Shown: piece by piece, positions 1-64,000 of the stretch | How positions within the stretch are numbered: position 1 is the stretch's first letter | How the letters are laid out: each line of letters opens with the position of its first letter | Source: Mucilaginibacter sp. Bleaf8 | GTDB lineage: Bacteria; Bacteroidota; Bacteroidia; Sphingobacteriales; Sphingobacteriaceae | Assembly (NCBI RefSeq): GCF_018390515.1 | Contig: NZ_JAHBBK010000001.1 | Coordinates: forward strand, 1,116,001 to 1,180,000 | DNA: 64,000 nt | Direction of reading: 5' to 3' | Program-made: the position numbers and the translations under genes | The notes under the pieces: generated by a model | What the model saw: only the letters and a program-made list of their open reading frames with translations | Told to the model about the DNA's origin: nothing | Databases searched by the model: none

Positions 1-1100
1 ACCATACTGTCTGCCTCGTTTTGAAGTATAATTTTATGATGAGCAACCGTTAGCCCAAAACTTTCCACCTGTTCTTTAACCAGGCTGCACAGGTTAAACA
101 CTTCTTTATCCAGTAGCAGTTTACCGGTTGTAATTTTAGATGTATCGAGCAAGGCCGAAATAAGTGAATTTAGAAAATTACTTTGCTCGTTAATTTTGTC
201 AACCGCTTTTTTGATAATGGGTTTGGCTTCCTGCAATTCGCGGTCGAGGAGCTGGCCGTAGGCTTTAATTACCGATACAGGTGTCCGTATTTCATGACTG
301 GCTACGGATATGAATATATCCTTTTCCTGCATTATAGCCCGGTCATCAGTCTGGTCCGCAAACTCTAAGCTGAACAGCAGGTTGGGTGGCTGATAGATGC
401 GCCGGGGCTTTACAAGCAGGCTCCTTGCACCACGCTGAGGGTGCTCAAAAGATACCTCATAGTCGTGATGAAAGCGGTGTTCCTTTACAATCTCGTCCAG
501 TACGGCTCTTAGCTCGGCCAGGTTTACACCGCCATCTAATATTTCAAAAAGCAACTTGCCGGTAATATCAGTCTTATTTAAACTAAAAAAACGGATAAAC
601 TCTGGTGTAGCATTCACTACCTCCAGTTGCGAATTTAATATAACAACACTTTCGTTGTAAGTTGATACAATAGTTTGAGCCAGTTCCTGCTCTTCACGCA
701 GGTTGGCCTGGGCCTGCTCCTCGTCGGATATATTACGCATGATTTTGGAAAAGCCCATATGCTGCCCCGCCTCATTAAACAGCGGGAACACCAAGCCACT
801 GCCCCAAAACCGCTTGCCTCCTTTTTTAACATGAAAACGTTCATCAATACCCTTGCCCTCTCTCAATGCGGTACCCATCTCCAAAGCCGGCGCATGCTGT
901 TCTATATCCTCTGGTGTGTATAGAATATCTGCACTCGTGCCTATTATTTCATTGGCCATATATAACAGCACCTTTTCGGCCCCGGCGCTCCAGCTTGTTA
1001 CCACACCCTGCGCATCGGTGGTAAAAACAGCGTAATCCTTAATACTATCAACAACTATCTTATAAAAATCAGGGTTGGCCTGCAGCATCATTTCATTCAT
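1..1100 (-). CDS. PAS-PAS sensor histidine kinase, N-terminal part (C-terminus outside window)
   Basis: An open frame runs on the minus strand from an ATG at 1100 to the left edge without a stop, about 366 codons. Residues roughly 8-120 form a PAS/PAC unit (SWSAGAEKVL, then FWGSGLVFPLFN). A second PAS unit follows at about 145-250. The dimerisation/phosphoacceptor helix carries SHEIRTP, with the histidine near residue 269. The frame is cut just as the ATP-binding domain should begin. No signal peptide or membrane segment is visible, so it is probably a cytosolic PAS-sensing kinase. The PAS ligand cannot be told from sequence and no response regulator is visible beside it. The call as a kinase is firm; what it senses is unknown. 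Confidence 0.9.
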   Translation of the reverse strand, partial: MNEMMLQANPDFYKIVVDSIKDYAVFTTDAQGVVTSWSAGAEKVLLYMANEIIGTSADILYTPEDIEQHAPALEMGTALREGKGIDERFHVKKGGKRFWGSGLVFPLFNEAGQHMGFSKIMRNISDEEQAQANLREEQELAQTIVSTYNESVVILNSQLEVVNATPEFIRFFSLNKTDITGKLLFEILDGGVNLAELRAVLDEIVKEHRFHHDYEVSFEHPQRGARSLLVKPRRIYQPPNLLFSLEFADQTDDRAIMQEKDIFISVASHEIRTPVSVIKAYGQLLDRELQEAKPIIKKAVDKINEQSNFLNSLISALLDTSKITTGKLLLDKEVFNLCSLVKEQVESFGLTVAHHKIILQNEADSM

Positions 1101-1196
1101 ACTTAATAAACAAAACTCTGATGAGGCTAATTGGTTTGGCAGGATTTGGCGTATTGGCTTTTTACAACATGCTGTTGTTTCTACTTAAAACACTAC

Positions 1197-2123
1197 TTAC
1201 TTATTTTCGCTCAGCTGCTTAATGTGCGCCATTACCCGCAGGTGTACGTTACGCACAATACTTTGTGCCCAAGTATCATAATACCATACCGGAAATACAT
1301 ATAACCGGTACGAGCTGTTACCTATCAAGGTGGTGGTATTATCGCCATTATCTTTCAGTATGAACTGACCGCGCAAGATATCTATATGCCCCATTATTTC
1401 AGGATCACGGGGCTGGCGGGTAATATCAAAAGTGAGATTACGGTTTTCATCGTACGTCACTATCTTTTCATCAAATACATAGCCGTTGCTGAAAATACAT
1501 TTGCGCCCGGCACCCACATGATAGCCATCTACCGTGGCCTCAACCGGACTTGGCAAACCTGCCTTGAACAGCCAGTATTTGTTTTTTTCTTCGATACGTT
1601 TAAAGGCTACTACATGCTGCCATACTTCGGCTACCGGTGCGTTGATCACCACCACATCCGAAACTTCATTTTCATAATGATGCTCAGACCGGGCGTCGGC
1701 AATAAACACAGCCAGCATTAATGATACTATACTAATATTGAGCTTTTGATTATTCTTTCTGAACATTTTACGCCCTAAAAAGGTACCGGCGAGGGTAAAT
1801 ACCCATAACAGGGGCGATACAATAATGAGGCAAATTACTCCCTCTTCTAAAAAAACGCCACTTAAAAAGACAGCTATCATAGTATTGTAAAATGAGTAGC
1901 TGGTTAATTTCCGGCTATTTAAATTCAGATTTCTCCAAAACGAGGCGCTGATAATACCTATGAGCATAGGAATAATAACAAACTCTGAAAAAATGTACAA
2001 GTTCGATTTCCCCGACATGCCATCAGAACTGGATGCTACTGCCATAGTGATGCCCAGGATAGTGAGAGCTACCAGGTTGGCCACTAAAAAGCCATTGATC
2101 TTAGGCGTAAAAAGTTGTTTCAT
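1197..2123 (-). CDS. Membrane protein with C-terminal SRPBCC-like domain
   Basis: A 308-residue protein. The N-terminal half holds about four to five hydrophobic segments (near residues 14-32, 44-62, 80-118 and 133-143). From about residue 155 to the end it looks like a START/polyketide-cyclase (SRPBCC) fold: VINAPVAEVWQHV is the usual first strand and helix, and a long C-terminal helix closes it (SIVRNVHLRVMAHIKQL). This fold binds hydrophobic ligands, but no substrate can be named. The combination of a membrane anchor and a ligand-binding domain is uncommon. It lies 52 bp downstream of the epimerase gene on the same strand and may be co-transcribed with it. Confidence 0.65.
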   Translation of the reverse strand: MKQLFTPKINGFLVANLVALTILGITMAVASSSDGMSGKSNLYIFSEFVIIPMLIGIISASFWRNLNLNSRKLTSYSFYNTMIAVFLSGVFLEEGVICLIIVSPLLWVFTLAGTFLGRKMFRKNNQKLNISIVSLMLAVFIADARSEHHYENEVSDVVVINAPVAEVWQHVVAFKRIEEKNKYWLFKAGLPSPVEATVDGYHVGAGRKCIFSNGYVFDEKIVTYDENRNLTFDITRQPRDPEIMGHIDILRGQFILKDNGDNTTTLIGNSSYRLYVFPVWYYDTWAQSIVRNVHLRVMAHIKQLSENK

Positions 2124-2175
2124 GATAAAGTGTGTTTATGGTTGAAGTGATAAGGTTTAGGTTGTATTGGTTTTC

Positions 2176-3102
2176 TTAAACCCTGAGACTTAATATATCT
2201 TTAATGGCATGATCGGCTTCAGAGAACCGGAAGTGATAACCACTGTCCAGCAAACGTTTAGGCGCTACCCAGCGGCTTTTCAGTATCAGCTCAGTTTCGG
2301 TACCTATTACTACTGCGCCTATTTCCAGCAGCCAGGCAGGTGTAGGTAAGCCGATGGGGACGCCGTAGGCTTTACGCAAGGCTTGCATCAAATCGGTATT
2401 TTTAACAGCTACTGGTGCGGTGCAGTTAACCACACCGCTTATTTCGGAATGTTGTAGCAACCATTCGGTACTGTGAGCCACATCCTGTTCGTGAACCCAG
2501 GCCACATATTGCTGACCATCGCCCTGCCTACCACCCATACCCAACTTTACCAGATTAAGCAGGCGCGGAAACACGCCATCTTTACGGCCCAGCACTATAC
2601 CCATACGTAGCGCTACTTGCCGGGTAGCGGGCGTACTGCAATTAAAAAAGGCGGCTTCCCACTGGCGACATACGTCTATAGAAAAACCGTAACCAATTTG
2701 GCCGGTTTCTTCATCCTGTGCATGGTCTTCTGCATGGCGGTAAATGGTGGCTGATGTTACATTGATCCAAAGCCGGGGCGGGTTTTGCAGCCCGGCAATT
2801 ACCTGCCCTAATAGTTGGGTGGGCACCACTCTGGAATTGATAATTTCTGCACGGTTTTTGGCTGTGTACCTGCAGTTCACATTTTTGCCGCAAAGGTTTA
2901 TCAGCATGTCTGCGCCTTCTAAACTGTTTACCCACTCGCCTTCATTGCGGCCATCCCATACTATAGTGGCAATGTTCCCTTGCGCAGCTTTTTCGCTACG
3001 GCCTAATATCACTATCTCTTTGGCAAGGGGGGCATAATGGGCAGCCAATACCTGCCCTAAGTAGCCGTTACCGCCGGCCAAGACGATCTTGTTGTATTGC
3101 AT
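2176..3102 (-). CDS. TIGR01777 family NAD(P)-dependent epimerase
   Basis: 308 residues with an N-terminal Rossmann nucleotide-binding motif GGNGYLG near residue 10, the D-x-x-I/V-N-L-x-G stretch (ADMLINLCGKNV), and the C-terminal extension typical of TIGR01777/YfcH proteins (VAPKRLLDSGYHFRF). This family is an atypical short-chain dehydrogenase; the substrate is not established. It follows the DCC-domain gene by 10 bp, so the two are almost certainly one transcript. The regulator gene just upstream and the shared palindromes suggest GbsR-type control of the pair. Confidence 0.85.
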   Translation of the reverse strand: MQYNKIVLAGGNGYLGQVLAAHYAPLAKEIVILGRSEKAAQGNIATIVWDGRNEGEWVNSLEGADMLINLCGKNVNCRYTAKNRAEIINSRVVPTQLLGQVIAGLQNPPRLWINVTSATIYRHAEDHAQDEETGQIGYGFSIDVCRQWEAAFFNCSTPATRQVALRMGIVLGRKDGVFPRLLNLVKLGMGGRQGDGQQYVAWVHEQDVAHSTEWLLQHSEISGVVNCTAPVAVKNTDLMQALRKAYGVPIGLPTPAWLLEIGAVVIGTETELILKSRWVAPKRLLDSGYHFRFSEADHAIKDILSLRV

Positions 3103-3112
3103 AACATTAAGA

Positions 3113-3931
3113 TTAAAATAAGATGATAACTAAAATCATTAATCTGTATACTGCCCAGCTTAACGTGAGTGCCCAGCCAAGTTGCAATAGTTTGGTACGG
3201 CGTATATGTTCCAAAAACATCAGCCCCGCTACCAGCATAAAATAACCTGCATAAAAAACCGGGTGATGCCCTATCCAGCCAGACAGTAACCACACCGGGA
3301 GCAACAACAAAGCGCCGCCAAAAGAAATGGTCATCATATTGCCGAGATAGCTCCATGCTTTTTTGGGAGCAATAAGCGCTACAATAGCACCCTGAAACAA
3401 TACTTGCCCACCGCAAATCAGGTACTCGCGGTAGCTGTTACCGACAGGTACTACACCCTGCAGCAGAGCTGCATATTGGGTGAGAATACAGGAGGTAACT
3501 GCCCAGGTAAAAAGCAGGTAAGCAAGCCGGTAATGCAATTTAAATGTTGGTTGCAAGGCAAAAGCATCGCTGTTGACAGGTGCAGGTACAATTACCCGGC
3601 GGTTATACGATATAAAAGCATAAACCTTACTCATTAACCACACAAAAGGGCCAAATGAGAACAGGGGTTTAAAAACCGGCATGGCCTCGCCGAACACTTT
3701 GAACAGGCTGTGTATACCGTAGGTAACCTCGCCTGTTTGCTGATTAATGAGTGCTATTTCATTGACGGCACGCTGACGGTCTACCATTGGGCAGGCATCA
3801 GGCGCAAGCGACTGGTAAGCCGCCCTGCCCTCTTCATCCAAAATCCCTGTTTGAACCAATGCCTTGGTGTACAATTTGCACATGGGGCACTCGGCATCAA
3901 ATAATATCTGGTAGTTCTTCAAGGTCGCCAT
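3113..3931 (-). CDS. DCC1-like thiol-disulfide oxidoreductase (DUF393) with membrane domain
   Basis: 272 residues. The N-terminus reads ILFDAECPMCKLYTKAL, the thioredoxin-like DCC/DUF393 signature with a C-P-M-C pair near residues 15-18. The first 110 residues match the usual stand-alone DCC domain. The remaining 150 residues add about five hydrophobic segments, so this is a membrane-bound version. A thiol redox role is inferred from the CxxC motif and the family name only; no substrate is known. It forms a two-gene unit with the TIGR01777 epimerase and sits 56 bp downstream of the GbsR-type regulator. A TTTCA-N8-TGAAA palindrome lies just upstream of its ATG. Confidence 0.8.
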   Translation of the reverse strand: MATLKNYQILFDAECPMCKLYTKALVQTGILDEEGRAAYQSLAPDACPMVDRQRAVNEIALINQQTGEVTYGIHSLFKVFGEAMPVFKPLFSFGPFVWLMSKVYAFISYNRRVIVPAPVNSDAFALQPTFKLHYRLAYLLFTWAVTSCILTQYAALLQGVVPVGNSYREYLICGGQVLFQGAIVALIAPKKAWSYLGNMMTISFGGALLLLPVWLLSGWIGHHPVFYAGYFMLVAGLMFLEHIRRTKLLQLGWALTLSWAVYRLMILVIILF

Positions 3932-3948
3932 TTTAATTATTATTGAAT

Positions 3949-3966
3949 TTTCAGAAATTATTGAAA
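3949..3966 (-). promoter_or_regulatory. Candidate GbsR-type operator (second copy)
   Basis: An inverted repeat TTTCA-N8-TGAAA (arms 3949-3953 and 3962-3966) lies 18 bp upstream of the DCC gene ATG. It has the same arms and the same 8-bp spacing as the stronger palindrome at 4517-4542 in front of the regulator gene. I see no convincing TAnnTTTG element here, so the site could act on read-through from the regulator gene. Confidence 0.5.
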
Positions 3967-3987
3967 TATGCTATCAAATAAAAAAGC

Positions 3988-4494
3988 CTATTTAAAGACT
4001 TTTAAAATCGATCCCCAAAACCAGTTCTCTTCAGCCTTGAGCATGGTTTCGAATGTACGGTCTACATTCTTGGCCAGTTTATTGATATCGGTTACCGTCT
4101 TATTAAAGGTCCTGAACTCTTCATTTTTTGCATCTCCTTCTACCGTGCTCAGCTCATCTAACAGTTTAAGTACAGGCTCAAGTTCGCGCCTTCGCCGCTC
4201 CTTGGCTACCTGGCGGGCAATGTTCCAGGTATCTTTATCTGCATAAAAGTATTCTTTGCGCTCGCCGGGGCGGTGCTTCTTTTCTACCAGTCCCCATCCC
4301 ATCAAATCGCGCAGGGTCATGTTAGCATTACCGCGCGATATGCTTAGCTGCGCCATTATCTCTTCGGTGGTCAGTTCACCAGGCGTAATCAGCAACAAGG
4401 CGTGTACTTGTGCCATAGTGCGGTTAATGCCCCACTCAGAACCTAACTTTCCCCAAGCCTCTATAAACTTCTGCTTAGCTTCCGGTAATTCCAT
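3988..4494 (-). CDS. GbsR/MarR-family transcriptional regulator
   Basis: 168 residues from ATG 4494; a TTG two codons upstream is less likely. The winged-helix region covers about residues 20-95: TMAQVHALLLITPGELTTEE, then IMAQLSISRGNANMTLRDL as the recognition helix, then a basic wing with KKHRPGERKEYF. The C-terminal half is a helical dimerisation region. This is the GbsR-like branch of the MarR family, known for repressing genes for osmoprotectant or membrane functions; the ligand here is unknown. A palindrome overlaps its own -33 element, which suggests autorepression. The immediate downstream targets are probably the DCC and epimerase genes. The -7 element ends only 4 bp before the ATG, so the transcript may be leaderless. 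Confidence 0.85.
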   Translation of the reverse strand: MELPEAKQKFIEAWGKLGSEWGINRTMAQVHALLLITPGELTTEEIMAQLSISRGNANMTLRDLMGWGLVEKKHRPGERKEYFYADKDTWNIARQVAKERRRRELEPVLKLLDELSTVEGDAKNEEFRTFNKTVTDINKLAKNVDRTFETMLKAEENWFWGSILKVFK

Positions 4495-4497
4495 ATA

Positions 4498-4527
4498 CAA
4501 ATGTACATATTATCTTAAACTTTCAAA
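4498..4527 (-). promoter_or_regulatory. Promoter of the GbsR-type regulator
   Basis: On the minus strand TTTG (4524-4527) and TACATTTG (4498-4505) are separated by 18 bp, close to the Bacteroidota TTTG/TAnnTTTG promoter pattern. The -33 box lies inside the palindrome at 4517-4542. Confidence 0.55.
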
Positions 4528-4542
4528 ACTTACTGAAAGTTT
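4517..4542 (-). promoter_or_regulatory. Candidate GbsR-type operator (first copy)
   Basis: A perfect 9-bp inverted repeat, AAACTTTCA (4517-4525) and TGAAAGTTT (4534-4542), with 8 bp between the arms. It covers the -33 box of the regulator promoter. The core TTTCA-N8-TGAAA recurs at 3949-3966. The rest of the roughly 295-bp gap up to 4795 shows only an A+T-rich stretch and the terminator at 4741-4774. Confidence 0.6.
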
Positions 4543-4740
4543 TAATTAATTTTATTTAACCTGTTAAACTGGCAATGTATGCCATATGCACTTAAATAAA
4601 ACCGTTGGCACTACCCATAAGTTACTCATCAAACGATTGTAACTTTGGCATCAGAAATAAGTTTAACGACTTACTGGCCTTCCGCCTCAAATCACTTAAT
4701 GACACGCTGTATCATGACTGATATAAAATAGTGTAAAACG

Positions 4741-4774
4741 AAAGAGCCGACCTGATTGCCAAGGCCGGCTCTTT
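4741..4774 (-). terminator. Rho-independent terminator after the SusR-like gene
   Basis: A hairpin with 13-bp arms (4741-4753 and 4762-4774) beginning AAAGAGCCG, with one A.C mismatch and an 8-nt loop. It lies 22 bp past the stop of the SusR-like gene. Runs rich in T follow on both strands, so it may work in both directions. Confidence 0.8.
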
Positions 4775-4795
4775 TGTTTTGTAATCAATCATTAC

Positions 4796-6415
4796 TTATA
4801 CAGCCTGTGGTGTATCCACTGCTTTAATAGCCATTACACGGGCATCAAACTCTTCGCCATGCACCAGGGCTTTGGCCTTGATACGCATTTTGTATACGTA
4901 AATGGTTTTCTCCGAGTATTCCAGAATATTGGCTACTGCCTCTACATCGGTAATTCCTAAACGCATCAGGGCAAAAATGCGCAAGTCAGTGGTGAGTACT
5001 TCGTGTTCTTTAGGCCATATCTGGTCTTTTTCGGCAAACAGGGAATTGAATGCGGTGATAAAGTTTGGGAATATCTTCAGGAACACATGATCGAAGGTAT
5101 AAAACAGCGTTTCGCGTTCTTTTTTAATATTGATGTTATTGATGGTTACCTGGATATCATCATACTTTTTGATTGATAACTTGGTATCTATAGAGTGCTT
5201 CAGCTTTTCGAGCTTAGATATATAGCCCGAGATTACGTTAAAGAAATAGCCAATATAATCTTCCTTAATACGGGTATCTTCCTGCAGTTTGCCGTTAATG
5301 GCTTCCAGCTCCGTATTCTTATCTTCAATTATCTTTTCTTTAGCCTGTACCATTTTCAATTGTTTAAACAACTGGATGGTAATTGCAATTACACCCAGCG
5401 CCAAAACAGTGATCAGTACCAGGTAGGTCAGGAAACGGGTTCGCTCCTTTTCGGAATACGTTAGCTGCTGTGCCGCCACAATGGGCAAGACAGCGCTGAT
5501 CTGGAACTGACGCTGGCGGGCGCCGTAAAACTCCGCGTCGGCCATTGCCTGCTGCAAAAAGTCGTACGCATTTTTGGTGTCTCCATTTTTGTATAGGAGT
5601 TCGGCCAGCCACAGTAAGGCAACCGTTTCTTTGGTGGACGACTGAATATCGCCGATAGCCGCCTCTATAAGCAAATCGGTACCCTTTTGCGGGTTAGAAT
5701 CCATGTACAACTTACTTAAAGTTGATGTAACAATGGCGTACTGGTGGCGATCAAGCTTGCGCTTCAGTAAATTATTAAACTCTATTTCGGCAACCTCGTA
5801 TTGCTTGTTTTTATAAGCTTTGTAACCTGTAAAATATATACGGTCAAAAGAACCGGCACTGCTGATGGCAATGGCCGAGTCGATATACTTATTGGCCAGC
5901 ACCACATAATTGGGCGAGTAATGCCTGTCGTTATTAAACGCGGCAATATCATAATTAGCCCGGGTAAGCAATGTATAGTACTCCAGTTTCACACTGTCGG
6001 GCATGCGGCGAACATCAATCCCTTCCAGGTTATCAAATGCCTCTTTAAACAAACCTGATGAAAGCAGGATGAAAGTCACTTTCAGCTTTGCATAATCAGT
6101 CCGTACCTTGTTGTCCATTTGCTGGCTTAGCGCCTGCATTTTATCGGCATATACGTAAGCCGAATCATACTGGTAAGATCTGTATTCTTCGTAAATGCGG
6201 TTGCAAAAATTAAACTGCTGCTCGGCGTTGGCTGCCGGGGTTTGATGCAGCTGATTTTTCAACTGTTTAATTGCCGTTTCTTTTTGCTGATCATAAGTGC
6301 TTTTTTTATTGATCTCCGCTTTAAGTTTGTCTATCAGATCCGGGTCGCCCGAAAATGAAAAAGCAGCTTGCCCGCACAGTATTATCAATAAAATACACGA
6401 AGAAACAAATCTCAT
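4796..6415 (-). CDS. susR: SusR-like membrane-bound transcriptional regulator of the starch locus
   Basis: 539 residues from ATG 6415. This start begins a signal sequence (MRFVSSCILLIILCGQA); an ATG at 6433 would lie on or before the expected transcription start. The exported half (about 30-320) is helical and TPR-like (tyrosine- and alanine-rich repeats such as SAYVYADKMQ). One membrane segment follows near 325-347 (LTYLVLITVLALGVIAITIQ), then a coiled coil (IEDKNTELEAINGKL). A C-terminal LuxR-like helix-turn-helix comes last (LRIFALMRLGITDVEAVANI, then EKTIYVYK). Bacteroides SusR, which activates sus genes on sensing maltose, has the same size and order. Location next to SusC/D/E supports the role. 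The sensed sugar is inferred. Confidence 0.8.
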   Translation of the reverse strand: MRFVSSCILLIILCGQAAFSFSGDPDLIDKLKAEINKKSTYDQQKETAIKQLKNQLHQTPAANAEQQFNFCNRIYEEYRSYQYDSAYVYADKMQALSQQMDNKVRTDYAKLKVTFILLSSGLFKEAFDNLEGIDVRRMPDSVKLEYYTLLTRANYDIAAFNNDRHYSPNYVVLANKYIDSAIAISSAGSFDRIYFTGYKAYKNKQYEVAEIEFNNLLKRKLDRHQYAIVTSTLSKLYMDSNPQKGTDLLIEAAIGDIQSSTKETVALLWLAELLYKNGDTKNAYDFLQQAMADAEFYGARQRQFQISAVLPIVAAQQLTYSEKERTRFLTYLVLITVLALGVIAITIQLFKQLKMVQAKEKIIEDKNTELEAINGKLQEDTRIKEDYIGYFFNVISGYISKLEKLKHSIDTKLSIKKYDDIQVTINNINIKKERETLFYTFDHVFLKIFPNFITAFNSLFAEKDQIWPKEHEVLTTDLRIFALMRLGITDVEAVANILEYSEKTIYVYKMRIKAKALVHGEEFDARVMAIKAVDTPQAV

Positions 6416-6436
6416 AAATTGGCAGTTAAACATGCG

Positions 6437-6444
6437 CAAAAGTA
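6437..6444 (-). promoter_or_regulatory. -7 element of the SusR-like gene
   Basis: TACTTTTG on the minus strand fits TAnnTTTG and lies 21 bp before ATG 6415. No good TTTG is seen 19-21 bp further upstream. It suggests the regulator has its own promoter, separate from the enzyme operon. Confidence 0.45.
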
Positions 6445-6475
6445 ATGGGTATTAAGCAATAATAATAACAGAAAA

Positions 6476-6509
6476 GCCCCCGGCGCTAAAAACAATCAGC
6501 ACCGGGGGC
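6476..6509 (-). terminator. Terminator between GH31 and the SusR-like gene
   Basis: Strong GC-rich hairpin: GCCCCCGG-c-GCT (6476-6487) pairs with AGC-a-CCGGGGGC (6498-6509), one mismatch, followed on the minus strand by CTTTTCTG. It lies 21 bp past the GH31 stop and should end the sus enzyme transcript. Confidence 0.8.
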
Positions 6510-6530
6510 AATGCATAGCTATGCAAAAGA

Positions 6531-8999
6531 TTAGTACGATAATACCATCTGGTTGCTGCTGTTGCTCATGGTTATAGTTTTAACATTGTGCCCTTCGGCC
6601 GCATTAATTACGCCTTGCGGATCAAACGAGGATACGGGTGTTAAAAAGGATACAAATTCGGTTTTTGTATTGGCCGATTTAGTATTGAGCGCAATTTTAT
6701 CATTATCAGCAAAGCCATGTAACTGTACTTTGATGTACTTGAATTTGGAGCTTAAGCTACCCTCTGCTTTGGCAAATACAATCTGCTTTTTAACGGCATC
6801 ATAAGCAATGGTCCTTTTATAAAAAGTACCGTTTTCGTAGTTGTAGCTTTCACCGTCATCTTCATAGTAAACAAAGCTATTGTTACGGTTGCCTTTGTAA
6901 ACATGTACGGTTAACGTATCAGTAGGTTTTTCAGCAGTGCTTTGCACCAGCGATTGCATCGGGATAATGCTGCTTTCTTTTACAAACACCGGTAATTTTT
7001 GCGTAGTAACACGCATCATTTTTTCCTGCTTGCCGGTAATCAGGGCATCATTGTATAAATCATACCAATTGCCTTCCGGAAAGTATACGGTGCCGTAAGT
7101 ATCCGCACTGGTGAACGGCGCAATCATAAAACCGTTGCCAAACTCATACTGGTTCTGGAACTGGGCGCTATATATTCTTTGATCGTGAGTATAGTTAATA
7201 GCCAGCGAGCGTACCACCGGGTGCCCATTTTGGGTAGCCTCATAAAAGGATGAATACAAATAAGGCAGTAAACGGTAACGCAGGTTGATATAGTTACGGG
7301 CGACTTCCAGCGCTTCTTCTCCAAAAGCCCACGGCTCGGCCGACTTGGTATTAACCCCGGTATGGTTACGGAAATACGGACTAAAGGCCCCTATCTGCAT
7401 CCAGCGGGTATACAAAGCCACCGTTGGATTGCCGGTAAAACCGCCTATATCCATCCCGGTAAACGGCACCCCGCTTAAACCCAAACTGCTTAACAAGCGT
7501 ACGCCTAACAGCATGTGGTCATCTTCGGCACGGTTATCACCGGTCCAGATGGCGGTGTAGCGTTGCAAACCAGCATAACCAGAGCGGGTTAATATGAACG
7601 GACGCTTGTTGTTCAGCGCTTTCCGGTAACCTTCATAACTGGCACGAGCCATCTCCAAACCATAAACGTTGTGGGCCTGCAGGTGAGATGCGTTTTGCCC
7701 TTCATAATTAAAAATTACGTTATCCGGCATTTTCTGGCCCCAGGTTGATATCTCATTCATATCATTCCAGATGCCGCTTACGCCTACATCAGCATATTTT
7801 TTTATTTGCGTATGCCACCAGTTACGTCCCTTTTCGCCGGTAAAATCGGGAAAATGGCACCAGCCCGGCCATACCTCGCCGGTATAGTTGGTGCTGTCGC
7901 TGTATTTGATGAAAATGTTGTTTTTCAAGCCGTCCTCAAATACTGGGTAACCCTGTTCGGTTTTCACGCCGGGGTCCACAATCAGGGTCAGCTTCAAACC
8001 CATATCTTTTAACCTGGCAGTCAGTTTAGCCGGATCAGGAAAACGATTTTTATCCCAGGTAAATACTTTGTATTTATCCATGTAGTGGATATCCAGCGTG
8101 ATACCATCGGCCGGTATTTTCTTTTCGCGCAGGGTTTGCGCTATGCGATAAACCTCCGTATCAGGATAGTAGCTGTAGCGGTTTTGCTGATAGCCCAGGC
8201 TCCACAACGGCGGCATTTTCATGCGACCGGTTAAAGCCGTATATGAGGTGATGATGTCAGTCAGATGCTTGTGGTAAATGAAATAATAATTCATTTCGCC
8301 ACCATGTGCCCCGAATGATGAGAAACGGTTGTTGCTGGCGCCAAAGTTAAAGTCGCTTTGGTAGGTATTATCCATAAATATACCGTAGTTCAGGTTGTGG
8401 TGAACACCGATATAGAACGGGATGGTTGAATAGATTGGGTCCTGATCGGTACGGTAACCGAAGGTATCGGAGTTCCAGTTGGTATAGCCGTTACCCTTGC
8501 GATCCAAGTTGCCTGTCTTTTCGCCCAGACCAATGAAGTGCTCACCATCCTGCATGTGCTTATAGGTGGTTACCGATTCATTTACCCAGGATGTTGACAA
8601 GCCTTTCTCATCCTGACTGATCACTTTACCATCCAGCGTGTAAAACGTAGCAGCGAAAGGTTTTTTGCTGATTATGAGTTTTAACGAGTCGGTAGTGATG
8701 CTTACCTCGTTATCATTTTGGTTGATGGTAGCCTTGGTTTGCTGTGGCTTGGCAATCACGGCGAATGAAAAATCGGCCGCTAAGGGCTGTTTATCCACAC
8801 GCATTCTGATGACCGACGGACTGTACACCGTAACCTCGGCAAAGGCATTTTGGGTGGCTATTTTAACCTGCTGCCCATTTATTTGAACGTTGCTGACGTT
8901 GCCCGCGCTCTTTACGGCCCCGCTTTGCGCATAAGCTGTTCCGGCTAACAAAGCAGTTAAGAATGATATAGAAAATGCTCTTAACAATGGTTTGTTCAT
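6531..8999 (-). CDS. Secreted GH31 alpha-glucosidase
   Basis: 822 residues with a signal peptide (MNKPLLRAFSISFLTALL, then AYAQ). After an N-terminal beta-sandwich, the (beta/alpha)8 barrel spans about 250-590. It contains GIWNDMNE, with the catalytic nucleophile Asp near 412, and WTGDNRAEDD, with the acid/base Asp near 486. All key GH31 residues are present. A C-terminal beta domain closes the protein. It would release glucose from the non-reducing end of malto-oligosaccharides in the periplasm. In B. thetaiotaomicron the corresponding position is held by the GH97 enzyme SusB, so this locus uses a different family. It is the last gene of the sus unit, after a hairpin with a T6 run. Confidence 0.92.
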   Translation of the reverse strand: MNKPLLRAFSISFLTALLAGTAYAQSGAVKSAGNVSNVQINGQQVKIATQNAFAEVTVYSPSVIRMRVDKQPLAADFSFAVIAKPQQTKATINQNDNEVSITTDSLKLIISKKPFAATFYTLDGKVISQDEKGLSTSWVNESVTTYKHMQDGEHFIGLGEKTGNLDRKGNGYTNWNSDTFGYRTDQDPIYSTIPFYIGVHHNLNYGIFMDNTYQSDFNFGASNNRFSSFGAHGGEMNYYFIYHKHLTDIITSYTALTGRMKMPPLWSLGYQQNRYSYYPDTEVYRIAQTLREKKIPADGITLDIHYMDKYKVFTWDKNRFPDPAKLTARLKDMGLKLTLIVDPGVKTEQGYPVFEDGLKNNIFIKYSDSTNYTGEVWPGWCHFPDFTGEKGRNWWHTQIKKYADVGVSGIWNDMNEISTWGQKMPDNVIFNYEGQNASHLQAHNVYGLEMARASYEGYRKALNNKRPFILTRSGYAGLQRYTAIWTGDNRAEDDHMLLGVRLLSSLGLSGVPFTGMDIGGFTGNPTVALYTRWMQIGAFSPYFRNHTGVNTKSAEPWAFGEEALEVARNYINLRYRLLPYLYSSFYEATQNGHPVVRSLAINYTHDQRIYSAQFQNQYEFGNGFMIAPFTSADTYGTVYFPEGNWYDLYNDALITGKQEKMMRVTTQKLPVFVKESSIIPMQSLVQSTAEKPTDTLTVHVYKGNRNNSFVYYEDDGESYNYENGTFYKRTIAYDAVKKQIVFAKAEGSLSSKFKYIKVQLHGFADNDKIALNTKSANTKTEFVSFLTPVSSFDPQGVINAAEGHNVKTITMSNSSNQMVLSY

Positions 9000-9021
9000 G
9001 AGTTTATTTTTTATTTAAGAC

Positions 9022-9077
9022 AAAAAATAGCCATCATAAAAAGACATTCGCTTTTGGCAGTCTCTCCATGATGGCTA
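9022..9077 (-). terminator. Intercistronic hairpin with T6 between SusE and GH31 (attenuator-like)
   Basis: Perfect 10-bp arms TAGCCATCAT (9028-9037) and ATGATGGCTA (9068-9077) enclose a 30-nt loop. On the minus strand the stem is followed directly by TTTTTT (9022-9027). It lies inside the operon, 20 bp past the SusE stop, so partial termination would lower GH31 relative to SusC/D/E. Confidence 0.6.
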
Positions 9078-9097
9078 CAATAAATTAAAGAGCTGCT

Positions 9098-9850
9098 TTA
9101 TAACTTGTCGATAGTATAAGACATGGTGTTAAGATCTACATGTATTTTATACTTACCTGGTGCAACCGGAATATTGGTATCACCGCCGGCGATAAGTTTG
9201 CCAGCAACGCCCCCATAGTTTTCATCCCATGTTTTACCGGTAGTAAACTTGAACAAAACAGTAGCATCATTACTTGTAAAAGTTACCTCACCATCATAAA
9301 TTTTATTACTGGTAGGAGAACTGATAGTCTGAATATCATCAGAAGCAGGATTCCATCCCTGATAAGATCCGGGCAGATATAAGTACGATGTTTTAGAATA
9401 CGGTGTAACGGTTAAAGTTAGTGCGTTTGAGTAGGTAGCATCAGCGTTGGCAGCTATTGCCGATTTAACTCTTATTTCTACCTGTGTTTCTACACCATCG
9501 GCTAAACCTAAATTATGCAAGGCTGTGTTTAGCGCATCAACAGTAATAACAGTAGATGGAACCGCTGCTGCAATTTCGGTTGGACGGGTAAAATTATTAC
9601 CTTTCTTATCAACCTGCAGCGTATAGGTTACTACAGCCTTTGTACCACTAACAGAGGTTTCGGGAAAACTAAAAGTCACTGCTGTGTTTGCTGCTGTTTC
9701 TAATGACAGAGCCGGTGCTGTAGTGCTTGCCGTAAGTGTACCTGTACTCCCTAATGAGGAGTAGGCTTTGGTTTCATCCTTTTTGCATGATGACAGCATG
9801 AGCAGCATGATACTGCTCAGTGCTAAAATGGAGATAAATATCTTTTTCAT
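9098..9850 (-). CDS. susE: SusE-like outer-membrane starch-binding lipoprotein
   Basis: 250 residues. The N-terminus is a lipoprotein signal with LMLSSC as lipobox, followed by KKDE. Residues about 50-150 form the Ig-like SusE N-terminal domain (TVTFSFPETS, then TYTLQVDKKGNNF). The C-terminal roughly 95 residues look like a single SusE/F starch-binding module (YLPGSYQGWNPAS, then VLFKFTTGKTWDENYGG). B. thetaiotaomicron SusE has two such modules after the Ig domain; here only one is present, so the protein is shorter. It would sit on the cell surface and help hold alpha-glucan for the SusC/D complex. Its gene follows susD in the same transcript. Confidence 0.85.
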   Translation of the reverse strand: MKKIFISILALSSIMLLMLSSCKKDETKAYSSLGSTGTLTASTTAPALSLETAANTAVTFSFPETSVSGTKAVVTYTLQVDKKGNNFTRPTEIAAAVPSTVITVDALNTALHNLGLADGVETQVEIRVKSAIAANADATYSNALTLTVTPYSKTSYLYLPGSYQGWNPASDDIQTISSPTSNKIYDGEVTFTSNDATVLFKFTTGKTWDENYGGVAGKLIAGGDTNIPVAPGKYKIHVDLNTMSYTIDKL

Positions 9851-9871
9851 AATTAAGCCTGTGTTTGGTTA

Positions 9872-9903
9872 GTAGCCTGCCTTACTTACGCAAAGCAGGC
9901 TAC
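9872..9903 (-). other. Intercistronic hairpin between SusD and SusE
   Basis: Perfect 9-bp arms GTAGCCTGC (9872-9880) and GCAGGCTAC (9895-9903), 14-nt loop, no T run on the minus strand. It may act as an RNA processing or stability element rather than a terminator. Confidence 0.5.
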
Positions 9904-9910
9904 AGGTCAA

Positions 9911-11509
9911 TTAATATCCCGGGTTCTGTTGCAGATTAGGGTTATTGGTAATATCACTGTTGGGTATAGGAAACAGGTTACGGGTAGCTTGTACACCTCT
10001 GCCATCGCGCACGCCGCCTTTCCATGGCCACAGGTACGAACCTGATGTGAATAAGCCATAGCGAATTAAATCCGTGCGGCGGAAACCTTCCCAGTACAAT
10101 TCACGACCTCTTTCATCTAAAATACTGTTTAATGTAATGCTGCTTACATTGCCGTTGGTGCTTCCATTGTAAGCACGGGTACGCAACTGGTTAATGTATT
10201 GCAAAGCGGTGTTGTTATTACCACCTGTGCCACCTCTTAATGTAGCTTCAGCATAAACCAGATACATTTCGCCCAAACGGAACAGCGGAAAGTCTGTAGA
10301 ACAGAAGGTACCACCTGATGATGGTGCTGCTTTACCGTCAGATAACAGGTTTTTAAATTTAACCACGGCCACCCCCTGGGTAAAATCGTTCACGTTGCTG
10401 ATCTCCAGGTTTGATCCATAGAAAATAGCACGTTTGTCCGTATTACCGCTCCGATCGCTGAACAACAGCGGCAAATTGCGGGTACTGCGGTTACCACCCC
10501 AGCCACCGTTAGGGATACCATAGTTGGCCGGCCCCATATCAGAATTTACAGAAGCATTGATAATAAAGGTTGTACCTCCATAATTTTGTGTATTTACACC
10601 ATCATAGTTTACAGACAGGATGGTTTCGGTGTTGCCTACATTGTTATCTGCCAAAAACAATTTCTGATAGCTTGATTGCAGGGTGTAACCAGCACCAATA
10701 ACCTTGTTTGCATAGGTAATAGCATCTGTATATTTAGCATTACCGCTACCTAAGTAAACCTCTGCATTCAGGTACATACGGGCTAGCAATGCCCATGCAG
10801 CAGCCTGATCGGCACGGCCATACTCATTTTGGCGGGGTGCTACTAACTGTGTTTCTAAAGCTTTCAGTTCTGATTCGATATAAGCAAACAGCTTATCTCT
10901 GGTAATGCGTGCTGGAAAGAAGCTTTTATCGCCAATTGGTGAGTTTTCATCAATAAACGGTGGGTTGCCAAACAGATCCATTAACACCCAATACTGGTAA
11001 GCTCTTAAAAAACGAGCCTCCGCACGGTAGTGGCGTATGTTTTCGGCATCGGTACCGGTAATACCACGGCTGCTTAATTTCTCATCAGTTGATTCTTTGA
11101 TGAATGCGTTGGCTACCGTAATCTGGTATACGCAACGGTTGTACAAACCATTAAGCAAGGTGTTGTTACTGCTCCAGCTCAGGTTATGAAAATCAGGCAC
11201 ATCGGTATTGTTCCAGGCGCAAAGAGCTTCCTCTGTAGTCCACTCCTGCGCGCTCCAGAATAAGCGCACAAAATCAGACGTACCGGCATCAATGTTACCC
11301 AAATCGGAACTGCCCGAACCGGTGCTGCCGGTAAGCGCAAATGCACCGTATACTTTTGCAAGCGCTTGCTTGTATCCTACCGGTGTGCTAAACACAGCTT
11401 CATTTGTAGTAGCATTGGTTGGCATACGGTCCAGATCTTTTTTGCAGGATGTTAAACCTATAGTGCATAAAGCAGTGAGGCTTAAAAATCTTACTATATT
11501 CTTTTTCAT
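9911..11509 (-). CDS. susD: SusD/RagB family starch-binding outer-membrane lipoprotein
   Basis: 532 residues. Lipoprotein signal with TIGLTSC, then KKDLD as expected for an exported lipoprotein. The TPR-like SusD fold is shown by AEARFLRAYQYWVLMDLFG near 165-185 and by the conserved C-terminal RGRELYWEGFRRTDLIRYG, followed by LFPIPNSDI and NPNLQQNPGY at the end. SusD proteins form the lid of the SusC transporter and bind the glycan. The gene lies 26 bp downstream of susC. Substrate preference for starch is inferred from the GH13/GH31/SusE neighbours. Confidence 0.95.
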   Translation of the reverse strand: MKKNIVRFLSLTALCTIGLTSCKKDLDRMPTNATTNEAVFSTPVGYKQALAKVYGAFALTGSTGSGSSDLGNIDAGTSDFVRLFWSAQEWTTEEALCAWNNTDVPDFHNLSWSSNNTLLNGLYNRCVYQITVANAFIKESTDEKLSSRGITGTDAENIRHYRAEARFLRAYQYWVLMDLFGNPPFIDENSPIGDKSFFPARITRDKLFAYIESELKALETQLVAPRQNEYGRADQAAAWALLARMYLNAEVYLGSGNAKYTDAITYANKVIGAGYTLQSSYQKLFLADNNVGNTETILSVNYDGVNTQNYGGTTFIINASVNSDMGPANYGIPNGGWGGNRSTRNLPLLFSDRSGNTDKRAIFYGSNLEISNVNDFTQGVAVVKFKNLLSDGKAAPSSGGTFCSTDFPLFRLGEMYLVYAEATLRGGTGGNNNTALQYINQLRTRAYNGSTNGNVSSITLNSILDERGRELYWEGFRRTDLIRYGLFTSGSYLWPWKGGVRDGRGVQATRNLFPIPNSDITNNPNLQQNPGY

Positions 11510-11535
11510 AATATCTTCTCTAATCTTTAATTAGT

Positions 11536-14500
11536 TTAAAAACCCAGGTTTAAGCTTAAAGTATAAGTTCTTGGTCTTGGATAAAAGCGATTATCGATAC
11601 CACCTGAAATCTCAGGATCCAGACCTTTATACTTGGTGATCACAAACACATTCTGCACGTTGGCACCAATATTTAACCTTAAACCTTTGTATACTTTACC
11701 AAAGTCATAAGCCAAACCGGCGTTGTCCATTCTCAGGAAAGATGCGTTTTGCACATAGTAGTCAGACAGGTAAGTACTGTTAGTGAACCCAGTGTTCAGA
11801 ATGTCGCGGTTAGCATTGTTATTAAAGTTACCCGCAGTGCTGATCAGCACGTTTTGCGTACCTAAGTTTGAGGCAACGTTATTGTAAAGATAGTTACCGA
11901 TGTTGGCACGTAAAAGGGTGCTTAATGTCCATTTTTTGTAGTTGAACGCCGTGTTGAAGCCCATAATAAATTTAGGGAACGGCGATTTGTACTGGTACAG
12001 ATCACTGCTGTTTACTTCGCCATCACCGTTACGGTCTACAAACACGCCTTGCAGCGGCTTGCCAGTTTTAGAGTCATACACCTGCTGGTATACATAAAAT
12101 GCATTTGGTGAATAACCTACCGACTGGATTTGCACAGTAGTACCGGTACCACCTGCAATGCCGCCAACCAGGTTACCTACCGAGCTGTTGTTGTTACCGT
12201 TCACAGCCAGGTTAGTGATTCTGTTATAGTTGTAAGCAATGTTATAGTTAACGGTCCAGTTAATGTCTTTGGTTTTAACTGCAACTGCATTCAGGTTTAA
12301 CTCAATACCGCGGTTCACCATGTTACCTACGTTGGTTACCAAACCGTTAGTAAAGTTGGTACCAGCTGGTATCAACACGTATGATAACAGGTCTTTGGTG
12401 TTTTTGTAATAAGCATCAATGCTACCGCTGATGCGCTGGTTAAAGAAACCAAAATCGAAACCCACGTTAGTGGTTTGCGTAGTTTCCCATTTTAAGCTGT
12501 TATCAAAAAAGTTCGGCGTATACATGTTGTAAAACTGATTACCAAACTGGTACTGCGAATCATTATTACTCAAGTAATAAGTTGGCAGGTAACGGTACAG
12601 GTAATCATTACCCAAATCCTGCTGACCGGTAACACCATAGCTTACACGCAGTTTCAGGTCAGATACAGTCTTGGATTCTTTAAGGAAGTTCTCATCGCTG
12701 ATACGCCAGGTGAACGCTGCTGACGGGAATACACCCCAGCGCTTATCCGGTGAAAAACGAGACACACCATCCGTACGGATCGAACCGGCAAAGATATACT
12801 TGGTATTGAATGTATAAATCAAACGGCCATAATATGATTCAAGCGTATTACGCGGAATATCGTATGCAAAAACCGGCATGCTACCGTCAATTAAAGCACC
12901 TGCTGCCGAGTAACGTGGGTAGTTACGGTTAACAGTACGGAAATCGTAGTAACCATAACCCGCAGTTGCGTTGATATTGCTCTTGATTGATTTAATATCA
13001 CTGGTATAGTTCAGGTAGAATTCGCCGGTGGTGTTATAATTTTTCTGGTGCGATTGATAGCTTGAACCGGCAGTTGAATATGACTGTGCAGCAGTAGCCG
13101 GCACAAATACGCTACCTGCACCTTTCGACAAATCGTAGCCTAAGTTCAGGTTAGCACGCAAAGCTTTCAGGAACGGAAAACGGTAATCGGCTGTGAAGTT
13201 ACCAAAGCTGCGGTAAGTATCAGCCCCATCTTGTTTGTCGTTCAACAAAGCAACCGGGTTGCGGGGCGCGTTTGGATTTAAGTTAATTACACCATTGCTG
13301 CCAGTAGTATACCACTCTGTATAACCGTTAAACGGACTTGCAGCGTTATAAACAGGCTGGGTTGGATCAAAAATTACGGCAGCGCCAATAGCGTCCTGAT
13401 TACCGAAACGGCTTTTTGCATAAGTACCATTCAGGTTGAAATCAAGCTTCAAAGCATCGTTGAAAAACTTTGGGCTTAAACGGATTGCTGCTGTGGTACG
13501 TTTTAAATTATCGGTTTTTACTAAACCGTTAGCATCCAGGTAACCAACTGATATACGGTACGGAACTTTTTTGGTTGTACCCGATACGCTGAAGTTGTTA
13601 TCAGAAGTGAAGGCACTACGGTAAATTTCGTCTTGCCAGTCGGTGTTGGCTGTACCCAAATAAGAAGATCTGTTGGTACCGTTGGCTGCGTCATACGCTT
13701 TAACATAGTTGCGTATTTCATCAGCGCTCAATACATCCACCTTATTACGGATAGTCCCGATTGAGTTTTTGGTTGAGAAAGTGAATTGCGGCGCACCTGA
13801 TGTACCTTTTTTAGTGGTGATGATAATAACACCGTTAGATGCCCTGGAACCATAAATAGCGGTTGATGCAGCATCCTTCAATACAGTGAAAGATTCGATA
13901 TCATCGGGATTGATCAAAGCAAGCGGGTTTGACGCGCCTGAGATACCGCTGTTGCTTACCGGCACACCATCAATCACAATCAAAGGATCGTTGCTGGCAT
14001 TTATAGAAGCCCCCTGGCGGATACGGATAGTAGCACCTGAGCCCGGCTGACCACCATTGGTAGTAACCGCTACGCCTGCCACTTTGCCTTGGATAAGCTC
14101 GGCCGGGGTGGTAGTGGTCCCTTTCTGGAAGTCTTTAGATGATACGGTTGATATTGCACCGGTAGCTTCTTTACGCGTAGACGTACCGTAGCCGATCACC
14201 ACCACTTCATTCAGTGATTTGCTTTCGGGCGTTAGCTGAAAGTTTTCGGTAACGGCTGCACCTGCAGTTACGGTAACTGATTTTTTTAATGCCGAATACC
14301 CTACAAACTGGGCAGACACTGTGTAGGTGCCCGGCTTAACATTATTAATGCGGTAAACACCGTCAATAGATGTAGTTGCACCCTGGGTAGTACCAGTAAT
14401 GCTTACGCTAACACCGGGTAAAGTTTCGCCTTTTTCGTCGAGCACTGTACCGGTGATAGCACCTGTTTGGGCATAGGCGGCTATACTGCTCAGTACAAGC

Positions 14501-14544
14501 GCCACGCAAACAAGCATGTATTTTTTAAGATAGTTTTGCTTCAT
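11536..14544 (-). CDS. susC: SusC family TonB-dependent outer-membrane transporter
   Basis: 1002 residues from ATG 14544. The open frame extends 28 codons upstream, but only this Met begins a signal peptide (MKQNYLKKYMLVCVALVLSS, then AYAQ). Residues about 24-105 are the carboxypeptidase-D-like domain of SusC proteins (ITGTVLDEKGETLPGVSVSI). The plug begins at about 115 with NEVVVIGYGT and includes the SusC signature TTKKG. A long beta-barrel runs to the terminal YTLSLNLGF with a final aromatic residue. It imports malto-oligosaccharides with energy from TonB/ExbBD and works with the neighbouring SusD lid. The acidic motif DRNGDGEVNSSD near 850 resembles a calcium-binding loop. Confidence 0.95.
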   Translation of the reverse strand: MKQNYLKKYMLVCVALVLSSIAAYAQTGAITGTVLDEKGETLPGVSVSITGTTQGATTSIDGVYRINNVKPGTYTVSAQFVGYSALKKSVTVTAGAAVTENFQLTPESKSLNEVVVIGYGTSTRKEATGAISTVSSKDFQKGTTTTPAELIQGKVAGVAVTTNGGQPGSGATIRIRQGASINASNDPLIVIDGVPVSNSGISGASNPLALINPDDIESFTVLKDAASTAIYGSRASNGVIIITTKKGTSGAPQFTFSTKNSIGTIRNKVDVLSADEIRNYVKAYDAANGTNRSSYLGTANTDWQDEIYRSAFTSDNNFSVSGTTKKVPYRISVGYLDANGLVKTDNLKRTTAAIRLSPKFFNDALKLDFNLNGTYAKSRFGNQDAIGAAVIFDPTQPVYNAASPFNGYTEWYTTGSNGVINLNPNAPRNPVALLNDKQDGADTYRSFGNFTADYRFPFLKALRANLNLGYDLSKGAGSVFVPATAAQSYSTAGSSYQSHQKNYNTTGEFYLNYTSDIKSIKSNINATAGYGYYDFRTVNRNYPRYSAAGALIDGSMPVFAYDIPRNTLESYYGRLIYTFNTKYIFAGSIRTDGVSRFSPDKRWGVFPSAAFTWRISDENFLKESKTVSDLKLRVSYGVTGQQDLGNDYLYRYLPTYYLSNNDSQYQFGNQFYNMYTPNFFDNSLKWETTQTTNVGFDFGFFNQRISGSIDAYYKNTKDLLSYVLIPAGTNFTNGLVTNVGNMVNRGIELNLNAVAVKTKDINWTVNYNIAYNYNRITNLAVNGNNNSSVGNLVGGIAGGTGTTVQIQSVGYSPNAFYVYQQVYDSKTGKPLQGVFVDRNGDGEVNSSDLYQYKSPFPKFIMGFNTAFNYKKWTLSTLLRANIGNYLYNNVASNLGTQNVLISTAGNFNNNANRDILNTGFTNSTYLSDYYVQNASFLRMDNAGLAYDFGKVYKGLRLNIGANVQNVFVITKYKGLDPEISGGIDNRFYPRPRTYTLSLNLGF

Positions 14545-14708
14545 ACAACTTAAATTTTGCTGTAAAAACTTAGTAGTTATAAAATAATTGGTTAATAGGG
14601 ATCCTGTTGGACAGTGCATACTGCCCATTAATTTGAAATTTGACTGTTTACTTTCTCAGGTGGTATTGATTTTTAGGATGGGGAATAATTGGGTCATATA
14701 ATCAGGGT
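14545..14708 (-). promoter_or_regulatory. GH13-susC intergenic region with a small hairpin
   Basis: A 164-bp gap before susC. It contains a hairpin GGACAGT/ACTGCCC (14609-14626) with one G.U pair. I find no clear TAnnTTTG box, so susC may be transcribed from the GH13 promoter or from a regulator-dependent one. Confidence 0.35.
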
Positions 14709-16559
14709 TTATTTGGTTAGTTCAAGAATGTACTCGCCTTTGGCCGGCACAGTCACATTTTGGGTTACGGGCATCTGCTTACCTGTTATTACATCGCGCC
14801 CCTGGGTGTTGCCTTTAATCACATCCACAAAGCGGTTCATCTGCACGGTTTTGTCTGAATTTGTTCCGTTCAGCATCACCAGCACGGTTTTATCATCTTT
14901 GATACGGGCATACACATACACGCCGGTGCCATCAACCACATAGTGTATCAGTTTGCCCTGGGCTATGGCCTGGTTACCTTTACGCCACTGCAATAGTTTT
15001 TGCATATAATCCCAGGCCTCATTCTGCTTAGCCGTACGGCCACCAGCGGTAAAGGCGTCTGTTTGGTCGCCGTTCCAGCCACCCGGAAAATCGGTGCGTA
15101 CATAGCCGTCACTTTTGGCTTTTTTGCCGTCCATCAAAATTTCGGTACCGTAATAAATTTGTGGTATGCCACGGGTAGTAAGCAAAAAGGCAAGGGCTTG
15201 CTTATACCGGCGCAGGTCGGGATCATCGCTGCGGGCAAAACGATCCAGATCATGATTATCCAGAAAGGTCAGGATATTGCTCTGGTCTGCAAACATAAAA
15301 TCCTGTGCAATCTCCTCATAAATCTTAAATAGCGGACTACCCTCTCCTACCTCATCGTTCTTGGTATAATCAAAAGCATTATTGGCAATAAACGTTAATG
15401 GAAAATCCATCACTGTTTTCAGGTAAGTATTTCCGGTTTTATTAAGTGCCGAACCTTTTTGCCACCATGATGATGCAGAAGAACGGCCATACCACGATTC
15501 GCCTACAATGTTAAACTGCGGATACTCGGCCTGAACTTCCTTACACCAACGGGCCATAAAATCGTAATCGGGGTATGGATAGGTATCCTGACGGATGCCA
15601 TCAATACGGGCATATTCAATCCACCAGATACTATTCTGAATAAGGTAAGTAGCCAAGTGGCGGTTACGCTGATTCAGATCGGGCATTTCTTTTACAAACC
15701 AGCCGTTAATCAGTATATCCTTATCAATAGGAGCCGCATGCGGGTCCATCAGTGTGTATTTGGCATGGTTGGTTTGCACATAGTTGCCGCTATTGTTATT
15801 AATCCAGTCTTTCGATGGCAAGTCATTCATCCACCAGTGGGAGCTGCCGCAGTGGTTAAAAATCATATCCATCACCACTTTCATGCCTTTGCGGTGCATG
15901 CTGGCAGTCAGGTCACGAAACTGCGTGTTGGTTCCAAAGCGCGGGTCAATGTTGTAAAAATCGGTAATGGCATAGCCATGGTATGAGCCGCCGGGCATTC
16001 TGTTTTCCTGAACCGGATTAAGCCATACGGTGGTAAAGCCCAGGTTTTTGATATAATCCAGATGCTGAGCAATACCCTCTAAATCGCCACCATGGCGTGC
16101 GTTTGGATCCTGGCGGTTTACCTGAACATCTTCTAAAGCATCGTTCCCTGCATTGCCATTAGCAAAACGGTCGGGTGTAATCAGGTACATAACATCAGCC
16201 TGACTAAAACCGGCCGCACCCTCTTTGTGCGTACGTGCCAGTAATTGGTAGTTATAACTCAGGGTTTGCTGCCCTTGCTTAAACTGCATTTTGATAGTGC
16301 CGGGCTTGGTAGCAGGCGCAATATTGAGGTAAATAAAAAGATAGTTGGGATTATCGGTGCGGGCAATTTCCTTAACGGTAATACCGGGATAAGTAAAAGA
16401 TGGCTGTGTTTTACCAATGCCCTTACCATACACCATAACCTGGAGGGTAGTATTTTTCATACCGGTCCACCAGCTGGCAGGCTCAACACGGGTAATCTCT
16501 GCAGCTCTGGTCTGCAAAAAACTAACGGCAAATACAATACAAAGTATTATTCTTCTCAT
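14709..16559 (-). CDS. Periplasmic GH13 alpha-amylase/neopullulanase (SusA-like)
   Basis: 616 residues from ATG 16559, which starts the signal peptide (MRRIILCIVFAVSFLQT). There is no lipobox cysteine, so it is probably periplasmic like SusA, not a surface lipoprotein like SusG. Residues about 20-110 are the cyclomaltodextrinase N-terminal domain. The GH13 barrel shows DMIFNHCG, GIRQDTYPYP (nucleophile Asp near 325), VGESWYG (Glu near 354) and FLDNHDLDRF (Asp near 437). All three catalytic acids are intact. A C-terminal beta domain ends in KGEYILEL. It would cut imported alpha-glucans to smaller malto-oligosaccharides for GH31. It is the first gene of the sus block, which is unusual. Confidence 0.92.
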   Translation of the reverse strand: MRRIILCIVFAVSFLQTRAAEITRVEPASWWTGMKNTTLQVMVYGKGIGKTQPSFTYPGITVKEIARTDNPNYLFIYLNIAPATKPGTIKMQFKQGQQTLSYNYQLLARTHKEGAAGFSQADVMYLITPDRFANGNAGNDALEDVQVNRQDPNARHGGDLEGIAQHLDYIKNLGFTTVWLNPVQENRMPGGSYHGYAITDFYNIDPRFGTNTQFRDLTASMHRKGMKVVMDMIFNHCGSSHWWMNDLPSKDWINNNSGNYVQTNHAKYTLMDPHAAPIDKDILINGWFVKEMPDLNQRNRHLATYLIQNSIWWIEYARIDGIRQDTYPYPDYDFMARWCKEVQAEYPQFNIVGESWYGRSSASSWWQKGSALNKTGNTYLKTVMDFPLTFIANNAFDYTKNDEVGEGSPLFKIYEEIAQDFMFADQSNILTFLDNHDLDRFARSDDPDLRRYKQALAFLLTTRGIPQIYYGTEILMDGKKAKSDGYVRTDFPGGWNGDQTDAFTAGGRTAKQNEAWDYMQKLLQWRKGNQAIAQGKLIHYVVDGTGVYVYARIKDDKTVLVMLNGTNSDKTVQMNRFVDVIKGNTQGRDVITGKQMPVTQNVTVPAKGEYILELTK

Positions 16560-17159
16560 TCGGTTAATAACAATATCACCAGTCACAAACGGTAAAATCA
16601 AGCAAAAAGCCCCGCCAGTAAAGCATTGAGCTTAATCCTAACTTTTACAATTGTCGGTAAGTTTAATTCGGTTAATTGGTATACTTATAATTGAAACCTG
16701 CGACAAGCATCACACGTCTCCTTAATAAACATGATGCAAATTAAGTTCACAAAAACAGCAGCTTATTCTTCTTTATCAAAAATTTAAGCTTTTTAAGCTT
16801 TTTCAAAACACAAGACACTGTATATCAATGCTCTAAAAAACACCGTTATCGAAAAAATATAATGGGTTTATAGCCTTATATATCGATTGCAATCCGCATT
16901 AATCACAATATCAATCTCAATCCGCAGCAGTACTTCCCCAACTTGTCCAATTAATTCCAAACAGTTTTCAGTGGATAAATAGACAGGCTCAATGTGCCTG
17001 TCATTTTACCTACAGTCGTTAAACTCTTTTTGTAATTAAAACTTATCAGGCAAAAACCTAAAGATTTCATTTTTACGAAACCATGATGGTTTGGTTGCGC
17101 AGGTTTCTTCACTAATCACACTTCTCATTCACGCGATGTAATAATTGATGATATAAGTA
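16560..17159. other. Divergent intergenic region between the sus block and the A2M gene
   Basis: No coding frame is supported. The stretch holds a tandem AAGCTTTTTAAGCTTTTT-like A+T run near 16786-16803 and a small hairpin GACAGGC/GCCTGTC (16982-17002). It should contain the sus promoter and operator, but I cannot point to a convincing TAnnTTTG element on the minus strand. Confidence 0.4.
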
Positions 17160-17190
17160 TTGCATAGAAGTTAAACACTCCCTACCTTTC
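17160..17190 (+). promoter_or_regulatory. Promoter of the alpha-2-macroglobulin gene
   Basis: TTG (17160-17162), exactly 20 bp, then TACCTTTC (17183-17190), one base from the TAnnTTTG consensus; the ATG follows 22 bp later. Confidence 0.55.
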
Positions 17191-17212
17191 CCCCATATTT
17201 AACCTCTACACT

Positions 17213-20200
17213 ATGAGTAGTTCCTATTCATTATCACCAGCCGCTAAAAAAACAACGATAGTTGGCTTTGGTATCATTGTTTGCTTATTAGGTGCATACC
17301 TGTTGTTACGAAACCGCCACAAAGGCAACGTTAACCCGGAGTTTAGCAAATACATAGAATCCTACACGGCGGGCAGCATATCCCGGCGGAGCCCGATCCG
17401 AATCAAGCTGTCTAACCAAGTTGAAACAAGCCATGCCAAAAACGAACCGGTAAAAGATGGTGTATTCGATTTTTCGCCTTCGGTAAAAGGTAAGGCCTAT
17501 TGGGTAGATGCACAGACCATTGAGTTTAGACCTGACGAGGAGCTTAGTCCGGATAAAAATTACGATGTAGATTTTGATCTGGATGCAATAACCAAAGTGC
17601 CCGACGAGTTTGAGAACTTTAAGTTCAGCTTTGCAACGCTTAAGCCCGATTTTACCGTTACCTACAACGGACTGCAATCGGCCACCAACACATCGTTAGA
17701 TAAGATGAAGTTTACCGGCATCATCCAAACTGCCGACACCGAGGATGATGCTAAGATCGAAAAACTGATTTCGGTACGTTATGCATCAGCTACGCCTGTT
17801 ACCTGGCAGCATAACGAGCTTACCCGCACACACCAGTTTACCATCAACAATATCAAACGCCCGGCAGCAACCGGCGCAGAAATGGAAGTAAGCTACAATG
17901 GCGACGCACTGAACGTGGACAACAAAGCCAGCAGCGAAAAGGTGGAAATACCTGCCGTAGGCGATTTCAAAGTACTGGGCATCCGCGCCGTGCAGGACCA
18001 GGAACAGTACGTACTGGTACAACTATCCAACCCGATACTGGTTGGGCAGGAACTGAACGGCCTTGCCGGCATCAGCAACATGGCCGACCCTGCCTATACA
18101 ATTGATGGCAGCACCATTAAAATTTATGCACCCGATAGATTAGAGGGTAATTACACCGCCTTTGTGAATGAAGGTATTGAAGACATTACGCAGAAAAAGA
18201 TCACTCAAGGTTACACTGGCAATGTGTTTTTTGAAAACCGGCAGCCATCGGTAGTTATTCCGGGCAAGGGCGTTATACTGCCGGATTCGGGCCGGTTAAT
18301 GATGCCTTTTGAAGCCGTGAACCTTAAAGCTGTGGATGTAAGCATCATCAAGATTTATGAGAATAACGTTCCGCAATACTTCCAGGCCAATGGTTTCGAT
18401 GGAAATTACCAACTGCGCCAGGTAGGTAAACCCATCATCCAGAAAACTATCCGTTTGGATGACGACAAGGGTTTGAACCTGAATAAGAAAAACCGTTTTA
18501 TGCTGGATATTGATCACCTGATGCGCACCGAACCAGGCGCTATATACCGGGTGGTGATCGGTTTCCGTAAGGAGTATTCTTTATATAACTGTACAGCACG
18601 CCAATCAGGTTCAGCCAAATCCGATAACGAAGAGGGCGAGTATTATGAGGGTAATGAAGGCGAAGATAACAGCGGGCAGATTGATGAGGATGATGACTTT
18701 TGGCAGCGTTATGATAACTACTATCCCGAAGGCTACCAGTGGGATGAGCGCGATAACCCTTGCAATACATCTTACTATACCAAGGAGCGCTGGGCTACGC
18801 GCAACATCATTGCCTCCAATATTGGCCTTATTGCCAAACGCGGCAGTGATAACAGCATGCTGGTGGCCGTTACCAATATATTGGATGCGCAGCCCATGTC
18901 GGGCGTTACGCTTGAACTGCTTGATTACCAAAAACAGGTTATCTTTAAAACCACATCAGATGGCGATGGCCTGGCCCGTTTCGAGCTGAAGCGCAAGCCT
19001 TACCTGCTGGTTGCTAAAAATGGTGATGAACGCGGCTATTTAAAACTGGACGATGCCAGCAGCTTGCCACTGTCTCGCTTCAATGTAGGTGGCGAAACCG
19101 TACAGCACGGCTTAAAAGGCTTTATTTACGGCGAACGAGGCGTATGGCGCCCAGGTGACTCCATATTTGTTTCGTTTATTTTAGAAGATAAGCAGAAGCT
19201 GCTCCCGGCCGATCACCCGGTTGAATTTGAACTGTATAACCCAATGGGGCAACTGTACCGCCGCATTACCCGCACCAGTGCTACAGATGGCTTTTACAGT
19301 TTCCATACCGCCACAACTACATCCTCCCCTACCGGCAACTGGACAGCCAAGGTAAAAGTGGGCGGTGCGGTATTTGAGAAAAACATCAAGGTGGAAACCA
19401 TTATGCCCAACCGCCTGAAGCTGAACCTAAGCTTTAACGGACAGGCTGAACTGACCAAAGGCAACACCACGCAGGGCAATCTGAATGCCCGCTGGCTGTT
19501 TGGCGGTATTGCGCAGAACCTCAAAGCCAAGGTGGATGCGTTTGTATCACCACAAAAAACGGCCTTTAAGCATTTTGAAGGATACGAGTTTGACGACCCT
19601 ACCCTGGCTTTTAACACGCAAACCCAAACCGTATTTGACGGCCGGCTGGATGCCAATGGCAACGCCCCGGTTAATGCCGATATTAATATTGACAAGCAGG
19701 CTCCGGGTCAGCTTCGGGCCAACTTTGTAGTGAAGGTGTTTGAACCGGGCGGCAATTTCAGCATACAGCAGGTTACCCTGCCCTATAATGTTTACAGCGG
19801 CTATGTAGGCATCAAGGTACCTGAAGGCAGCAGCACCATAAACAATATGCTCACTACCGATGCCAACCATAGTATTGATATTGCGGCATTGAATACACGC
19901 GGCCAGTTATGGGGCGGTGCACATAACGTACAAGTTGAGCTTTATAAAATAAACTGGCGCTGGTGGTGGGACGAAAGCGGCGACGAGCTGAGCAACTTCA
20001 CCCAAGACCAATACAACAAATTGATTAAGGTTGAGAACCTGACCTTATCCAATGGCCGCGGCAAATGGAACCTGCATGTAAACAAGGCAGACTGGGGCCG
20101 ATACCTGATACGGGTAAAAGACCTGCAAACCGGCCACTCAACCGGTAAAATCGTTTACGTTGACTGGCCTAACTGGTCGGAGCGCTTGCAGCAGGATAAC

Positions 20201-22810
20201 CCGACCGAGGCAGCCATGATATCATTTACTGCGGATAAGAACAAGTACCGCGTTGGTGAAGAAGCTACCCTGACCATACCTACCGGCGCTAATGGCCGGG
20301 CGTTGATTAGCATCGAGAATGGCAGCCATATTTTAAAAACAGCCTGGATCAATACCGAAAAAGGCCAAACCCGTTATCAATTCAAAATTGAACCGGGCAT
20401 GGCGCCTAATATTTTTGTGAACGTAAGCCTTTTGCAGCGACATGCGCAAACGCTGAACGATTTGCCTATCCGCATGTACGGCGCTATACCGTTAGAGGTG
20501 GAAGATCCGGAAACTATCCTGAAACCGGTGATCACCATGCCGGATAAGATCAGGCCCGAAACGCAATCGGCCATTACCGTATCCGAAGCATCGGGCAAGG
20601 AAATGACCTATACCATTGCCCTGGTGGATGAAGGCCTGCTGGATCTTACCAACTTCAAAACCCCCGATCCGCATTCTGCATTTTATGCCCGCGAGGCGCT
20701 GGGCGTTAAAACCTGGGATTTGTTTGATTATGTGATCGGCGCCTACGGCGGCGGGCTGGAACGCATCCTGAGCATTGGTGGTGACGGTACGGCGGGTACC
20801 AATAAAAACGTATCGGTAAACCGCTTCAAACCAGTAGTAAAATTCATGGGGCCGTTCCGCCTGGGTAAAGGCGACAAGCAAACGCACAAGTTTACCCTGC
20901 CGCAGTATATCGGCTCGGTAAGGGCCATGGTGATTGCAGGGCATGCCGGCAGCTATGGCTTTGCCGATAAACAGGTGGCCGTTAAAAAACCTCTCATGAT
21001 ACTGGCCACCCTGCCACGTGTGCTGGGTCCGTCAGAAAAAGTACAATTGCCGGTTACCGTTTTTGCGATGGAAAACAACATCAAAAATGTAACTGTGCGG
21101 GTACAATCCAACGCCTTCAGCAACCCGGGCAGCAGTTACCAAAAAACGGTAAGCTTTGCCAAACCCGGTGATCAGTTGGTTTCTTTTGATTTGGATGTGA
21201 AGGATTTTGTGGGTGTTGGTAAGGTAAAAATCATCGCCCAAAGTGGCAGCGAAACCGCGGCCTACGATGTGGAACTGAACGTGCGCAACCCTAATCCGCC
21301 GATTACCCGAATTACAGAAAAAGAACTGCGCCCCGGCGAAGTCTGGAGTACAGCATACGCTGCTATCGGCATGGCGGGCACCAACAAAGCCACGCTGGAG
21401 GTATCGTCCATCCCGGCACTTAACCTGTCAAAACGGTTAAGCTACCTCGTGCAATACCCGCACGGCTGTGTAGAGCAAACCACCTCGTCGGCATTCCCGC
21501 AATTGTATCTGGGCCAGCTGATCGATTTGTCGCAACGTCAGAAAGCTGAAACTGACCGTAATATCAAGAGCACGATTGCCCGGCTCAACGGCTTCCAGTT
21601 GCCCAACGGCGGGCTCACCTACTGGCCAGGTTCGGGCGATGCGGATGAATGGGGTACCAACTATGCCGGCCACTTTATGCTGGCAGCGCAGGCCAAGGGC
21701 TACAACCTGCCGGTTGGCTTTATAGACCAGTGGAAACGCTATCAGAAACAAAGAGCCCTTGCCTGGGCGCCCGATTCGCGCAGCTTTTACGGCGCTGATC
21801 TGACACAGGCTTACCGTTTGTACCTGCTGGCACTGGGCCGCGCACCCGAACTTGGGGCAATGAACCGCCTCAAAGAGTTTAAATACCTGAGCCCCGAAGC
21901 CCGCTGGCGACTGGCGGCCGCCTACAAACTGGCCGGCCAGCCCGAGGTAGCCAACCGTATGGTGGCCAAACTGCCAACCGAATTAAAACCGTACAACCAG
22001 CTTTACGGCACCTACGGCTCCGACCTGCGCGATGAGGCCATGATACTGGAAACCCTTACCCTGCTTGGGCAGCGGCAAAAGGCTGCAGGCTTGTTGCGCA
22101 CGGTAGCTACACACCTATCGCAGGATAGCTGGTACAGCACGCAAACCACGGCTTACTCATTGCTTGCGGTTGCGCAGTACTGTGGAGCTAATAAAGCCGG
22201 CAACAAATTACAGTTCAATTTGAACGGTAAAACGACAGTTAACTCGCAATCGTACCTGTGGCAATCGGCACTGGCTGCGAATGGCGGCAGGGCACAACTG
22301 GCTAACAAGGGTAATAATGTATTATATGTGCGCCTGATACAGCAGGGGCAGCCTTCAACCACACAGGATGTGGAATCGCGCATTAATCCAGATGTATTAC
22401 AGATGGACGTGCAATATTATACCATGACCGGTAAGCTGATCGATCCATCAACTCTAAAACAGGGTACCGACTTTGTGGCACAGGTAACGCTGAAAAACCC
22501 CGGACAGCGCGGCCGTTATGATAACATGGCGCTCACGCAGATCTTCCCTTCGGGCTGGGAGATACTCAATACCCGCATGCTGAACAACGATGAAGTGTTT
22601 AAATCCTCGCCGTCCGACTATCGCGGTATTCGCGACGACCGGGTGAACACTTACTTTAGTTTGGGCGAGCACCAGCAGGTTACCTACTATGTAATGCTCA
22701 ATGCGGCCTACACCGGTCGCTATTACCTGCCGGCCACCTATTGCGAAGCCATGTACGATGCCAGCATCAACGCCTTACAAAAAGGCCTGTGGGTTGAGGT
22801 GGTGAAGTAA
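17213..22810 (+). CDS. Alpha-2-macroglobulin family protein with thioester motif
   Basis: 1865 residues. An N-terminal membrane anchor spans about 15-35 (GFGIIVCLLGAYLLL) followed by RNRHKG. There is no lipobox, unlike E. coli YfhM, which is a lipoprotein. Macroglobulin domains fill the protein. The reactive thioester C-V-E-Q is intact at C1419-Q1422 within PHGCVEQTTS. An alpha-helical thioester domain (NGGLTYWPGSGDADEWGTNY) and a C-terminal receptor-like domain follow. Near residues 465-520 there is an unusual acidic, tyrosine-rich insert (NEEGEYYEGNEGED, then IDEDDDFWQRYDNYYP). Bacterial A2Ms trap proteases in the periplasm and are typically paired with PBP1C, as here. The bait region cannot be assigned by eye. 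Confidence 0.93.
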   Translation: MSSSYSLSPAAKKTTIVGFGIIVCLLGAYLLLRNRHKGNVNPEFSKYIESYTAGSISRRSPIRIKLSNQVETSHAKNEPVKDGVFDFSPSVKGKAYWVDAQTIEFRPDEELSPDKNYDVDFDLDAITKVPDEFENFKFSFATLKPDFTVTYNGLQSATNTSLDKMKFTGIIQTADTEDDAKIEKLISVRYASATPVTWQHNELTRTHQFTINNIKRPAATGAEMEVSYNGDALNVDNKASSEKVEIPAVGDFKVLGIRAVQDQEQYVLVQLSNPILVGQELNGLAGISNMADPAYTIDGSTIKIYAPDRLEGNYTAFVNEGIEDITQKKITQGYTGNVFFENRQPSVVIPGKGVILPDSGRLMMPFEAVNLKAVDVSIIKIYENNVPQYFQANGFDGNYQLRQVGKPIIQKTIRLDDDKGLNLNKKNRFMLDIDHLMRTEPGAIYRVVIGFRKEYSLYNCTARQSGSAKSDNEEGEYYEGNEGEDNSGQIDEDDDFWQRYDNYYPEGYQWDERDNPCNTSYYTKERWATRNIIASNIGLIAKRGSDNSMLVAVTNILDAQPMSGVTLELLDYQKQVIFKTTSDGDGLARFELKRKPYLLVAKNGDERGYLKLDDASSLPLSRFNVGGETVQHGLKGFIYGERGVWRPGDSIFVSFILEDKQKLLPADHPVEFELYNPMGQLYRRITRTSATDGFYSFHTATTTSSPTGNWTAKVKVGGAVFEKNIKVETIMPNRLKLNLSFNGQAELTKGNTTQGNLNARWLFGGIAQNLKAKVDAFVSPQKTAFKHFEGYEFDDPTLAFNTQTQTVFDGRLDANGNAPVNADINIDKQAPGQLRANFVVKVFEPGGNFSIQQVTLPYNVYSGYVGIKVPEGSSTINNMLTTDANHSIDIAALNTRGQLWGGAHNVQVELYKINWRWWWDESGDELSNFTQDQYNKLIKVENLTLSNGRGKWNLHVNKADWGRYLIRVKDLQTGHSTGKIVYVDWPNWSERLQQDNPTEAAMISFTADKNKYRVGEEATLTIPTGANGRALISIENGSHILKTAWINTEKGQTRYQFKIEPGMAPNIFVNVSLLQRHAQTLNDLPIRMYGAIPLEVEDPETILKPVITMPDKIRPETQSAITVSEASGKEMTYTIALVDEGLLDLTNFKTPDPHSAFYAREALGVKTWDLFDYVIGAYGGGLERILSIGGDGTAGTNKNVSVNRFKPVVKFMGPFRLGKGDKQTHKFTLPQYIGSVRAMVIAGHAGSYGFADKQVAVKKPLMILATLPRVLGPSEKVQLPVTVFAMENNIKNVTVRVQSNAFSNPGSSYQKTVSFAKPGDQLVSFDLDVKDFVGVGKVKIIAQSGSETAAYDVELNVRNPNPPITRITEKELRPGEVWSTAYAAIGMAGTNKATLEVSSIPALNLSKRLSYLVQYPHGCVEQTTSSAFPQLYLGQLIDLSQRQKAETDRNIKSTIARLNGFQLPNGGLTYWPGSGDADEWGTNYAGHFMLAAQAKGYNLPVGFIDQWKRYQKQRALAWAPDSRSFYGADLTQAYRLYLLALGRAPELGAMNRLKEFKYLSPEARWRLAAAYKLAGQPEVANRMVAKLPTELKPYNQLYGTYGSDLRDEAMILETLTLLGQRQKAAGLLRTVATHLSQDSWYSTQTTAYSLLAVAQYCGANKAGNKLQFNLNGKTTVNSQSYLWQSALAANGGRAQLANKGNNVLYVRLIQQGQPSTTQDVESRINPDVLQMDVQYYTMTGKLIDPSTLKQGTDFVAQVTLKNPGQRGRYDNMALTQIFPSGWEILNTRMLNNDEVFKSSPSDYRGIRDDRVNTYFSLGEHQQVTYYVMLNAAYTGRYYLPATYCEAMYDASINALQKGLWVEVVK

Positions 22811-22835
22811 ATCATGTTAACTCTATAAAAGCCTC

Positions 22836-22866
22836 CCGTCATGCCGAACTGGTTTCGGCATGACGG
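22836..22866. repeat. Perfect 13-bp hairpin after the A2M gene (REP-like or terminator)
   Basis: CCGTCATGCCGAA (22836-22848) and its exact complement TTCGGCATGACGG (22854-22866) enclose a 5-nt loop. It starts 25 bp past the A2M stop. There is no T run after it, so it may be a dispersed palindromic repeat unit rather than a classic terminator. Confidence 0.6.
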
Positions 22867-22908
22867 ATAAGGTTATCTCTCATTCCGCATTTCCGGTTCA
22901 CACTTAGG

Positions 22909-22931
22909 TGTACCACTTTTAAAGTGGTACA
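22909..22931. promoter_or_regulatory. Perfect palindrome at the head of the GGWACA array
   Basis: TGTACCACTTT (22909-22919), a central T, then AAAGTGGTACA (22921-22931). The right arm contains the first direct GGTACA of the array and the left arm holds the same hexamer inverted. Confidence 0.6.
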
Positions 22932-23059
22932 AAGCGGAACAAACCGGTACACTCCGGAACAGTTGGTACACTTTGGTACACCCAAAACGCTGTTTGCAGC
23001 ACGCAGGGGCCGTTCAAAAAAAATGGTACACTTTGGAACACCCGGTACAGTTCGGTACA
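22926..23059 (+). repeat. Helically phased GGWACA direct-repeat array upstream of pbpC
   Basis: Ten copies of GG(T/A)ACA in the same orientation begin at 22926, 22936, 22946, 22956, 22965, 22975, 23025, 23035, 23044 and 23054. Neighbouring copies are 9 or 10 bp apart, and the two blocks are 50 bp apart, five times the 10-bp period. GGTACA and GGAACA alternate in part. The array ends 25 bp upstream of the pbpC promoter. I know no named element of this form. Confidence 0.85.
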
Positions 23060-23083
23060 GGTATTTATACTCGTGACACGATC

Positions 23084-23112
23084 TTGTCAGTACCTGAATT
23101 CTATTAATTTTG
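23084..23112 (+). promoter_or_regulatory. Candidate pbpC promoter
   Basis: TTG (23084-23086), 18 bp, then TAATTTTG (23105-23112), matching TAnnTTTG. The chosen ATG is 12 bp downstream, so the leader would be very short. Confidence 0.45.
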
Positions 23113-23123
23113 CCGCATCAATC

Positions 23124-25511
23124 ATGCATCGACGCTTAAAACGCTTATATCAAAGTCCGAAAAGGCTCGCAGCAATCATCATAATCATGATTGCCTTGCT
23201 TGCTTTTTGGCTTTGCTTGCCGCGCCCTTTGTTTAAGCGACCTACATCTTATGTAATTGACGATGATCGGGGGCTGCTGCTGGGGGCCGCCATTGCGGCT
23301 GATGGGCAGTGGCGTTTTCCATATGACGATTCCGTGCCCGATAAATTCAGGCAATGCATTATCACTTTCGAGGATAAACGTTTTACATACCATCCGGGTG
23401 TGGATCCGCTGGCTTTCGGGCGGGCCATCAGGCAAAACCTAAAGGCGGGGCATGTAAGCAGTGGCGGTAGCACCCTTACCATGCAGGTAATACGTTTAGC
23501 TACGCACCACAACCGCACCATCTGGAACAAGCTGCTGGAAATGATAATGGCCCTGCGGCTGGAACTTACTTACAGCAAAAAAGAAATACTGGCGCTGTAT
23601 ACCAGCAATGCACCGTTTGGCGGTAATGTGATTGGGCTCAATGCAGCTTCGTGGCGGTATTTTGGCCGTAGTCCGGCGCAACTGTCCTGGGGCGAAATGG
23701 CCGCTATGGCGGTACTGCCCAACTCGCCGGCGCTGGTGCATCCGGGTAAAAACCGTACCACGTTATTAAAAAAACGCAATCAGCTACTGGATAAACTTTA
23801 CGAGCAGAAGGTGATAGACCAGAGCACTGCCCAACTGGCCAAGCTGGAACCCATGCCCGATAAGCCCTTGCCCCTGCCTCAGATAGCGCCCCACCTGCTT
23901 GAGCGTTTCAAGGCCGAACACCGTGGCAACGGGCAAACCGGTACGCGCGTACGTACCACGCTTAAAGCCGAGCTGCAGCAACAGGTAAGCGATATTCTGG
24001 AACGACACCACCGCGTATTGCGTGCAAACCAAATCAACAACATAGCCGCCGTAGTACTGAATGTGGAAACCGGCGCAGCGCTGGCTTATACAGGTAACGT
24101 TTACCACCCTGACGAAGCGCAGCTGGAAAGCCATGTTGATGTAATAAACGCACCGCGCAGCCCCGGCAGCACATTAAAACCTTTGCTCTATGCAGCCATG
24201 CTACACGACGGTTTTATTTTACCTAATACGCTTGTACCCGACATCCCTACCCAGATTGCCGGCTATCATCCCGAAAATTATGATTTGGGTTACGATGGCG
24301 CTGTTCCGGCATCCAAGGCATTGGCCCGTTCGCTGAATGTGCCTGCTGTAAAGATGCTGCAAAAGTATAAGTATGAGCGTTTTTATGATGTATTGAAGAA
24401 AACCGGCATCAGCACCCTCAACCAGCCTGCCGATCATTACGGCTTATCCCTTATTTTGGGCGGCAGCGAAAACACGTTGTGGGAACTCACGGGGGCCTAT
24501 GCCAGCATGGCCCGGGTGCTAAACCATTACAACCGGCACAAAGGCGGGTATGATGCGGCGGATTATCACTCCCCCGTTTATCAACTTCTGAAAACCAAAA
24601 ATCATCAGCCTGAAAAGAATGGCCTGTTAGATGCCGGATCGATATATTATACCCTGCAAGCTATGGAAGAGGTAATGCGCCCCGGCGAGGAAATGCTATG
24701 GCAGCAGTTTGGCTCCACCCAGCGCGTAGCCTGGAAAACCGGCACCAGCTTTGGCTTTCGCGATGGCTGGGCCATAGGCATCACCCCCAAATATGTTGTG
24801 GGCGTATGGGTAGGCAACACCACCGGCGAAGGCCGCCCTAACCTAACAGGTATCAATACCGCAGCGCCGGTGCTGTTCGAAATCTTTCGCCTTTTGCCGG
24901 TTAGCCGGGAGTGGTTTGCAGAACCTGAAGGCGCACTGGTAAAAATAAAAGTATGCCGCGAAAGCGGTAACCGCGTGGGTGAATATTGTGAACACCCTGA
25001 TGATGCCTGGGTGCCTGCCGCCGGACTCAAATCGCCGGTTTGCCCCTACCACCAGTTGGTACATCTGGATGCTACCGGCAGCTGGCAGGTAACGGCCGAT
25101 TGCGAATCGCCCGACCGTATCCTTAACCGGAAATGGTTTGTACTGCCCCCCTCTATAGAGTATTATTACAAAACAAAAAATTATCAATATCACACGTTGC
25201 CCCCTTTCAGAAATGATTGTGCCGTAGCGGATAAGGCGCAGCCTATGGAAGTGATTTACCCTCGTAATGATGCAAAAGTGTACATCCCCATCGAGGCCGA
25301 CGGCACACGCGGCAAGATGATTTGTAACGCAGCCCACAGCCAGCCCGGCACTAAAATATTCTGGCACCTGGACGACCATTACGCGGGCGAAACGCACGAT
25401 TTTCACCAAATGGCAATTAGTCCGCCGGCGGGCAACCATGTACTTACCCTGGTAGATGCTACCGGCAACACGGTAAGCGTAAGGTTTAGGGTGCTGGATA
25501 AGGAGAAGTGA
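23124..25511 (+). CDS. pbpC: Penicillin-binding protein 1C (bifunctional murein synthase)
   Basis: 795 residues from ATG 23124. An in-frame ATG 51 bp upstream lies before the promoter and adds no signal. One N-terminal membrane anchor (AAIIIIMIALLAFWLCL) is followed by the GT51 transglycosylase with FEDKRFTYHPGVD and GGSTLTMQVIRL. The transpeptidase has the active serine S349 in S-T-L-K, SLN in ARSLNVPAVK, and the KTG box in WKTGTSFGFRDG. The C-terminal roughly 90 residues match the PBP1C-specific BiPBP_C domain. It polymerises and cross-links peptidoglycan at the outer face of the inner membrane. E. coli also encodes it next to the A2M gene yfhM, and the pair is thought to repair walls after protease attack. 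Confidence 0.95.
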   Translation: MHRRLKRLYQSPKRLAAIIIIMIALLAFWLCLPRPLFKRPTSYVIDDDRGLLLGAAIAADGQWRFPYDDSVPDKFRQCIITFEDKRFTYHPGVDPLAFGRAIRQNLKAGHVSSGGSTLTMQVIRLATHHNRTIWNKLLEMIMALRLELTYSKKEILALYTSNAPFGGNVIGLNAASWRYFGRSPAQLSWGEMAAMAVLPNSPALVHPGKNRTTLLKKRNQLLDKLYEQKVIDQSTAQLAKLEPMPDKPLPLPQIAPHLLERFKAEHRGNGQTGTRVRTTLKAELQQQVSDILERHHRVLRANQINNIAAVVLNVETGAALAYTGNVYHPDEAQLESHVDVINAPRSPGSTLKPLLYAAMLHDGFILPNTLVPDIPTQIAGYHPENYDLGYDGAVPASKALARSLNVPAVKMLQKYKYERFYDVLKKTGISTLNQPADHYGLSLILGGSENTLWELTGAYASMARVLNHYNRHKGGYDAADYHSPVYQLLKTKNHQPEKNGLLDAGSIYYTLQAMEEVMRPGEEMLWQQFGSTQRVAWKTGTSFGFRDGWAIGITPKYVVGVWVGNTTGEGRPNLTGINTAAPVLFEIFRLLPVSREWFAEPEGALVKIKVCRESGNRVGEYCEHPDDAWVPAAGLKSPVCPYHQLVHLDATGSWQVTADCESPDRILNRKWFVLPPSIEYYYKTKNYQYHTLPPFRNDCAVADKAQPMEVIYPRNDAKVYIPIEADGTRGKMICNAAHSQPGTKIFWHLDDHYAGETHDFHQMAISPPAGNHVLTLVDATGNTVSVRFRVLDKEK

Positions 25512-25556
25512 TCAATTTACCCGTAGATACCATAAGTTGTGACAATGCGTTTATAA

Positions 25557-25585
25557 TTTGATTTAACTAAATTAACGTACCTTTG
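25557..25585 (+). promoter_or_regulatory. Promoter of the epimerase gene
   Basis: TTTG (25557-25560), 17 bp, then TACCTTTG (25578-25585). The -7 element is identical to those before trxB and the M16 gene; the spacing is slightly short. Confidence 0.5.
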
Positions 25586-25621
25586 CACATTGCTGCTTTA
25601 GCTAAGCAGCGTACCGGATTT

Positions 25622-26677
25622 ATGAAGATTTTAGTTACCGGCACTGCCGGTTTTATTGGTTTTTATGTGGCCCAAAGGCTGGCCGAATTGCAGTACGATA
25701 TTGTTGGGGTGGATAATATCAACACTTACTATGATACTGCTCTTAAACACGGTCGCCTGCGCGCATCGGGCATTGAGGTTGACCAGCTACAGGACAACCA
25801 ACCGCTGCAAAGCACCAAATATCCTAACTACAGCTTTATAAAACTGGATATTGCAGACCGTGCCCAGATGGAAAGTCTGTTTCAAAGCCACCAGTTTGAT
25901 GTGGTTTGCCACTTAGCAGCCCAGGCAGGTGTACGCTACTCCATCACCAATCCGCACGATTATGCACTGAGCAACCTTTCGGGTTTTCTGAACATTTTGG
26001 AAGGCTGCCGTAATGCCGGCACTATTCAGCACCTGGTGTATGCCAGCAGCAGCAGCGTTTATGGGTTGAACAGCAATACACCGTTTTCGGTACATGACAG
26101 TGCCGCACACCCGGTTAGCTTATATGCAGCCAGCAAAAAAAGTAACGAGATGATGGCGCACAGTTATAGCCATTTGTACAATATACCCACTACAGGTCTG
26201 CGCTTTTTTACCGTTTATGGGCCATGGGGCCGCCCGGATATGGCTTACTTTAAATTTGCTGATGCCATTATTCAGGGTAAACCCATTGATGTGTACAACA
26301 ACGGCGAAATGAAACGCGACTTTACTTATGTTGATGATATTGTAGAAGGCATTATCCGCGTGCTGGGCAAACCGGCCACTGCCAACCCGGCCTGGGACAG
26401 TGCTAACCCCGACCCGGCTACATCCAGCGCGCCATACCGTATTTACAACATCGGCAACTCATCGCCGGTAAAACTGATGGATTTTATCGGGGCGCTGGAA
26501 AATGCCATAGGCAAAAAAGCGATCAAAAACATGCTGCCCATGCAGGCGGGCGATGTACTGTCCACCGATGCGGATATGACCGATCTGGAACAGAACTTTC
26601 ATTACCAGCCCAAAACCGATATACAAAGCGGCATAAACCGTTTTGTAGCGTGGTTCAGTGATTTTTATGGTGTGTAA
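25622..26677 (+). CDS. NAD-dependent sugar epimerase (probable UDP-glucuronate 4-epimerase)
   Basis: 351 residues from ATG 25622, which begins directly with the Rossmann motif MKILVTGTAGFIGFYVAQ; 13 upstream codons are dispensable. The catalytic Tyr and Lys appear in SLYAASKKSNE, and the active-site serines in VYASSSSVYG. HLAAQAGVRYSI and FFTVYGPWGRPDMAYFKF are characteristic of the UDP-glucuronate 4-epimerase (LspL/CapI) branch. It would convert UDP-GlcA to UDP-GalA for surface polysaccharide. It has its own promoter and no capsule cluster around it; the nearest partner is the GT2 gene 123 bp downstream. Confidence 0.88.
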   Translation: MKILVTGTAGFIGFYVAQRLAELQYDIVGVDNINTYYDTALKHGRLRASGIEVDQLQDNQPLQSTKYPNYSFIKLDIADRAQMESLFQSHQFDVVCHLAAQAGVRYSITNPHDYALSNLSGFLNILEGCRNAGTIQHLVYASSSSVYGLNSNTPFSVHDSAAHPVSLYAASKKSNEMMAHSYSHLYNIPTTGLRFFTVYGPWGRPDMAYFKFADAIIQGKPIDVYNNGEMKRDFTYVDDIVEGIIRVLGKPATANPAWDSANPDPATSSAPYRIYNIGNSSPVKLMDFIGALENAIGKKAIKNMLPMQAGDVLSTDADMTDLEQNFHYQPKTDIQSGINRFVAWFSDFYGV

Positions 26678-26750
26678 CTTCAAAATAAAATAAGCGACCG
26701 GCTTTATTTACCGACGCTTGGTTCTATCTCTCAACAACAAACAATTTTTA

Positions 26751-26758
26751 TATTTTTG
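26751..26758 (+). promoter_or_regulatory. -7 element before the DPM1-like GT2 gene
   Basis: TATTTTTG fits TAnnTTTG, 42 bp before the ATG. No TTTG is present at the expected -33 distance. Confidence 0.35.
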
Positions 26759-26800
26759 CCTGCTGCAAATCAAAGCTAACAGCGCTTTTTATTAACCAGA

Positions 26801-27751
26801 ATGGATATTTCAGTTGTAATACCTTTATTTAATGAAGTGGAATCCCTGCCGGAGCTAACCTCATGGATTGCCCGGGTAATGGATGAACACCGCTTTAGCT
26901 ATGAAATTATCCTGGTAGATGACGGCAGCTACGATGGCTCCTGGGAAGTGGTATGTGAACTGCATGAGCAAAACCCGGCCATTAGGGGCATTAAGTTCAG
27001 GCGCAACTACGGTAAATCGGCAGCACTGAATACCGGCTTTGAAGCAACCAAAGGCGATGTGGTAATTACGATGGATGCTGATTTACAGGACAGCCCCGAC
27101 GAGATACCCGAGCTTTACCGCCGCATTAAAGAAGAGCAATACGACCTGATATCGGGATGGAAAGCTAAGCGTTACGATCCGCCGAGCAAAACCATTCCTA
27201 CCAAGTTATTTAATGCCGCTACCCGCAAAATGTCGGGCATTGATAACCTGCACGATTTCAACTGCGGACTGAAAGCTTACCGTAAAGCCGTTGTGAAAAA
27301 CATTGAGGTATATGGCGAAATGCACCGTTACATACCTGTAATTGCCAAATGGGCAGGTTTTACCAAAATAGGCGAACAGGTGGTAGAGCACCGTGCGCGT
27401 AAGTACGGCAAAACCAAATTTGGCATGAGCCGGTTTATCAATGGCTTTCTGGACCTGCTTTCTATCTTTTTTGTTGGCAAGTTCGGCAAGCGCCCTATGC
27501 ACTTTTTCGGCTCTATGGGTGTACTCAGCTTTTTTGTAGGCCTGGTAATGGCCATCTGGATCGTTACCGAAAAACTGATTCATATTGCTCATAATGAGCG
27601 TTACCGCGATGCTACGGATAACCCGTTGTTTTACATTGCTTTGGTAGCCATCATAGTCGGCTCACAACTGTTCCTCACCGGCTTTGTTGCCGAACTGGTA
27701 GCCCGCAGCTCCAGCGACCGCAACAAGTACCAGATTGAAGAAACGGTATAA
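26801..27751 (+). CDS. GT2 glycosyltransferase, DPM1/GtrB-like
   Basis: 316 residues. The GT-A domain starts at residue 3 (ISVVIPLFNEVESLPEL) and has LVDDGSYDGS near 39 and TMDADLQDSPDEIPELYRR near 90, the metal- and sugar-nucleotide-binding acidic residues. Two C-terminal membrane segments follow (FFGSMGVLSFFVGLVMAIWI and FYIALVAIIVGSQLFLTGF). This architecture is that of polyprenyl-phosphate glycosyltransferases, which load a sugar on undecaprenyl phosphate at the inner membrane. The sugar is unknown; UDP-GalA/GlcA from the neighbour gene is only a guess. Confidence 0.88.
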   Translation: MDISVVIPLFNEVESLPELTSWIARVMDEHRFSYEIILVDDGSYDGSWEVVCELHEQNPAIRGIKFRRNYGKSAALNTGFEATKGDVVITMDADLQDSPDEIPELYRRIKEEQYDLISGWKAKRYDPPSKTIPTKLFNAATRKMSGIDNLHDFNCGLKAYRKAVVKNIEVYGEMHRYIPVIAKWAGFTKIGEQVVEHRARKYGKTKFGMSRFINGFLDLLSIFFVGKFGKRPMHFFGSMGVLSFFVGLVMAIWIVTEKLIHIAHNERYRDATDNPLFYIALVAIIVGSQLFLTGFVAELVARSSSDRNKYQIEETV

Positions 27752-27850
27752 ATACGCTTTGTAATTATTATGACAAATGCTTAATTTTAGATAGCTCGGG
27801 TATCCGTTTTACGGTATCTGAATTATCCGAAACTTAACCACTTGTCATAC

Positions 27851-29098
27851 ATGAAAATCAAACTGCTTACTCTCCTGTTCGCTTTATGGTGCTTATCATT
27901 CAGCGCTTTTGCTGATAACCATGAATTTGAATCTTTTGCTAATGAGCAATCACGCCTAATGCATGTTGCTTACGAAAAGAAAGATACCAAAGCATACAGC
28001 CAGCTTTTAACTTCATTCCTGAAACGTTACAACAAGTTATCAGCCCAGGAGCAAAAGCAGTATGCCGGCTACTTATCCAATAGCTACTACAATTTAAGCT
28101 GTGCCTATGCGCTGCTTAATCAAAAAGATATGGCCATAACTTATCTGGATAAGTCTATTAAAGCAGGCTATCTCAACTATGCGCACATCCAGGAAGACAC
28201 CGATTTTGACAACCTGCGTACTGAACCCGGCTTTATTACCCTTACGCAATCCTTACGACGGATAAGTGATTACCCTTATATTTTGGAACATGCTGCAGCC
28301 TATAACCGCAACGATACCCGATTGGTACCTAAATTCGCCTACCAGGCCGCCAGCAACCCTAACCTGGTCACATTGCGTAAAGCACTAAACCTTGATTCGA
28401 TAGCGGGACAGGGAAACCAGGTTTCAAAAGTATTGAACCTGATGTACTGGATACACAACCTGATTCCGCATGATGGCAACCACATGAATCCGGTGGTTAA
28501 AAACGCCATGAGCATGATTAACGAATGCAAGCGCGATAACCGCGGCTTGAATTGCCGCGGACTGGCAACTGTTCTGAATGAGTGCTATTTATCAATGGGC
28601 ATTAAATCGCGTTTTGTGACCTGCCTGCCTAAAGACAGTTTAAGTATAGATCCGGATTGCCACGTGATTAACATGGTTTATATCAATGACCTTAAAAAAT
28701 GGATATGGGTTGATCCAACCTTCGCTGCCTACGTTCGTGATGAAAACGGACAATTTTTGGGCATAGAAGAGGTGCGTGAACGCCTGATTGAGAAAAAGCC
28801 ATTAATATTGAATCCGGAAGCCAACTGGAACCATAAACAATCGCAAACCAAAGAGTATTACTTAGGCTACTATATGTCAAAAAACTTGTACATGCTGGAG
28901 TGCCCCGTAAGCAGCGAGTATGATACAGAAACCTCTGTTGCGGGCAAGCAAATTGAATATGTAAAGCTGCTACCGCTCGAGTACTTTAAACAAGCAACTG
29001 ACAATAAAGCCGTTAGCACCAATAACAAAAGCAAGGTTACGTATACCACTTACGGCACCAACAACCCAAATACCTTCTGGGCAGCACCCGAAAAATAA
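27851..29098 (+). CDS. Secreted transglutaminase-like protein with TPR-like N-terminus
   Basis: 415 residues from ATG 27851 (a TTG three codons upstream is unlikely). Signal peptide MKIKLLTLLFALWCLSFSAF, then A-D. Residues about 20-140 are helical, with a TPR-like unit (SNSYYNLSCAYALLNQ). The second half shows a transglutaminase-type triad: C235 in NCRGLATVLNECYL, H271 in CHVINMVYI and D288 in WVDPTF, in correct order and spacing. It may be a periplasmic cysteine protease or a cross-linking enzyme; the fold does not decide between these. A strong terminator follows. I cannot name a substrate. Confidence 0.7.
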   Translation: MKIKLLTLLFALWCLSFSAFADNHEFESFANEQSRLMHVAYEKKDTKAYSQLLTSFLKRYNKLSAQEQKQYAGYLSNSYYNLSCAYALLNQKDMAITYLDKSIKAGYLNYAHIQEDTDFDNLRTEPGFITLTQSLRRISDYPYILEHAAAYNRNDTRLVPKFAYQAASNPNLVTLRKALNLDSIAGQGNQVSKVLNLMYWIHNLIPHDGNHMNPVVKNAMSMINECKRDNRGLNCRGLATVLNECYLSMGIKSRFVTCLPKDSLSIDPDCHVINMVYINDLKKWIWVDPTFAAYVRDENGQFLGIEEVRERLIEKKPLILNPEANWNHKQSQTKEYYLGYYMSKNLYMLECPVSSEYDTETSVAGKQIEYVKLLPLEYFKQATDNKAVSTNNKSKVTYTTYGTNNPNTFWAAPEK

Positions 29099-29122
29099 GT
29101 TTATTGTTACAGTTATAATACT

Positions 29123-29160
29123 CAACAAACGCCGGTTAATATTTTAACCGGCGTTTGTTG
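29123..29160 (+). terminator. Rho-independent terminator after the transglutaminase-like gene
   Basis: A perfect 17-bp stem, 29123-29139 with 29144-29160 (core AACGCCGGTTAA), 4-nt loop, followed by TTTTTAC. It separates the transglutaminase-like gene from the next transcription unit. Confidence 0.92.
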
Positions 29161-29276
29161 TTTTTACAGCAAAGCGATTACTTTCTTAACATATTTTCAA
29201 TATTTACTAAAATACATGTTGCACATCACGTAATCATCTGCATATTTGCAGGTCCGTACATCGGCGTAATTGATAC

Positions 29277-30245
29277 ATGTTTTTTTCAATCATCATACCT
29301 CTATACAACCGCCCGCAGGAGATAAAAGAACTGCTGGAAAGCCTCACCTATCAAACCTACAAACAGTTTGAGGTGCTGGTAATTGAGGATGGTTCGGTAA
29401 ATGATGCGAAAGATATTGTAGCGGGTTTTACGAACCAGCTTGATTTGCACTACTACGCCAAGCCGAACGAGGGCCAGGGTTTTACCCGCAACTTCGGGTT
29501 TGAACGCGCCAAAGGCGATTACTTCATCATTTTCGACTCGGATATTTTGGTGCCTGCCAATTACCTCGAAATCGTAAACCACCGCCTTACTACCGATTAC
29601 CTGGATGCCTACGGCGGGCCCGACGATGCACACCCATCCTTTACGCCGCTGCAAAAAGCCATCAGCTATTCGATGACGTCGCCTTTTACCACCGGTGGTA
29701 TCCGTGGCAATAAAAAGGGAATCGGGCAGTTTCATCCGCGCAGTTTTAACATGGGCGTATCGCGTGAGGTATGGCAAAAGGTAGGCGGCTTTATTATTAC
29801 CCGTTTGGGTGAGGATATTGAGTACAGCATCCGCATACACACCGCCGGTTTTAAGATAGGGCTAATACCCGATGCCAAGGTTTATCACAAGCGCCGCACC
29901 AGCTTCAGGCAGTTTTATAAGCAGCTGCATTTCTTTGGCAGGTCGCGTATCAACATTTATAAGTTTTTCCCTTCCGAACTAAAGGCCGTCCACTTTTTTC
30001 CGGCCGTGTTTACGTTGGGCTTGTTGTTTAGCGTTATTGCCAACTTGCTGAGGTGGCCAGTGGCCATTTTATGCAACGCATTTGTGTGCCTGTTTATCGT
30101 GTTGATATTTTTTCACTCCCTATATAAAAACAAATCGTTAAAAGTTGCATTTTTGAGCATAGGCGCAGCCTTTATTCAACTTACCGCATATGGTTTAGGA
30201 TTTATGCAGGATTATTGGAAACGCGTTATACTAAAAAAATCTTAA
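29277..30245 (+). CDS. GT2 family glycosyltransferase with C-terminal membrane segments
   Basis: 322 residues. The catalytic domain begins FSIIIPLYNRPQEIKELLES, with VIEDGS near 38 and IFDSDILVPANYL near 83 as nucleotide-sugar and metal-binding acidic motifs. RLGEDIEYSIRIH near 180 carries the ED base motif. After about residue 240 three hydrophobic stretches (FFPAVFTLGLLFSVIANLL onward) form a membrane domain. The acceptor is unknown. It is the first gene of a tight plus-strand unit: the membrane protein follows after 6 bp and the GH3 enzyme 2 bp after that. Confidence 0.85.
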   Translation: MFFSIIIPLYNRPQEIKELLESLTYQTYKQFEVLVIEDGSVNDAKDIVAGFTNQLDLHYYAKPNEGQGFTRNFGFERAKGDYFIIFDSDILVPANYLEIVNHRLTTDYLDAYGGPDDAHPSFTPLQKAISYSMTSPFTTGGIRGNKKGIGQFHPRSFNMGVSREVWQKVGGFIITRLGEDIEYSIRIHTAGFKIGLIPDAKVYHKRRTSFRQFYKQLHFFGRSRINIYKFFPSELKAVHFFPAVFTLGLLFSVIANLLRWPVAILCNAFVCLFIVLIFFHSLYKNKSLKVAFLSIGAAFIQLTAYGLGFMQDYWKRVILKKS

Positions 30246-30251
30246 TCATCT

Positions 30252-31046
30252 ATGTATCACCCTTTTTCCATTGCCGAAACTATCAAGTCAGCATGGGGTG
30301 TTATCAGGAAAAATTATATTTCCTTGATCGTGTACACCGTAATTACCTTTATGTGCAATATTGCCATAAAGGCCTTAAGTGAAAATCTGACATCGGATAA
30401 TGCCTATACCTCGGTTATTTACAGGTTAATCATTATGTTGATAGAAGCCTATCTTACCTTAGCTTTTTACAAGCTATTACTTACTTTGATTGACCGGGAG
30501 TATTACGAGTTTTCATTCAAAGATATATGGCCAACGTTTAAAATGGCTATAAACGCAGTTACTATTGGCATAATCGTAATATTTGTAGTAGGTACAATAT
30601 TCTTCATAAATTCTCGCATCGTAGCAAATAATGAAGAGACTATGGTTCCAGTTTTCGAAAAATATATCTATCCAGTAGAGGTTAGTATAATGATATACCT
30701 AAGTATTAGGTTTATTTTTTGTCTTTGCTTTATTGTTGATGACAATTGTGGACCAATAGAATCACTAAGGCAAAGCCTTACTATTACTCGCAATCACTTT
30801 TTCAAGCTGATTGCATTGGTTCTACTTGTTTTTGTGTTTGTTGCTCTCGTCTTGATGCTCATAAATGCTATTATTACTTATTTGGTACCAGCAGAAAGCC
30901 ATGTTATTGATTACATGATCGACATAGCAGCCATTTGCTGGTTTGCCATTGCTTTCCCTACTGTACAGGTAATGATTATAGCAACCTACCGCAAACTGGT
31001 GTACAGCACCAAAGATATTGACGACGACGTATCTGAAACGTTATAA
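30252..31046 (+). CDS. Polytopic membrane protein of unknown function
   Basis: 264 residues with about six hydrophobic segments (near 20-37, 55-80, 95-118, 130-152, 175-203 and 225-250). It opens with an amphipathic stretch FSIAETIKSAWGVIRKNY, and has IESLRQSLTITRNHFFKLI before the fifth segment. This layout resembles the membrane domain seen in DUF975 and glycerophosphodiester phosphodiesterase membrane-domain proteins, but the similarity is by eye only. Base composition is more A+T-rich than its neighbours. Its stop is 2 bp before the GH3 start, so the two are probably translationally coupled. Confidence 0.6.
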   Translation: MYHPFSIAETIKSAWGVIRKNYISLIVYTVITFMCNIAIKALSENLTSDNAYTSVIYRLIIMLIEAYLTLAFYKLLLTLIDREYYEFSFKDIWPTFKMAINAVTIGIIVIFVVGTIFFINSRIVANNEETMVPVFEKYIYPVEVSIMIYLSIRFIFCLCFIVDDNCGPIESLRQSLTITRNHFFKLIALVLLVFVFVALVLMLINAIITYLVPAESHVIDYMIDIAAICWFAIAFPTVQVMIIATYRKLVYSTKDIDDDVSETL

Positions 31047-31048
31047 GC

Positions 31049-32554
31049 ATGGGGTTAAAATCTGTTTTAAGCAAAGCATTTGCCGCATGGGTAAACCTCG
31101 ATTTGAACCGCATACGCAGCCAGGGCGTGGCGCTGCAGCAAAAAACGCTGCAACAATTGGTTAGGCATGCTACGAATACAGCGTTCGGTAACGACCATCA
31201 CTTCGCTTCCATAAAAACCTACGCCGACTTTAAAAAGCAGGTACCTGTAAGAGATTACGAAGACCTGCGCCCTTACATTGACCGCCTTACACAAGGCGAA
31301 GCCAATGTAATATGGCCCGGCAAACCGGCCTATCTGGCTAAAACATCGGGCACCACATCTGGTGTAAAGTATATTCCCATCAGCAAAGAAAGCATGCCCG
31401 AGCATATTAAGGCGGCACGCAATGCTTTACTGAGCTACATCCATGAAACCGGCAAAGCCGACTTTGTAGACGGGCAGATGATATTTTTACAGGGCAGCCC
31501 TGTACTTTCAGAAAAAGCGGGCGTTGCAACCGGCCGGCTCTCGGGCATTGTGGCCCACCATGTGCCGGCTTATTTGCAAAAAAACCGCCTGCCCAGCTAT
31601 GAGGTAAACTGTATAGAGGATTGGGAAGAAAAGGTAGATGCCATTGTAGCGGAAACTTATAATGCCGATATGCGCCTTATATCGGGCATACCGCCCTGGT
31701 GCCAGATGTATTTTGACCGGCTTTCGGCCAAAGCGGGCGGTAAAAAGATCAAGGATATATTCCCGAATTTCAAGCTGTTTGTTTACGGAGGCGTAAACTA
31801 TGAACCCTACCGTGCACGTATCGAGGAAAGTATTGGCTTTGGTATTGATACCATTGAAACCTACCCGGCATCCGAAGGGTTTATTGCTTTCCAGGACTCG
31901 CAAAAAGATAAAGGCTTATTGCTGCTGGTCGATTCGGGCATATTTTATGAGTTTATTCCGGCCGAAGAGTATTATAATGAAAACCCTACCCGCCTGAGTT
32001 TGCAGGAGGTAGAACTGAATAAAAACTATGCACTGATCCTGAACACCAATGCCGGGTTATGGGGATACAGTATTGGCGATACAGTTAAATTCACTTCGCT
32101 CAATCCCTACAAAATTGTAGTTACCGGCCGCATCAAACATTATATATCGGCCTTTGGCGAACATGTGATTGGTGAGGAAGTGGAGCATGCACTGATGAGC
32201 GTGGCCAACCAGGAAGGTGTAGACATTGTTGAATTTACCGTGGCCCCGCAAGTAACGCCGCCTGCCGGGCAGCTGCCTTATCATGAATGGTTTATAGAAT
32301 TTGGCAAAGCACCTGCAGACATGCAATCCTTTAGCCGGAAGGTGGATGAGGCGTTGCAGAAAAAAAATATTTATTACTTTGACCTCATTAGCGGTAACAT
32401 TTTACAGCCTTTGATCGTCAGAAGTTTAGAACCGGATAGTTTTATTAACTTTATGCGTTCACAGGGTAAACTGGGTGGGCAAAATAAAGTACCGAGATTA
32501 GCCAACGACCGTAAGATTGCCGAAGGGCTTGCACCTTACGTTATTAAATCATAA
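31049..32554 (+). CDS. GH3-type acyl-adenylate-forming amidosynthetase
   Basis: 501 residues. It has the ATP-binding motif TSGTTSGVKYIP (T99 onward) that starts the GH3 subgroup of the ANL adenylation superfamily, then YPASEGFIAFQ and LILNTNAGLWGYSIGDTVKF, which match the second and third GH3 nucleotide-binding motifs. A smaller C-terminal lid domain begins near 355 with GRIKHYISAFGEHV. Plant GH3 enzymes join amino acids to jasmonate or auxin through an acyl-adenylate. Bacterial members are common in Bacteroidota, but I know of no established substrate. Operon position with a GT2 and membrane protein suggests a lipid or envelope substrate (inference). Confidence 0.85.
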   Translation: MGLKSVLSKAFAAWVNLDLNRIRSQGVALQQKTLQQLVRHATNTAFGNDHHFASIKTYADFKKQVPVRDYEDLRPYIDRLTQGEANVIWPGKPAYLAKTSGTTSGVKYIPISKESMPEHIKAARNALLSYIHETGKADFVDGQMIFLQGSPVLSEKAGVATGRLSGIVAHHVPAYLQKNRLPSYEVNCIEDWEEKVDAIVAETYNADMRLISGIPPWCQMYFDRLSAKAGGKKIKDIFPNFKLFVYGGVNYEPYRARIEESIGFGIDTIETYPASEGFIAFQDSQKDKGLLLLVDSGIFYEFIPAEEYYNENPTRLSLQEVELNKNYALILNTNAGLWGYSIGDTVKFTSLNPYKIVVTGRIKHYISAFGEHVIGEEVEHALMSVANQEGVDIVEFTVAPQVTPPAGQLPYHEWFIEFGKAPADMQSFSRKVDEALQKKNIYYFDLISGNILQPLIVRSLEPDSFINFMRSQGKLGGQNKVPRLANDRKIAEGLAPYVIKS

Positions 32555-32557
32555 TTT

Positions 32558-32565
32558 TAAATTTG
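32558..32565 (+). promoter_or_regulatory. Possible internal -7 element before dxr
   Basis: TAAATTTG fits TAnnTTTG in the 72-bp gap between the GH3 gene and dxr. No TTTG was found at the expected distance upstream, so this is weak. Confidence 0.3.
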
Positions 32566-32626
32566 TTGCTTTAACCATCATCCGCTCAGGCGTGAGTTAC
32601 GTATACGTTAAAGCGACCGTTAATAA

Positions 32627-33826
32627 ATGTACAATTCATCTGTTTCTATAAAAAACATAGCCATCCTGGGATCAACCGGCAGTATCGGTACGCAAACACT
32701 CGAAGTGATTGCCGAAAATCCTGAGCGCTTTAAGGCCCATGTGCTCACCGCCCATCGCAATGCAGCTTTGCTTATTGAGCAGGCGCTGCTGTTTAAGCCG
32801 GCCTACGCAGTTATTTGCGATACAAGCCAATATGAGCAGGTAAAACAAGCATTAGCCGGTACCGAAACCAAAGTTTTAGCAGGACATGAAGAAGTTAAGA
32901 CAATTGTAACCCTGTCCGAAATTGACATTGTACTTACCGCAATGGTAGGCTTTGCCGGGCTTGAACCAACTATTAACGCCGTAAAAGCGGGTAAAGATAT
33001 AGCACTGGCCAACAAGGAAACCCTGGTGGTTGCCGGTGAACTGATTACCGCACTGGCGCGTGAACACCAGGTAAAGCTACTGCCGGTAGACTCAGAGCAT
33101 TCGGCCATATTTCAGTGCCTGACAGGCGAAGATCACAATCCGATAGAAAAAATTATTTTAACAGCCTCCGGCGGTCCATTCCGTGGTAAGGATAGCGGCT
33201 TTTTAGCCGGGGTAACCCGTGCCGATGCATTGAAGCATCCCAACTGGGTGATGGGTGCCAAGATTACTATTGATTCGGCATCACTGATGAACAAGGGATT
33301 GGAAGTAATTGAGGCCAAATGGCTGTTTGATTTGCAGTTGGAACAAATTGAGGTGATTGTACACCCGCAATCTATCATCCACTCTATGGTGCAGTTTCAG
33401 GACGGCTCGATAAAAGCACAAATGGGCCTGCCCGATATGAAATTGCCCATACAATATGCTTTAGGCTATCCGGACAGGATACAAAACAATTTCAAACGCT
33501 TCGATTTCTCGGCCTACCCTACCCTAAGCTTTGAGCAGCCCGACCTCCAAACGTTCCGTAATTTAGCCTTGGCTTTTGAAGCATTGAAACTGGGCGGCAA
33601 CATGCCTTGCATCATCAATGCCGCTAACGAAATTGCAGTAGAAGGCTTTTTGAACGAACAAGTAAGCTTTTTAGGCATGAGCGAGGTAATTGAACAGTGC
33701 ATGCAAAAAATACCGGCCATTGCCCATCCTACTTTAGCCGATTATTTGAATACTGATAAAGAAACCCGCATCTTAGCACAAAATTTAATTAAAGAAATGC
33801 CGTTAAAGGCAGTAACCGTTTTATAG
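32627..33826 (+). CDS. dxr: 1-deoxy-D-xylulose 5-phosphate reductoisomerase
   Basis: 399 residues, the normal family length. NADPH-binding motif ILGSTGSIGTQTLEVI at residues 13-28. LANKETLVVAGELI and LPVDSEHSAIFQCL hold the catalytic and metal-binding acidic residues, SASLMNKGLEVIEAKWLF is the substrate loop region, and HPQSIIHSMVQF is also conserved. The enzyme makes 2-C-methyl-D-erythritol 4-phosphate, the committed step of the MEP isoprenoid pathway. It is followed after 16 bp by rseP, an arrangement seen in many bacteria, where dxr and the site-2 protease lie together with cell-envelope genes. Confidence 0.97.
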   Translation: MYNSSVSIKNIAILGSTGSIGTQTLEVIAENPERFKAHVLTAHRNAALLIEQALLFKPAYAVICDTSQYEQVKQALAGTETKVLAGHEEVKTIVTLSEIDIVLTAMVGFAGLEPTINAVKAGKDIALANKETLVVAGELITALAREHQVKLLPVDSEHSAIFQCLTGEDHNPIEKIILTASGGPFRGKDSGFLAGVTRADALKHPNWVMGAKITIDSASLMNKGLEVIEAKWLFDLQLEQIEVIVHPQSIIHSMVQFQDGSIKAQMGLPDMKLPIQYALGYPDRIQNNFKRFDFSAYPTLSFEQPDLQTFRNLALAFEALKLGGNMPCIINAANEIAVEGFLNEQVSFLGMSEVIEQCMQKIPAIAHPTLADYLNTDKETRILAQNLIKEMPLKAVTVL

Positions 33827-33842
33827 ACGATACACATACAGA

Positions 33843-35174
33843 ATGGATATAGTGATTATGGTAGGCCAGTTGATACTGGGCTTATCGATATTAGTAATTT
33901 TACACGAACTCGGACACTTTTTAGCGGCTCGCGCCTTCGGCATAAAAGTCGAGAAGTTTTACCTTTTCTTTGATGCATGGAACTTTAGCCTGTTCAAGTT
34001 CAACTACAAAGGTGTTGAATACGGCATGGGCTGGCTGCCACTGGGCGGCTATGTAAAAATTGCCGGCATGATTGATGAATCAATGGATACCGACCAAATG
34101 GCTGGTCCGCCGCAACCTTGGGAGTTCCGTTCTAAACCGGCCTGGCAGCGTTTAATAGTGATGCTGGGTGGTATAGTGGTAAATATTATCCTGGGCATTC
34201 TTATTTTTTGGGTACTAACCATCAAATACGGCGAAAGCTACATCCCGAACGATAGCTTAAAGTATGGAATCGTACCGGGCACCATAGGCCAAAAAATCGG
34301 CCTGAAACCCGGCGATAAAATCACAGCCATCAATAATCAAAAAATAGAGCGCTTTGAAGATCTGATCAGTTCAAAGGTGTTAATGGGCAACAGCGAGCTA
34401 ACCGTTCAACGCGGCAACCAAACCCTTAATGTAACGGTACCAAGCAGCATTTTAAATGATATATCTGACTTAGGTATTGAAGAGTTTATCAGCCGTATGC
34501 CACGTACTAAATTCAGCGTGGGTGCCATACAGCCTAAAAGCAGTGCACAAAAAGCAGGGCTGCAAAAAGGTGATAGTATTGTAAGCGTTAACAATAAGCC
34601 CATCCAGTTTTTCGACCAGTTGCATGATGAACTCATGCGCAATAAAAGTAAAACAGTTCAAATTGGCGTGAAACGCCATGAGGAGCCCATGCAGCTAACC
34701 GCACAGTTAAACAATTTAGGCCAGCTGGGCTTTATGCCAAATCCGGATCTGCCGCATGAAAAAACGTTAACCTTTGGTTTCTTTGGGTCGTTACCCGTGG
34801 GTGCATCAAAAGCATGGGGTACATTTACCGATAATGCTAAAGGGCTGGGCAAGGTATTTACCGGCCAGGTAAAGCCACAGAAAGCACTGTCGAGCCCTAT
34901 TGGCATTGCCGTGTTATTTGGTAGCCATGTTGATTGGCTGCGTTTTTGGAGCCTGGTTGGCTTGCTATCTATGGCCCTGGCGCTGATGAACCTGTTACCC
35001 ATCCCGGCACTGGATGGCGGCCATGCGCTTTTCCTGATCATTGAGATGATTAAAGGCAAACCACTAAGCGATAAGTTTTTGGAGCGTGCTCAGATTGTGG
35101 GCTTCGTTATCCTGGTAACGTTAATGGTGTTTGTTTTCGGTAACGATATCTTCAAACACTTCATTAAAAAGTAG
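33843..35174 (+). CDS. rseP: RIP metalloprotease RseP (site-2 protease)
   Basis: 443 residues. The zinc site HELGH is at H21-H25 in the first membrane segment, and the third ligand motif NLLPIPALDGGH lies near 385 in the C-terminal part. Two PDZ domains lie between (about 125-205, with GTIGQKIGLKPGDKITAIN, and 215-300, with AQKAGLQKGDSIVSVNN). It cleaves membrane proteins such as anti-sigma factors within the membrane. Start MDIVIMVGQ lies 16 bp after dxr. A very strong terminator follows 33 bp after the stop. Confidence 0.96.
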   Translation: MDIVIMVGQLILGLSILVILHELGHFLAARAFGIKVEKFYLFFDAWNFSLFKFNYKGVEYGMGWLPLGGYVKIAGMIDESMDTDQMAGPPQPWEFRSKPAWQRLIVMLGGIVVNIILGILIFWVLTIKYGESYIPNDSLKYGIVPGTIGQKIGLKPGDKITAINNQKIERFEDLISSKVLMGNSELTVQRGNQTLNVTVPSSILNDISDLGIEEFISRMPRTKFSVGAIQPKSSAQKAGLQKGDSIVSVNNKPIQFFDQLHDELMRNKSKTVQIGVKRHEEPMQLTAQLNNLGQLGFMPNPDLPHEKTLTFGFFGSLPVGASKAWGTFTDNAKGLGKVFTGQVKPQKALSSPIGIAVLFGSHVDWLRFWSLVGLLSMALALMNLLPIPALDGGHALFLIIEMIKGKPLSDKFLERAQIVGFVILVTLMVFVFGNDIFKHFIKK

Positions 35175-35207
35175 TGAGTTAATAAATGCCTCTATCAGGC
35201 ATTTTAA

Positions 35208-35263
35208 TATAACATTAAAACAAAAGCCCGGTTAGTTAGCCGGGCTTTTGTTTTAATGTTATA
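35208..35263. terminator. Strong 24-bp hairpin terminator after rseP
   Basis: Perfect 24-bp stem, 35208-35231 with 35240-35263 (core AAAAGCCCGG), 8-nt loop. The right arm carries CTTTTGTTTT. It ends the GT2-to-rseP unit; the symmetric A/T-rich flanks would allow it to work on both strands. Confidence 0.9.
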
Positions 35264-35557
35264 GGTTGGTTCTATAATGCTACTGATGAACCCTGTTCAA
35301 CTAATTCTGATTGTTGAGTTGCTGTTGAAATAGGAAAGCCCGACACAATTGCGTCAGGCTTATACCGGGTCAAAACTTGTTAAGTATTCAAAAAAACAAT
35401 AGAACTATCATTTACTGATAATTCTATTTCCGCTATAAACGGATAAATATGATAAGGTTTAGGTTGTTGAATTAAATATATTTGTTACTATCAATTAATA
35501 TATTTAATTCACTTATACAAAGATATAGCAGCCCCTGACCATTCACCATGTGAACTA
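35264..35557. other. Non-coding A+T-rich stretch with an inverted repeat
   Basis: No gene is supported. It includes an imperfect small hairpin at 35335-35361 (AAGCC...GGCTT) and a perfect 14-bp inverted repeat GAATTAAATATATT (35469-35482) / AATATATTTAATTC (35497-35510) with a 14-nt spacer. The latter may belong to the control region of the two-component genes. Confidence 0.45.
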
Positions 35558-35612
35558 CACGGTATTATTGGGTATATTTCACGGGTACATATACCGTGTT
35601 TTCACGGTATAT
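35558..35612 (+). promoter_or_regulatory. Spaced CACGG(G)TA repeats upstream of the sensor kinase
   Basis: CACGG begins at 35558, 35580 and 35603, so copies are 22 and 23 bp apart, about two helical turns. The last is the right arm of a perfect 10-bp palindrome ATATACCGTG-TTTT-CACGGTATAT (35589-35612). The kinase ATG is at 35648. It could be a binding array for the adjacent LuxR-type response regulator. Confidence 0.55.
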
Positions 35613-35647
35613 TATTTTAAGCTTATTTAGATAATTTCAGCTCCTTT

Positions 35648-38533
35648 ATGCACTTGCTGACGCTCACCAAACTATGGGTCTTAACAGCTCTCTTTATACT
35701 CATCAGTAACCTTACGGCTACTGGCCAATCCGCTAACCTTAGCAAGGTTCAGGGCTTGCCCTCATCCGAGGCCTATGATATACTGATGGATAAAAAGGGA
35801 TTTATTTGGGTTGGGCATAATCTTGGACTATCCCGTTACGACGGGCATAGCTTTACCACCTTCACCTCTCCCGACTTGCTATCCCTAAGCATGACGGACT
35901 TAAACGAAGACTCACAAGGCCGCATCTGGTGCCATAATTTCAGCGGCCAGATTGTATACATTGAGCATGAAAAACTTCACATATTAAAAAGCTATGATCC
36001 GCGCCTCGAACAAAACTACCCACGGATAACACTTGTACGCAACCACCTTTTTTCAACTACCGATGAGGGCCTTTTCATCTATAACATTAAAAGCCAAAAA
36101 TATAAATACATACCATGCACAAGCAGTGCGGGCAAAAAGCATCCTACATCATCAATAACCCGGCTTGGCAGTAATGTAATAGCCTATGGTGTTGCATTTG
36201 GTATTGCCGAGTGGTTTAAATGTGATACCAATGGGCATGTAAAAACACTGGCCAAACACAGCAGCTTGCATGCTATTAAAGACAACTCTTATCTGCTCCA
36301 GCCTATTACCTACCAGGATACTATTTATGTTATTTCCAATATAGCAGGTTTGGTTCATAAACTGCGGGTTGAGCATGATACAGTGAAAGTAGTTGGCAAG
36401 ATTAAGATGTCGAGCTTTATTAATACGCTTAGCCAGGTAAAGCGCTCGTTATGGATCAATACAAAGAAGGAAAGCATTAACCCCGAAAGCGGGCAAAAAA
36501 TTGAGAACTACAATATCAGTAACATTATAAGCGGCAGCATGGGTAATACCTGGTACAGCAGCCTCAAGTTCGGCTTACTCGTTAATGCAAAAGCGCCTAA
36601 ATGGCAAAATGAGATTGTGCCATTGAATGAAGGTGACTATGTACGCTGTATTTGTAAGAATAGTGATTACCTGCTTTTGGGTACGCAAAATGGTCACTTA
36701 TTACTTAAACACCACCTAAGCCCGAATATACTTCATAACTTATCATTACCCAGTACCTGTGGCGCTATAGAAACCATAAAACGGTTTGATAGCAACTCAT
36801 TTTTAGTAGGTGCCTCAATGGGTATCTTCTTATATCAGCCTGGCGAAAAAAAACTAACTCAGTTATCGCCAACACTCACTTTTAAAGATGCTGTTTTAAT
36901 AGCCAATAAGTTATATACAGCGCAAACCACTAATGCATTTGTATCACCTGCTTCTACTTTATCAGAATTAAAAGCATCGTTACCAGGAACTTCCCTTTTA
37001 CCCAAACGGCAGCGCAGCCGTGCTTTGGTATATGATACGGCATCAAAAACGCTATACAGCGCATTTAAAAACGATTTGATCAAACTGCATGACAACCGCC
37101 TTACACGTGTTTTATTCAACAATAACTCTATTTATGCATCAACACTCGTTGGCCGCGGACACAAAGTATTAATAGGTACCTATACGCAAGGGTTGTTGCT
37201 GCTTACCCCATCCGGCATCAAATCATATAATAGTAACAATGGCTTGCTTTCCAATACCATATTTAAAATAGCGCTATTTAACAACCATGCCTGGGTAGCA
37301 GGCAACAACTGTCTGCAGCTTTTTGATATGGATACAGAAAAGTTTATTGAACGAATTAACTATCCCACCGCAGATGACATTGCTGTTTATGACATATTGG
37401 AAGATGACAATAAATTGTATGTTACCACAGCAAACGGCATCCAGTCCATCGATTACAGAGCGGTAACTAATACGTTTAATATAAAGAACTACTTGCTTTA
37501 TTCTATTGTAAACAACCATGATACGGTATTTGGGCATAAAGCAAGGCTGCCTTATCATAAAAACAATATTGGTTTTACACTATCGGCAGTAAGTTATGAT
37601 AACGCCAACGAAGTTTATTTTAAATATAAGCTATTTGGTAGCAATGACAGTAAATGGCAATACCTACCGCCTGGCGTCAAAACCGTGCAATATGCATCAT
37701 TGATGCCTGGCACCTACCGTTTTTTGGCCATAGCTCAGCACACGCAAGGCAAACTTACCAGCCCTCCTATCGTGTTTGATCTAATTATTGATGACCCCTG
37801 GTGGATGCAATGGTGGTTCATGGCATTGATTTTACTGATACTGGTACTGCTCACAATCGCTTGTTTTAAATTTTATCATAAGATTTTACTGGATAAACAA
37901 AAGCTTAGGTATGAAAAAATCCTGGCTATTGAATACGAAAGGCAAACTATAAGCCGGGAGTTGCATGATAACATTGGGCAGCTGTTGTCACTTACTAAAC
38001 TTACGCTGGGTACCACTGCCGGCAAAAGCGACGAATACAAGCAAGAGAAGATTGAGGAGAGCCGTGAACTGGTTGGCCAGGCTATTACCGATTTGCGTAA
38101 CATGTCTAAAAGCCTTACCTTCCAAAACATGTCACATTTGGGGCTAACCAAAACCATACAAGCCGAAGCTGAACGTATAAACCGCAGCAACTTAGTTAAT
38201 ATGGCTGTTAAGGTGAATGGTAAGCCCTACAGTCTCGGAGAGCAGAACGAACTGGTATTGTTCCGCATATTCCAGGAAGCTTTGAATAACAGCTTAAAAC
38301 ATGCGTACGCGGAACATCTTGTTGTTACTTTGCAATTTGATTTTGATAAAGTAATGTTAACCATTATTGACGATGGCAAAGGCTTTGTTAAAAGCGATAA
38401 AATACAGGAAAGCGGCTCGGGGCTCAGGAACATGGAAAACCGTGCAGTACTTATTGGCGCCGACATGAGCATTAACACTGCACCAGGTAAAGGCACGCAA
38501 ATTGTTGTAACATTAGATACTTTTACTCCCTGA
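35648..38533 (+). CDS. Sensor histidine kinase with two-component propeller and Y_Y_Y domains
   Basis: 961 residues. Signal peptide MHLLTLTKLWVLTALFILIS. The exported part is a beta-propeller of two-component-regulator repeats (SEAYDILMDKKGFIWVGHNL near 40 is the first clear blade), followed by a Y_Y_Y domain at about 640-715 (YFKYKLFGSNDSKWQYLPPG). One membrane segment lies near 720-742 (MALILLILVLLTIACFKF). The cytosolic part is NarL-type: HisKA_3 with H773 in ISRELHDNIGQLL, then EALNNSLKHA and DDGKGF of the ATPase. Unlike Bacteroides hybrid regulators it carries no receiver or AraC domain; the partner regulator is encoded 8 bp downstream. The ligand is unknown and no polysaccharide genes are adjacent. 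Confidence 0.93.
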   Translation: MHLLTLTKLWVLTALFILISNLTATGQSANLSKVQGLPSSEAYDILMDKKGFIWVGHNLGLSRYDGHSFTTFTSPDLLSLSMTDLNEDSQGRIWCHNFSGQIVYIEHEKLHILKSYDPRLEQNYPRITLVRNHLFSTTDEGLFIYNIKSQKYKYIPCTSSAGKKHPTSSITRLGSNVIAYGVAFGIAEWFKCDTNGHVKTLAKHSSLHAIKDNSYLLQPITYQDTIYVISNIAGLVHKLRVEHDTVKVVGKIKMSSFINTLSQVKRSLWINTKKESINPESGQKIENYNISNIISGSMGNTWYSSLKFGLLVNAKAPKWQNEIVPLNEGDYVRCICKNSDYLLLGTQNGHLLLKHHLSPNILHNLSLPSTCGAIETIKRFDSNSFLVGASMGIFLYQPGEKKLTQLSPTLTFKDAVLIANKLYTAQTTNAFVSPASTLSELKASLPGTSLLPKRQRSRALVYDTASKTLYSAFKNDLIKLHDNRLTRVLFNNNSIYASTLVGRGHKVLIGTYTQGLLLLTPSGIKSYNSNNGLLSNTIFKIALFNNHAWVAGNNCLQLFDMDTEKFIERINYPTADDIAVYDILEDDNKLYVTTANGIQSIDYRAVTNTFNIKNYLLYSIVNNHDTVFGHKARLPYHKNNIGFTLSAVSYDNANEVYFKYKLFGSNDSKWQYLPPGVKTVQYASLMPGTYRFLAIAQHTQGKLTSPPIVFDLIIDDPWWMQWWFMALILLILVLLTIACFKFYHKILLDKQKLRYEKILAIEYERQTISRELHDNIGQLLSLTKLTLGTTAGKSDEYKQEKIEESRELVGQAITDLRNMSKSLTFQNMSHLGLTKTIQAEAERINRSNLVNMAVKVNGKPYSLGEQNELVLFRIFQEALNNSLKHAYAEHLVVTLQFDFDKVMLTIIDDGKGFVKSDKIQESGSGLRNMENRAVLIGADMSINTAPGKGTQIVVTLDTFTP

Positions 38534-38541
38534 ATAGCATA

Positions 38542-39183
38542 ATGCAACCTAATACAACACAAATAACTTTAGTGGATGACCACCGCCTTTTCAGAAGCGG
38601 GCTTGCCTCATTGATTAACAGCCTACCGGGCTATAATATACTTTTTGAAGCCTCAAACGGTGTTGATTTAGGTCGTAAGCTTACACCCAAAAACAAGCCC
38701 GATGTTATACTGCTCGACATCAATATGCCGTTGATGGATGGTATTGAAACTGCTAAGTGGCTGCGCGTAAACTACCCGGACATAAAAGTAATTGTACTAT
38801 CCATGTTTGAGGATGCCGAAAAAGTATTGGCGATGCTACGCTTAGGTATCAAAGGATATTTGCTTAAGGATGCTGAACCACATGATTTTGAACAGGCACT
38901 GCAAAAAGTATCGGGCAATGAAGTTTACTTTCCGCAATTTGTAACCCGACATCTGGTATCCAACTATAACAATGAGCCAGACAAGGTTAAGCTAAACAGC
39001 CGCGAAATTGAGTTTTTAAAACTGGCCAGTACCGAAATGACCTATAAGGAAATTGCCGACCGCATGTGCATCAGTGCCCGCACGGTTGATGGTTACCGCG
39101 ATCAGCTCTTCGAGAAACTAAACATTAAAAGCCGTGTAGGCTTAGTGCTTTATGCAGTAAAGAATAAGCTGATCGAACTATAA
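38542..39183 (+). CDS. LuxR/NarL-family response regulator
   Basis: 213 residues. The receiver domain holds the acidic pair D12-D13 and phosphoacceptor D59 in VILLDINMPLMDG, with a conserved K near 107 in GYLLKDAEPH. The C-terminal LuxR helix-turn-helix has LNSREIEFLKLA, MTYKEIADRM and ISARTVDGYRDQLFEKL. It is the cognate regulator of the kinase 8 bp upstream and should bind DNA as a phosphorylated dimer. The spaced CACGG repeats before the kinase are the obvious candidate site for autoregulation. Confidence 0.95.
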   Translation: MQPNTTQITLVDDHRLFRSGLASLINSLPGYNILFEASNGVDLGRKLTPKNKPDVILLDINMPLMDGIETAKWLRVNYPDIKVIVLSMFEDAEKVLAMLRLGIKGYLLKDAEPHDFEQALQKVSGNEVYFPQFVTRHLVSNYNNEPDKVKLNSREIEFLKLASTEMTYKEIADRMCISARTVDGYRDQLFEKLNIKSRVGLVLYAVKNKLIEL

Positions 39184-39210
39184 GAAATTATTAGGCAGCG
39201 TTTTGTACAC

Positions 39211-39248
39211 AATTTTTCTGTTAGGTTGTTAAAACCTACAGAAAAATT
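39211..39248 (+). other. Bulged hairpin before the 39.3 kb gene
   Basis: AATTTTTCTGTTAGGTT (39211-39227) pairs with AACCTACAGAAAAATT (39233-39248) with a single bulged T. It ends 8 bp before the ATG of the next gene, so it may affect translation there or end the kinase/regulator message. No T run follows. Confidence 0.45.
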
Positions 39249-39256
39249 TGATTGGA

Positions 39257-39646
39257 ATGAGACGACGCATAGTTACGATAGTTACCCTTGTAATTTTAAT
39301 TGCCTTATTTGGCATAGTGTATTACCGCTATTATTATGTTTTTGGCGACGGCGTTAAAGCCGGTACCATGAACTATTTTGTGCACAAGGGTTACGTGTTC
39401 AAAACCTATGAAGGTCGTCTGATACAAAGCGGGATCCGCACTCAACAGCAGGGTTCGGTACAATCCAATGAATTTATGTTCTCGGTTAGTGACGAGCGCG
39501 TTGCACAGCAACTGAACAGCAATGCAGGCGCCTACCTTAAGCTGCATTACAAAGAATACTTCCATACCCTGCCCTGGCGTGGCGTGAGCCGCTACGTTGT
39601 GGATAGCGTGGTATCGGTTACACCTGTTAATCCTGCACAGCCATAA
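39257..39646 (+). CDS. Small conserved Bacteroidota protein with N-terminal membrane anchor
   Basis: 129 residues from ATG 39257; a TTG three codons upstream is the longer alternative. One membrane segment near residues 5-22 (IVTIVTLVILIALFGIVYY) is followed by a soluble region facing outward, with MNYFVHKGYVFKTYEGRLIQ and AYLKLHYKEYFHTLPWRG. It resembles a conserved uncharacterised family in this group that I recall but cannot name safely. A hairpin precedes it. The product should be an inner-membrane protein with a small periplasmic domain; function unknown. Confidence 0.7.
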   Translation: MRRRIVTIVTLVILIALFGIVYYRYYYVFGDGVKAGTMNYFVHKGYVFKTYEGRLIQSGIRTQQQGSVQSNEFMFSVSDERVAQQLNSNAGAYLKLHYKEYFHTLPWRGVSRYVVDSVVSVTPVNPAQP

Positions 39647-39681
39647 TAGCAGCCGTTGTTATCACGGCTCGCTTTGTACGC

Positions 39682-40251
39682 TCAAGCTTTATTTACGGCC
39701 CCTTCGCGCTTATACAAAGCGCCGAGGATTAAAGCTACAGCAAACAAGAGGATAATGGAAATCACAAAGTCCTGAATGGTTTTACCTATTGTAAACACCT
39801 TGCCTTGCTCAATGCTTTTCTGCATTTCGGCAATGGTAGTGTCTATATCTTTTTGGGGGCGATGGGCAAATTCCAGGGCGCCTCGGCGTATGTTAACCGA
39901 GTTTGTATTGGCAGCTTCCATAGCCGGCGGGTCAATCAGTTTAAAATACAGCCACCTGCCGCCGGTTGAGATTAAGTAGGTAAACAGCAGAATAAAGAAG
40001 ATACCTGTGGCCGCTTGTTTTAAGCTCCAGTAACCGCCAATTTTTTTCCTTAACTTACTGGTTAAAAATAAGGTTAAGCCTAACTGTATAACGTAGGTGC
40101 CAATAAATGATATAAAGAAATATACTAAAGGCGAGCTAACCCAATAAGCAGTGCAATATACCAGCAGTATGTTAACCACCAGCAAAATGCCACCAAAAAG
40201 AAGGCCCCTTAAGGTGCCTTCTTTTCTGATGACGTTATTTAAATTCTCCAT
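39682..40251 (-). CDS. DUF4199 family membrane protein
   Basis: 189 residues with four hydrophobic segments: near 16-35, 42-63, 83-98 and 160-180. A polar loop between the third and fourth (RRGALEFAHRPQKDIDTTIA) matches the DUF4199 pattern. The family is specific to Bacteroidota and uncharacterised. It is the last gene of a minus-strand unit (BatA-like, dihydroorotase-like, acidic protein, DUF4199) with 8 bp to the gene upstream of it. Confidence 0.75.
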   Translation of the reverse strand: MENLNNVIRKEGTLRGLLFGGILLVVNILLVYCTAYWVSSPLVYFFISFIGTYVIQLGLTLFLTSKLRKKIGGYWSLKQAATGIFFILLFTYLISTGGRWLYFKLIDPPAMEAANTNSVNIRRGALEFAHRPQKDIDTTIAEMQKSIEQGKVFTIGKTIQDFVISIILLFAVALILGALYKREGAVNKA

Positions 40252-40259
40252 TTAACGTA

Positions 40260-40934
40260 TTAATCGCGGCCAAATACTTGCAGTATGCTGTATACGGCCA
40301 TATCAAATTCTTTATCTACCGCATTTTCGGCTACTTCCTGCTCGTCAGTCTGTGAACCTTTGGTATTTTGGAAGAAGGTGATCATAGGATAAAAAAGTTC
40401 CTTCAGCTCTTCATCTTCTGGCAGGCTTTGTGCAACGCGGTTTACTTCGGCCGGACTGCTTTCAACCAGTATCTGGTTGGCAATCACCGGCTCATAAATC
40501 TGGTGCTCATCCTGAAACTCATCATCCTCTACCAGTAAAAACTCTTCCAGGTAATCTTCCAGTGATGGTTCAATACCTTCGTCTTTACACTCGTTTAGAT
40601 ACAGCAACAGGTTCAGCAGTTCGGTACCACGGTCAAGTGTTTCCTCCTCAATCTCTTCCCACTCCGGTGTATCCAGATAATCATCTTCCAGGCGCTGTAC
40701 ATCGGCCTGAAAAAAGTTAACCATCAACAGGTCAAAAAACACCTCGCGTAAACCTTCGGCCTGAGGGTATTCATCAAATACCTCATCCAGGGCGTCTACT
40801 TTATCTAAAAAGTCTTCGTCGGCTGTAAATACTTCGGTCAGTCTGCTTTGCAGTGCGCCCACATTGATGGGGTTGTAAGCTGCAAATGCCTGTAATGCAG
40901 CGGCGATGGCTTGTTGTACTTTCGAGTCAATCAT
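40260..40934 (-). CDS. Acidic helical protein of unknown function
   Basis: 224 residues, very rich in Asp and Glu, for example DDYLDTPEWEEIEEETLDRG. No signal peptide, membrane segment or metal-binding motif is visible. Predicted mostly helical. It lies 10 bp downstream of the dihydroorotase-like gene and 8 bp upstream of the DUF4199 gene. The composition suggests a cytosolic protein that binds a basic partner, but that is a guess. I do not recognise the family. Confidence 0.7.
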   Translation of the reverse strand: MIDSKVQQAIAAALQAFAAYNPINVGALQSRLTEVFTADEDFLDKVDALDEVFDEYPQAEGLREVFFDLLMVNFFQADVQRLEDDYLDTPEWEEIEEETLDRGTELLNLLLYLNECKDEGIEPSLEDYLEEFLLVEDDEFQDEHQIYEPVIANQILVESSPAEVNRVAQSLPEDEELKELFYPMITFFQNTKGSQTDEQEVAENAVDKEFDMAVYSILQVFGRD

Positions 40935-40944
40935 GATTATAAAT

Positions 40945-42201
40945 TTAAGATCTGTATAACTGTTGGTTATTACAGGTTAACAGTACTTTGCCTTTTAAGT
41001 TCTGACCAATAAACGGTGAGTTGGCTGATTTTGAACGATTGCTTTGTTTATCAAACGTCCATTCTGTATCCATATCAAACACCACCAAGTTGGCAGGTTG
41101 TCCATTTTCTATGGATGGCAAAGCCACTTTCAGGATATTACGTGGATTGATAGCCAACTTTTCAACTATCGCCTCGGCAGATAAGCCTGCCTGTACAGCC
41201 AACGAAAACGCTGTTTGCAGGCCGATAATGCCATAAGCAGCTATTTCAAACTCCACCTCTTTAAACTCAATTTCATGCGGTGTGTGCTGCGATACAATAG
41301 CATCGATGGTGCCATCGGACAAACCCTGCAACAGGGCGTCCACATCGGCCTGGGTGCGTAGCGGGGGTTTTACTTTATAGTTGCTGTCAAAACCCATCAG
41401 GGCATCGTCAGTAAGTACCAGGTGGTGCGCGGCAACATCGCAGGTTACCGGCAAGCCTTTGCGTTTGGCTTCGCGTATCAAATCAACCGAACGCGCAGCC
41501 GATATGGTACTAAAATGGATGGGCGATTGCGTATACTCAGCCAAATACAAATCGCGTGCTATCATCAGTTCCTCGGCCAGTGCAGGTATACCTTTCATGC
41601 CCAGCAGGGTACTTACAACACCTTCGTGCACTTTGGCGCTGCCGGCAATGGCCATATCTTCAGGGTAAGAGAACACTAATCCGCCGAAGCCCTGCGCATA
41701 TAGTAAAGCACGCTCCATTAGTCCGGCATCTTTAACCGGGTGGTTGCCATCGGTAAATGCTTTGGCACCGCTTTGGTGCATATCATACATCTCGGCCATG
41801 TCCTTACCTTCGCGCTTGTGCGAAATGGTGCCTAATGGATGTACCTCAACCAGATCACCTTTAGCTTTATTGATCAGGTACTCTACCTCGGTTTTAGAAT
41901 GTACGGGCGGCTCGGTGTCGGGCATCAGGGCCACGCCGGTAAAACCACCAGCCGCTGCAGCCCGCAGGCCGGTTGTTAAGTCTTCTTTAGTTTCCAGTCC
42001 GGGTTCGCCTATGTTACAGTTCAGATCGAAAAATCCGGGCGACACGTACTTGCCCTGGGCGTTAAACACCTCAACGCCATCGGCACTGATGCCTGCGGCG
42101 ATATTGGTAATACGACCATCCTGAATTAAAATATCAAGCTGTTGCTGATGAAACGGCGAGCCGGGTTGTAGAATAGTTGCAGATTGGATGAGCAAATTCA
42201 T
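40945..42201 (-). CDS. Dihydroorotase homologue lacking the metal ligands (pseudoenzyme)
   Basis: 418 residues from ATG 42201. The overall amidohydrolase/PyrC fold is clear (LDILIQDGRI, SPGFFDL, then NPRNILKV and ANLVVFDMDTEWTF at the end). The catalytic metal ligands are not present. The usual D-x-H-x-H is D-L-N61-C-N63; the usual H-C-E-D is Y179-P-E-D; the ligand His of the H-V-S motif is T232; and the catalytic Asp of D-H-A-P-H is Q305 in SQHTPH. The frame is intact with normal length, so it is not a decaying gene. Inactive dihydroorotases (PyrC') support aspartate transcarbamoylase assembly in some bacteria; here pyrB is not adjacent. A true PyrC should be encoded elsewhere. Confidence 0.88.
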   Translation of the reverse strand: MNLLIQSATILQPGSPFHQQQLDILIQDGRITNIAAGISADGVEVFNAQGKYVSPGFFDLNCNIGEPGLETKEDLTTGLRAAAAGGFTGVALMPDTEPPVHSKTEVEYLINKAKGDLVEVHPLGTISHKREGKDMAEMYDMHQSGAKAFTDGNHPVKDAGLMERALLYAQGFGGLVFSYPEDMAIAGSAKVHEGVVSTLLGMKGIPALAEELMIARDLYLAEYTQSPIHFSTISAARSVDLIREAKRKGLPVTCDVAAHHLVLTDDALMGFDSNYKVKPPLRTQADVDALLQGLSDGTIDAIVSQHTPHEIEFKEVEFEIAAYGIIGLQTAFSLAVQAGLSAEAIVEKLAINPRNILKVALPSIENGQPANLVVFDMDTEWTFDKQSNRSKSANSPFIGQNLKGKVLLTCNNQQLYRS

Positions 42202-42235
42202 GTAAAGTGGCTTTATGCTTAGATTAATTGATCTA

Positions 42236-44290
42236 TCAGACCAGCCCTGAAACCTGAGACTTGTTGACCCGGAAAAACCGGACAAGCGCTATTTCGGCTG
42301 CCACAAAAATCAGTGCCAAAATTATACAAAGTTTCCATAATTGCAGGCCAAAATTTGTTTCCGCTACAGCGCCCTTCAATGAGCCGTTACCTGCCTGTAT
42401 TACGGCGCTGCCTTTTGGCGATAATTTTGACAGGTCAGCATTATTTAAATAGGTTAAATCAGACTCATGCCTGCTGTTGTTAAAAGCGGTTATGGCTATG
42501 GTGCTATCCTGCCGTGCAACACGGTAATTACCCGGCTGCTGTATTTGGTCGGCCACATAAAGCAGCGTGCTGCCCTCCTGCCGCCTAACATCGGGAATGA
42601 AACTTAAGGTTCCCTTTTGCAGTTTGATAATCTGTTTTTCGGACAGCTGTATAGGTTCGGTTTCAATAGCATTATCCTGCCCAATGGTATAAAAAAGTGG
42701 CTGATCGTGCCCGCTTAACAATGCTATGCGAAACAAAACCGGCAACATCAATGCATGGCGTTGCAGGTTACTGTAGGCATCATCAAGCGCAACTGCTGCT
42801 ACATAAATGTGGCCGCTGCCACTGTTATAGCCGGCCCAAAACGGCTGGTGGCCGGGCAACTCCATCAAGCTTTGAGTACTACTGCGTGTAGCGGCGGCAA
42901 GTGTATAATACTTATGCACCTTGGGTAAATCAGGATTTTGCGGAACGTCTTCAAATACGGTTTTAAACAGTGGGTTTTGAAGATTTAAGGAGGCTACGCG
43001 CGTTTCTTCGGCAACCAGCTTTTCGGGCCAGGCTGCGCCTACCGGCTGTAGTAATGTACGATAGCTGGCCAAATCCGCATCGGCAGCGGGGAAAACCAGC
43101 AATGTGCCGCCTTTTGCAACATAGCTTTTTAGCTGCTGTGCCAAACCGGTTGAAATTGACTTTACATCACTCAAAACAACAAGTGGGTAGGTACCCAACG
43201 TAGAGTAATTTACATTGCCGTCATTTATACCATTAACGTTAAAAAAGGCATCGGCCCGAAAGGCAGCGTTAAGGTAAACATTTGGCGTACCGCCATCAAC
43301 CAGCAGTACAGGCATTTGCTTGCGTACCTTAAAGGTAAAGTAAAACTGGTTATCAAACGTTACAGGGTTATCCTGTAGTTGTATTTCGGCCTGTTGCCAA
43401 CCGGCCTGCAGGCCCGAAAAGGTGAGCGTATCTAAACTTATGCTGCGAGCCTTCACGGTAAAACTACCCAAGGCTTTTTGTGTACCGTTAACCATTAATT
43501 TTAATGGAATACCCTGTGCATCCTCTGCAGCGTAGTTATGCAGCTTTACTACCAGTCGTTCGGTTTCGTTAGGTCGGTGCAGGGCGTTAAGCAGCCAAAC
43601 CGAATCTACTGCAACGTTGGGTAGTGTGTTTGCTTTAAGCTGCACCATATTAACCTGCATGCCTTCAGCCTGCTTAGCTGCTGTTTGGCTATAAGCACTC
43701 TTCTGGAAATCGGAAATAATATAGGCCGACGGTATAGCCGCGTTTTGACCTTGCAACAGGCTTTGCTGCCGGTTGATGATTTGCGGAAGACTGCGGCTCT
43801 GTGCGCTGATCTTTACAGTATCAACTGCATTATTAAACTCTTCGCGGCTGAGCAGGCGCTGATGACGGCCTTCAAAATCCTGCGTAAGCAGTTGAAAACG
43901 ATCGTTGATATTGTAGGCTGATGCAATTTCTTTGGCCCGGCGCTTGGCTTCGTCAAGCAAACTACCCTCGCGTGTGAGCGTTTGCATAGAATAAGAGTTA
44001 TCGATAAATATGCTTACCGCCTGCTGCTTACCAGCCGTGATCGAATTTTTGCCGGGAATAAATGGGCGGGCAAAAGCCAGCACCAAAAATGCAAGCGCCA
44101 GTAAACGGGCAGCCAATATTAGCCGTTCCTTCAAATTGCGCCGCGACGACTGCTGCTCATTAACTTCTTTTAAAAACTGTACGTTACTGAAATAAACTTT
44201 CTGGTATTTACGGAAATTGAATAAATGTACCAGTACCGGAATGGCCAGTGAAGCTAATGCGAATAAAAAAGCCGGATATACAAACTGCAT
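42236..44290 (-). CDS. BatA-domain / von Willebrand A membrane protein
   Basis: 684 residues from ATG 44290, which begins the BatA N-terminal double membrane domain (FLFALASLAIPVLVHLF and ILAARLLALAFLVLAFARPF). A VWA-like domain follows with the metal-site motif D97-N-S99-Y-S101. The middle region (about 330-440, VLLVDGGTPNVYLNAAF onward) looks like the glutamine-amidotransferase-like fold of these proteins. A last membrane segment closes it (LWKLCIILALIFVAAEIAL). Bat-type proteins are linked to aerotolerance and MoxR-associated complexes, though their exact job is unsettled. It is the first gene of the unit with the dead dihydroorotase. Confidence 0.85.
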   Translation of the reverse strand: MQFVYPAFLFALASLAIPVLVHLFNFRKYQKVYFSNVQFLKEVNEQQSSRRNLKERLILAARLLALAFLVLAFARPFIPGKNSITAGKQQAVSIFIDNSYSMQTLTREGSLLDEAKRRAKEIASAYNINDRFQLLTQDFEGRHQRLLSREEFNNAVDTVKISAQSRSLPQIINRQQSLLQGQNAAIPSAYIISDFQKSAYSQTAAKQAEGMQVNMVQLKANTLPNVAVDSVWLLNALHRPNETERLVVKLHNYAAEDAQGIPLKLMVNGTQKALGSFTVKARSISLDTLTFSGLQAGWQQAEIQLQDNPVTFDNQFYFTFKVRKQMPVLLVDGGTPNVYLNAAFRADAFFNVNGINDGNVNYSTLGTYPLVVLSDVKSISTGLAQQLKSYVAKGGTLLVFPAADADLASYRTLLQPVGAAWPEKLVAEETRVASLNLQNPLFKTVFEDVPQNPDLPKVHKYYTLAAATRSSTQSLMELPGHQPFWAGYNSGSGHIYVAAVALDDAYSNLQRHALMLPVLFRIALLSGHDQPLFYTIGQDNAIETEPIQLSEKQIIKLQKGTLSFIPDVRRQEGSTLLYVADQIQQPGNYRVARQDSTIAITAFNNSRHESDLTYLNNADLSKLSPKGSAVIQAGNGSLKGAVAETNFGLQLWKLCIILALIFVAAEIALVRFFRVNKSQVSGLV

Positions 44291-44332
44291 GAATAATGTG
44301 CAATACCGCTTTGTTAGCTTAACGGTTAAAAA

Positions 44333-44364
44333 CAAATATACCGGTTAATAACGCAAACCTGCAA
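44333..44364 (-). promoter_or_regulatory. Promoter of the BatA operon
   Basis: On the minus strand TTG (44362-44364), 21 bp, then TATATTTG (44333-44340), a good match to the Bacteroidota pattern. The chosen ATG is 43 bp downstream. Confidence 0.6.
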
Positions 44365-44462
44365 CCTTTAGCCGGTTAATATGCACAGCTATTTTACATA
44401 ACACCAGCCGAACAATACGTATTCTGCAATGTTCATCTCAGTAAGTTTATTGATTTAATTTT

Positions 44463-45458
44463 ATGGAATACAGAAAATTAGGGGACACAGATTTACAGGT
44501 ATCGGCTATTACATTTGGCGCCTGGGCAGCCGGTGGCTGGATGTGGGGTGGCAATGATGATCAAGAAGCTATTGGTGCCATGAAAGCAGCTTACGATCAA
44601 GGCATTACCTCCATTGACACCGCACCTGTTTATGGACAGGGCAAAAGTGAGGAGCTGGTAGGCCAGGCCATTAAAGACCTGCCGCGCGATAAGGTGCAGA
44701 TATTAACCAAATACGGCATGCGCTGGGATATTGCCAAAGGCACTTTTGGATTCAAAAGCCAAGATAACGATGGCAAGGATATAGACGTATATAAATATGC
44801 TGCCAAAGATAGCATTATACAGGAATGTGAAAACAGCCTGAAACGCTTAGGCACCGATTATATTGACCTGTACCAAATTCATTGGCCTGATGAAACTACG
44901 CCGATTGATGAAACCATGGAGGCTATATTACGCCTGCAGGAACAAGGTAAGATACGCCAGGCCGGCGTAAGCAATTACAGCGTACAACAAATGCAGGAAG
45001 CCGAAAAGACGATTAAGCTGGCCAGCAACCAGGTGCCGTTTAGTATGGTTAAACGTGATATTGAACAAGACCTGGTGCCGTACTGCATAGAGAACAACAA
45101 GGCCATATTGGCCTACAGCCCAATGGAGCGTGGCCTGCTAACCGGTAAAATGAAAGCCGGACAGCAATTTGGCGAAGGCGACCACCGCGCAAGTTTAAAA
45201 TATTTTAAAGATGAAAACATTGAGCGCACCAACGCTTTTTTGCAAAAGATAAAACCGTTGGCTGACGAAAAGAACGCCACCTTAGGTCAGCTGGTAATCC
45301 GCTGGACTATTGAGCGCCCGGGCATTACCATTGCCCTGGTAGGCGCCCGCAATGCCGAACAGGCTACGCAAAACGCCAAGGCTATTGATGTAAAACTAAG
45401 TCAGGAAGAAATTCAGTTTATTAATACGGAGCTGGACAAACTGGTACTGGTTGATTAA
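44463..45458 (+). CDS. Aldo/keto reductase
   Basis: 331 residues, a complete (beta/alpha)8 AKR. Catalytic tetrad: D52 and Y57 in SIDTAPVYGQG, K83 in LTKYG, H140 in LYQIHWPDE. The NADPH-binding end is seen in LVGARNAEQATQNAKAI near 295-312. The 5'-most motif is KLGDTDLQVSAITFGAW, typical of the AKR13/YajO-like group. It reduces small aldehydes or ketones with NADPH; the substrate is open. It stands alone, divergent from the BatA operon, with no clear TAnnTTTG promoter in the 170-bp gap. Confidence 0.92.
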   Translation: MEYRKLGDTDLQVSAITFGAWAAGGWMWGGNDDQEAIGAMKAAYDQGITSIDTAPVYGQGKSEELVGQAIKDLPRDKVQILTKYGMRWDIAKGTFGFKSQDNDGKDIDVYKYAAKDSIIQECENSLKRLGTDYIDLYQIHWPDETTPIDETMEAILRLQEQGKIRQAGVSNYSVQQMQEAEKTIKLASNQVPFSMVKRDIEQDLVPYCIENNKAILAYSPMERGLLTGKMKAGQQFGEGDHRASLKYFKDENIERTNAFLQKIKPLADEKNATLGQLVIRWTIERPGITIALVGARNAEQATQNAKAIDVKLSQEEIQFINTELDKLVLVD

Positions 45459-45547
45459 GCCCCTCCCAACCCTCACCGGTAGGGAAGGCTTTACTTGATT
45501 TGTTGTTTATGGATTAAAAATAAGTGCTTCAATAAAAGACCTTAAAT

Positions 45548-45634
45548 TTAATTTGTCATGGCGAGCGGTAGCGTGGCCATCCCATCGTATGCTTAAACAA
45601 GCGATGAGATGGCCACATTGCTGTGACAAATTAA
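45548..45634. repeat. REP-like imperfect long inverted repeat
   Basis: About 87 bp. The left arm starts TTAATTTGTCATGGCGAGCG and continues with GTGGCCATCCCATCG. The right arm, reverse-complemented, starts TTAATTTGTCACAGCAATGT and continues with GGCCATCTCATCG. The two arms fold into a long hairpin with some mismatches. The string GTCATGGCGAGCG...GTGGCCATC is the style of dispersed palindromic repeats seen between genes in Bacteroidota. It lies between the stops of two convergent genes. No protein is encoded. Confidence 0.6.
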
Positions 45635-45663
45635 TCTTTACCTCCCAGAAGGGTTTAATAGAC

Positions 45664-46488
45664 CTACCTATGCCGTCTTTTCTTTTTTGTGGTATGCGTT
45701 TCCTTATGGCGGGTACGCTCACGTTTACTTGATGTTTTTTTACGGGATGATGTATGGCGGCGGTTACTTGATGCATGACTGCGTGACTCTTGCTTAGCTT
45801 CCTGTTTTGGTGCCGCTACAGGCTGAACATCATTTTTTTTGCTACTGGTCTGGGTCGAATCTGTGCTCACTTGCTCCCCATTAATGCTGTTACCGCGCAG
45901 GTCATAAGCAATCAGTCGCTTTTGAACAGGCTTGGCGTTAGTAGTGTCGTCTTCATCATATACATTGAATTCGCGCATCAGTTTACCTTCTTTAATGAAG
46001 AAACTATCGTTGCCCCGGTATCCTTTACGTTGCGAACGGGTAAGTTTTGGAAAGTCTAACTGACGGGCGCGGTCCCCATTATATTCAAAACCAAACACAA
46101 CTGCCTTGTGCGTGGTATCGGCCACCTGCGTATGGATAAAAATTTCAGGGTCGCCATCGGTATCCATATCCAGGTTCAACACATCCACAATACGGCCTTC
46201 TAGATCGCCGGTAGTCGTAGTGAACTTCTTTTCGGTGGAATCAGACCGCAGTATCTGAAACGCGCCAACGCTGTCCGTTCCTCTGCCCCAGCTCATCACA
46301 TCATAATACTGGCCGGGTGCTACCTCAATAGCTTTATGATAACGAAAGGGCGACATCAGCGCAGGCGCTTTAGCAGCTGCTTTGCCTGAGGCGGCAGCTT
46401 TTTGTTCGCCGGCATCATTACTGCTATTACAGGCAGTTGCTGTTGCCAGGCAACCCAGCAACAAATAGGCATAATGCTTTAATATCAT
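45664..46488 (-). CDS. Lipoprotein with calcium-loop-like motif and strongly basic tail
   Basis: 274 residues. Lipoprotein signal with LATATAC as lipobox, followed by NSSNDAGEQ. The middle region is soluble (PFRYHKAIEVAPGQYYDVMS) and contains DMDTDGDPEIFIH near 110, an acidic D-x-D-x-D-G loop like FG-GAP/EF-hand-type calcium sites. The last 45 residues are almost all Lys, Arg, His, Ser and Thr (SSRKKTSSKRERTRHKETH). Such a tail on an exported lipoprotein could bind acidic polymers or nucleic acid. Function unknown; no partner gene is obvious. Confidence 0.65.
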   Translation of the reverse strand: MILKHYAYLLLGCLATATACNSSNDAGEQKAAASGKAAAKAPALMSPFRYHKAIEVAPGQYYDVMSWGRGTDSVGAFQILRSDSTEKKFTTTTGDLEGRIVDVLNLDMDTDGDPEIFIHTQVADTTHKAVVFGFEYNGDRARQLDFPKLTRSQRKGYRGNDSFFIKEGKLMREFNVYDEDDTTNAKPVQKRLIAYDLRGNSINGEQVSTDSTQTSSKKNDVQPVAAPKQEAKQESRSHASSNRRHTSSRKKTSSKRERTRHKETHTTKKKRRHR

Positions 46489-46610
46489 TTATAATCAGGG
46501 TTTATATCAATAGTTCAACTAACGTTTAAATAGCAACGAAAATACAGCATTGCTTATTTTGATGCAACCAGCATCTTATTCTGCGCAGGCCGCATTTACT
46601 TATTGCCCGC

Positions 46611-48917
46611 TCAATGGTACAAGGAGTCTGCCGAGAGCTCGCCTTTGGGTTTGCCCGGTATGGTCATGTACACGCGCAGGGTACTGAACGCGCCGGCATC
46701 AAAGTACTTGAGCGTAAAGGTATGGAATCCTTTTTGCAACAGCACCTCGCCTGTTTGCTCATACAGGCTATGCTTACCATCGTTGTTCACAACCGCCTGA
46801 TCATCGATATACAGTACCGAACCATCATCCGATTGGGTAGAGAATAGGTATTTGCCATCGGTATCAATTTTAATATAACCATTGAAGGTAATACCAAACG
46901 TACGATTGGCTTTTTTAAAGGCCGAGGTGTTGAAGGTACGTACAATGCCGGTATCCATCACTCGCGCTGCATCCAGCTGCCCAACATCGGTAAAGTTGCC
47001 TGTTACCAGCTCATACTGAACGCCGGTAGCCGTACCTGTATAATTAACCGGTGGCAAGGGGGTGCGGTTGGTTACCACGGTACGGGTTACCAAACTGCGT
47101 TTGCCTGATGGTGTAACGACCAGCGTTTGCAGCTCGCGGTACTGATCGGGCGGAATATTTAGCGTAAACGGTGTGGTATAAACCAAATCAGTTTCGCGCG
47201 GCGTATAACCATCAATGGTGTAATAAATTTTGGCCCCTTCAACCGGCGATTTCAGGTTTACGGTCAACTGCGCTGCGGTATATGCGGTATCTTTAGCCCC
47301 AATAGCAGTAGGCACCCGGTAATTAATATTGTTCTTATCAAGCCAGGCTAAGTGGCGTGGTAAACGCACATCAGCAAAGTCGGTATAGTTTTTATTAGCC
47401 AGCGGCGTCCAAACCACTTCCGATAAAGCCATTAAACGGGGCAACAGCATGTACTCAGCTTTGGCTTCGGTAGCGATGTATTCTGTCCACATGTTAGCCT
47501 GTGCACCTAATATATACTTGTGCTGTTCGGGCGATAATGCCGGCGAGGCAGGATTGTAGTTATAGGTTTTTTGCAGTGGTCCAAAATTACCGATGCTTAA
47601 TGGCTCCAGATCAGAGCGTGCCTGGGCATGATCAAAATATAACCCGCTTGAGCTTGGCGTCATTATCACGTTATGGTGCTGACGGGCAGCGGCTATGCCT
47701 CCAGCTTCGCCGCGCCAGCTCATTACAGTTGCGTTGGGCGCCAATCCACCTTCCAGTATTTCATCCCAGCCAATAACACTGCGCCCTTTGCTGTTCACAA
47801 ACTTTTCCATGCGCTGTATAAAGTAGCTTTGCAGGCCGTGTTCGTTCTTCAGCTTTAATCTTTTGATCAGCTCGTGGCAATAGGCCGACTGTTTCCAAAC
47901 CACTTTAGGCACTTCATCACCACCAATGTGAATGTATTTACTTGGGAACAGTTCCATCACCTCAGTAAGCACATCCTGCAAAAAGCCGAAAGTTTTTTCG
48001 GTAGGACAAAATACGTTATTGAATACGCCCCAGGTTTCGGCCACCTTGTATTCCTGGTTTACATCGCAGCTTAGTTCGGGGTAAGCAGCCAGTGCGGCCA
48101 TAGCATGGCCGGGCATTTCAATTTCGGGCACAACGGTAATATAGCGGGCAGCTGCATACTGCACCACTTCACGTATTTCATTCTGCGTGTAATAACCGCC
48201 GTAGGGCGTATTATCAAACTGCTGCGGCATACGGTCGTGGTAGTTACCAATTAACGTTTGTGCGCGCTTGCTGCCCACCTGGGTTAACCGCGGATATTTT
48301 TTGATCTCGATACGCCAGCCCTGGTCATCCGTTAAATGCCAGTGAAAGGTATTGAGCTTGTAAGCGGCCATCAGGTCAAGATACTTTTTGATGAACTCAA
48401 CCGAAAAGAAGTGGCGGCATACATCCAGGTGCATACCCCGGTAACCAAAGCGCGGGTAATCTTCGGCACGCAGGCAGGGCAGCTTCGCAACAGCGGCACG
48501 TTCAAGCGGTAACAACTGTATCAAAGTTTGTATGCCGTAAAACAGCCCCGCCCCTTTACCGGCTACGGTTACCTGCTGCGGCGTAATGGTAAGCCGGTAC
48601 CCCTCGGCCGGGAGCCCATCGGTGCCGGCCGATGTAAGCATCAGCGTATTAGCTACAGGGCTACCTGTATTAGCTTTCAGCTGGTTTTTTAAAGCATATT
48701 TATTTTGCAGATAAGCAGTTAAAAACTGTACGGCCTTATTGTCAATACTATCGGCCAGTATAACCGTTTCCTGACTTAGCGTAAACGTACCTGCATTCTT
48801 TTGTAAAGATACCGGTGCCGGAATGATACCTTGGTTAAGATCGGTGGTTTGGGCCTGCACAGCGCCCTTTGTTAGTAAAACGAATAAAAAGAGAAGTAAA
48901 CGAAGCTTACAGGACAT
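46611..48917 (-). CDS. GH20 beta-N-acetylhexosaminidase with PA14 domain
   Basis: 768 residues. Signal peptide MSCKLRLLLFLFVLL, then QAQT. N-terminal GH20b domain to about 145, then the catalytic barrel with GYRGMHLDVCRHFFS, NTFHWHLTDDQGWRIEI and the Asp-Glu pair in HIGGDEVPK (about residue 335). WTPLANKNY ends the barrel. A CHB_HEX_C-like Ig segment (YTIDGYTPRETDLVYTT) follows, and the C-terminal 140 residues form a PA14 domain (FNGYIKIDTDGKYLFSTQSD, then DDQAVVNNDGKH). It removes terminal GlcNAc/GalNAc from exogenous glycans or peptidoglycan turnover products in the periplasm. It stands alone rather than in a sus-type cluster. Confidence 0.93.
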   Translation of the reverse strand: MSCKLRLLLFLFVLLTKGAVQAQTTDLNQGIIPAPVSLQKNAGTFTLSQETVILADSIDNKAVQFLTAYLQNKYALKNQLKANTGSPVANTLMLTSAGTDGLPAEGYRLTITPQQVTVAGKGAGLFYGIQTLIQLLPLERAAVAKLPCLRAEDYPRFGYRGMHLDVCRHFFSVEFIKKYLDLMAAYKLNTFHWHLTDDQGWRIEIKKYPRLTQVGSKRAQTLIGNYHDRMPQQFDNTPYGGYYTQNEIREVVQYAAARYITVVPEIEMPGHAMAALAAYPELSCDVNQEYKVAETWGVFNNVFCPTEKTFGFLQDVLTEVMELFPSKYIHIGGDEVPKVVWKQSAYCHELIKRLKLKNEHGLQSYFIQRMEKFVNSKGRSVIGWDEILEGGLAPNATVMSWRGEAGGIAAARQHHNVIMTPSSSGLYFDHAQARSDLEPLSIGNFGPLQKTYNYNPASPALSPEQHKYILGAQANMWTEYIATEAKAEYMLLPRLMALSEVVWTPLANKNYTDFADVRLPRHLAWLDKNNINYRVPTAIGAKDTAYTAAQLTVNLKSPVEGAKIYYTIDGYTPRETDLVYTTPFTLNIPPDQYRELQTLVVTPSGKRSLVTRTVVTNRTPLPPVNYTGTATGVQYELVTGNFTDVGQLDAARVMDTGIVRTFNTSAFKKANRTFGITFNGYIKIDTDGKYLFSTQSDDGSVLYIDDQAVVNNDGKHSLYEQTGEVLLQKGFHTFTLKYFDAGAFSTLRVYMTIPGKPKGELSADSLYH

Positions 48918-49016
48918 ATTTATTTATAATCGGTTTTTATAGTAAGAAAACGGAAAGTTAAAAGATTTCCGGGTGTTGGGAACCATATTGATTGTAAAAA
49001 TTCAGCAACCAACAAA

Positions 49017-49042
49017 AAAAGCCACCTTTACAGATGGCTTTT
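49017..49042 (-). terminator. Terminator after trxB
   Basis: AAAAGCCA (49017-49024) pairs with TGGCTTTT (49035-49042), extended by two more pairs past a mismatch. On the minus strand it is followed by TTTTTTTG. Confidence 0.8.
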
Positions 49043-49061
49043 GCTTAATATTTCTTTGATT

Positions 49062-50027
49062 TTAGTGTTGCACTTCCAGTTCGGCAGCTTCTTTAGCGGC
49101 TAAGTAACGTTCTGCATCTAAAGCAGCCATACAGCCGGTACCGGCAGCAGTAATAGCTTGGCGGTATACGTTATCCTGCGCATCGCCGCAGCAGAATACA
49201 CCTTCCACATTGGTTTGTGTGGTGCCTGGTTTGGTTAAGATATAGCCTGTCTCGTCCATATCAATCCAGCCTTTAAAAATATCGGTGTTAGGATGGTGAC
49301 CGATAGCTACGAAAAAGCCGGTTACATCCAATGTGCTTTCTTCCTGAGTTTTATTATTGAGTACACGAACGCCGGTTACATTCTGACCATCGCCTACAAT
49401 CTCCTGCGCTTCGGTATTATAAATGATCTCGATGTTCGGGGTATTTTGCACGCGGGTTACCATGGCTTTTGATGCACGGAACTCATCGCGGCGAACCAGC
49501 ATATATACTTTACGGCAAAGTTTAGCCAGATAGGTAGCTTCTTCAGCAGCGGTATCACCGGCACCTACAATAGCCACATCATGTCCGCGGAAAAAGAAAC
49601 CATCACACACGGCACAGGCGGAAACACCAAAGCCGTTATATTTTTGCTCAGACTCCAGCCCCAGCCATTTAGCCGATGCACCGGTTGAGATAATTACAGT
49701 ATCTGCAAGTATGGTTTTAGTTTCATCAACCACCACTTTGTGCGGCAGGCTCGAAAAATCAACCGAGCTTATATAACCAAAACGGATATCGGTACCAAAG
49801 CGCTCTGCCTGTTTACGAAAATCTTCCATCATTTCGGGGCCCATAATACCGTTCGGATAGCCCGGAAAATTCTCCACATCAGTTGTTTGGGTTAGCTGTC
49901 CGCCGGCCAGCATACCGGTGTATAAAACGGGTTTTAAATCAGCACGGGCAGCATAAATAGCAGCCGTATAACCGGCGGGGCCTGATCCGATGATCAGACA
50001 TTGAACATGTTCTAGCTCTTGAGACAT
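49062..50027 (-). CDS. trxB: Thioredoxin reductase
   Basis: 321 residues. FAD-binding motif IIGSGPAGYTAA at residues 12-23, redox pair C138-A-V-C141 followed by DGFFF, NADPH motif VGAGDTAAEEATYL near 155-168, and the C-terminal FAD contact FCCGDAQDNVYRQ. The low-molecular-weight class II layout is complete. It recycles thioredoxin with NADPH in the cytosol. It has its own consensus promoter and terminator, so it is a single-gene unit. Confidence 0.97.
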   Translation of the reverse strand: MSQELEHVQCLIIGSGPAGYTAAIYAARADLKPVLYTGMLAGGQLTQTTDVENFPGYPNGIMGPEMMEDFRKQAERFGTDIRFGYISSVDFSSLPHKVVVDETKTILADTVIISTGASAKWLGLESEQKYNGFGVSACAVCDGFFFRGHDVAIVGAGDTAAEEATYLAKLCRKVYMLVRRDEFRASKAMVTRVQNTPNIEIIYNTEAQEIVGDGQNVTGVRVLNNKTQEESTLDVTGFFVAIGHHPNTDIFKGWIDMDETGYILTKPGTTQTNVEGVFCCGDAQDNVYRQAITAAGTGCMAALDAERYLAAKEAAELEVQH

Positions 50028-50047
50028 CAGCGTAGTATATTATGCAA

Positions 50048-50078
50048 CAAAGGTACGATTAAATGCAGATACCACCAA
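50048..50078 (-). promoter_or_regulatory. trxB promoter
   Basis: On the minus strand TTG (50076-50078), 20 bp, then TACCTTTG (50048-50055), an excellent match. The ATG is 20 bp downstream of the -7 box. Confidence 0.7.
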
Positions 50079-50207
50079 CGGCTATCCGTCAACAGTGTGC
50101 CATTGTTTACTGACGTTGGTTTTACGCGCCAGCAGCGGCCATATGGGATACTGATTGCTGCTTATTTTTGTTTCCATAAAATTAATTTTTCAATATTTTA
50201 ACGAAAC

Positions 50208-50345
50208 ATGCAACAAAAGCAGTTGTTAGAGAGTAAGAGTATTAAAAGCCGAGTGATTATGATTATTATGACGATCCTTTATCTGTGTAAACGCTATAAC
50301 GTGGTAAGTTTTTTTAAGAAAAAGCCTGTTACCGTGCAGGCATAA
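50208..50345 (+). CDS. Candidate small protein, 45 residues
   Basis: ATG 50208 to TAA 50345, in the 324-bp gap between trxB and the XRE gene. The protein is basic, with a short hydrophobic centre (VIMIIMTILYLCKRYNVV) that could touch a membrane. It sits beside the small regulator cluster and is read toward the XRE gene. No family is recognised. There is no Shine-Dalgarno sequence, but that is normal here. The frame could be chance. Confidence 0.35.
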   Translation: MQQKQLLESKSIKSRVIMIIMTILYLCKRYNVVSFFKKKPVTVQA

Positions 50346-50351
50346 TGCTGC

Positions 50352-50741
50352 TTACTTTTTACTAAGCAGTTCAATAATGCGGTCTTTATCTTTCAATTGG
50401 CTTTCCAGTAAGCTGATCTGTTTGAGCAAACCTTCCTTTTCAACCCGGTAAACGGTATTTGGCTCGGCAGCAACTGTAGTCTCGAACCTCTCGTTTTGAT
50501 AAACAGCCGACTTCTTTGCCTTATTTTCTATGAAATAACTTATAGGCATCTGCAAAACTTCAGCAATCTTTTTAAGTGTTTTCAGCTTAATGCTATCCGT
50601 TGAAAGCATTTTGTAAAATCCAGCCTCGGTCATCTCTATATCTTTAGCCAATTCAGCCAGGGTTATACCCTTTACTTTAGCTTGTTGCCTGATGTTAACT
50701 TCTAAATTTTCAAAAAAACTATCTAATTGTTTACCAGGCAT
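50352..50741 (-). CDS. XRE-family helix-turn-helix regulator with C-terminal coiled coil
   Basis: 129 residues. Helix-turn-helix at about 18-72: ITLAELAKDIEMTEAGFYKM, STDSIKLKTLKKIAEVLQMP, then ISYFIE, a standard XRE/Cro fold ending. The C-terminus is charged and helical (LLKQISLLESQLKDKDRIIE), suitable for dimerisation. Base composition is A+T-rich. It is divergent from a second small HTH-like gene, and the spacer between them contains an ACTAAAC palindrome. This is the layout of a two-way regulatory switch, though no phage or mobile gene is adjacent. Confidence 0.85.
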   Translation of the reverse strand: MPGKQLDSFFENLEVNIRQQAKVKGITLAELAKDIEMTEAGFYKMLSTDSIKLKTLKKIAEVLQMPISYFIENKAKKSAVYQNERFETTVAAEPNTVYRVEKEGLLKQISLLESQLKDKDRIIELLSKK

Positions 50742-50785
50742 TTATACTAAATAAATATAAAAAAGTTTAGCCAAAATTGCTTTTT

Positions 50786-50808
50786 ACTAAACTTAAATTT
50801 AGTTTAGT
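50786..50808 (+). promoter_or_regulatory. ACTAAAC inverted repeat between divergent regulators
   Basis: ACTAAAC (50786-50792) and GTTTAGT (50802-50808), 9 bp apart with a near-palindromic centre. ACTAAA also occurs at 50746 and inverted at 50766-50770 (partial). A -7 element TAAATTTG for the plus gene sits 2 bp downstream at 50811-50818. It fits an operator shared by the two genes. Confidence 0.55.
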
Positions 50809-50860
50809 ATTAAATTTGAATTACAAAGTTTGGAATTTATTTGCCGAATTAAGTAAAAAT

Positions 50861-51160
50861 ATGCCTGATATTAAATATAAATACCGCATAAATGAACTTA
50901 TGCATCAGCTATCTGTTAATGAATATCGCAAAGCCATACGCTTGATCCCTATACAATTGGGCATAAGCGAGCGAACGTTTACCAATTATAGAAAAATAAG
51001 GCAGAATGACAAACGGGATATACCTCATGAAAAAGTGGATCTGTTGGAAAAGCTGTTTGGCTTAGCCACTGGCCAATTACAAAACTTTACATGGATTGCC
51101 CGGCCAATAGCCGAAACGAACGAGCAGGTTAAAAACTTGCCCAGGAAAATTAACCTTTAA
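50861..51160 (+). CDS. Small helical DNA-binding-like protein
   Basis: 99 residues from ATG 50861. An in-frame TTG at 50777 would place the operator within the gene and is unlikely. The centre reads like a helix-turn-helix: AIRLIPIQLGISERTFTNYR followed by a basic patch KIRQNDKRD. The last part (HEKVDLLEKLFGLATGQL) is a further helix. It is A+T-rich like the XRE gene it faces. The next gene starts 4 bp after its stop. Function beyond probable DNA binding is unknown. Confidence 0.65.
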   Translation: MPDIKYKYRINELMHQLSVNEYRKAIRLIPIQLGISERTFTNYRKIRQNDKRDIPHEKVDLLEKLFGLATGQLQNFTWIARPIAETNEQVKNLPRKINL

Positions 51161-51164
51161 ACCT

Positions 51165-51398
51165 ATGCCAAACATCAGTGAGCAGCAGCTGGTTGATATG
51201 CTGCAGGAACAGATTATAAAAAAAGCTGCATTTGACCATCAAATGCAGCAGCTACGTTTAGATGTTAACCCATCTACCCGAAGGCATCAGCGTAGTTCTT
51301 ATATCAGGACGCTTGCCAGCCACCTTACCCAAATCAACCTGCTGCTCGATTTATGGGCCGACACTTTCGAGTTGGATTTGGATAAGATACTGGAGTAA
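51165..51398 (+). CDS. Small protein of unknown function
   Basis: 77 residues, all helical and charged (SEQQLVDMLQEQIIKKAAFD), without a signal peptide, metal motif or membrane segment. It lies 4 bp after the small helix-turn-helix gene, so the two are a unit. I recognise no family. The stop is 14 bp before the end of the convergent LOG gene. Confidence 0.6.
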   Translation: MPNISEQQLVDMLQEQIIKKAAFDHQMQQLRLDVNPSTRRHQRSSYIRTLASHLTQINLLLDLWADTFELDLDKILE

Positions 51399-51412
51399 GT
51401 ATTAAGATTCGC

Positions 51413-51997
51413 CTATGTCAGGTTGCGGTCTTTAAACCAAACCTCGTCGGGCTTTACTTTAAAGCTGGCCATGGTAGCTACCAGCTCATCGGCATCAGCC
51501 GAGGTGAGCACCAGTTGGCGGTTTACCGGTTTCAGGAAACGCTGCTCTACCATCACGTCCATTTGCTTAAGCAAAAAATCGTAAAAGCCATTTACGTTCA
51601 ATATACCGATGGGTTTGTGGTGCAAGCCTAATTGCAGCCAGGTAAGCACCTCAAAAAACTCTTCGAGCGTACCAAAGCCGCCAGGTAAGGTAATAATGCC
51701 GTCGCACAAATCGTTCATCATTTGCTTGCGCTGGTGCATGTTCTCCACAATGTGCAGTTCGGTTAGGCTGGTATGGCCAACTTCCTTATCCATTAAAAAC
51801 TGTGGTATTACACCAACAGCTTTACCGCCTTGCTGCAACACGGCATCGGCAAGTAAACCCATTACCCCTACCCGGCCACCGCCAAATATCAGCGTTATAT
51901 CCCGGCTTACCATTACACGGGCCAGTTGCTCAATTGATTCTTTTAAAACCGGGTCACCATTGAAATTGGCTCCGCAAAATACACAGATCGATTTCAT
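51413..51997 (-). CDS. LOG family protein (TIGR00730)
   Basis: 194 residues. Conserved motifs: SICVFCGAN at the N-terminus, IFGGGRVGVMGLLADAVL near 37-54, and PGGFGTLEEFFEVLTWLQLG near 105-124, the PGGxGTxxE nucleotide-binding signature. LOG proteins are phosphoribohydrolases that release free bases from nucleoside monophosphates (cytokinin-activating in plants). In bacteria they are often labelled lysine decarboxylase in error. It is transcribed toward the small regulator cluster, 80 bp after the guaB end. Confidence 0.93.
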   Translation of the reverse strand: MKSICVFCGANFNGDPVLKESIEQLARVMVSRDITLIFGGGRVGVMGLLADAVLQQGGKAVGVIPQFLMDKEVGHTSLTELHIVENMHQRKQMMNDLCDGIITLPGGFGTLEEFFEVLTWLQLGLHHKPIGILNVNGFYDFLLKQMDVMVEQRFLKPVNRQLVLTSADADELVATMASFKVKPDEVWFKDRNLT

Positions 51998-52010
51998 ATA
52001 TTAAAAATAA

Positions 52011-52037
52011 ACTCCGGCCACTTGCAGCAACCGGAGT
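52011..52037 (-). terminator. Terminator after guaB
   Basis: ACTCCGG (52011-52017) and CCGGAGT (52031-52037), 13-nt loop, followed on the minus strand by TTTATTTTT. Confidence 0.7.
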
Positions 52038-52077
52038 AAGTAAAAGTATTATTTATTTGCCATTTATATGCCCTTGC

Positions 52078-53568
<1,491 letters not shown>

Positions 53569-53580
53569 TTATTTGCCGGG

Positions 53581-53612
53581 CAAAGATAGAATTAATTACC
53601 CATTACTGCAAA
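53581..53612 (-). promoter_or_regulatory. guaB promoter
   Basis: On the minus strand TTTG (53609-53612), exactly 20 bp, then TATCTTTG (53581-53588). This is the clearest Bacteroidota promoter in the window and a reference for the others. ATG is 33 bp downstream. Confidence 0.8.
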
Positions 53613-53753
53613 CGCGAAGTATTTATGTGTGGATTTGTGAGTTTTGGATGATAATTACTTATGTCAATTCATCTGTGCACAACCGCTCAGAAATATAAAC
53701 CGTTATTTAACCCATTTAATTATTAAAACAAAAAATCAATTATTGGCATTGGT

Positions 53754-53761
53754 TACTTTTG
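53754..53761 (+). promoter_or_regulatory. -7 element before the 53.8 kb secreted protein gene
   Basis: TACTTTTG fits TAnnTTTG, 25 bp before the ATG. No TTTG is found 19-21 bp further upstream. Confidence 0.4.
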
Positions 53762-53786
53762 TACACATACCTAACTATGTCTAACA

Positions 53787-54362
53787 ATGTCAAACACTTA
53801 CAAACCAATCAACCTAAAACTGCTGTTGATAGCAGTACTATTTTCACTCCCATTTTTTAGCCATGCGCAACCCGCACGCGCCTGCATTAAAATACTGGAA
53901 AAGAACCACGGCTTTCAGGATTTGAAAGTAGGTAGCCTGATAACTGATCTGGGCAACAAAGTGGAACAGGCCAAAGATCATGAGAACTACCTGCACGGCG
54001 TGCAGTACTACCAGGTAATTGATACCAACCTGCTTAAGGCGGGCAAAAATATTAAGATCAGCAAAATATGGCTGGGTGTATATCAGCAGAAAATCACCTA
54101 CATCCATTTGTACCTGGACCCAAGCTGTGGGAAAAGCATGTTAACCGAATTAAAAAGCAATTACGGCGCCGGGTTGCAACCTAACCGCAGGATGAAAAAA
54201 TACCATTGGAAAAGCAGCCATGTATTACTGCGCCTTAACCTGAACGACCCGAATAATGCAGCCGTGCTTTATGCCGACCGCGATTTGAATGAACAGGTTT
54301 TTGCACAACTCACTAACGCGGCAAGCGACGAGCCAACGGAATTCATCACCAAAGCGCCCTGA
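53787..54362 (+). CDS. Small secreted protein of unknown function
   Basis: 191 residues. Signal peptide near 10-28 (LKLLLIAVLFSLPFFSHAQ). The mature part has two cysteines (ARACIKIL and DPSCGKS) and several beta-strand-like stretches (IWLGVYQQKITYIHLYLD). I recognise no domain. It has a -7 element and a terminator of its own, so it is a single-gene unit convergent with the M16 pair. Confidence 0.65.
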   Translation: MSNTYKPINLKLLLIAVLFSLPFFSHAQPARACIKILEKNHGFQDLKVGSLITDLGNKVEQAKDHENYLHGVQYYQVIDTNLLKAGKNIKISKIWLGVYQQKITYIHLYLDPSCGKSMLTELKSNYGAGLQPNRRMKKYHWKSSHVLLRLNLNDPNNAAVLYADRDLNEQVFAQLTNAASDEPTEFITKAP

Positions 54363-54368
54363 AATAAC

Positions 54369-54395
54369 AAAGGCGATGCATAATGCATCGCCTTT
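54369..54395. terminator. Bidirectional terminator between convergent genes
   Basis: AAAGGCGATGCAT (54369-54381) with ATGCATCGCCTTT (54383-54395), a perfect 13-bp stem closed around a single base. Both convergent genes stop within 20 bp of it. Confidence 0.85.
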
Positions 54396-54414
54396 ATTGC
54401 TTTAATGAATACAG

Positions 54415-55695
54415 TTATTCGTATTTACCAACAATCACCTTGTAAAAATCATCAAAGTGCAGGTATTGGTTAGCCAGCTGTTGTAATTGCTCGGCGGTAA
54501 CCGTTTTTACAATCTCGGTATAACGGTTGTAGTAATCCAGATCCAAGCCAGAGAAGTACACGTTCTTGAACTTATCGGCATGCGAGAAAACGTTTTCCAA
54601 ACTACCTAACAGCGAACCCAGCATGTAGTTACGCACCAGGGACAATTCTTCTTCACTGATTTGTTCAGTTTTAAGCAGATTGATCTCTTTTTCAATTTCG
54701 TTAACCGCACTACGGCACACATCAGCACCAACCTCGGTAGCAATAAAAAATGCACCGGCATCTCTCAAGGATGTAATGCCCGAGCCAATGCCGTAGGTGT
54801 AGCCCTTGTCTTCACGGATATTAGCCATTAACCTTGAGCCAAAATAACCGCCCAGTACCGTGTTTAGTACCTGCAGGGCCGGAAAGTCAGGATGCGAACG
54901 GTTTACCATTTGCACCCCCATACGTATGGCCGATTGCAGAGCCTGCGGCTTTTCTGTAAAGTAGAAACGCTCGGCGGCGGGCTGTAATTCGGGTTGCGCA
55001 GTATCAGCGGCCTGAGCTGCATTATCCCAGTCAGCTTCAAAAGCACTCGTAATCTGATTTAAAGTTGCTTCATCAACCTTACCGGCTATTACCAGCGTAC
55101 AGTTTGAGGGTTGATACATATTCTCAAAGTGCTGCAATAGGTCAGCACGCTGCAACTGCTCAAAATCTTTCAGCTCGGAAGTTAATCCGTATATGGTATT
55201 TCCATACAGCGCTTTGTTAAAGGCACGGCGGGCCAGCATATCATTCTTTTGCAGGCTCACCTGTAGCTTTTGCTGCTGGTTGCGTATAAATGTTTCCACC
55301 TCCTTTTCAGGGAACTGGCTATCTGTAAGGATGCTTTTAATTACCGGCAAGGTATTACCCAGGTGGCGGTTAAGGCTGTAAAGCGTTAACTGCGATTGGT
55401 CGTAACCATAATCGGCCTGTAAAAAGGCCCCATAATAATCAATCTGGTCGGCAATCTGCGCGGCATTCAGCTTTGATGTACCCTCGGTAAGCAGGGAGTT
55501 TACGGCCAGGTTAAGCAAAGGCTTAGCTGGGTTAAAACGCAGGTTACCAAAAATCCACTCAATGCGCACCAGTTCCTGATCGCCGGAGTTGAACCAGAAA
55601 ACCTGGCAGCCGTTAGCCAATACTTTATGCCCCGGCTTAATTAAATTTATATGATCAATAGCCTTTGATTCAGGCGCGATAGTTCTATCTAACAT
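54415..55695 (-). CDS. M16-family peptidase subunit without zinc motif
   Basis: 426 residues with the M16 fold (WIFGNLRFNPAKPLLNLAVN, then LNTVLGGYFGSRLMANIRED and YTYGIGS). The HxxEH zinc motif is missing; the equivalent region reads LLTEGTSKLNAAQI. It is the non-catalytic partner of the active M16 protein encoded 7 bp upstream. Paired active and inactive M16 proteins form heterodimeric peptidases in many bacteria. The retained GYFGSR-type motif contacts substrate. There is no signal peptide, so the pair is probably cytosolic. Confidence 0.88.
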   Translation of the reverse strand: MLDRTIAPESKAIDHINLIKPGHKVLANGCQVFWFNSGDQELVRIEWIFGNLRFNPAKPLLNLAVNSLLTEGTSKLNAAQIADQIDYYGAFLQADYGYDQSQLTLYSLNRHLGNTLPVIKSILTDSQFPEKEVETFIRNQQQKLQVSLQKNDMLARRAFNKALYGNTIYGLTSELKDFEQLQRADLLQHFENMYQPSNCTLVIAGKVDEATLNQITSAFEADWDNAAQAADTAQPELQPAAERFYFTEKPQALQSAIRMGVQMVNRSHPDFPALQVLNTVLGGYFGSRLMANIREDKGYTYGIGSGITSLRDAGAFFIATEVGADVCRSAVNEIEKEINLLKTEQISEEELSLVRNYMLGSLLGSLENVFSHADKFKNVYFSGLDLDYYNRYTEIVKTVTAEQLQQLANQYLHFDDFYKVIVGKYE

Positions 55696-55702
55696 AAGCT
55701 GT

Positions 55703-56941
55703 TTATTTTTCGGCCAGGTAAATTAAAGTAGATGAATTATCCTTACGGAAGATGGCCTTGGCCTGCTCCTGAATTTGCTGCGCAGTTACGGCCAGGTAAT
55801 TTTCCGTTTCGCGGTTAAATAAATCGGCATCGCCCAGCAATTCGAAGTAAGCCAGGTTCATGGCCTTGTCAAGCAGGGCCATTTCGGCAAACACCATGGT
55901 CGATTCTGTTTTATTTTTAACCTTGGTCAGCTCATCAACAGGTATTTGTTCAGCACACAGCTTTTGCAGCTCCTGCCAAACAGCGGCTTCGGCTTCTTCA
56001 ATACTGATATTTTCGAGCGGCTTACCCTCTACTACCAGCATGCCGGTATCCAGGCTACCGGTAAGGTAAGCATGTATTTCACTAAATACCGGTGTATCCT
56101 TAACCAATGCACGGTGCAATCGGGCCGACTGGCCGCGTGATAAAATATCCGATATCAGGTCAATTGCGTAATAGTGCTCGTCCATACGGCCGGGCACCTG
56201 GAAGGTGATATAAATATCATTCAGCGGCACTTTGGCAGTAACGGTTTCGCGGCGCTCTTCACGCTGCTCCGGCTCCTGCGGTAAGTTACGGTTATACTTT
56301 TCGCCGGCTGGTATAGGGGCAAACCACTTGTCGCAAAGCGCTTTCACCTGATCGGGCGTAACATCGCCACCTACTACCATAATAGCATTTTGCGGATTGT
56401 AGTGCTTTTTAAAGAATGCTTTTACATCCTCTATCTGTGCATTTTCAATATGCGATAATTCTTTACCGATGGTGGCCCACTGATAAGGGTGCGTTTTATA
56501 TACCAGCGGACGCAAACGTAACCATACATCGCCGTAAGGCTGGTTCAGGTAGCGTTGCTTAAACTCTTCCATTACCACATTGCGCTGCACTTCCAGGCTC
56601 TTTTCGCTAAAAGCCAGGTTAAGCATGCGGTCGCTCTCCAGCCAAAAGGCAGTTTCGAGATTTACGGCCGGAAGCGTGATGTAATAGTTGGTTATATCGT
56701 TGCTGGTGAAGGCATTATTTTCGCCGCCCACGCGCTGCAGGGGCTCGTCATAAACCGGTATGTTAACCGATCCGCCGAACATCAGGTGCTCAAACAAGTG
56801 AGCAAAACCGGTTTGCTCCGGGTTTTCATCGCGTGCGCCAACATCGTACAAAATGTTAACCACCGCCATGGGAGTTGTATGATCTTCATGAACAATAACC
56901 CGCAGGCCATTGTCCAATGTAAAACGGTTGAATTTAACCAT
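55703..56941 (-). CDS. M16-family zinc peptidase, catalytic subunit
   Basis: 412 residues. Inverted zinc motif H48-L-F-E51-H52 in TGFAHLFEHLMFGG. The downstream Glu is in NVVMEEFKQRYLN. The C-terminal half keeps the fold but not the motif, as expected for a 45-kDa M16B protein. It degrades small peptides with the inactive partner that follows 7 bp downstream. No signal peptide is visible. A TACCTTTG promoter element lies upstream. Confidence 0.93.
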   Translation of the reverse strand: MVKFNRFTLDNGLRVIVHEDHTTPMAVVNILYDVGARDENPEQTGFAHLFEHLMFGGSVNIPVYDEPLQRVGGENNAFTSNDITNYYITLPAVNLETAFWLESDRMLNLAFSEKSLEVQRNVVMEEFKQRYLNQPYGDVWLRLRPLVYKTHPYQWATIGKELSHIENAQIEDVKAFFKKHYNPQNAIMVVGGDVTPDQVKALCDKWFAPIPAGEKYNRNLPQEPEQREERRETVTAKVPLNDIYITFQVPGRMDEHYYAIDLISDILSRGQSARLHRALVKDTPVFSEIHAYLTGSLDTGMLVVEGKPLENISIEEAEAAVWQELQKLCAEQIPVDELTKVKNKTESTMVFAEMALLDKAMNLAYFELLGDADLFNRETENYLAVTAQQIQEQAKAIFRKDNSSTLIYLAEK

Positions 56942-56971
56942 GTAGTTTCAGAACAAAATTTAAAGTGGCAG

Positions 56972-56979
56972 CAAAGGTA
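56972..56979 (-). promoter_or_regulatory. -7 element of the M16 operon
   Basis: TACCTTTG on the minus strand, 31 bp before the ATG at 56941. A TTTG at the right distance was not found, so this is a -7 match only. Confidence 0.45.
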
Positions 56980-57088
56980 CGGTTTTTAAACAATCGAAGT
57001 AATTGTATTATCTTGACCCGTGTTTTGTAACCGCCTGCCGGATTTACAGAACACTTCCCTGTGATGCATCCTGTTTGAATGAACCAAC

Positions 57089-57658
57089 ATGAAAAGCAAG
57101 CCAGATTTATTACAACAAATAGAAACACTTGAAGGCAAAACAGGCATTTTGGCTTTAGCCAGCCAGTTGCACAAACAGAACATAGCCATACAAGATTTAT
57201 TAGAAATAACCCTGCATCCCGAACATCTGTTTTCGTTCCGTGCCGCCTGGGTATTGGAAAACGTGATACTGCACAATGTTCATCTGTATGCACAAGATAT
57301 AGTACCTATTCTGGCGTATGGCAAACGGATTAAAAACCCGAGCTGCCAGCGGCACTATGCCAAAATTTATGGCCATTTCACCAGCGCTAAAGCTGCAGCT
57401 GAGCAGCTCAATCAAACTGATTTAGACCCTATGGTTGAACAATGTTTTGACTGGCTGATAGACGAGCAGGTATTAGTGGCAGTTAAAGCAAGGGCAGCAG
57501 AAGTACTATTCAATTTGCGGCACCGTTATAATTGGATAGATGATGAACTGCCGCCATTATTAGAGAAGCTGATGTATAACGGCAGCCCTGCTATACTTTC
57601 AACAGGGCGCCGTTTACTTGGTAAGTTAGATAGCAAAAGAAAGCTTAGTCGGCTTTAG
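57089..57658 (+). CDS. Conserved HEAT-like helical protein
   Basis: 189 residues, no signal peptide, helical throughout. ITLHPEHLFSFRAAWVLENV and VKARAAEVLFNLRHRYNWID look like HEAT-type repeat helices (alanine- and leucine-spaced). No catalytic motif is visible. Its last 14 bp overlap the end of the convergent gene at 57645. Divergent from the M16 pair. Function unknown; a protein-interaction role is inferred from the repeat-like helices only. Confidence 0.65.
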   Translation: MKSKPDLLQQIETLEGKTGILALASQLHKQNIAIQDLLEITLHPEHLFSFRAAWVLENVILHNVHLYAQDIVPILAYGKRIKNPSCQRHYAKIYGHFTSAKAAAEQLNQTDLDPMVEQCFDWLIDEQVLVAVKARAAEVLFNLRHRYNWIDDELPPLLEKLMYNGSPAILSTGRRLLGKLDSKRKLSRL

Positions 57659-57998
57659 GGCGGTCGCTGCCGTGCAGGTTATCGCTCACCTGGTGGTGGT
57701 GCAGCTTGGCTTCAATGGCCGATGAACTGTTGTTGGCATACGTACCATAGGCGTCAACTAAAACACCTTTCAGGTTATGCTTAGCTGATGAAATGGCATA
57801 CACAATCGACATATCAGACGGGTTGCTTGGACCCTCAAAACGGTAAAACTCGTCTACCTCAAAATCATCAGCGGTTAAATGTATATTTTGCGACTTGTCC
57901 TGAATGTTATCCGCATCGTCATCGAAGCTCAGGTTGGCCGTATATCCTCTTTGTAATAAATCGTTAGTGGCATCCACTAAGGTTTCATAATTTTTCAT
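57645..57998 (-). CDS. Small conserved Bacteroidota protein, unknown function
   Basis: 117 residues. The start MKNYETLVDATNDLLQRGY followed by an acidic region (FDDDADNIQDKS) is typical of a small Bacteroidota family that databases often label, probably in error, phosphoribosylpyrophosphate synthetase (from memory). The size is too small for that enzyme and no PRPP-binding motif is present. VYAISSAKHNLKGVLVDAYG forms the core. Its stop overlaps the convergent gene by 14 bp. Cytosolic; function unknown. Confidence 0.65.
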   Translation of the reverse strand: MKNYETLVDATNDLLQRGYTANLSFDDDADNIQDKSQNIHLTADDFEVDEFYRFEGPSNPSDMSIVYAISSAKHNLKGVLVDAYGTYANNSSSAIEAKLHHHQVSDNLHGSDRPKAD

Positions 57999-58067
57999 GG
58001 TAGTATCTATTTAAGTTGCGTGCAGTATTTGCAATGTGTTTATTTATTAAACTGCTAAAAGCCACCT

Positions 58068-58091
58068 GTTGTTTGCGATGCAGGTGGTTTT
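58068..58091. terminator. Hairpin between ferritin and the 57.6 kb gene
   Basis: AAAGCCACCTG (from 58068) pairs with CAGGTGGTTTT (to 58091), with one mismatch or wobble pair and a short loop. It is a second hairpin beyond the ferritin terminator at 58150-58179, so read-through would meet two in a row. Confidence 0.45.
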
Positions 58092-58149
58092 ATATATTAA
58101 TTACTACCACCTAAACGCACTTAAAAAAAGCAAAAAGAACTATAAAAGA

Positions 58150-58179
58150 AAAGCCGGCGTATTGGTATACGCCGGCTTT
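58150..58179. terminator. Terminator after ferritin
   Basis: AAAGCCGGCGTAT (58150-58162) with ATACGCCGGCTTT (58167-58179), perfect 13-bp stem and a 4-nt loop, flanked by T-rich runs on both strands. It lies 27 bp past the ferritin stop. Confidence 0.85.
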
Positions 58180-58205
58180 TTATTGCAGATATAAAGCACG
58201 CCTTA

Positions 58206-58742
58206 TTATTCGGCAGCTTCGCTATCGTATTTAATTTTGTTAACGTGCTTGTCAATTTCCCACAAGCCGGTGCCTTCTTCGCCAATAACCTCGAACAGTT
58301 CCAGCGCACGACGGGCTTTGTACTCTTCTTCGCGTTGTTCTTTCATAAACCAGTTCAGGAATTCAAAAGTTACAAAATCCTGCTCTTTCATGCAGTTAGC
58401 TGCAATGTTTTTGAAAGATTGGGTAATGGCTACTTCCTGCTCCAAAGCATCTTCAAATACTTCGCGCAATGAGGTATAATCGTGCTTAATGCCGCTTACT
58501 TCTGGTGAGATAGCGCTGCCACCCATATCCAGCACATACTTAAACAATTTCAGCTGGTGATAACGCTCCTCGTCCGATTGTTTAGAAAAGTAATCAGATG
58601 AGTAGTCGAATCCGTTTTGGTTACACCATGAAGCCATTGCCAGGTACAATGCTGATGAATGAGCTTCTTTTTTTATTTGTTGATTTAAAAGAGCTTCGAT
58701 ATCTGTAGACAGTAAGCTCTTGATACGCATAATATCTTTCAT
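58206..58742 (-). CDS. Ferritin (non-heme iron storage protein)
   Basis: 178 residues, four-helix ferritin fold. The ferroxidase-centre residues are in place: Glu in LNQQIKKEAHSSALYLAMAS, E-E-R-Y-H in the second helix, and the E/Q pattern of LEQEVAITQSFKN and TFEFLNWFMKEQREEE. It stores iron as a 24-subunit shell in the cytosol. The Met at residue 5 is an alternative start. It is followed by a strong terminator. A conserved unknown protein is encoded 170 bp upstream on the same strand. Confidence 0.95.
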   Translation of the reverse strand: MKDIMRIKSLLSTDIEALLNQQIKKEAHSSALYLAMASWCNQNGFDYSSDYFSKQSDEERYHQLKLFKYVLDMGGSAISPEVSGIKHDYTSLREVFEDALEQEVAITQSFKNIAANCMKEQDFVTFEFLNWFMKEQREEEYKARRALELFEVIGEEGTGLWEIDKHVNKIKYDSEAAE

Positions 58743-58912
58743 AATACTTTACAGTTTAGTGCTGTTGTAATAAGATTGTATGCAATAATAGTGCTATAAA
58801 TTTTGATGACAGAATTTAATAGCAATATGAAATAAGTCTAAATTAGTGAATTACACCAACTTGGCGGTAATCTGATATAGCGAGAAAAACTTGACTTGCA
58901 GATAATTTACAA

Positions 58913-59278
58913 TCAGATAACGATTCTGCTCAGGCGGTCATGAATGATCTGGTTGAGTTCCAGCATCACAAAGGTTCCTTCCAGCAGTTCTTTAAGTGCA
59001 ATGATTTGTAATAAATTTAAGAAGTAGCAATGATTACATGCACAGATAAACACCATCTCAATTTCGGGTGATTTGCTGTTGTCCAATAACAACGCTTCAA
59101 TATTTACCCTATAGATGGAAGTTTTTAGCTTCATCAGGCCGCGGTAATCAAACTTAACCAGCTTGCCGGCAAAATCTATATACCAGCAACGTTCGCGGTC
59201 GCACTGGTAAACAGCACCAGTACGGGTAGAAAACACCTCGGTAAAATTTACAGCATTCTGAGTTTTTGCAGCGATCAT
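58913..59278 (-). CDS. Small conserved protein, unknown function
   Basis: 121 residues from ATG 59278; the GTG just before is the longer alternative. The core TRTGAVYQCDRERCWYIDFA has two Cys separated by four residues, and there is a second pair in FICACNHCYFLNL. A conserved Bacteroidota family of unknown role, which may bind a metal through these cysteines (inference). It has a well-formed promoter whose -7 box ends 8 bp before the ATG, and a 10-bp inverted repeat flanks the -33 box. It lies upstream of ferritin, but the 170-bp gap argues against one transcript. Confidence 0.65.
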   Translation of the reverse strand: MIAAKTQNAVNFTEVFSTRTGAVYQCDRERCWYIDFAGKLVKFDYRGLMKLKTSIYRVNIEALLLDNSKSPEIEMVFICACNHCYFLNLLQIIALKELLEGTFVMLELNQIIHDRLSRIVI

Positions 59279-59285
59279 CACACTG

Positions 59286-59316
59286 CAAATTTAAACCTAT
59301 TTAGAAATAGTCCAAA
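59286..59316 (-). promoter_or_regulatory. Promoter of the 58.9 kb gene
   Basis: On the minus strand TTTG (59313-59316), 19 bp, then TAAATTTG (59286-59293). The ATG follows 7 bp later, so the message would be nearly leaderless. Confidence 0.65.
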
Positions 59317-59340
59317 TAATATTTAAAACTTTTCTAAATA
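59298..59340 (-). promoter_or_regulatory. Inverted repeat flanking the -33 box (candidate operator)
   Basis: TATTTAGAAA (59298-59307) and TTTCTAAATA (59331-59340), perfect 10-bp arms 23 bp apart. One arm lies between the -33 and -7 boxes and the other just upstream of -33, so a dimeric or paired regulator could block the promoter. Iron or manganese control is possible given ferritin nearby, but is not shown. Confidence 0.5.
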
Positions 59341-59363
59341 ACCACACCCATTGCTGCTGTATG

Positions 59364-59756
59364 CTATTCGTACCGGCTGAATGCCCAGTAGCCCTCAATA
59401 TCTTTTTCGTAAGTTACCTGATACACGGTTCCCTCTACTGTAATCGGAAAGGTAAATTCCTGCAAACCTGCGCCTGCGGGTATATGATGGCTCACAATAC
59501 TATCGGCCACCATTTTAATAGCCTCAAACTGTTCATCTTCGCGCAGGGGCGGGTCGGGCAGCGCCATCCAATGGGTGTAGGCGGTAAGGCTTTGCGGGGC
59601 AGCCTGCGGCATGGCCCACGCGGGCACACCGTTTGCGTTAGCCAGCGCAGCTACCTGGTATATTTGCAGCGGTGTATTATCTGTAGCGTTAGCGTTGTAC
59701 AATAGTACCGGTTGCCCTTCGGCCGGTAAGTTTTCTTTTACGGAAATCCAGTTCAT
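59364..59756 (-). CDS. DUF551-containing protein
   Basis: 130 residues. It starts WISVKENLPAEGQPVLLY and has THWMALPDPPL near 62-72, the two conserved ends of DUF551, a short domain common in phages and bacteria. An extra C-terminal segment (FPITVEGTVYQVTYEKDIEG) is beta-strand-rich. Function unknown. It is not in an obvious operon; the next gene upstream (clpB) ends in its own terminator. Confidence 0.75.
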   Translation of the reverse strand: MNWISVKENLPAEGQPVLLYNANATDNTPLQIYQVAALANANGVPAWAMPQAAPQSLTAYTHWMALPDPPLREDEQFEAIKMVADSIVSHHIPAGAGLQEFTFPITVEGTVYQVTYEKDIEGYWAFSRYE

Positions 59757-59812
59757 GGTAAGCCAAAGGTATGAATGTTTGGCTATCCGCTCAAAACCAA
59801 ACCCATCGTCAC

Positions 59813-59843
59813 AAAAAAAGGGAGCTGCCTTACGGCAACTCCC
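59813..59843 (-). terminator. clpB terminator
   Basis: GGGAGcTGCC (59820-59829) pairs with GGCAaCTCCC (59834-59843) with one mismatch. On the minus strand the stem is followed directly by TTTTTTT (59813-59819). Confidence 0.9.
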
Positions 59844-59881
59844 CTATTCTGATCTAAACTCTATATTTTTGATTCTGATCT

Positions 59882-62473
59882 TTACTCGTTCAGAAACACA
59901 AATTGGTTATCAAACATATCCAGCTTAATGTGGCTGTCTTTATCCACTTTGCCGGCCAGTATTTGTTTAGAAAGCTCGTTGAGGATTTTCTTTTGAATCA
60001 CCCTTTTGAGCGGACGGGCACCAAACTGCGGATCGTATCCCAATTGGGCCAACCAGTCTAAAGCTTCTGCCGATGCATCGAGGTGAATACCCATTTCGGC
60101 CAGGGTTTGCTGCAAGCCCTTGAATTGCAGTTTTACAATATCGCTAAGCTCATCGCGGCCCAGCGGGGTAAACATGATGATCTCATCAATACGGTTCAAA
60201 AACTCGGGACGGATGGTTTGGCGCAACAGCTCGAACAGTTGGTTCTTGGTTTTGGCAACCACGCTTTCTTTATCAGCATCCTCAAAGTTTTCAAAATTTT
60301 GCTGGATGATGTGCGAACCGATGTTGGATGTCATGATCACGATGGTGTTCTTGAAATTCACCACGCGACCTTTATTGTCGGTTAAACGGCCGTCGTCCAA
60401 CACCTGCAGCAGAATGTTAAACACATCGGGATGTGCTTTTTCAATCTCGTCCAGCAAAATTACGCTGTAAGGTTTACGACGCACGGCTTCAGTTAACTGA
60501 CCACCTTCATCATACCCTACGTAGCCCGGAGGCGCACCAATTAAGCGGCTCACGGCATGGCGCTCCTGGTACTCGGACATATCTATACGCACCATCGATT
60601 GCTCATCATCAAACAGGAACTCGGCCAAAGCCTTGGCCAGCTCAGTTTTACCCACACCGGTTGTACCTAAAAATATGAACGAACCAATGGGGCGGCGTTT
60701 ATCCTGCAAACCGGCACGGCTGCGGCGTATAGCATCGCTTATGGCTTCAATAGCTTCTTCCTGCCCGGCTACGCGCTTGTGCAGTTCTTCTTCCAGGTGC
60801 AATAGCTTTTCGCGCTCACTTTGTACCATTTTAGTAATCGGAATACCAGTCCAGCGGGAAACTACACCGGCAATATCGTCGGCAGTAACCTCTTCTTTCA
60901 GCATTCGGCTGTCGGCCTGATTTTCGCGCAGGGCGGCTTTCAGCTTTTCAACCTCAGCTTCGGTTTCGCGGATTCGGCCGTAGCGCAATTCGGCTACCTT
61001 ACCATAATCGCCAGCACGTTCGGCCTGCTCGGCTTCCAATTTATAGGCTTCAATAGCTTCAATTTTTAAGTTGATGCCATCCACCAGGTCTTTTTCGCTT
61101 TGCCATTTAGCACGCAGCGAGTCGCGCTCGGCAGAAAGGTTGGCAATTTCTTCGCTTAAGCTTTTAACTTTATAATCGTCATTTTCGCGCTTAATCGCCT
61201 CACGCTCAATTTCAAGTTGCATAATGCGGCGCTCCAGCTCATCTACCGCTTCCGGAACGGAATTCATTTCCAGGCGTAGTTTGGAGGCAGCCTCGTCCAT
61301 TAAGTCGATAGCTTTATCGGGCAAAAAGCGGTCGGCAATGTAGCGTTGCGACATTTCGACCGAGGCAATAATCGCCTCATCTTTGATACGCACCTTGTGG
61401 TGTGCTTCGTAACGCTCTTTTAAACCCCGCAATATGGAAATAGCATCAGCAGCATCCGGCTCATCAACCATTACACGTTGAAAACGGCGCTCCAGCGCTT
61501 TATCTTTTTCAATGTATTTTTGATACTCGTTCAGTGTGGTTGCACCAATGGCACGCAGCTCACCACGGGCCAGGGCCGGTTTCAAAATATTGGCCGCATC
61601 CATAGCACCCTCGCCACCACCAGCACCTACCAAGGTGTGTATCTCGTCAATAAAGAGAATGATCTCACCATCGCTTTTGATCACTTCGCCAATAACGGCT
61701 TTCAGGCGTTCCTCGAACTCGCCTTTGTATTTGGCGCCGGCTACCAGCGCACCCATATCCAGCGAGTACACGGTTTTGGTTTTCAGGTTCTCGGGCGCAT
61801 CGCCTTTAATGATTCGGAAAGCAATACCCTCGGCAATAGCGGTTTTACCCACGCCTGGCTCGCCCACCAGTACCGGGTTGTTCTTGGTACGGCGTGATAA
61901 TATCTGGATCACGCGACGTATTTCTTCATCGCGGCCAATTACCGGATCAAGTTTACCCGACTCCGCATACTCGTTGAGGTTGCGGGCATATTTATTAAGT
62001 GCGTTGTAAGTAGCTTCGGCATTCTGCCCGGTCACTTTGCTGTCGCCACGAAGGCTGATAATAGCTGCTTTTAAATCTTTTTCGTTAACGCCGTAATCTT
62101 TCAAAGCGGCGCTGGTTTTATCATTTACAGACAGGATACCCAGCAACAAATGCTCTACGGATACAAACTCGTCTTTAAATTCTTTCAGGTAGCTTTGCGC
62201 TTTTTGCAAAGCGCTGTTGGTGTTTGATGATAAGTACAGTTCACTGCCGCTCACTTTCGGAAAACCGGCAACTTGCTGGTCTAACGTATCATTTAAGCGG
62301 CTGATATTAACGTTCAGTTTTTTCAGCAAATAGCTGATCACGTTTTCATCAACCAGTAACAAACCTTTCAGCAAGTGAGCATTCTCAATAGCCTGCTGCT
62401 GATTACCGGTTGCAATTTCGGAAGCTTTCTGGACAGCTTCCTGAGCTTTTATGGTAAAGTTGTTAAAATTCAT
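59882..62473 (-). CDS. clpB: ClpB disaggregase (Hsp100)
   Basis: 863 residues, full length. The N-terminal Clp_N repeats begin [21 protein letters not shown]+ domain 1 has [13 protein letters not shown] and [10 protein letters not shown]. The long coiled-coil middle domain runs about 400-520 ([20 protein letters not shown]). AAA+ domain 2 has [17 protein letters not shown] and [22 protein letters not shown]-terminal D2-small domain closes it with [12 protein letters not shown]. It rescues aggregated proteins together with DnaK. The promoter region carries two short palindromes. Confidence 0.98.
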
Positions 62474-62657
62474 GGTTATTAATATTGTTTAAAGCAACAA
62501 TCTGTATCATACTATTCAAATCCTTTGCCACAAGCATTTAAATGCAAGATTGTCATCTAAAATCAATTCCAACCGACAAATTGTCAAGTATTACTGCACA
62601 AAAAACAATATTCTTTTTTAGATGTAGTTCAAATATTGCACTTGTAATTCCGTAACT
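62474..62657. promoter_or_regulatory. clpB upstream region with short palindromes
   Basis: Contains GCATTTAAATGC (62534-62545, perfect 12-bp palindrome) and GACAAATTGTC (62575-62585, palindrome around one base), with no convincing TAnnTTTG element for clpB. They are candidate heat-shock control sites but not a known CIRCE sequence. Confidence 0.35.
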
Positions 62658-62750
62658 ATGAAAAAGATATTCACTGCCGTTGTTTCTTTATTTGTGTTGA
62701 TATTCTTTATTTTAACTTATGTATTCAGCACAGATTCAGCAAATTCATAA
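62658..62750 (+). CDS. Candidate 30-residue single-membrane-segment peptide
   Basis: ATG 62658 to TAA 62750. It reads MKKIFTAVVSLFVLIFFILT followed by YVFSTDSANS: a positive start, one hydrophobic helix, a short polar end. It lies in the 460-bp non-coding gap between clpB and the right-edge kinase. Such tiny membrane peptides are plausible in Bacteroidota, but the frame may be chance. The remainder of the gap (62751-62933) is very A+T-rich and I see nothing else in it. Confidence 0.35.
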   Translation: MKKIFTAVVSLFVLIFFILTYVFSTDSANS

Positions 62751-62933
62751 CTAATACCTTACTAAGGCTTTATCATAAATCGAGGTTATCTTCGCTGTAT
62801 TTAATATTTATTTAGTTTATGATAAGCCAAGAAATAACCAAAGATTAATAATATAAACAATTACCTAAATTCACATCTTTAAATCGATTAGTTTTATTAA
62901 AAATTTTAAATTTGATTAATTAAACTAATTGAT

Positions 62934-64000
62934 TTGAGAAGCTTCTTTTTTAGGCAGATATCTGTGCGTAAGCATATAGATTTCAGGAAGTATTATACCC
63001 TGCAAAACCTGGTTGGTGTAAAAAACGCAAGCATTATTTTTTTTCTTCTCAACTTTAGTTTCCGACTATATTATTGGCTATTTCCCGACAGCCTGAACCA
63101 ATCGCCTCATATCAGAGAGTATAATATATCAAACTGGGTTTATCTTTTTATCACCCCACTGTTTCACCTAATTAGTTATAAACTTGGCAAGCTATACCAT
63201 AAAAGCAAAGCTGGTATCACTGGCATTAACTACCTAACCGTTGCTTTTACCCAATACATTATTTTGTGCGGCATGACGGGTAGCTTCATAGCTATGCACA
63301 ATATGCGCAATACCTTAACGCTGTTTTTAATAAGCCTGCTTACCATGGGTATTGTATTCGTGCTGCAATTTACGCAGGCCTTATTTATTAGCCTTACTAC
63401 GGCAGCAGTTTTCATCAGCGTTTCACTCGCCATTACCAATAGTCCGTTTGAGCGGGTGGGTAATACTTTGGTTTGCATCGTGCTGCTAACCGGATACTAT
63501 TTTATTACCCGTTTTATTTACGATTATAAAGCCAACCACTTTCAGCAACTTACTGAAATAAAAGCCAAAAACCTGGAAATTGAAAAAGCAAGCTTGTTTA
63601 AAACTGAGGTTTTGGGCATGGTAGCCCATGATTTGCGCAACCCCATTGCCGCTATCGAATCCATAAGCATGCTAATGGAATTGAACGAACTGGATGATGA
63701 CATGCAGGATAACGTAAACATGATCAAAGCATCATGTGTGAAAGCGCGTACCATTATCAACGATTTGCTGGATGTAGCCCGCAATGACAACAGCAACGAA
63801 ACGATGGCCCAGGCTATGATAGTTGAAGTGAACAGCCTGGTGAAAGAGATAGTACAGGAGTGGCAGGATAAGGCTGACGTGCACAACCATATACTGTTTT
63901 TTGCGCCCGAGTATCCTTTATATGCCCGCATCAATACCCAGCGCTTTCACCGGGTAATTGATAACCTGATCAGCAACGCCATTAAATTTTCAAAGGAAGA
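62934..64000 (+). CDS. Membrane sensor histidine kinase, N-terminal part (C-terminus outside window)
   Basis: An open frame without stop runs to the right edge. There is no ATG near the front. TTG 62934 (first codon given) or GTG 62964 are the possible starts. The first 190 residues contain about six hydrophobic segments (for example IIFFLLNFSFRLYYWL, LTVAFTQYIILCGMTGSF). A coiled linker (HFQQLTEIKAKNLEIEKA) leads to the dimerisation helix with VLGMVAHDLRNPIAAIESIS, holding the phosphoacceptor histidine. The ATPase N-box is beginning at the edge (FHRVIDNLISNAIKF). Its input is a polytopic membrane domain; ligand unknown. Confidence 0.88.
   Translation, partial: MRSFFFRQISVRKHIDFRKYYTLQNLVGVKNASIIFFLLNFSFRLYYWLFPDSLNQSPHIREYNISNWVYLFITPLFHLISYKLGKLYHKSKAGITGINYLTVAFTQYIILCGMTGSFIAMHNMRNTLTLFLISLLTMGIVFVLQFTQALFISLTTAAVFISVSLAITNSPFERVGNTLVCIVLLTGYYFITRFIYDYKANHFQQLTEIKAKNLEIEKASLFKTEVLGMVAHDLRNPIAAIESISMLMELNELDDDMQDNVNMIKASCVKARTIINDLLDVARNDNSNETMAQAMIVEVNSLVKEIVQEWQDKADVHNHILFFAPEYPLYARINTQRFHRVIDNLISNAIKFSKE

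Follow-up and report, generated by a model that had tools for sequence, protein, structure and literature searches.

Why does the intergenic space between an alpha-2-macroglobulin gene and pbpC in Mucilaginibacter sp. Bleaf8 carry ten GGWACA hexamers, all in one orientation? The locus lies in a 64,000-nucleotide stretch of contig NZ_JAHBBK010000001.1 (positions 1,116,001 to 1,180,000), hereafter the window. Pfam identified the upstream neighbour as a bacterial alpha-2-macroglobulin (A2M; 17213-22810, plus strand, 1865 amino acids) and the downstream one as PBP1C (23124-25511, plus strand), with Transgly, Transpeptidase and BiPBP_C matches on 23073-25511; the pbpC frame is open from 23073, and its likely start, read from the sequence, is the ATG at 23124. 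The preliminary description of the locus proposed a helically phased operator controlling pbpC under envelope stress, but left room for an unusual non-coding repeat that arose in some other way. The latter proved the better guess. We put at about 55% the probability that the array is one copy of a population of ~187-bp intergenic elements with a cognate ATPase gene, and not a dedicated pbpC operator.

The array itself was located as first described. Six hexamers start at 22926, 22936, 22946, 22956, 22965 and 22975 (block 1, 22926-22980) and four at 23025, 23035, 23044 and 23054 (block 2, 23025-23059), all on the plus strand, with successive steps of 10, 10, 10, 9, 10, 50, 10, 9 and 10 bp. The second-densest 210-bp stretch of the window has two GGWACA hexamers, and the maxima in 30 first-order Markov sequences, generated as a chance control, were one to three. 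The claim that all hexamers face one side of the helix holds roughly and not exactly, as their phase drifts by ~3.5 bp across the first block at 10.5 bp per turn. A left-end inverted repeat, TGTACCACTTT-T-AAAGTGGTACA (22909-22931; 11-bp arms, 1-nt centre), opens the array and combines an inverted hexamer TGTWCC with hexamer 1. From the array end at 23059 it is 25 bp to the TTG (23084) of a promoter-like TTG-N18-TAATTTTG (23084-23112, plus strand), which was read from the sequence.

Within the Bleaf8 genome (5,030,006 bases, 17 contigs), blastn with a 181-base query gave 35 matches: the window copy, 20 others at 83-92% identity, 11 self-matches of the palindrome and three matches of 16-19 bases. 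In 20 of the 21 copies the match begins no later than query position 15 and runs to the last base; in the other it covers 24-176 of 181. Hexamer pairs numbered 112 on the forward and 54 on the reverse strand, where the reversed pattern, as a control, gave 4 on each. An oriented alignment of the 21 copies places the unit at 22907-23093 (plus strand, ~187 bp) instead of the 22909-23112 given previously, so that the promoter TTG lies inside the element and TAATTTTG outside. Its layout is GG at 22907, the inverted hexamer (present in 20 of 21 copies), six hexamers, a linker (22981-23024), four hexamers, GGTATTTATACTC, a right-end palindrome TGACA-N6-TGTCA (23074-23089, TGACACGATCTTGTCA) and GTAC up to 23093. 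Mean pairwise difference among the copies is 0.037 in the hexamers, 0.128 between them, 0.079 at the right end and 0.234 in the linker, the most variable inner part of the element, which forms a palindromic stem in some copies; the flanks differ at 0.71-0.72. All 21 copies are intergenic by mechanical ORF lists, and the small ORFs that overlap some of them are in our judgement artefacts of the repeats.

The surroundings of these copies bear directly on the control of pbpC. Fourteen proteins encoded near them were scanned with Pfam and had no common theme (Mg-chelatase, AdoHcyase, an M13 peptidase, GH3, an ABC transporter ATPase and an aldo/keto reductase were among them). The examined neighbours were checked for downstream genes that are conserved or related in function and stand in a fixed orientation; none were found, an outcome that the preliminary description had itself named as telling against its model; both orientations occur. 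The A2M-pbpC stretch was matched, in some cases weakly, in 130 of 149 genomes of the genus, and a hexamer pair was seen in none of the 29 relatives whose pbpC locus was fetched. In the closest relative, G271, A2M and pbpC are syntenic with ~90 bp between the matches and no hexamer pair. The position of the window copy is what speaks for an operator: the likely ATG follows the element end by 30 bp and the array end by 64 bp, and the promoter-like box shares the element's TTG. Because 21 dispersed copies adjoin unrelated genes, no downstream gene is common to them and 29 of 29 fetched pbpC loci are without the array, a dedicated stress-responsive operator of pbpC is hardly credible. An incidental effect of the window copy on pbpC may nevertheless occur, since in it alone, of the 21 copies, a TAnnTTTG box follows the element's TTG at a distance suited to a promoter. 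Such arrays should not be read as operators of the nearest gene; here an apparent promoter switch becomes part of a putative genome-wide system.

A candidate partner gene emerged when 96 loci in seven genomes were compared by their nearest neighbours, 177 in all. In three species, members of one and the same family lie downstream with the 5' end towards the element; they encode an AAA_25 protein whose C-terminus is HTH-like. The Bleaf8 gene (C11:463455-464540, 362 amino acids) is the only homolog found in its genome, and an element copy in the same orientation ends ~240 bp upstream of it. Other recurring neighbours were ABC-type ATPases, which take mixed positions in five genomes, a pair with 63% identity lying upstream in Bleaf8 and G101, and a 74-75% identical gene that faces the element with its 3' end in G186, G258 and G310; unlike the ATPase, none of them has the element steadily at its promoter across three species, and none was retained as a partner. 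The 74-75% identical gene stands on the same side of the element at L102 (G186), L465 (G258) and L469 (G310), and the G186 and G258/G310 site may be common to more distant species. No conserved partner gene was found within 1.5 kb of the ATPase beyond close relatives. The gene next after the Bleaf8 ATPase encodes an AAA_13 protein of 768 amino acids (L053:6064-8370), which does not recur beside the other fetched homologs.

Homologs of the ATPase occur in 100 of the 149 genus genomes. A triple-hexamer pattern was detected in 32 of the 149, with at least five hits in 15, and in 14 of 251 genomes of the family (reversed controls gave 0-2 per strand, with 4 in one genome). Fourteen of the 15 array-rich genomes have the ATPase gene, and the exception, G323, is 88% complete. 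A gene-linked copy in the same orientation was present in all 12 families examined, from 10 genomes; adjacency was read in sequence for ten families and taken from coordinates only for G101 type A and G189 GGAACA, and the array-rich genomes G252, G314, G319 and G337 lay outside this examination. In G327 and G336 the array is located farther upstream of the gene.

Thirty homolog loci were fetched, 27 of them with a usable upstream region. The motif TGACA-N6-[TC]G[TC]CA lies within 1.1 kb upstream of 25 of these 27 genes, a count that has no chance control, and 62-71 bp before the chosen start in 14 of the 25; the palindrome is missing at the gene in G219 and G297. The scan for phased hexamer pairs took in 26 homologs (L548, L558 and L560, with contig-end shifts, and L568 were left out). 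Within 650 bp upstream a pair on the gene's strand was found at 18 of 26, against one on the gene's strand and none on the opposite strand within 650 bp downstream (upstream versus downstream, Fisher p = 1e-6). On the opposite strand upstream, ten of the 26 had a pair, partly the same arrays read backwards. Three homologs had a pair at 800-1450 bp upstream, two of them among the eight with none within 650 bp. The clear hexamer classes beside the gene vary by genome (GGWACA, GGWTCA, GAWACA and GAWACG), and some of the best classes at the 18, such as GGGCCA, may be chance matches.

Most of the 100 gene-bearing genomes are without many GGWACA arrays; genome-wide spread was counted for the GGWACA and GGATCA classes only, and GAAACA and GAAACG are known from beside the gene alone. 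In G189, G304 and G325 the ATPase gene has GGATCA arrays next to it, from which scattered GGATCA pairs were predicted in these three genomes. The counts, each of which includes the gene-linked copy, were 74, 31 and 10, respectively, compared with 0-6 in 17 other genomes, and the reversed control was 0 in all 20. With separate ATPase genes on contigs C1 and C17 and with both array classes, G189 thus holds two systems. Gene and array are both missing from the closest relative, G271, a pattern compatible with loss and with gain alike.

The ATPase protein matches AAA_25 over residues 62-229 above the Pfam cut-off, and HTH_SB, HTH_38 and HTH_23 over residues 319-360, all below their cut-offs; a weak PDB match is to the DNA-binding domain of the Sleeping Beauty transposase (E = 0.019). 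Among phage families it matches DNA primase/helicase and DnaB-like helicase best. It matched no defence model, and a role as a defence gene was set aside. No homolog was confirmed in IMG/VR, and three unannotated 'Bacteriophage sp.' records of a phage collection match at 27-40% identity. Eight Bacteroidota plasmid records hold homologs with 38-41% identity over residues 63-355, including the HTH region, and in this the protein resembles the AAA ATPase of Bacteroides/Butyricimonas mobilizable elements, which we take to be Tn4555-like. In the three plasmid records that were opened, the ATPase gene follows an excisionase-like or HTH gene (in L597 only across the circular start of the record) and precedes a DUF6371 or PG0870-related gene. 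Neither TGACA-N6-TGTCA nor pairs of five hexamer classes were found at the distant mobile-element homologs in four records.

That arrays are bound by the ATPase is the simplest account, since it explains at once why a copy is linked to the gene, why the motif switches and why selection acts in place, as described below. Its HTH may recognise the hexamers, but similarity of the HTH did not covary with hexamer class among 15 proteins when AAA identity was allowed for (permutation p = 0.56), nor did the recognition-helix region (p = 0.27).

Selection was assessed in the sister species G258 and G310, whose flanks are ~86-99% identical at shared loci. From 31 G310 and 29 G258 loci, 25 orthologous pairs were compared. 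Differences amounted to 2/443 sites in the hexamers, 2/197 in the spacers, 5/375 in the left inverted repeat and 17/600 in the palindrome, compared with 190/2184 in the middle (Fisher tests against the middle, p from 1e-13 to 1e-5); the left edge had 30/275 and the right flank 106/472. Seven of the pairs had been chosen by intact hexamers in both members and are therefore biased for the hexamer class; another 17 had been selected on blast similarity to the entire element, and for the remaining one (L495/L460) hexamers guided the choice of the G258 member alone. Left out of the comparison were L472 and L459, neither of which matched the reference, as well as three secondary pairings and any pair whose flanks matched over a short stretch; seven hexamer and three spacer sites, gapped in one G310 copy that is short of a 10-bp unit, were set aside. 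The contrast between hexamers and middle indicates that selection holds the arrays in place and, in this one sister-species pair, acts on the hexamers and the right-end palindrome at fixed loci. The G258 and G310 orthologs have copy-specific array variants in common, as would hardly be expected if gene conversion had homogenised the copies. By eye, four orthologous sites of G219 and G297, with both members picked by intact hexamers, keep three hexamers as the spacers and the rest change. The G258 site corresponding to locus L474 holds other sequence. For the idea that a regulator binds the hexamers, as distinct from the control of PBP1C, this selection in related elements provides indirect support.

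The same data bear on a reading of the copies as plain non-autonomous MITE-like elements that were spread by some transposase, with the copy at the ATPase gene a mere insertion upstream of it. The copies are dispersed, intergenic, lineage-specific and missing at the examined sites of relatives, and a precedent in the Bacteroidota is BrickBuilt, a tandem-repeat MITE of Porphyromonas with 19 intergenic copies in one P. gingivalis strain and a tandem-repeat core plus leader and tail (PMC4596501). The elements resemble BrickBuilt in host phylum, copy number, intergenic location and tandem core; they differ in that the available part of that report describes a 23-nt gapless tandem unit and mentions no cognate gene, whereas here hexamers with freer spacers are under selection in place. 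Several observations make this reading rather improbable: hexamers and palindrome appear selected at fixed loci, with array variants kept in both species; hardly any decayed copies exist, as 20 of 21 are near full length and the rest of the matches are of 16-19 bases or palindrome self-matches; and the gene-linked copy was present in 12 of 12 families. Moreover, Y1_Tnp (PF01797), the only transposase family searched, had no match in the Bleaf8 genome at E<=0.001. The hallmarks of MITEs give a mixed picture. No terminal inverted repeats were seen in the alignment of the Bleaf8 copies, no autonomous copy was among their blastn matches, and no target-site duplication was noticed by eye in their flanks, relatives being too diverged for exact empty sites. 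Type A elements of G101 have inverted TGAAACATGCTGATTATCAG-like arms.

With no Y1_Tnp match at that threshold, a RAYT/IS200 element was also rejected for this genome. Elsewhere, G101, G186, G189 and G219 have three to four Y1_Tnp matches each (best E from 5e-6 to 3e-9); in G189 (C17:105898-107471) a weak one follows the GGATCA-linked ATPase gene at a distance of ~300 bp, and another lies ~2 kb downstream of the G219 ATPase gene.

In the accessible part of the source consulted, RAYTs are single-copy, vertically inherited domesticated transposases, and copies in E. coli are quoted as 96-156 (PMC8049555). As in REPIN-RAYT systems, a short intergenic repeat population within a genome is tied here to its own gene and persists over long vertical descent. 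The differences lie in the partner, an AAA_25 ATPase with an HTH-like end and not a Y1/HUH transposase; in the unit, a hexamer array with a palindrome and not a 20-40 bp REP palindrome; in copy number, ~20-40 against the 96-156 quoted; and in processing or copying by the cognate protein, which characterises REPIN-RAYT and is a putative role of the ATPase. As the defining Y1 enzyme is missing from the Bleaf8 genome, we file the element as a new variant and not a member of REPIN-RAYT, and likewise of the BrickBuilt MITE. The accessible parts of the literature retrieved contained no description of the element or of an array-ATPase pairing. Tentatively, and at less than even odds, we suggest a second, unrelated kind of stably inherited bacterial intragenomic population, in which a host-kept solitary RecA-fold ATPase-HTH protein, akin to the helicase-like gene of Bacteroidota mobilizable elements, would have 20-40 copies of its operator, gene and hexamer would switch together, two systems could coexist, and selection would keep the copies as docking points at which ATPase assemblies organise or insulate the chromosome. 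If the ATPase is the partner of the arrays, this would be the second such repeat population, with a different chemistry, and its persistence could be tested by one gene deletion.

Mechanistically, several ATPase protomers would line up on neighbouring hexamers at intervals of about one helix turn, with assembly starting at the inverted hexamer. The protein would autoregulate through the copy at its own promoter. Other copies, which may have arisen by spread of the gene's operator region, would be dispersed docking sites that today are retained in the service of the host, with chromosome organisation or local insulation as the likeliest function. Direct-repeat arrays of ten or eleven bp are bound side by side in ParR-parC and by PhoP/PhoB, at single centromere or promoter sites, and neither is known to have a dispersed family linked to an ATPase-HTH gene. 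Operators of the MocR subfamily (GabR, PdxR), as presented in the accessible part of the source, combine direct boxes with one inverted box in helical phase, and the boxes mostly carry a TGG or TGT group (PMC5320631). MocR operators are bound by GntR-aminotransferase fusion regulators, and the likeness is in motif alone: two or three boxes at target promoters there, as opposed to 3-10 boxes at unrelated loci here.

A host function in chromosome architecture or replication could also be served by sites of the matS, Noc or KOPS kind, with a reader protein that may be other than the ATPase. Orientation of the copies follows GC skew in Bleaf8 (Mann-Whitney p = 0.0035, post hoc) and at five of five G189 loci, and copies on contig C1 are more evenly spaced than random (p = 0.012 for the CV and 0.007 for the minimum gap, also post hoc). 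Against this, no orientation effect was detected in G219 (p = 0.87) or in G258/G310 (p = 0.37 and 0.75, on loci of 1.7-4.7 kb), two copies on contig C16 are just 31 kb apart, and the elements are missing from most members of the genus. The orientation and spacing signals are mixed, and we consider sites of this kind unlikely.

Action at the RNA level, in which the right-end hairpin and the arrays would work after transcription as a small RNA or terminator, is very unlikely. In the G258/G310 elements the right end forms a long stem containing runs of A and of T, and at stem pair 6 A-C outnumbers G-T by 19 to 1 over the members of both species, as expected for wobble on the reverse strand; over 16 stem pairs, however, the ratio is 43 to 30 among related copies. 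No conserved promoter was seen beside the Bleaf8 copies, whose orientation to genes looks random. A known RNA family was set aside: Rfam returned three matches in six loci, all in L084 and all below the gathering score.

Comparison across genomes indicates that the population preferred here has lineage-specific counterparts, built on a similar plan, in other Mucilaginibacter species. The variants have the left inverted hexamer and the direct array in common and diverge beyond; some G186 copies have TACTGACAAGATCTTGTCAGTA-like ends, and G101 carries two element families. Nothing resembling the element turned up in plasmid or phage DNA. In database-wide array scans, many of the matches listed have a 9-bp period, which in our reading fits in-frame repeats, and such matches therefore say little about spread. 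At L088:5990-6240 in G012, from another genus, a single locus has two blocks of five GGTACA with a 10-bp period; a TIR-domain gene lies ~2 kb away, and no AAA_25 was detected among four nearby proteins scanned. A tandem array in G101 (L137:11402-11836) comprises ~4.4 units of 98 bp, each with an inverted hexamer pair and GGAACA repeats. In G219 and G297 (L076-L087, L477-L494), runs of A and T tracts ~10-12 bp apart were noted by eye 3' of the hexamers; the pattern is kept while the sequence changes and possibly represents curved DNA.

In the window itself, the intergenic space of the array has a separate inverted repeat with 13-bp arms, CCGTCATGCCGAA / TTCGGCATGACGG (22836-22866). The corresponding place in the relative locus L153 is occupied by a different long inverted repeat.
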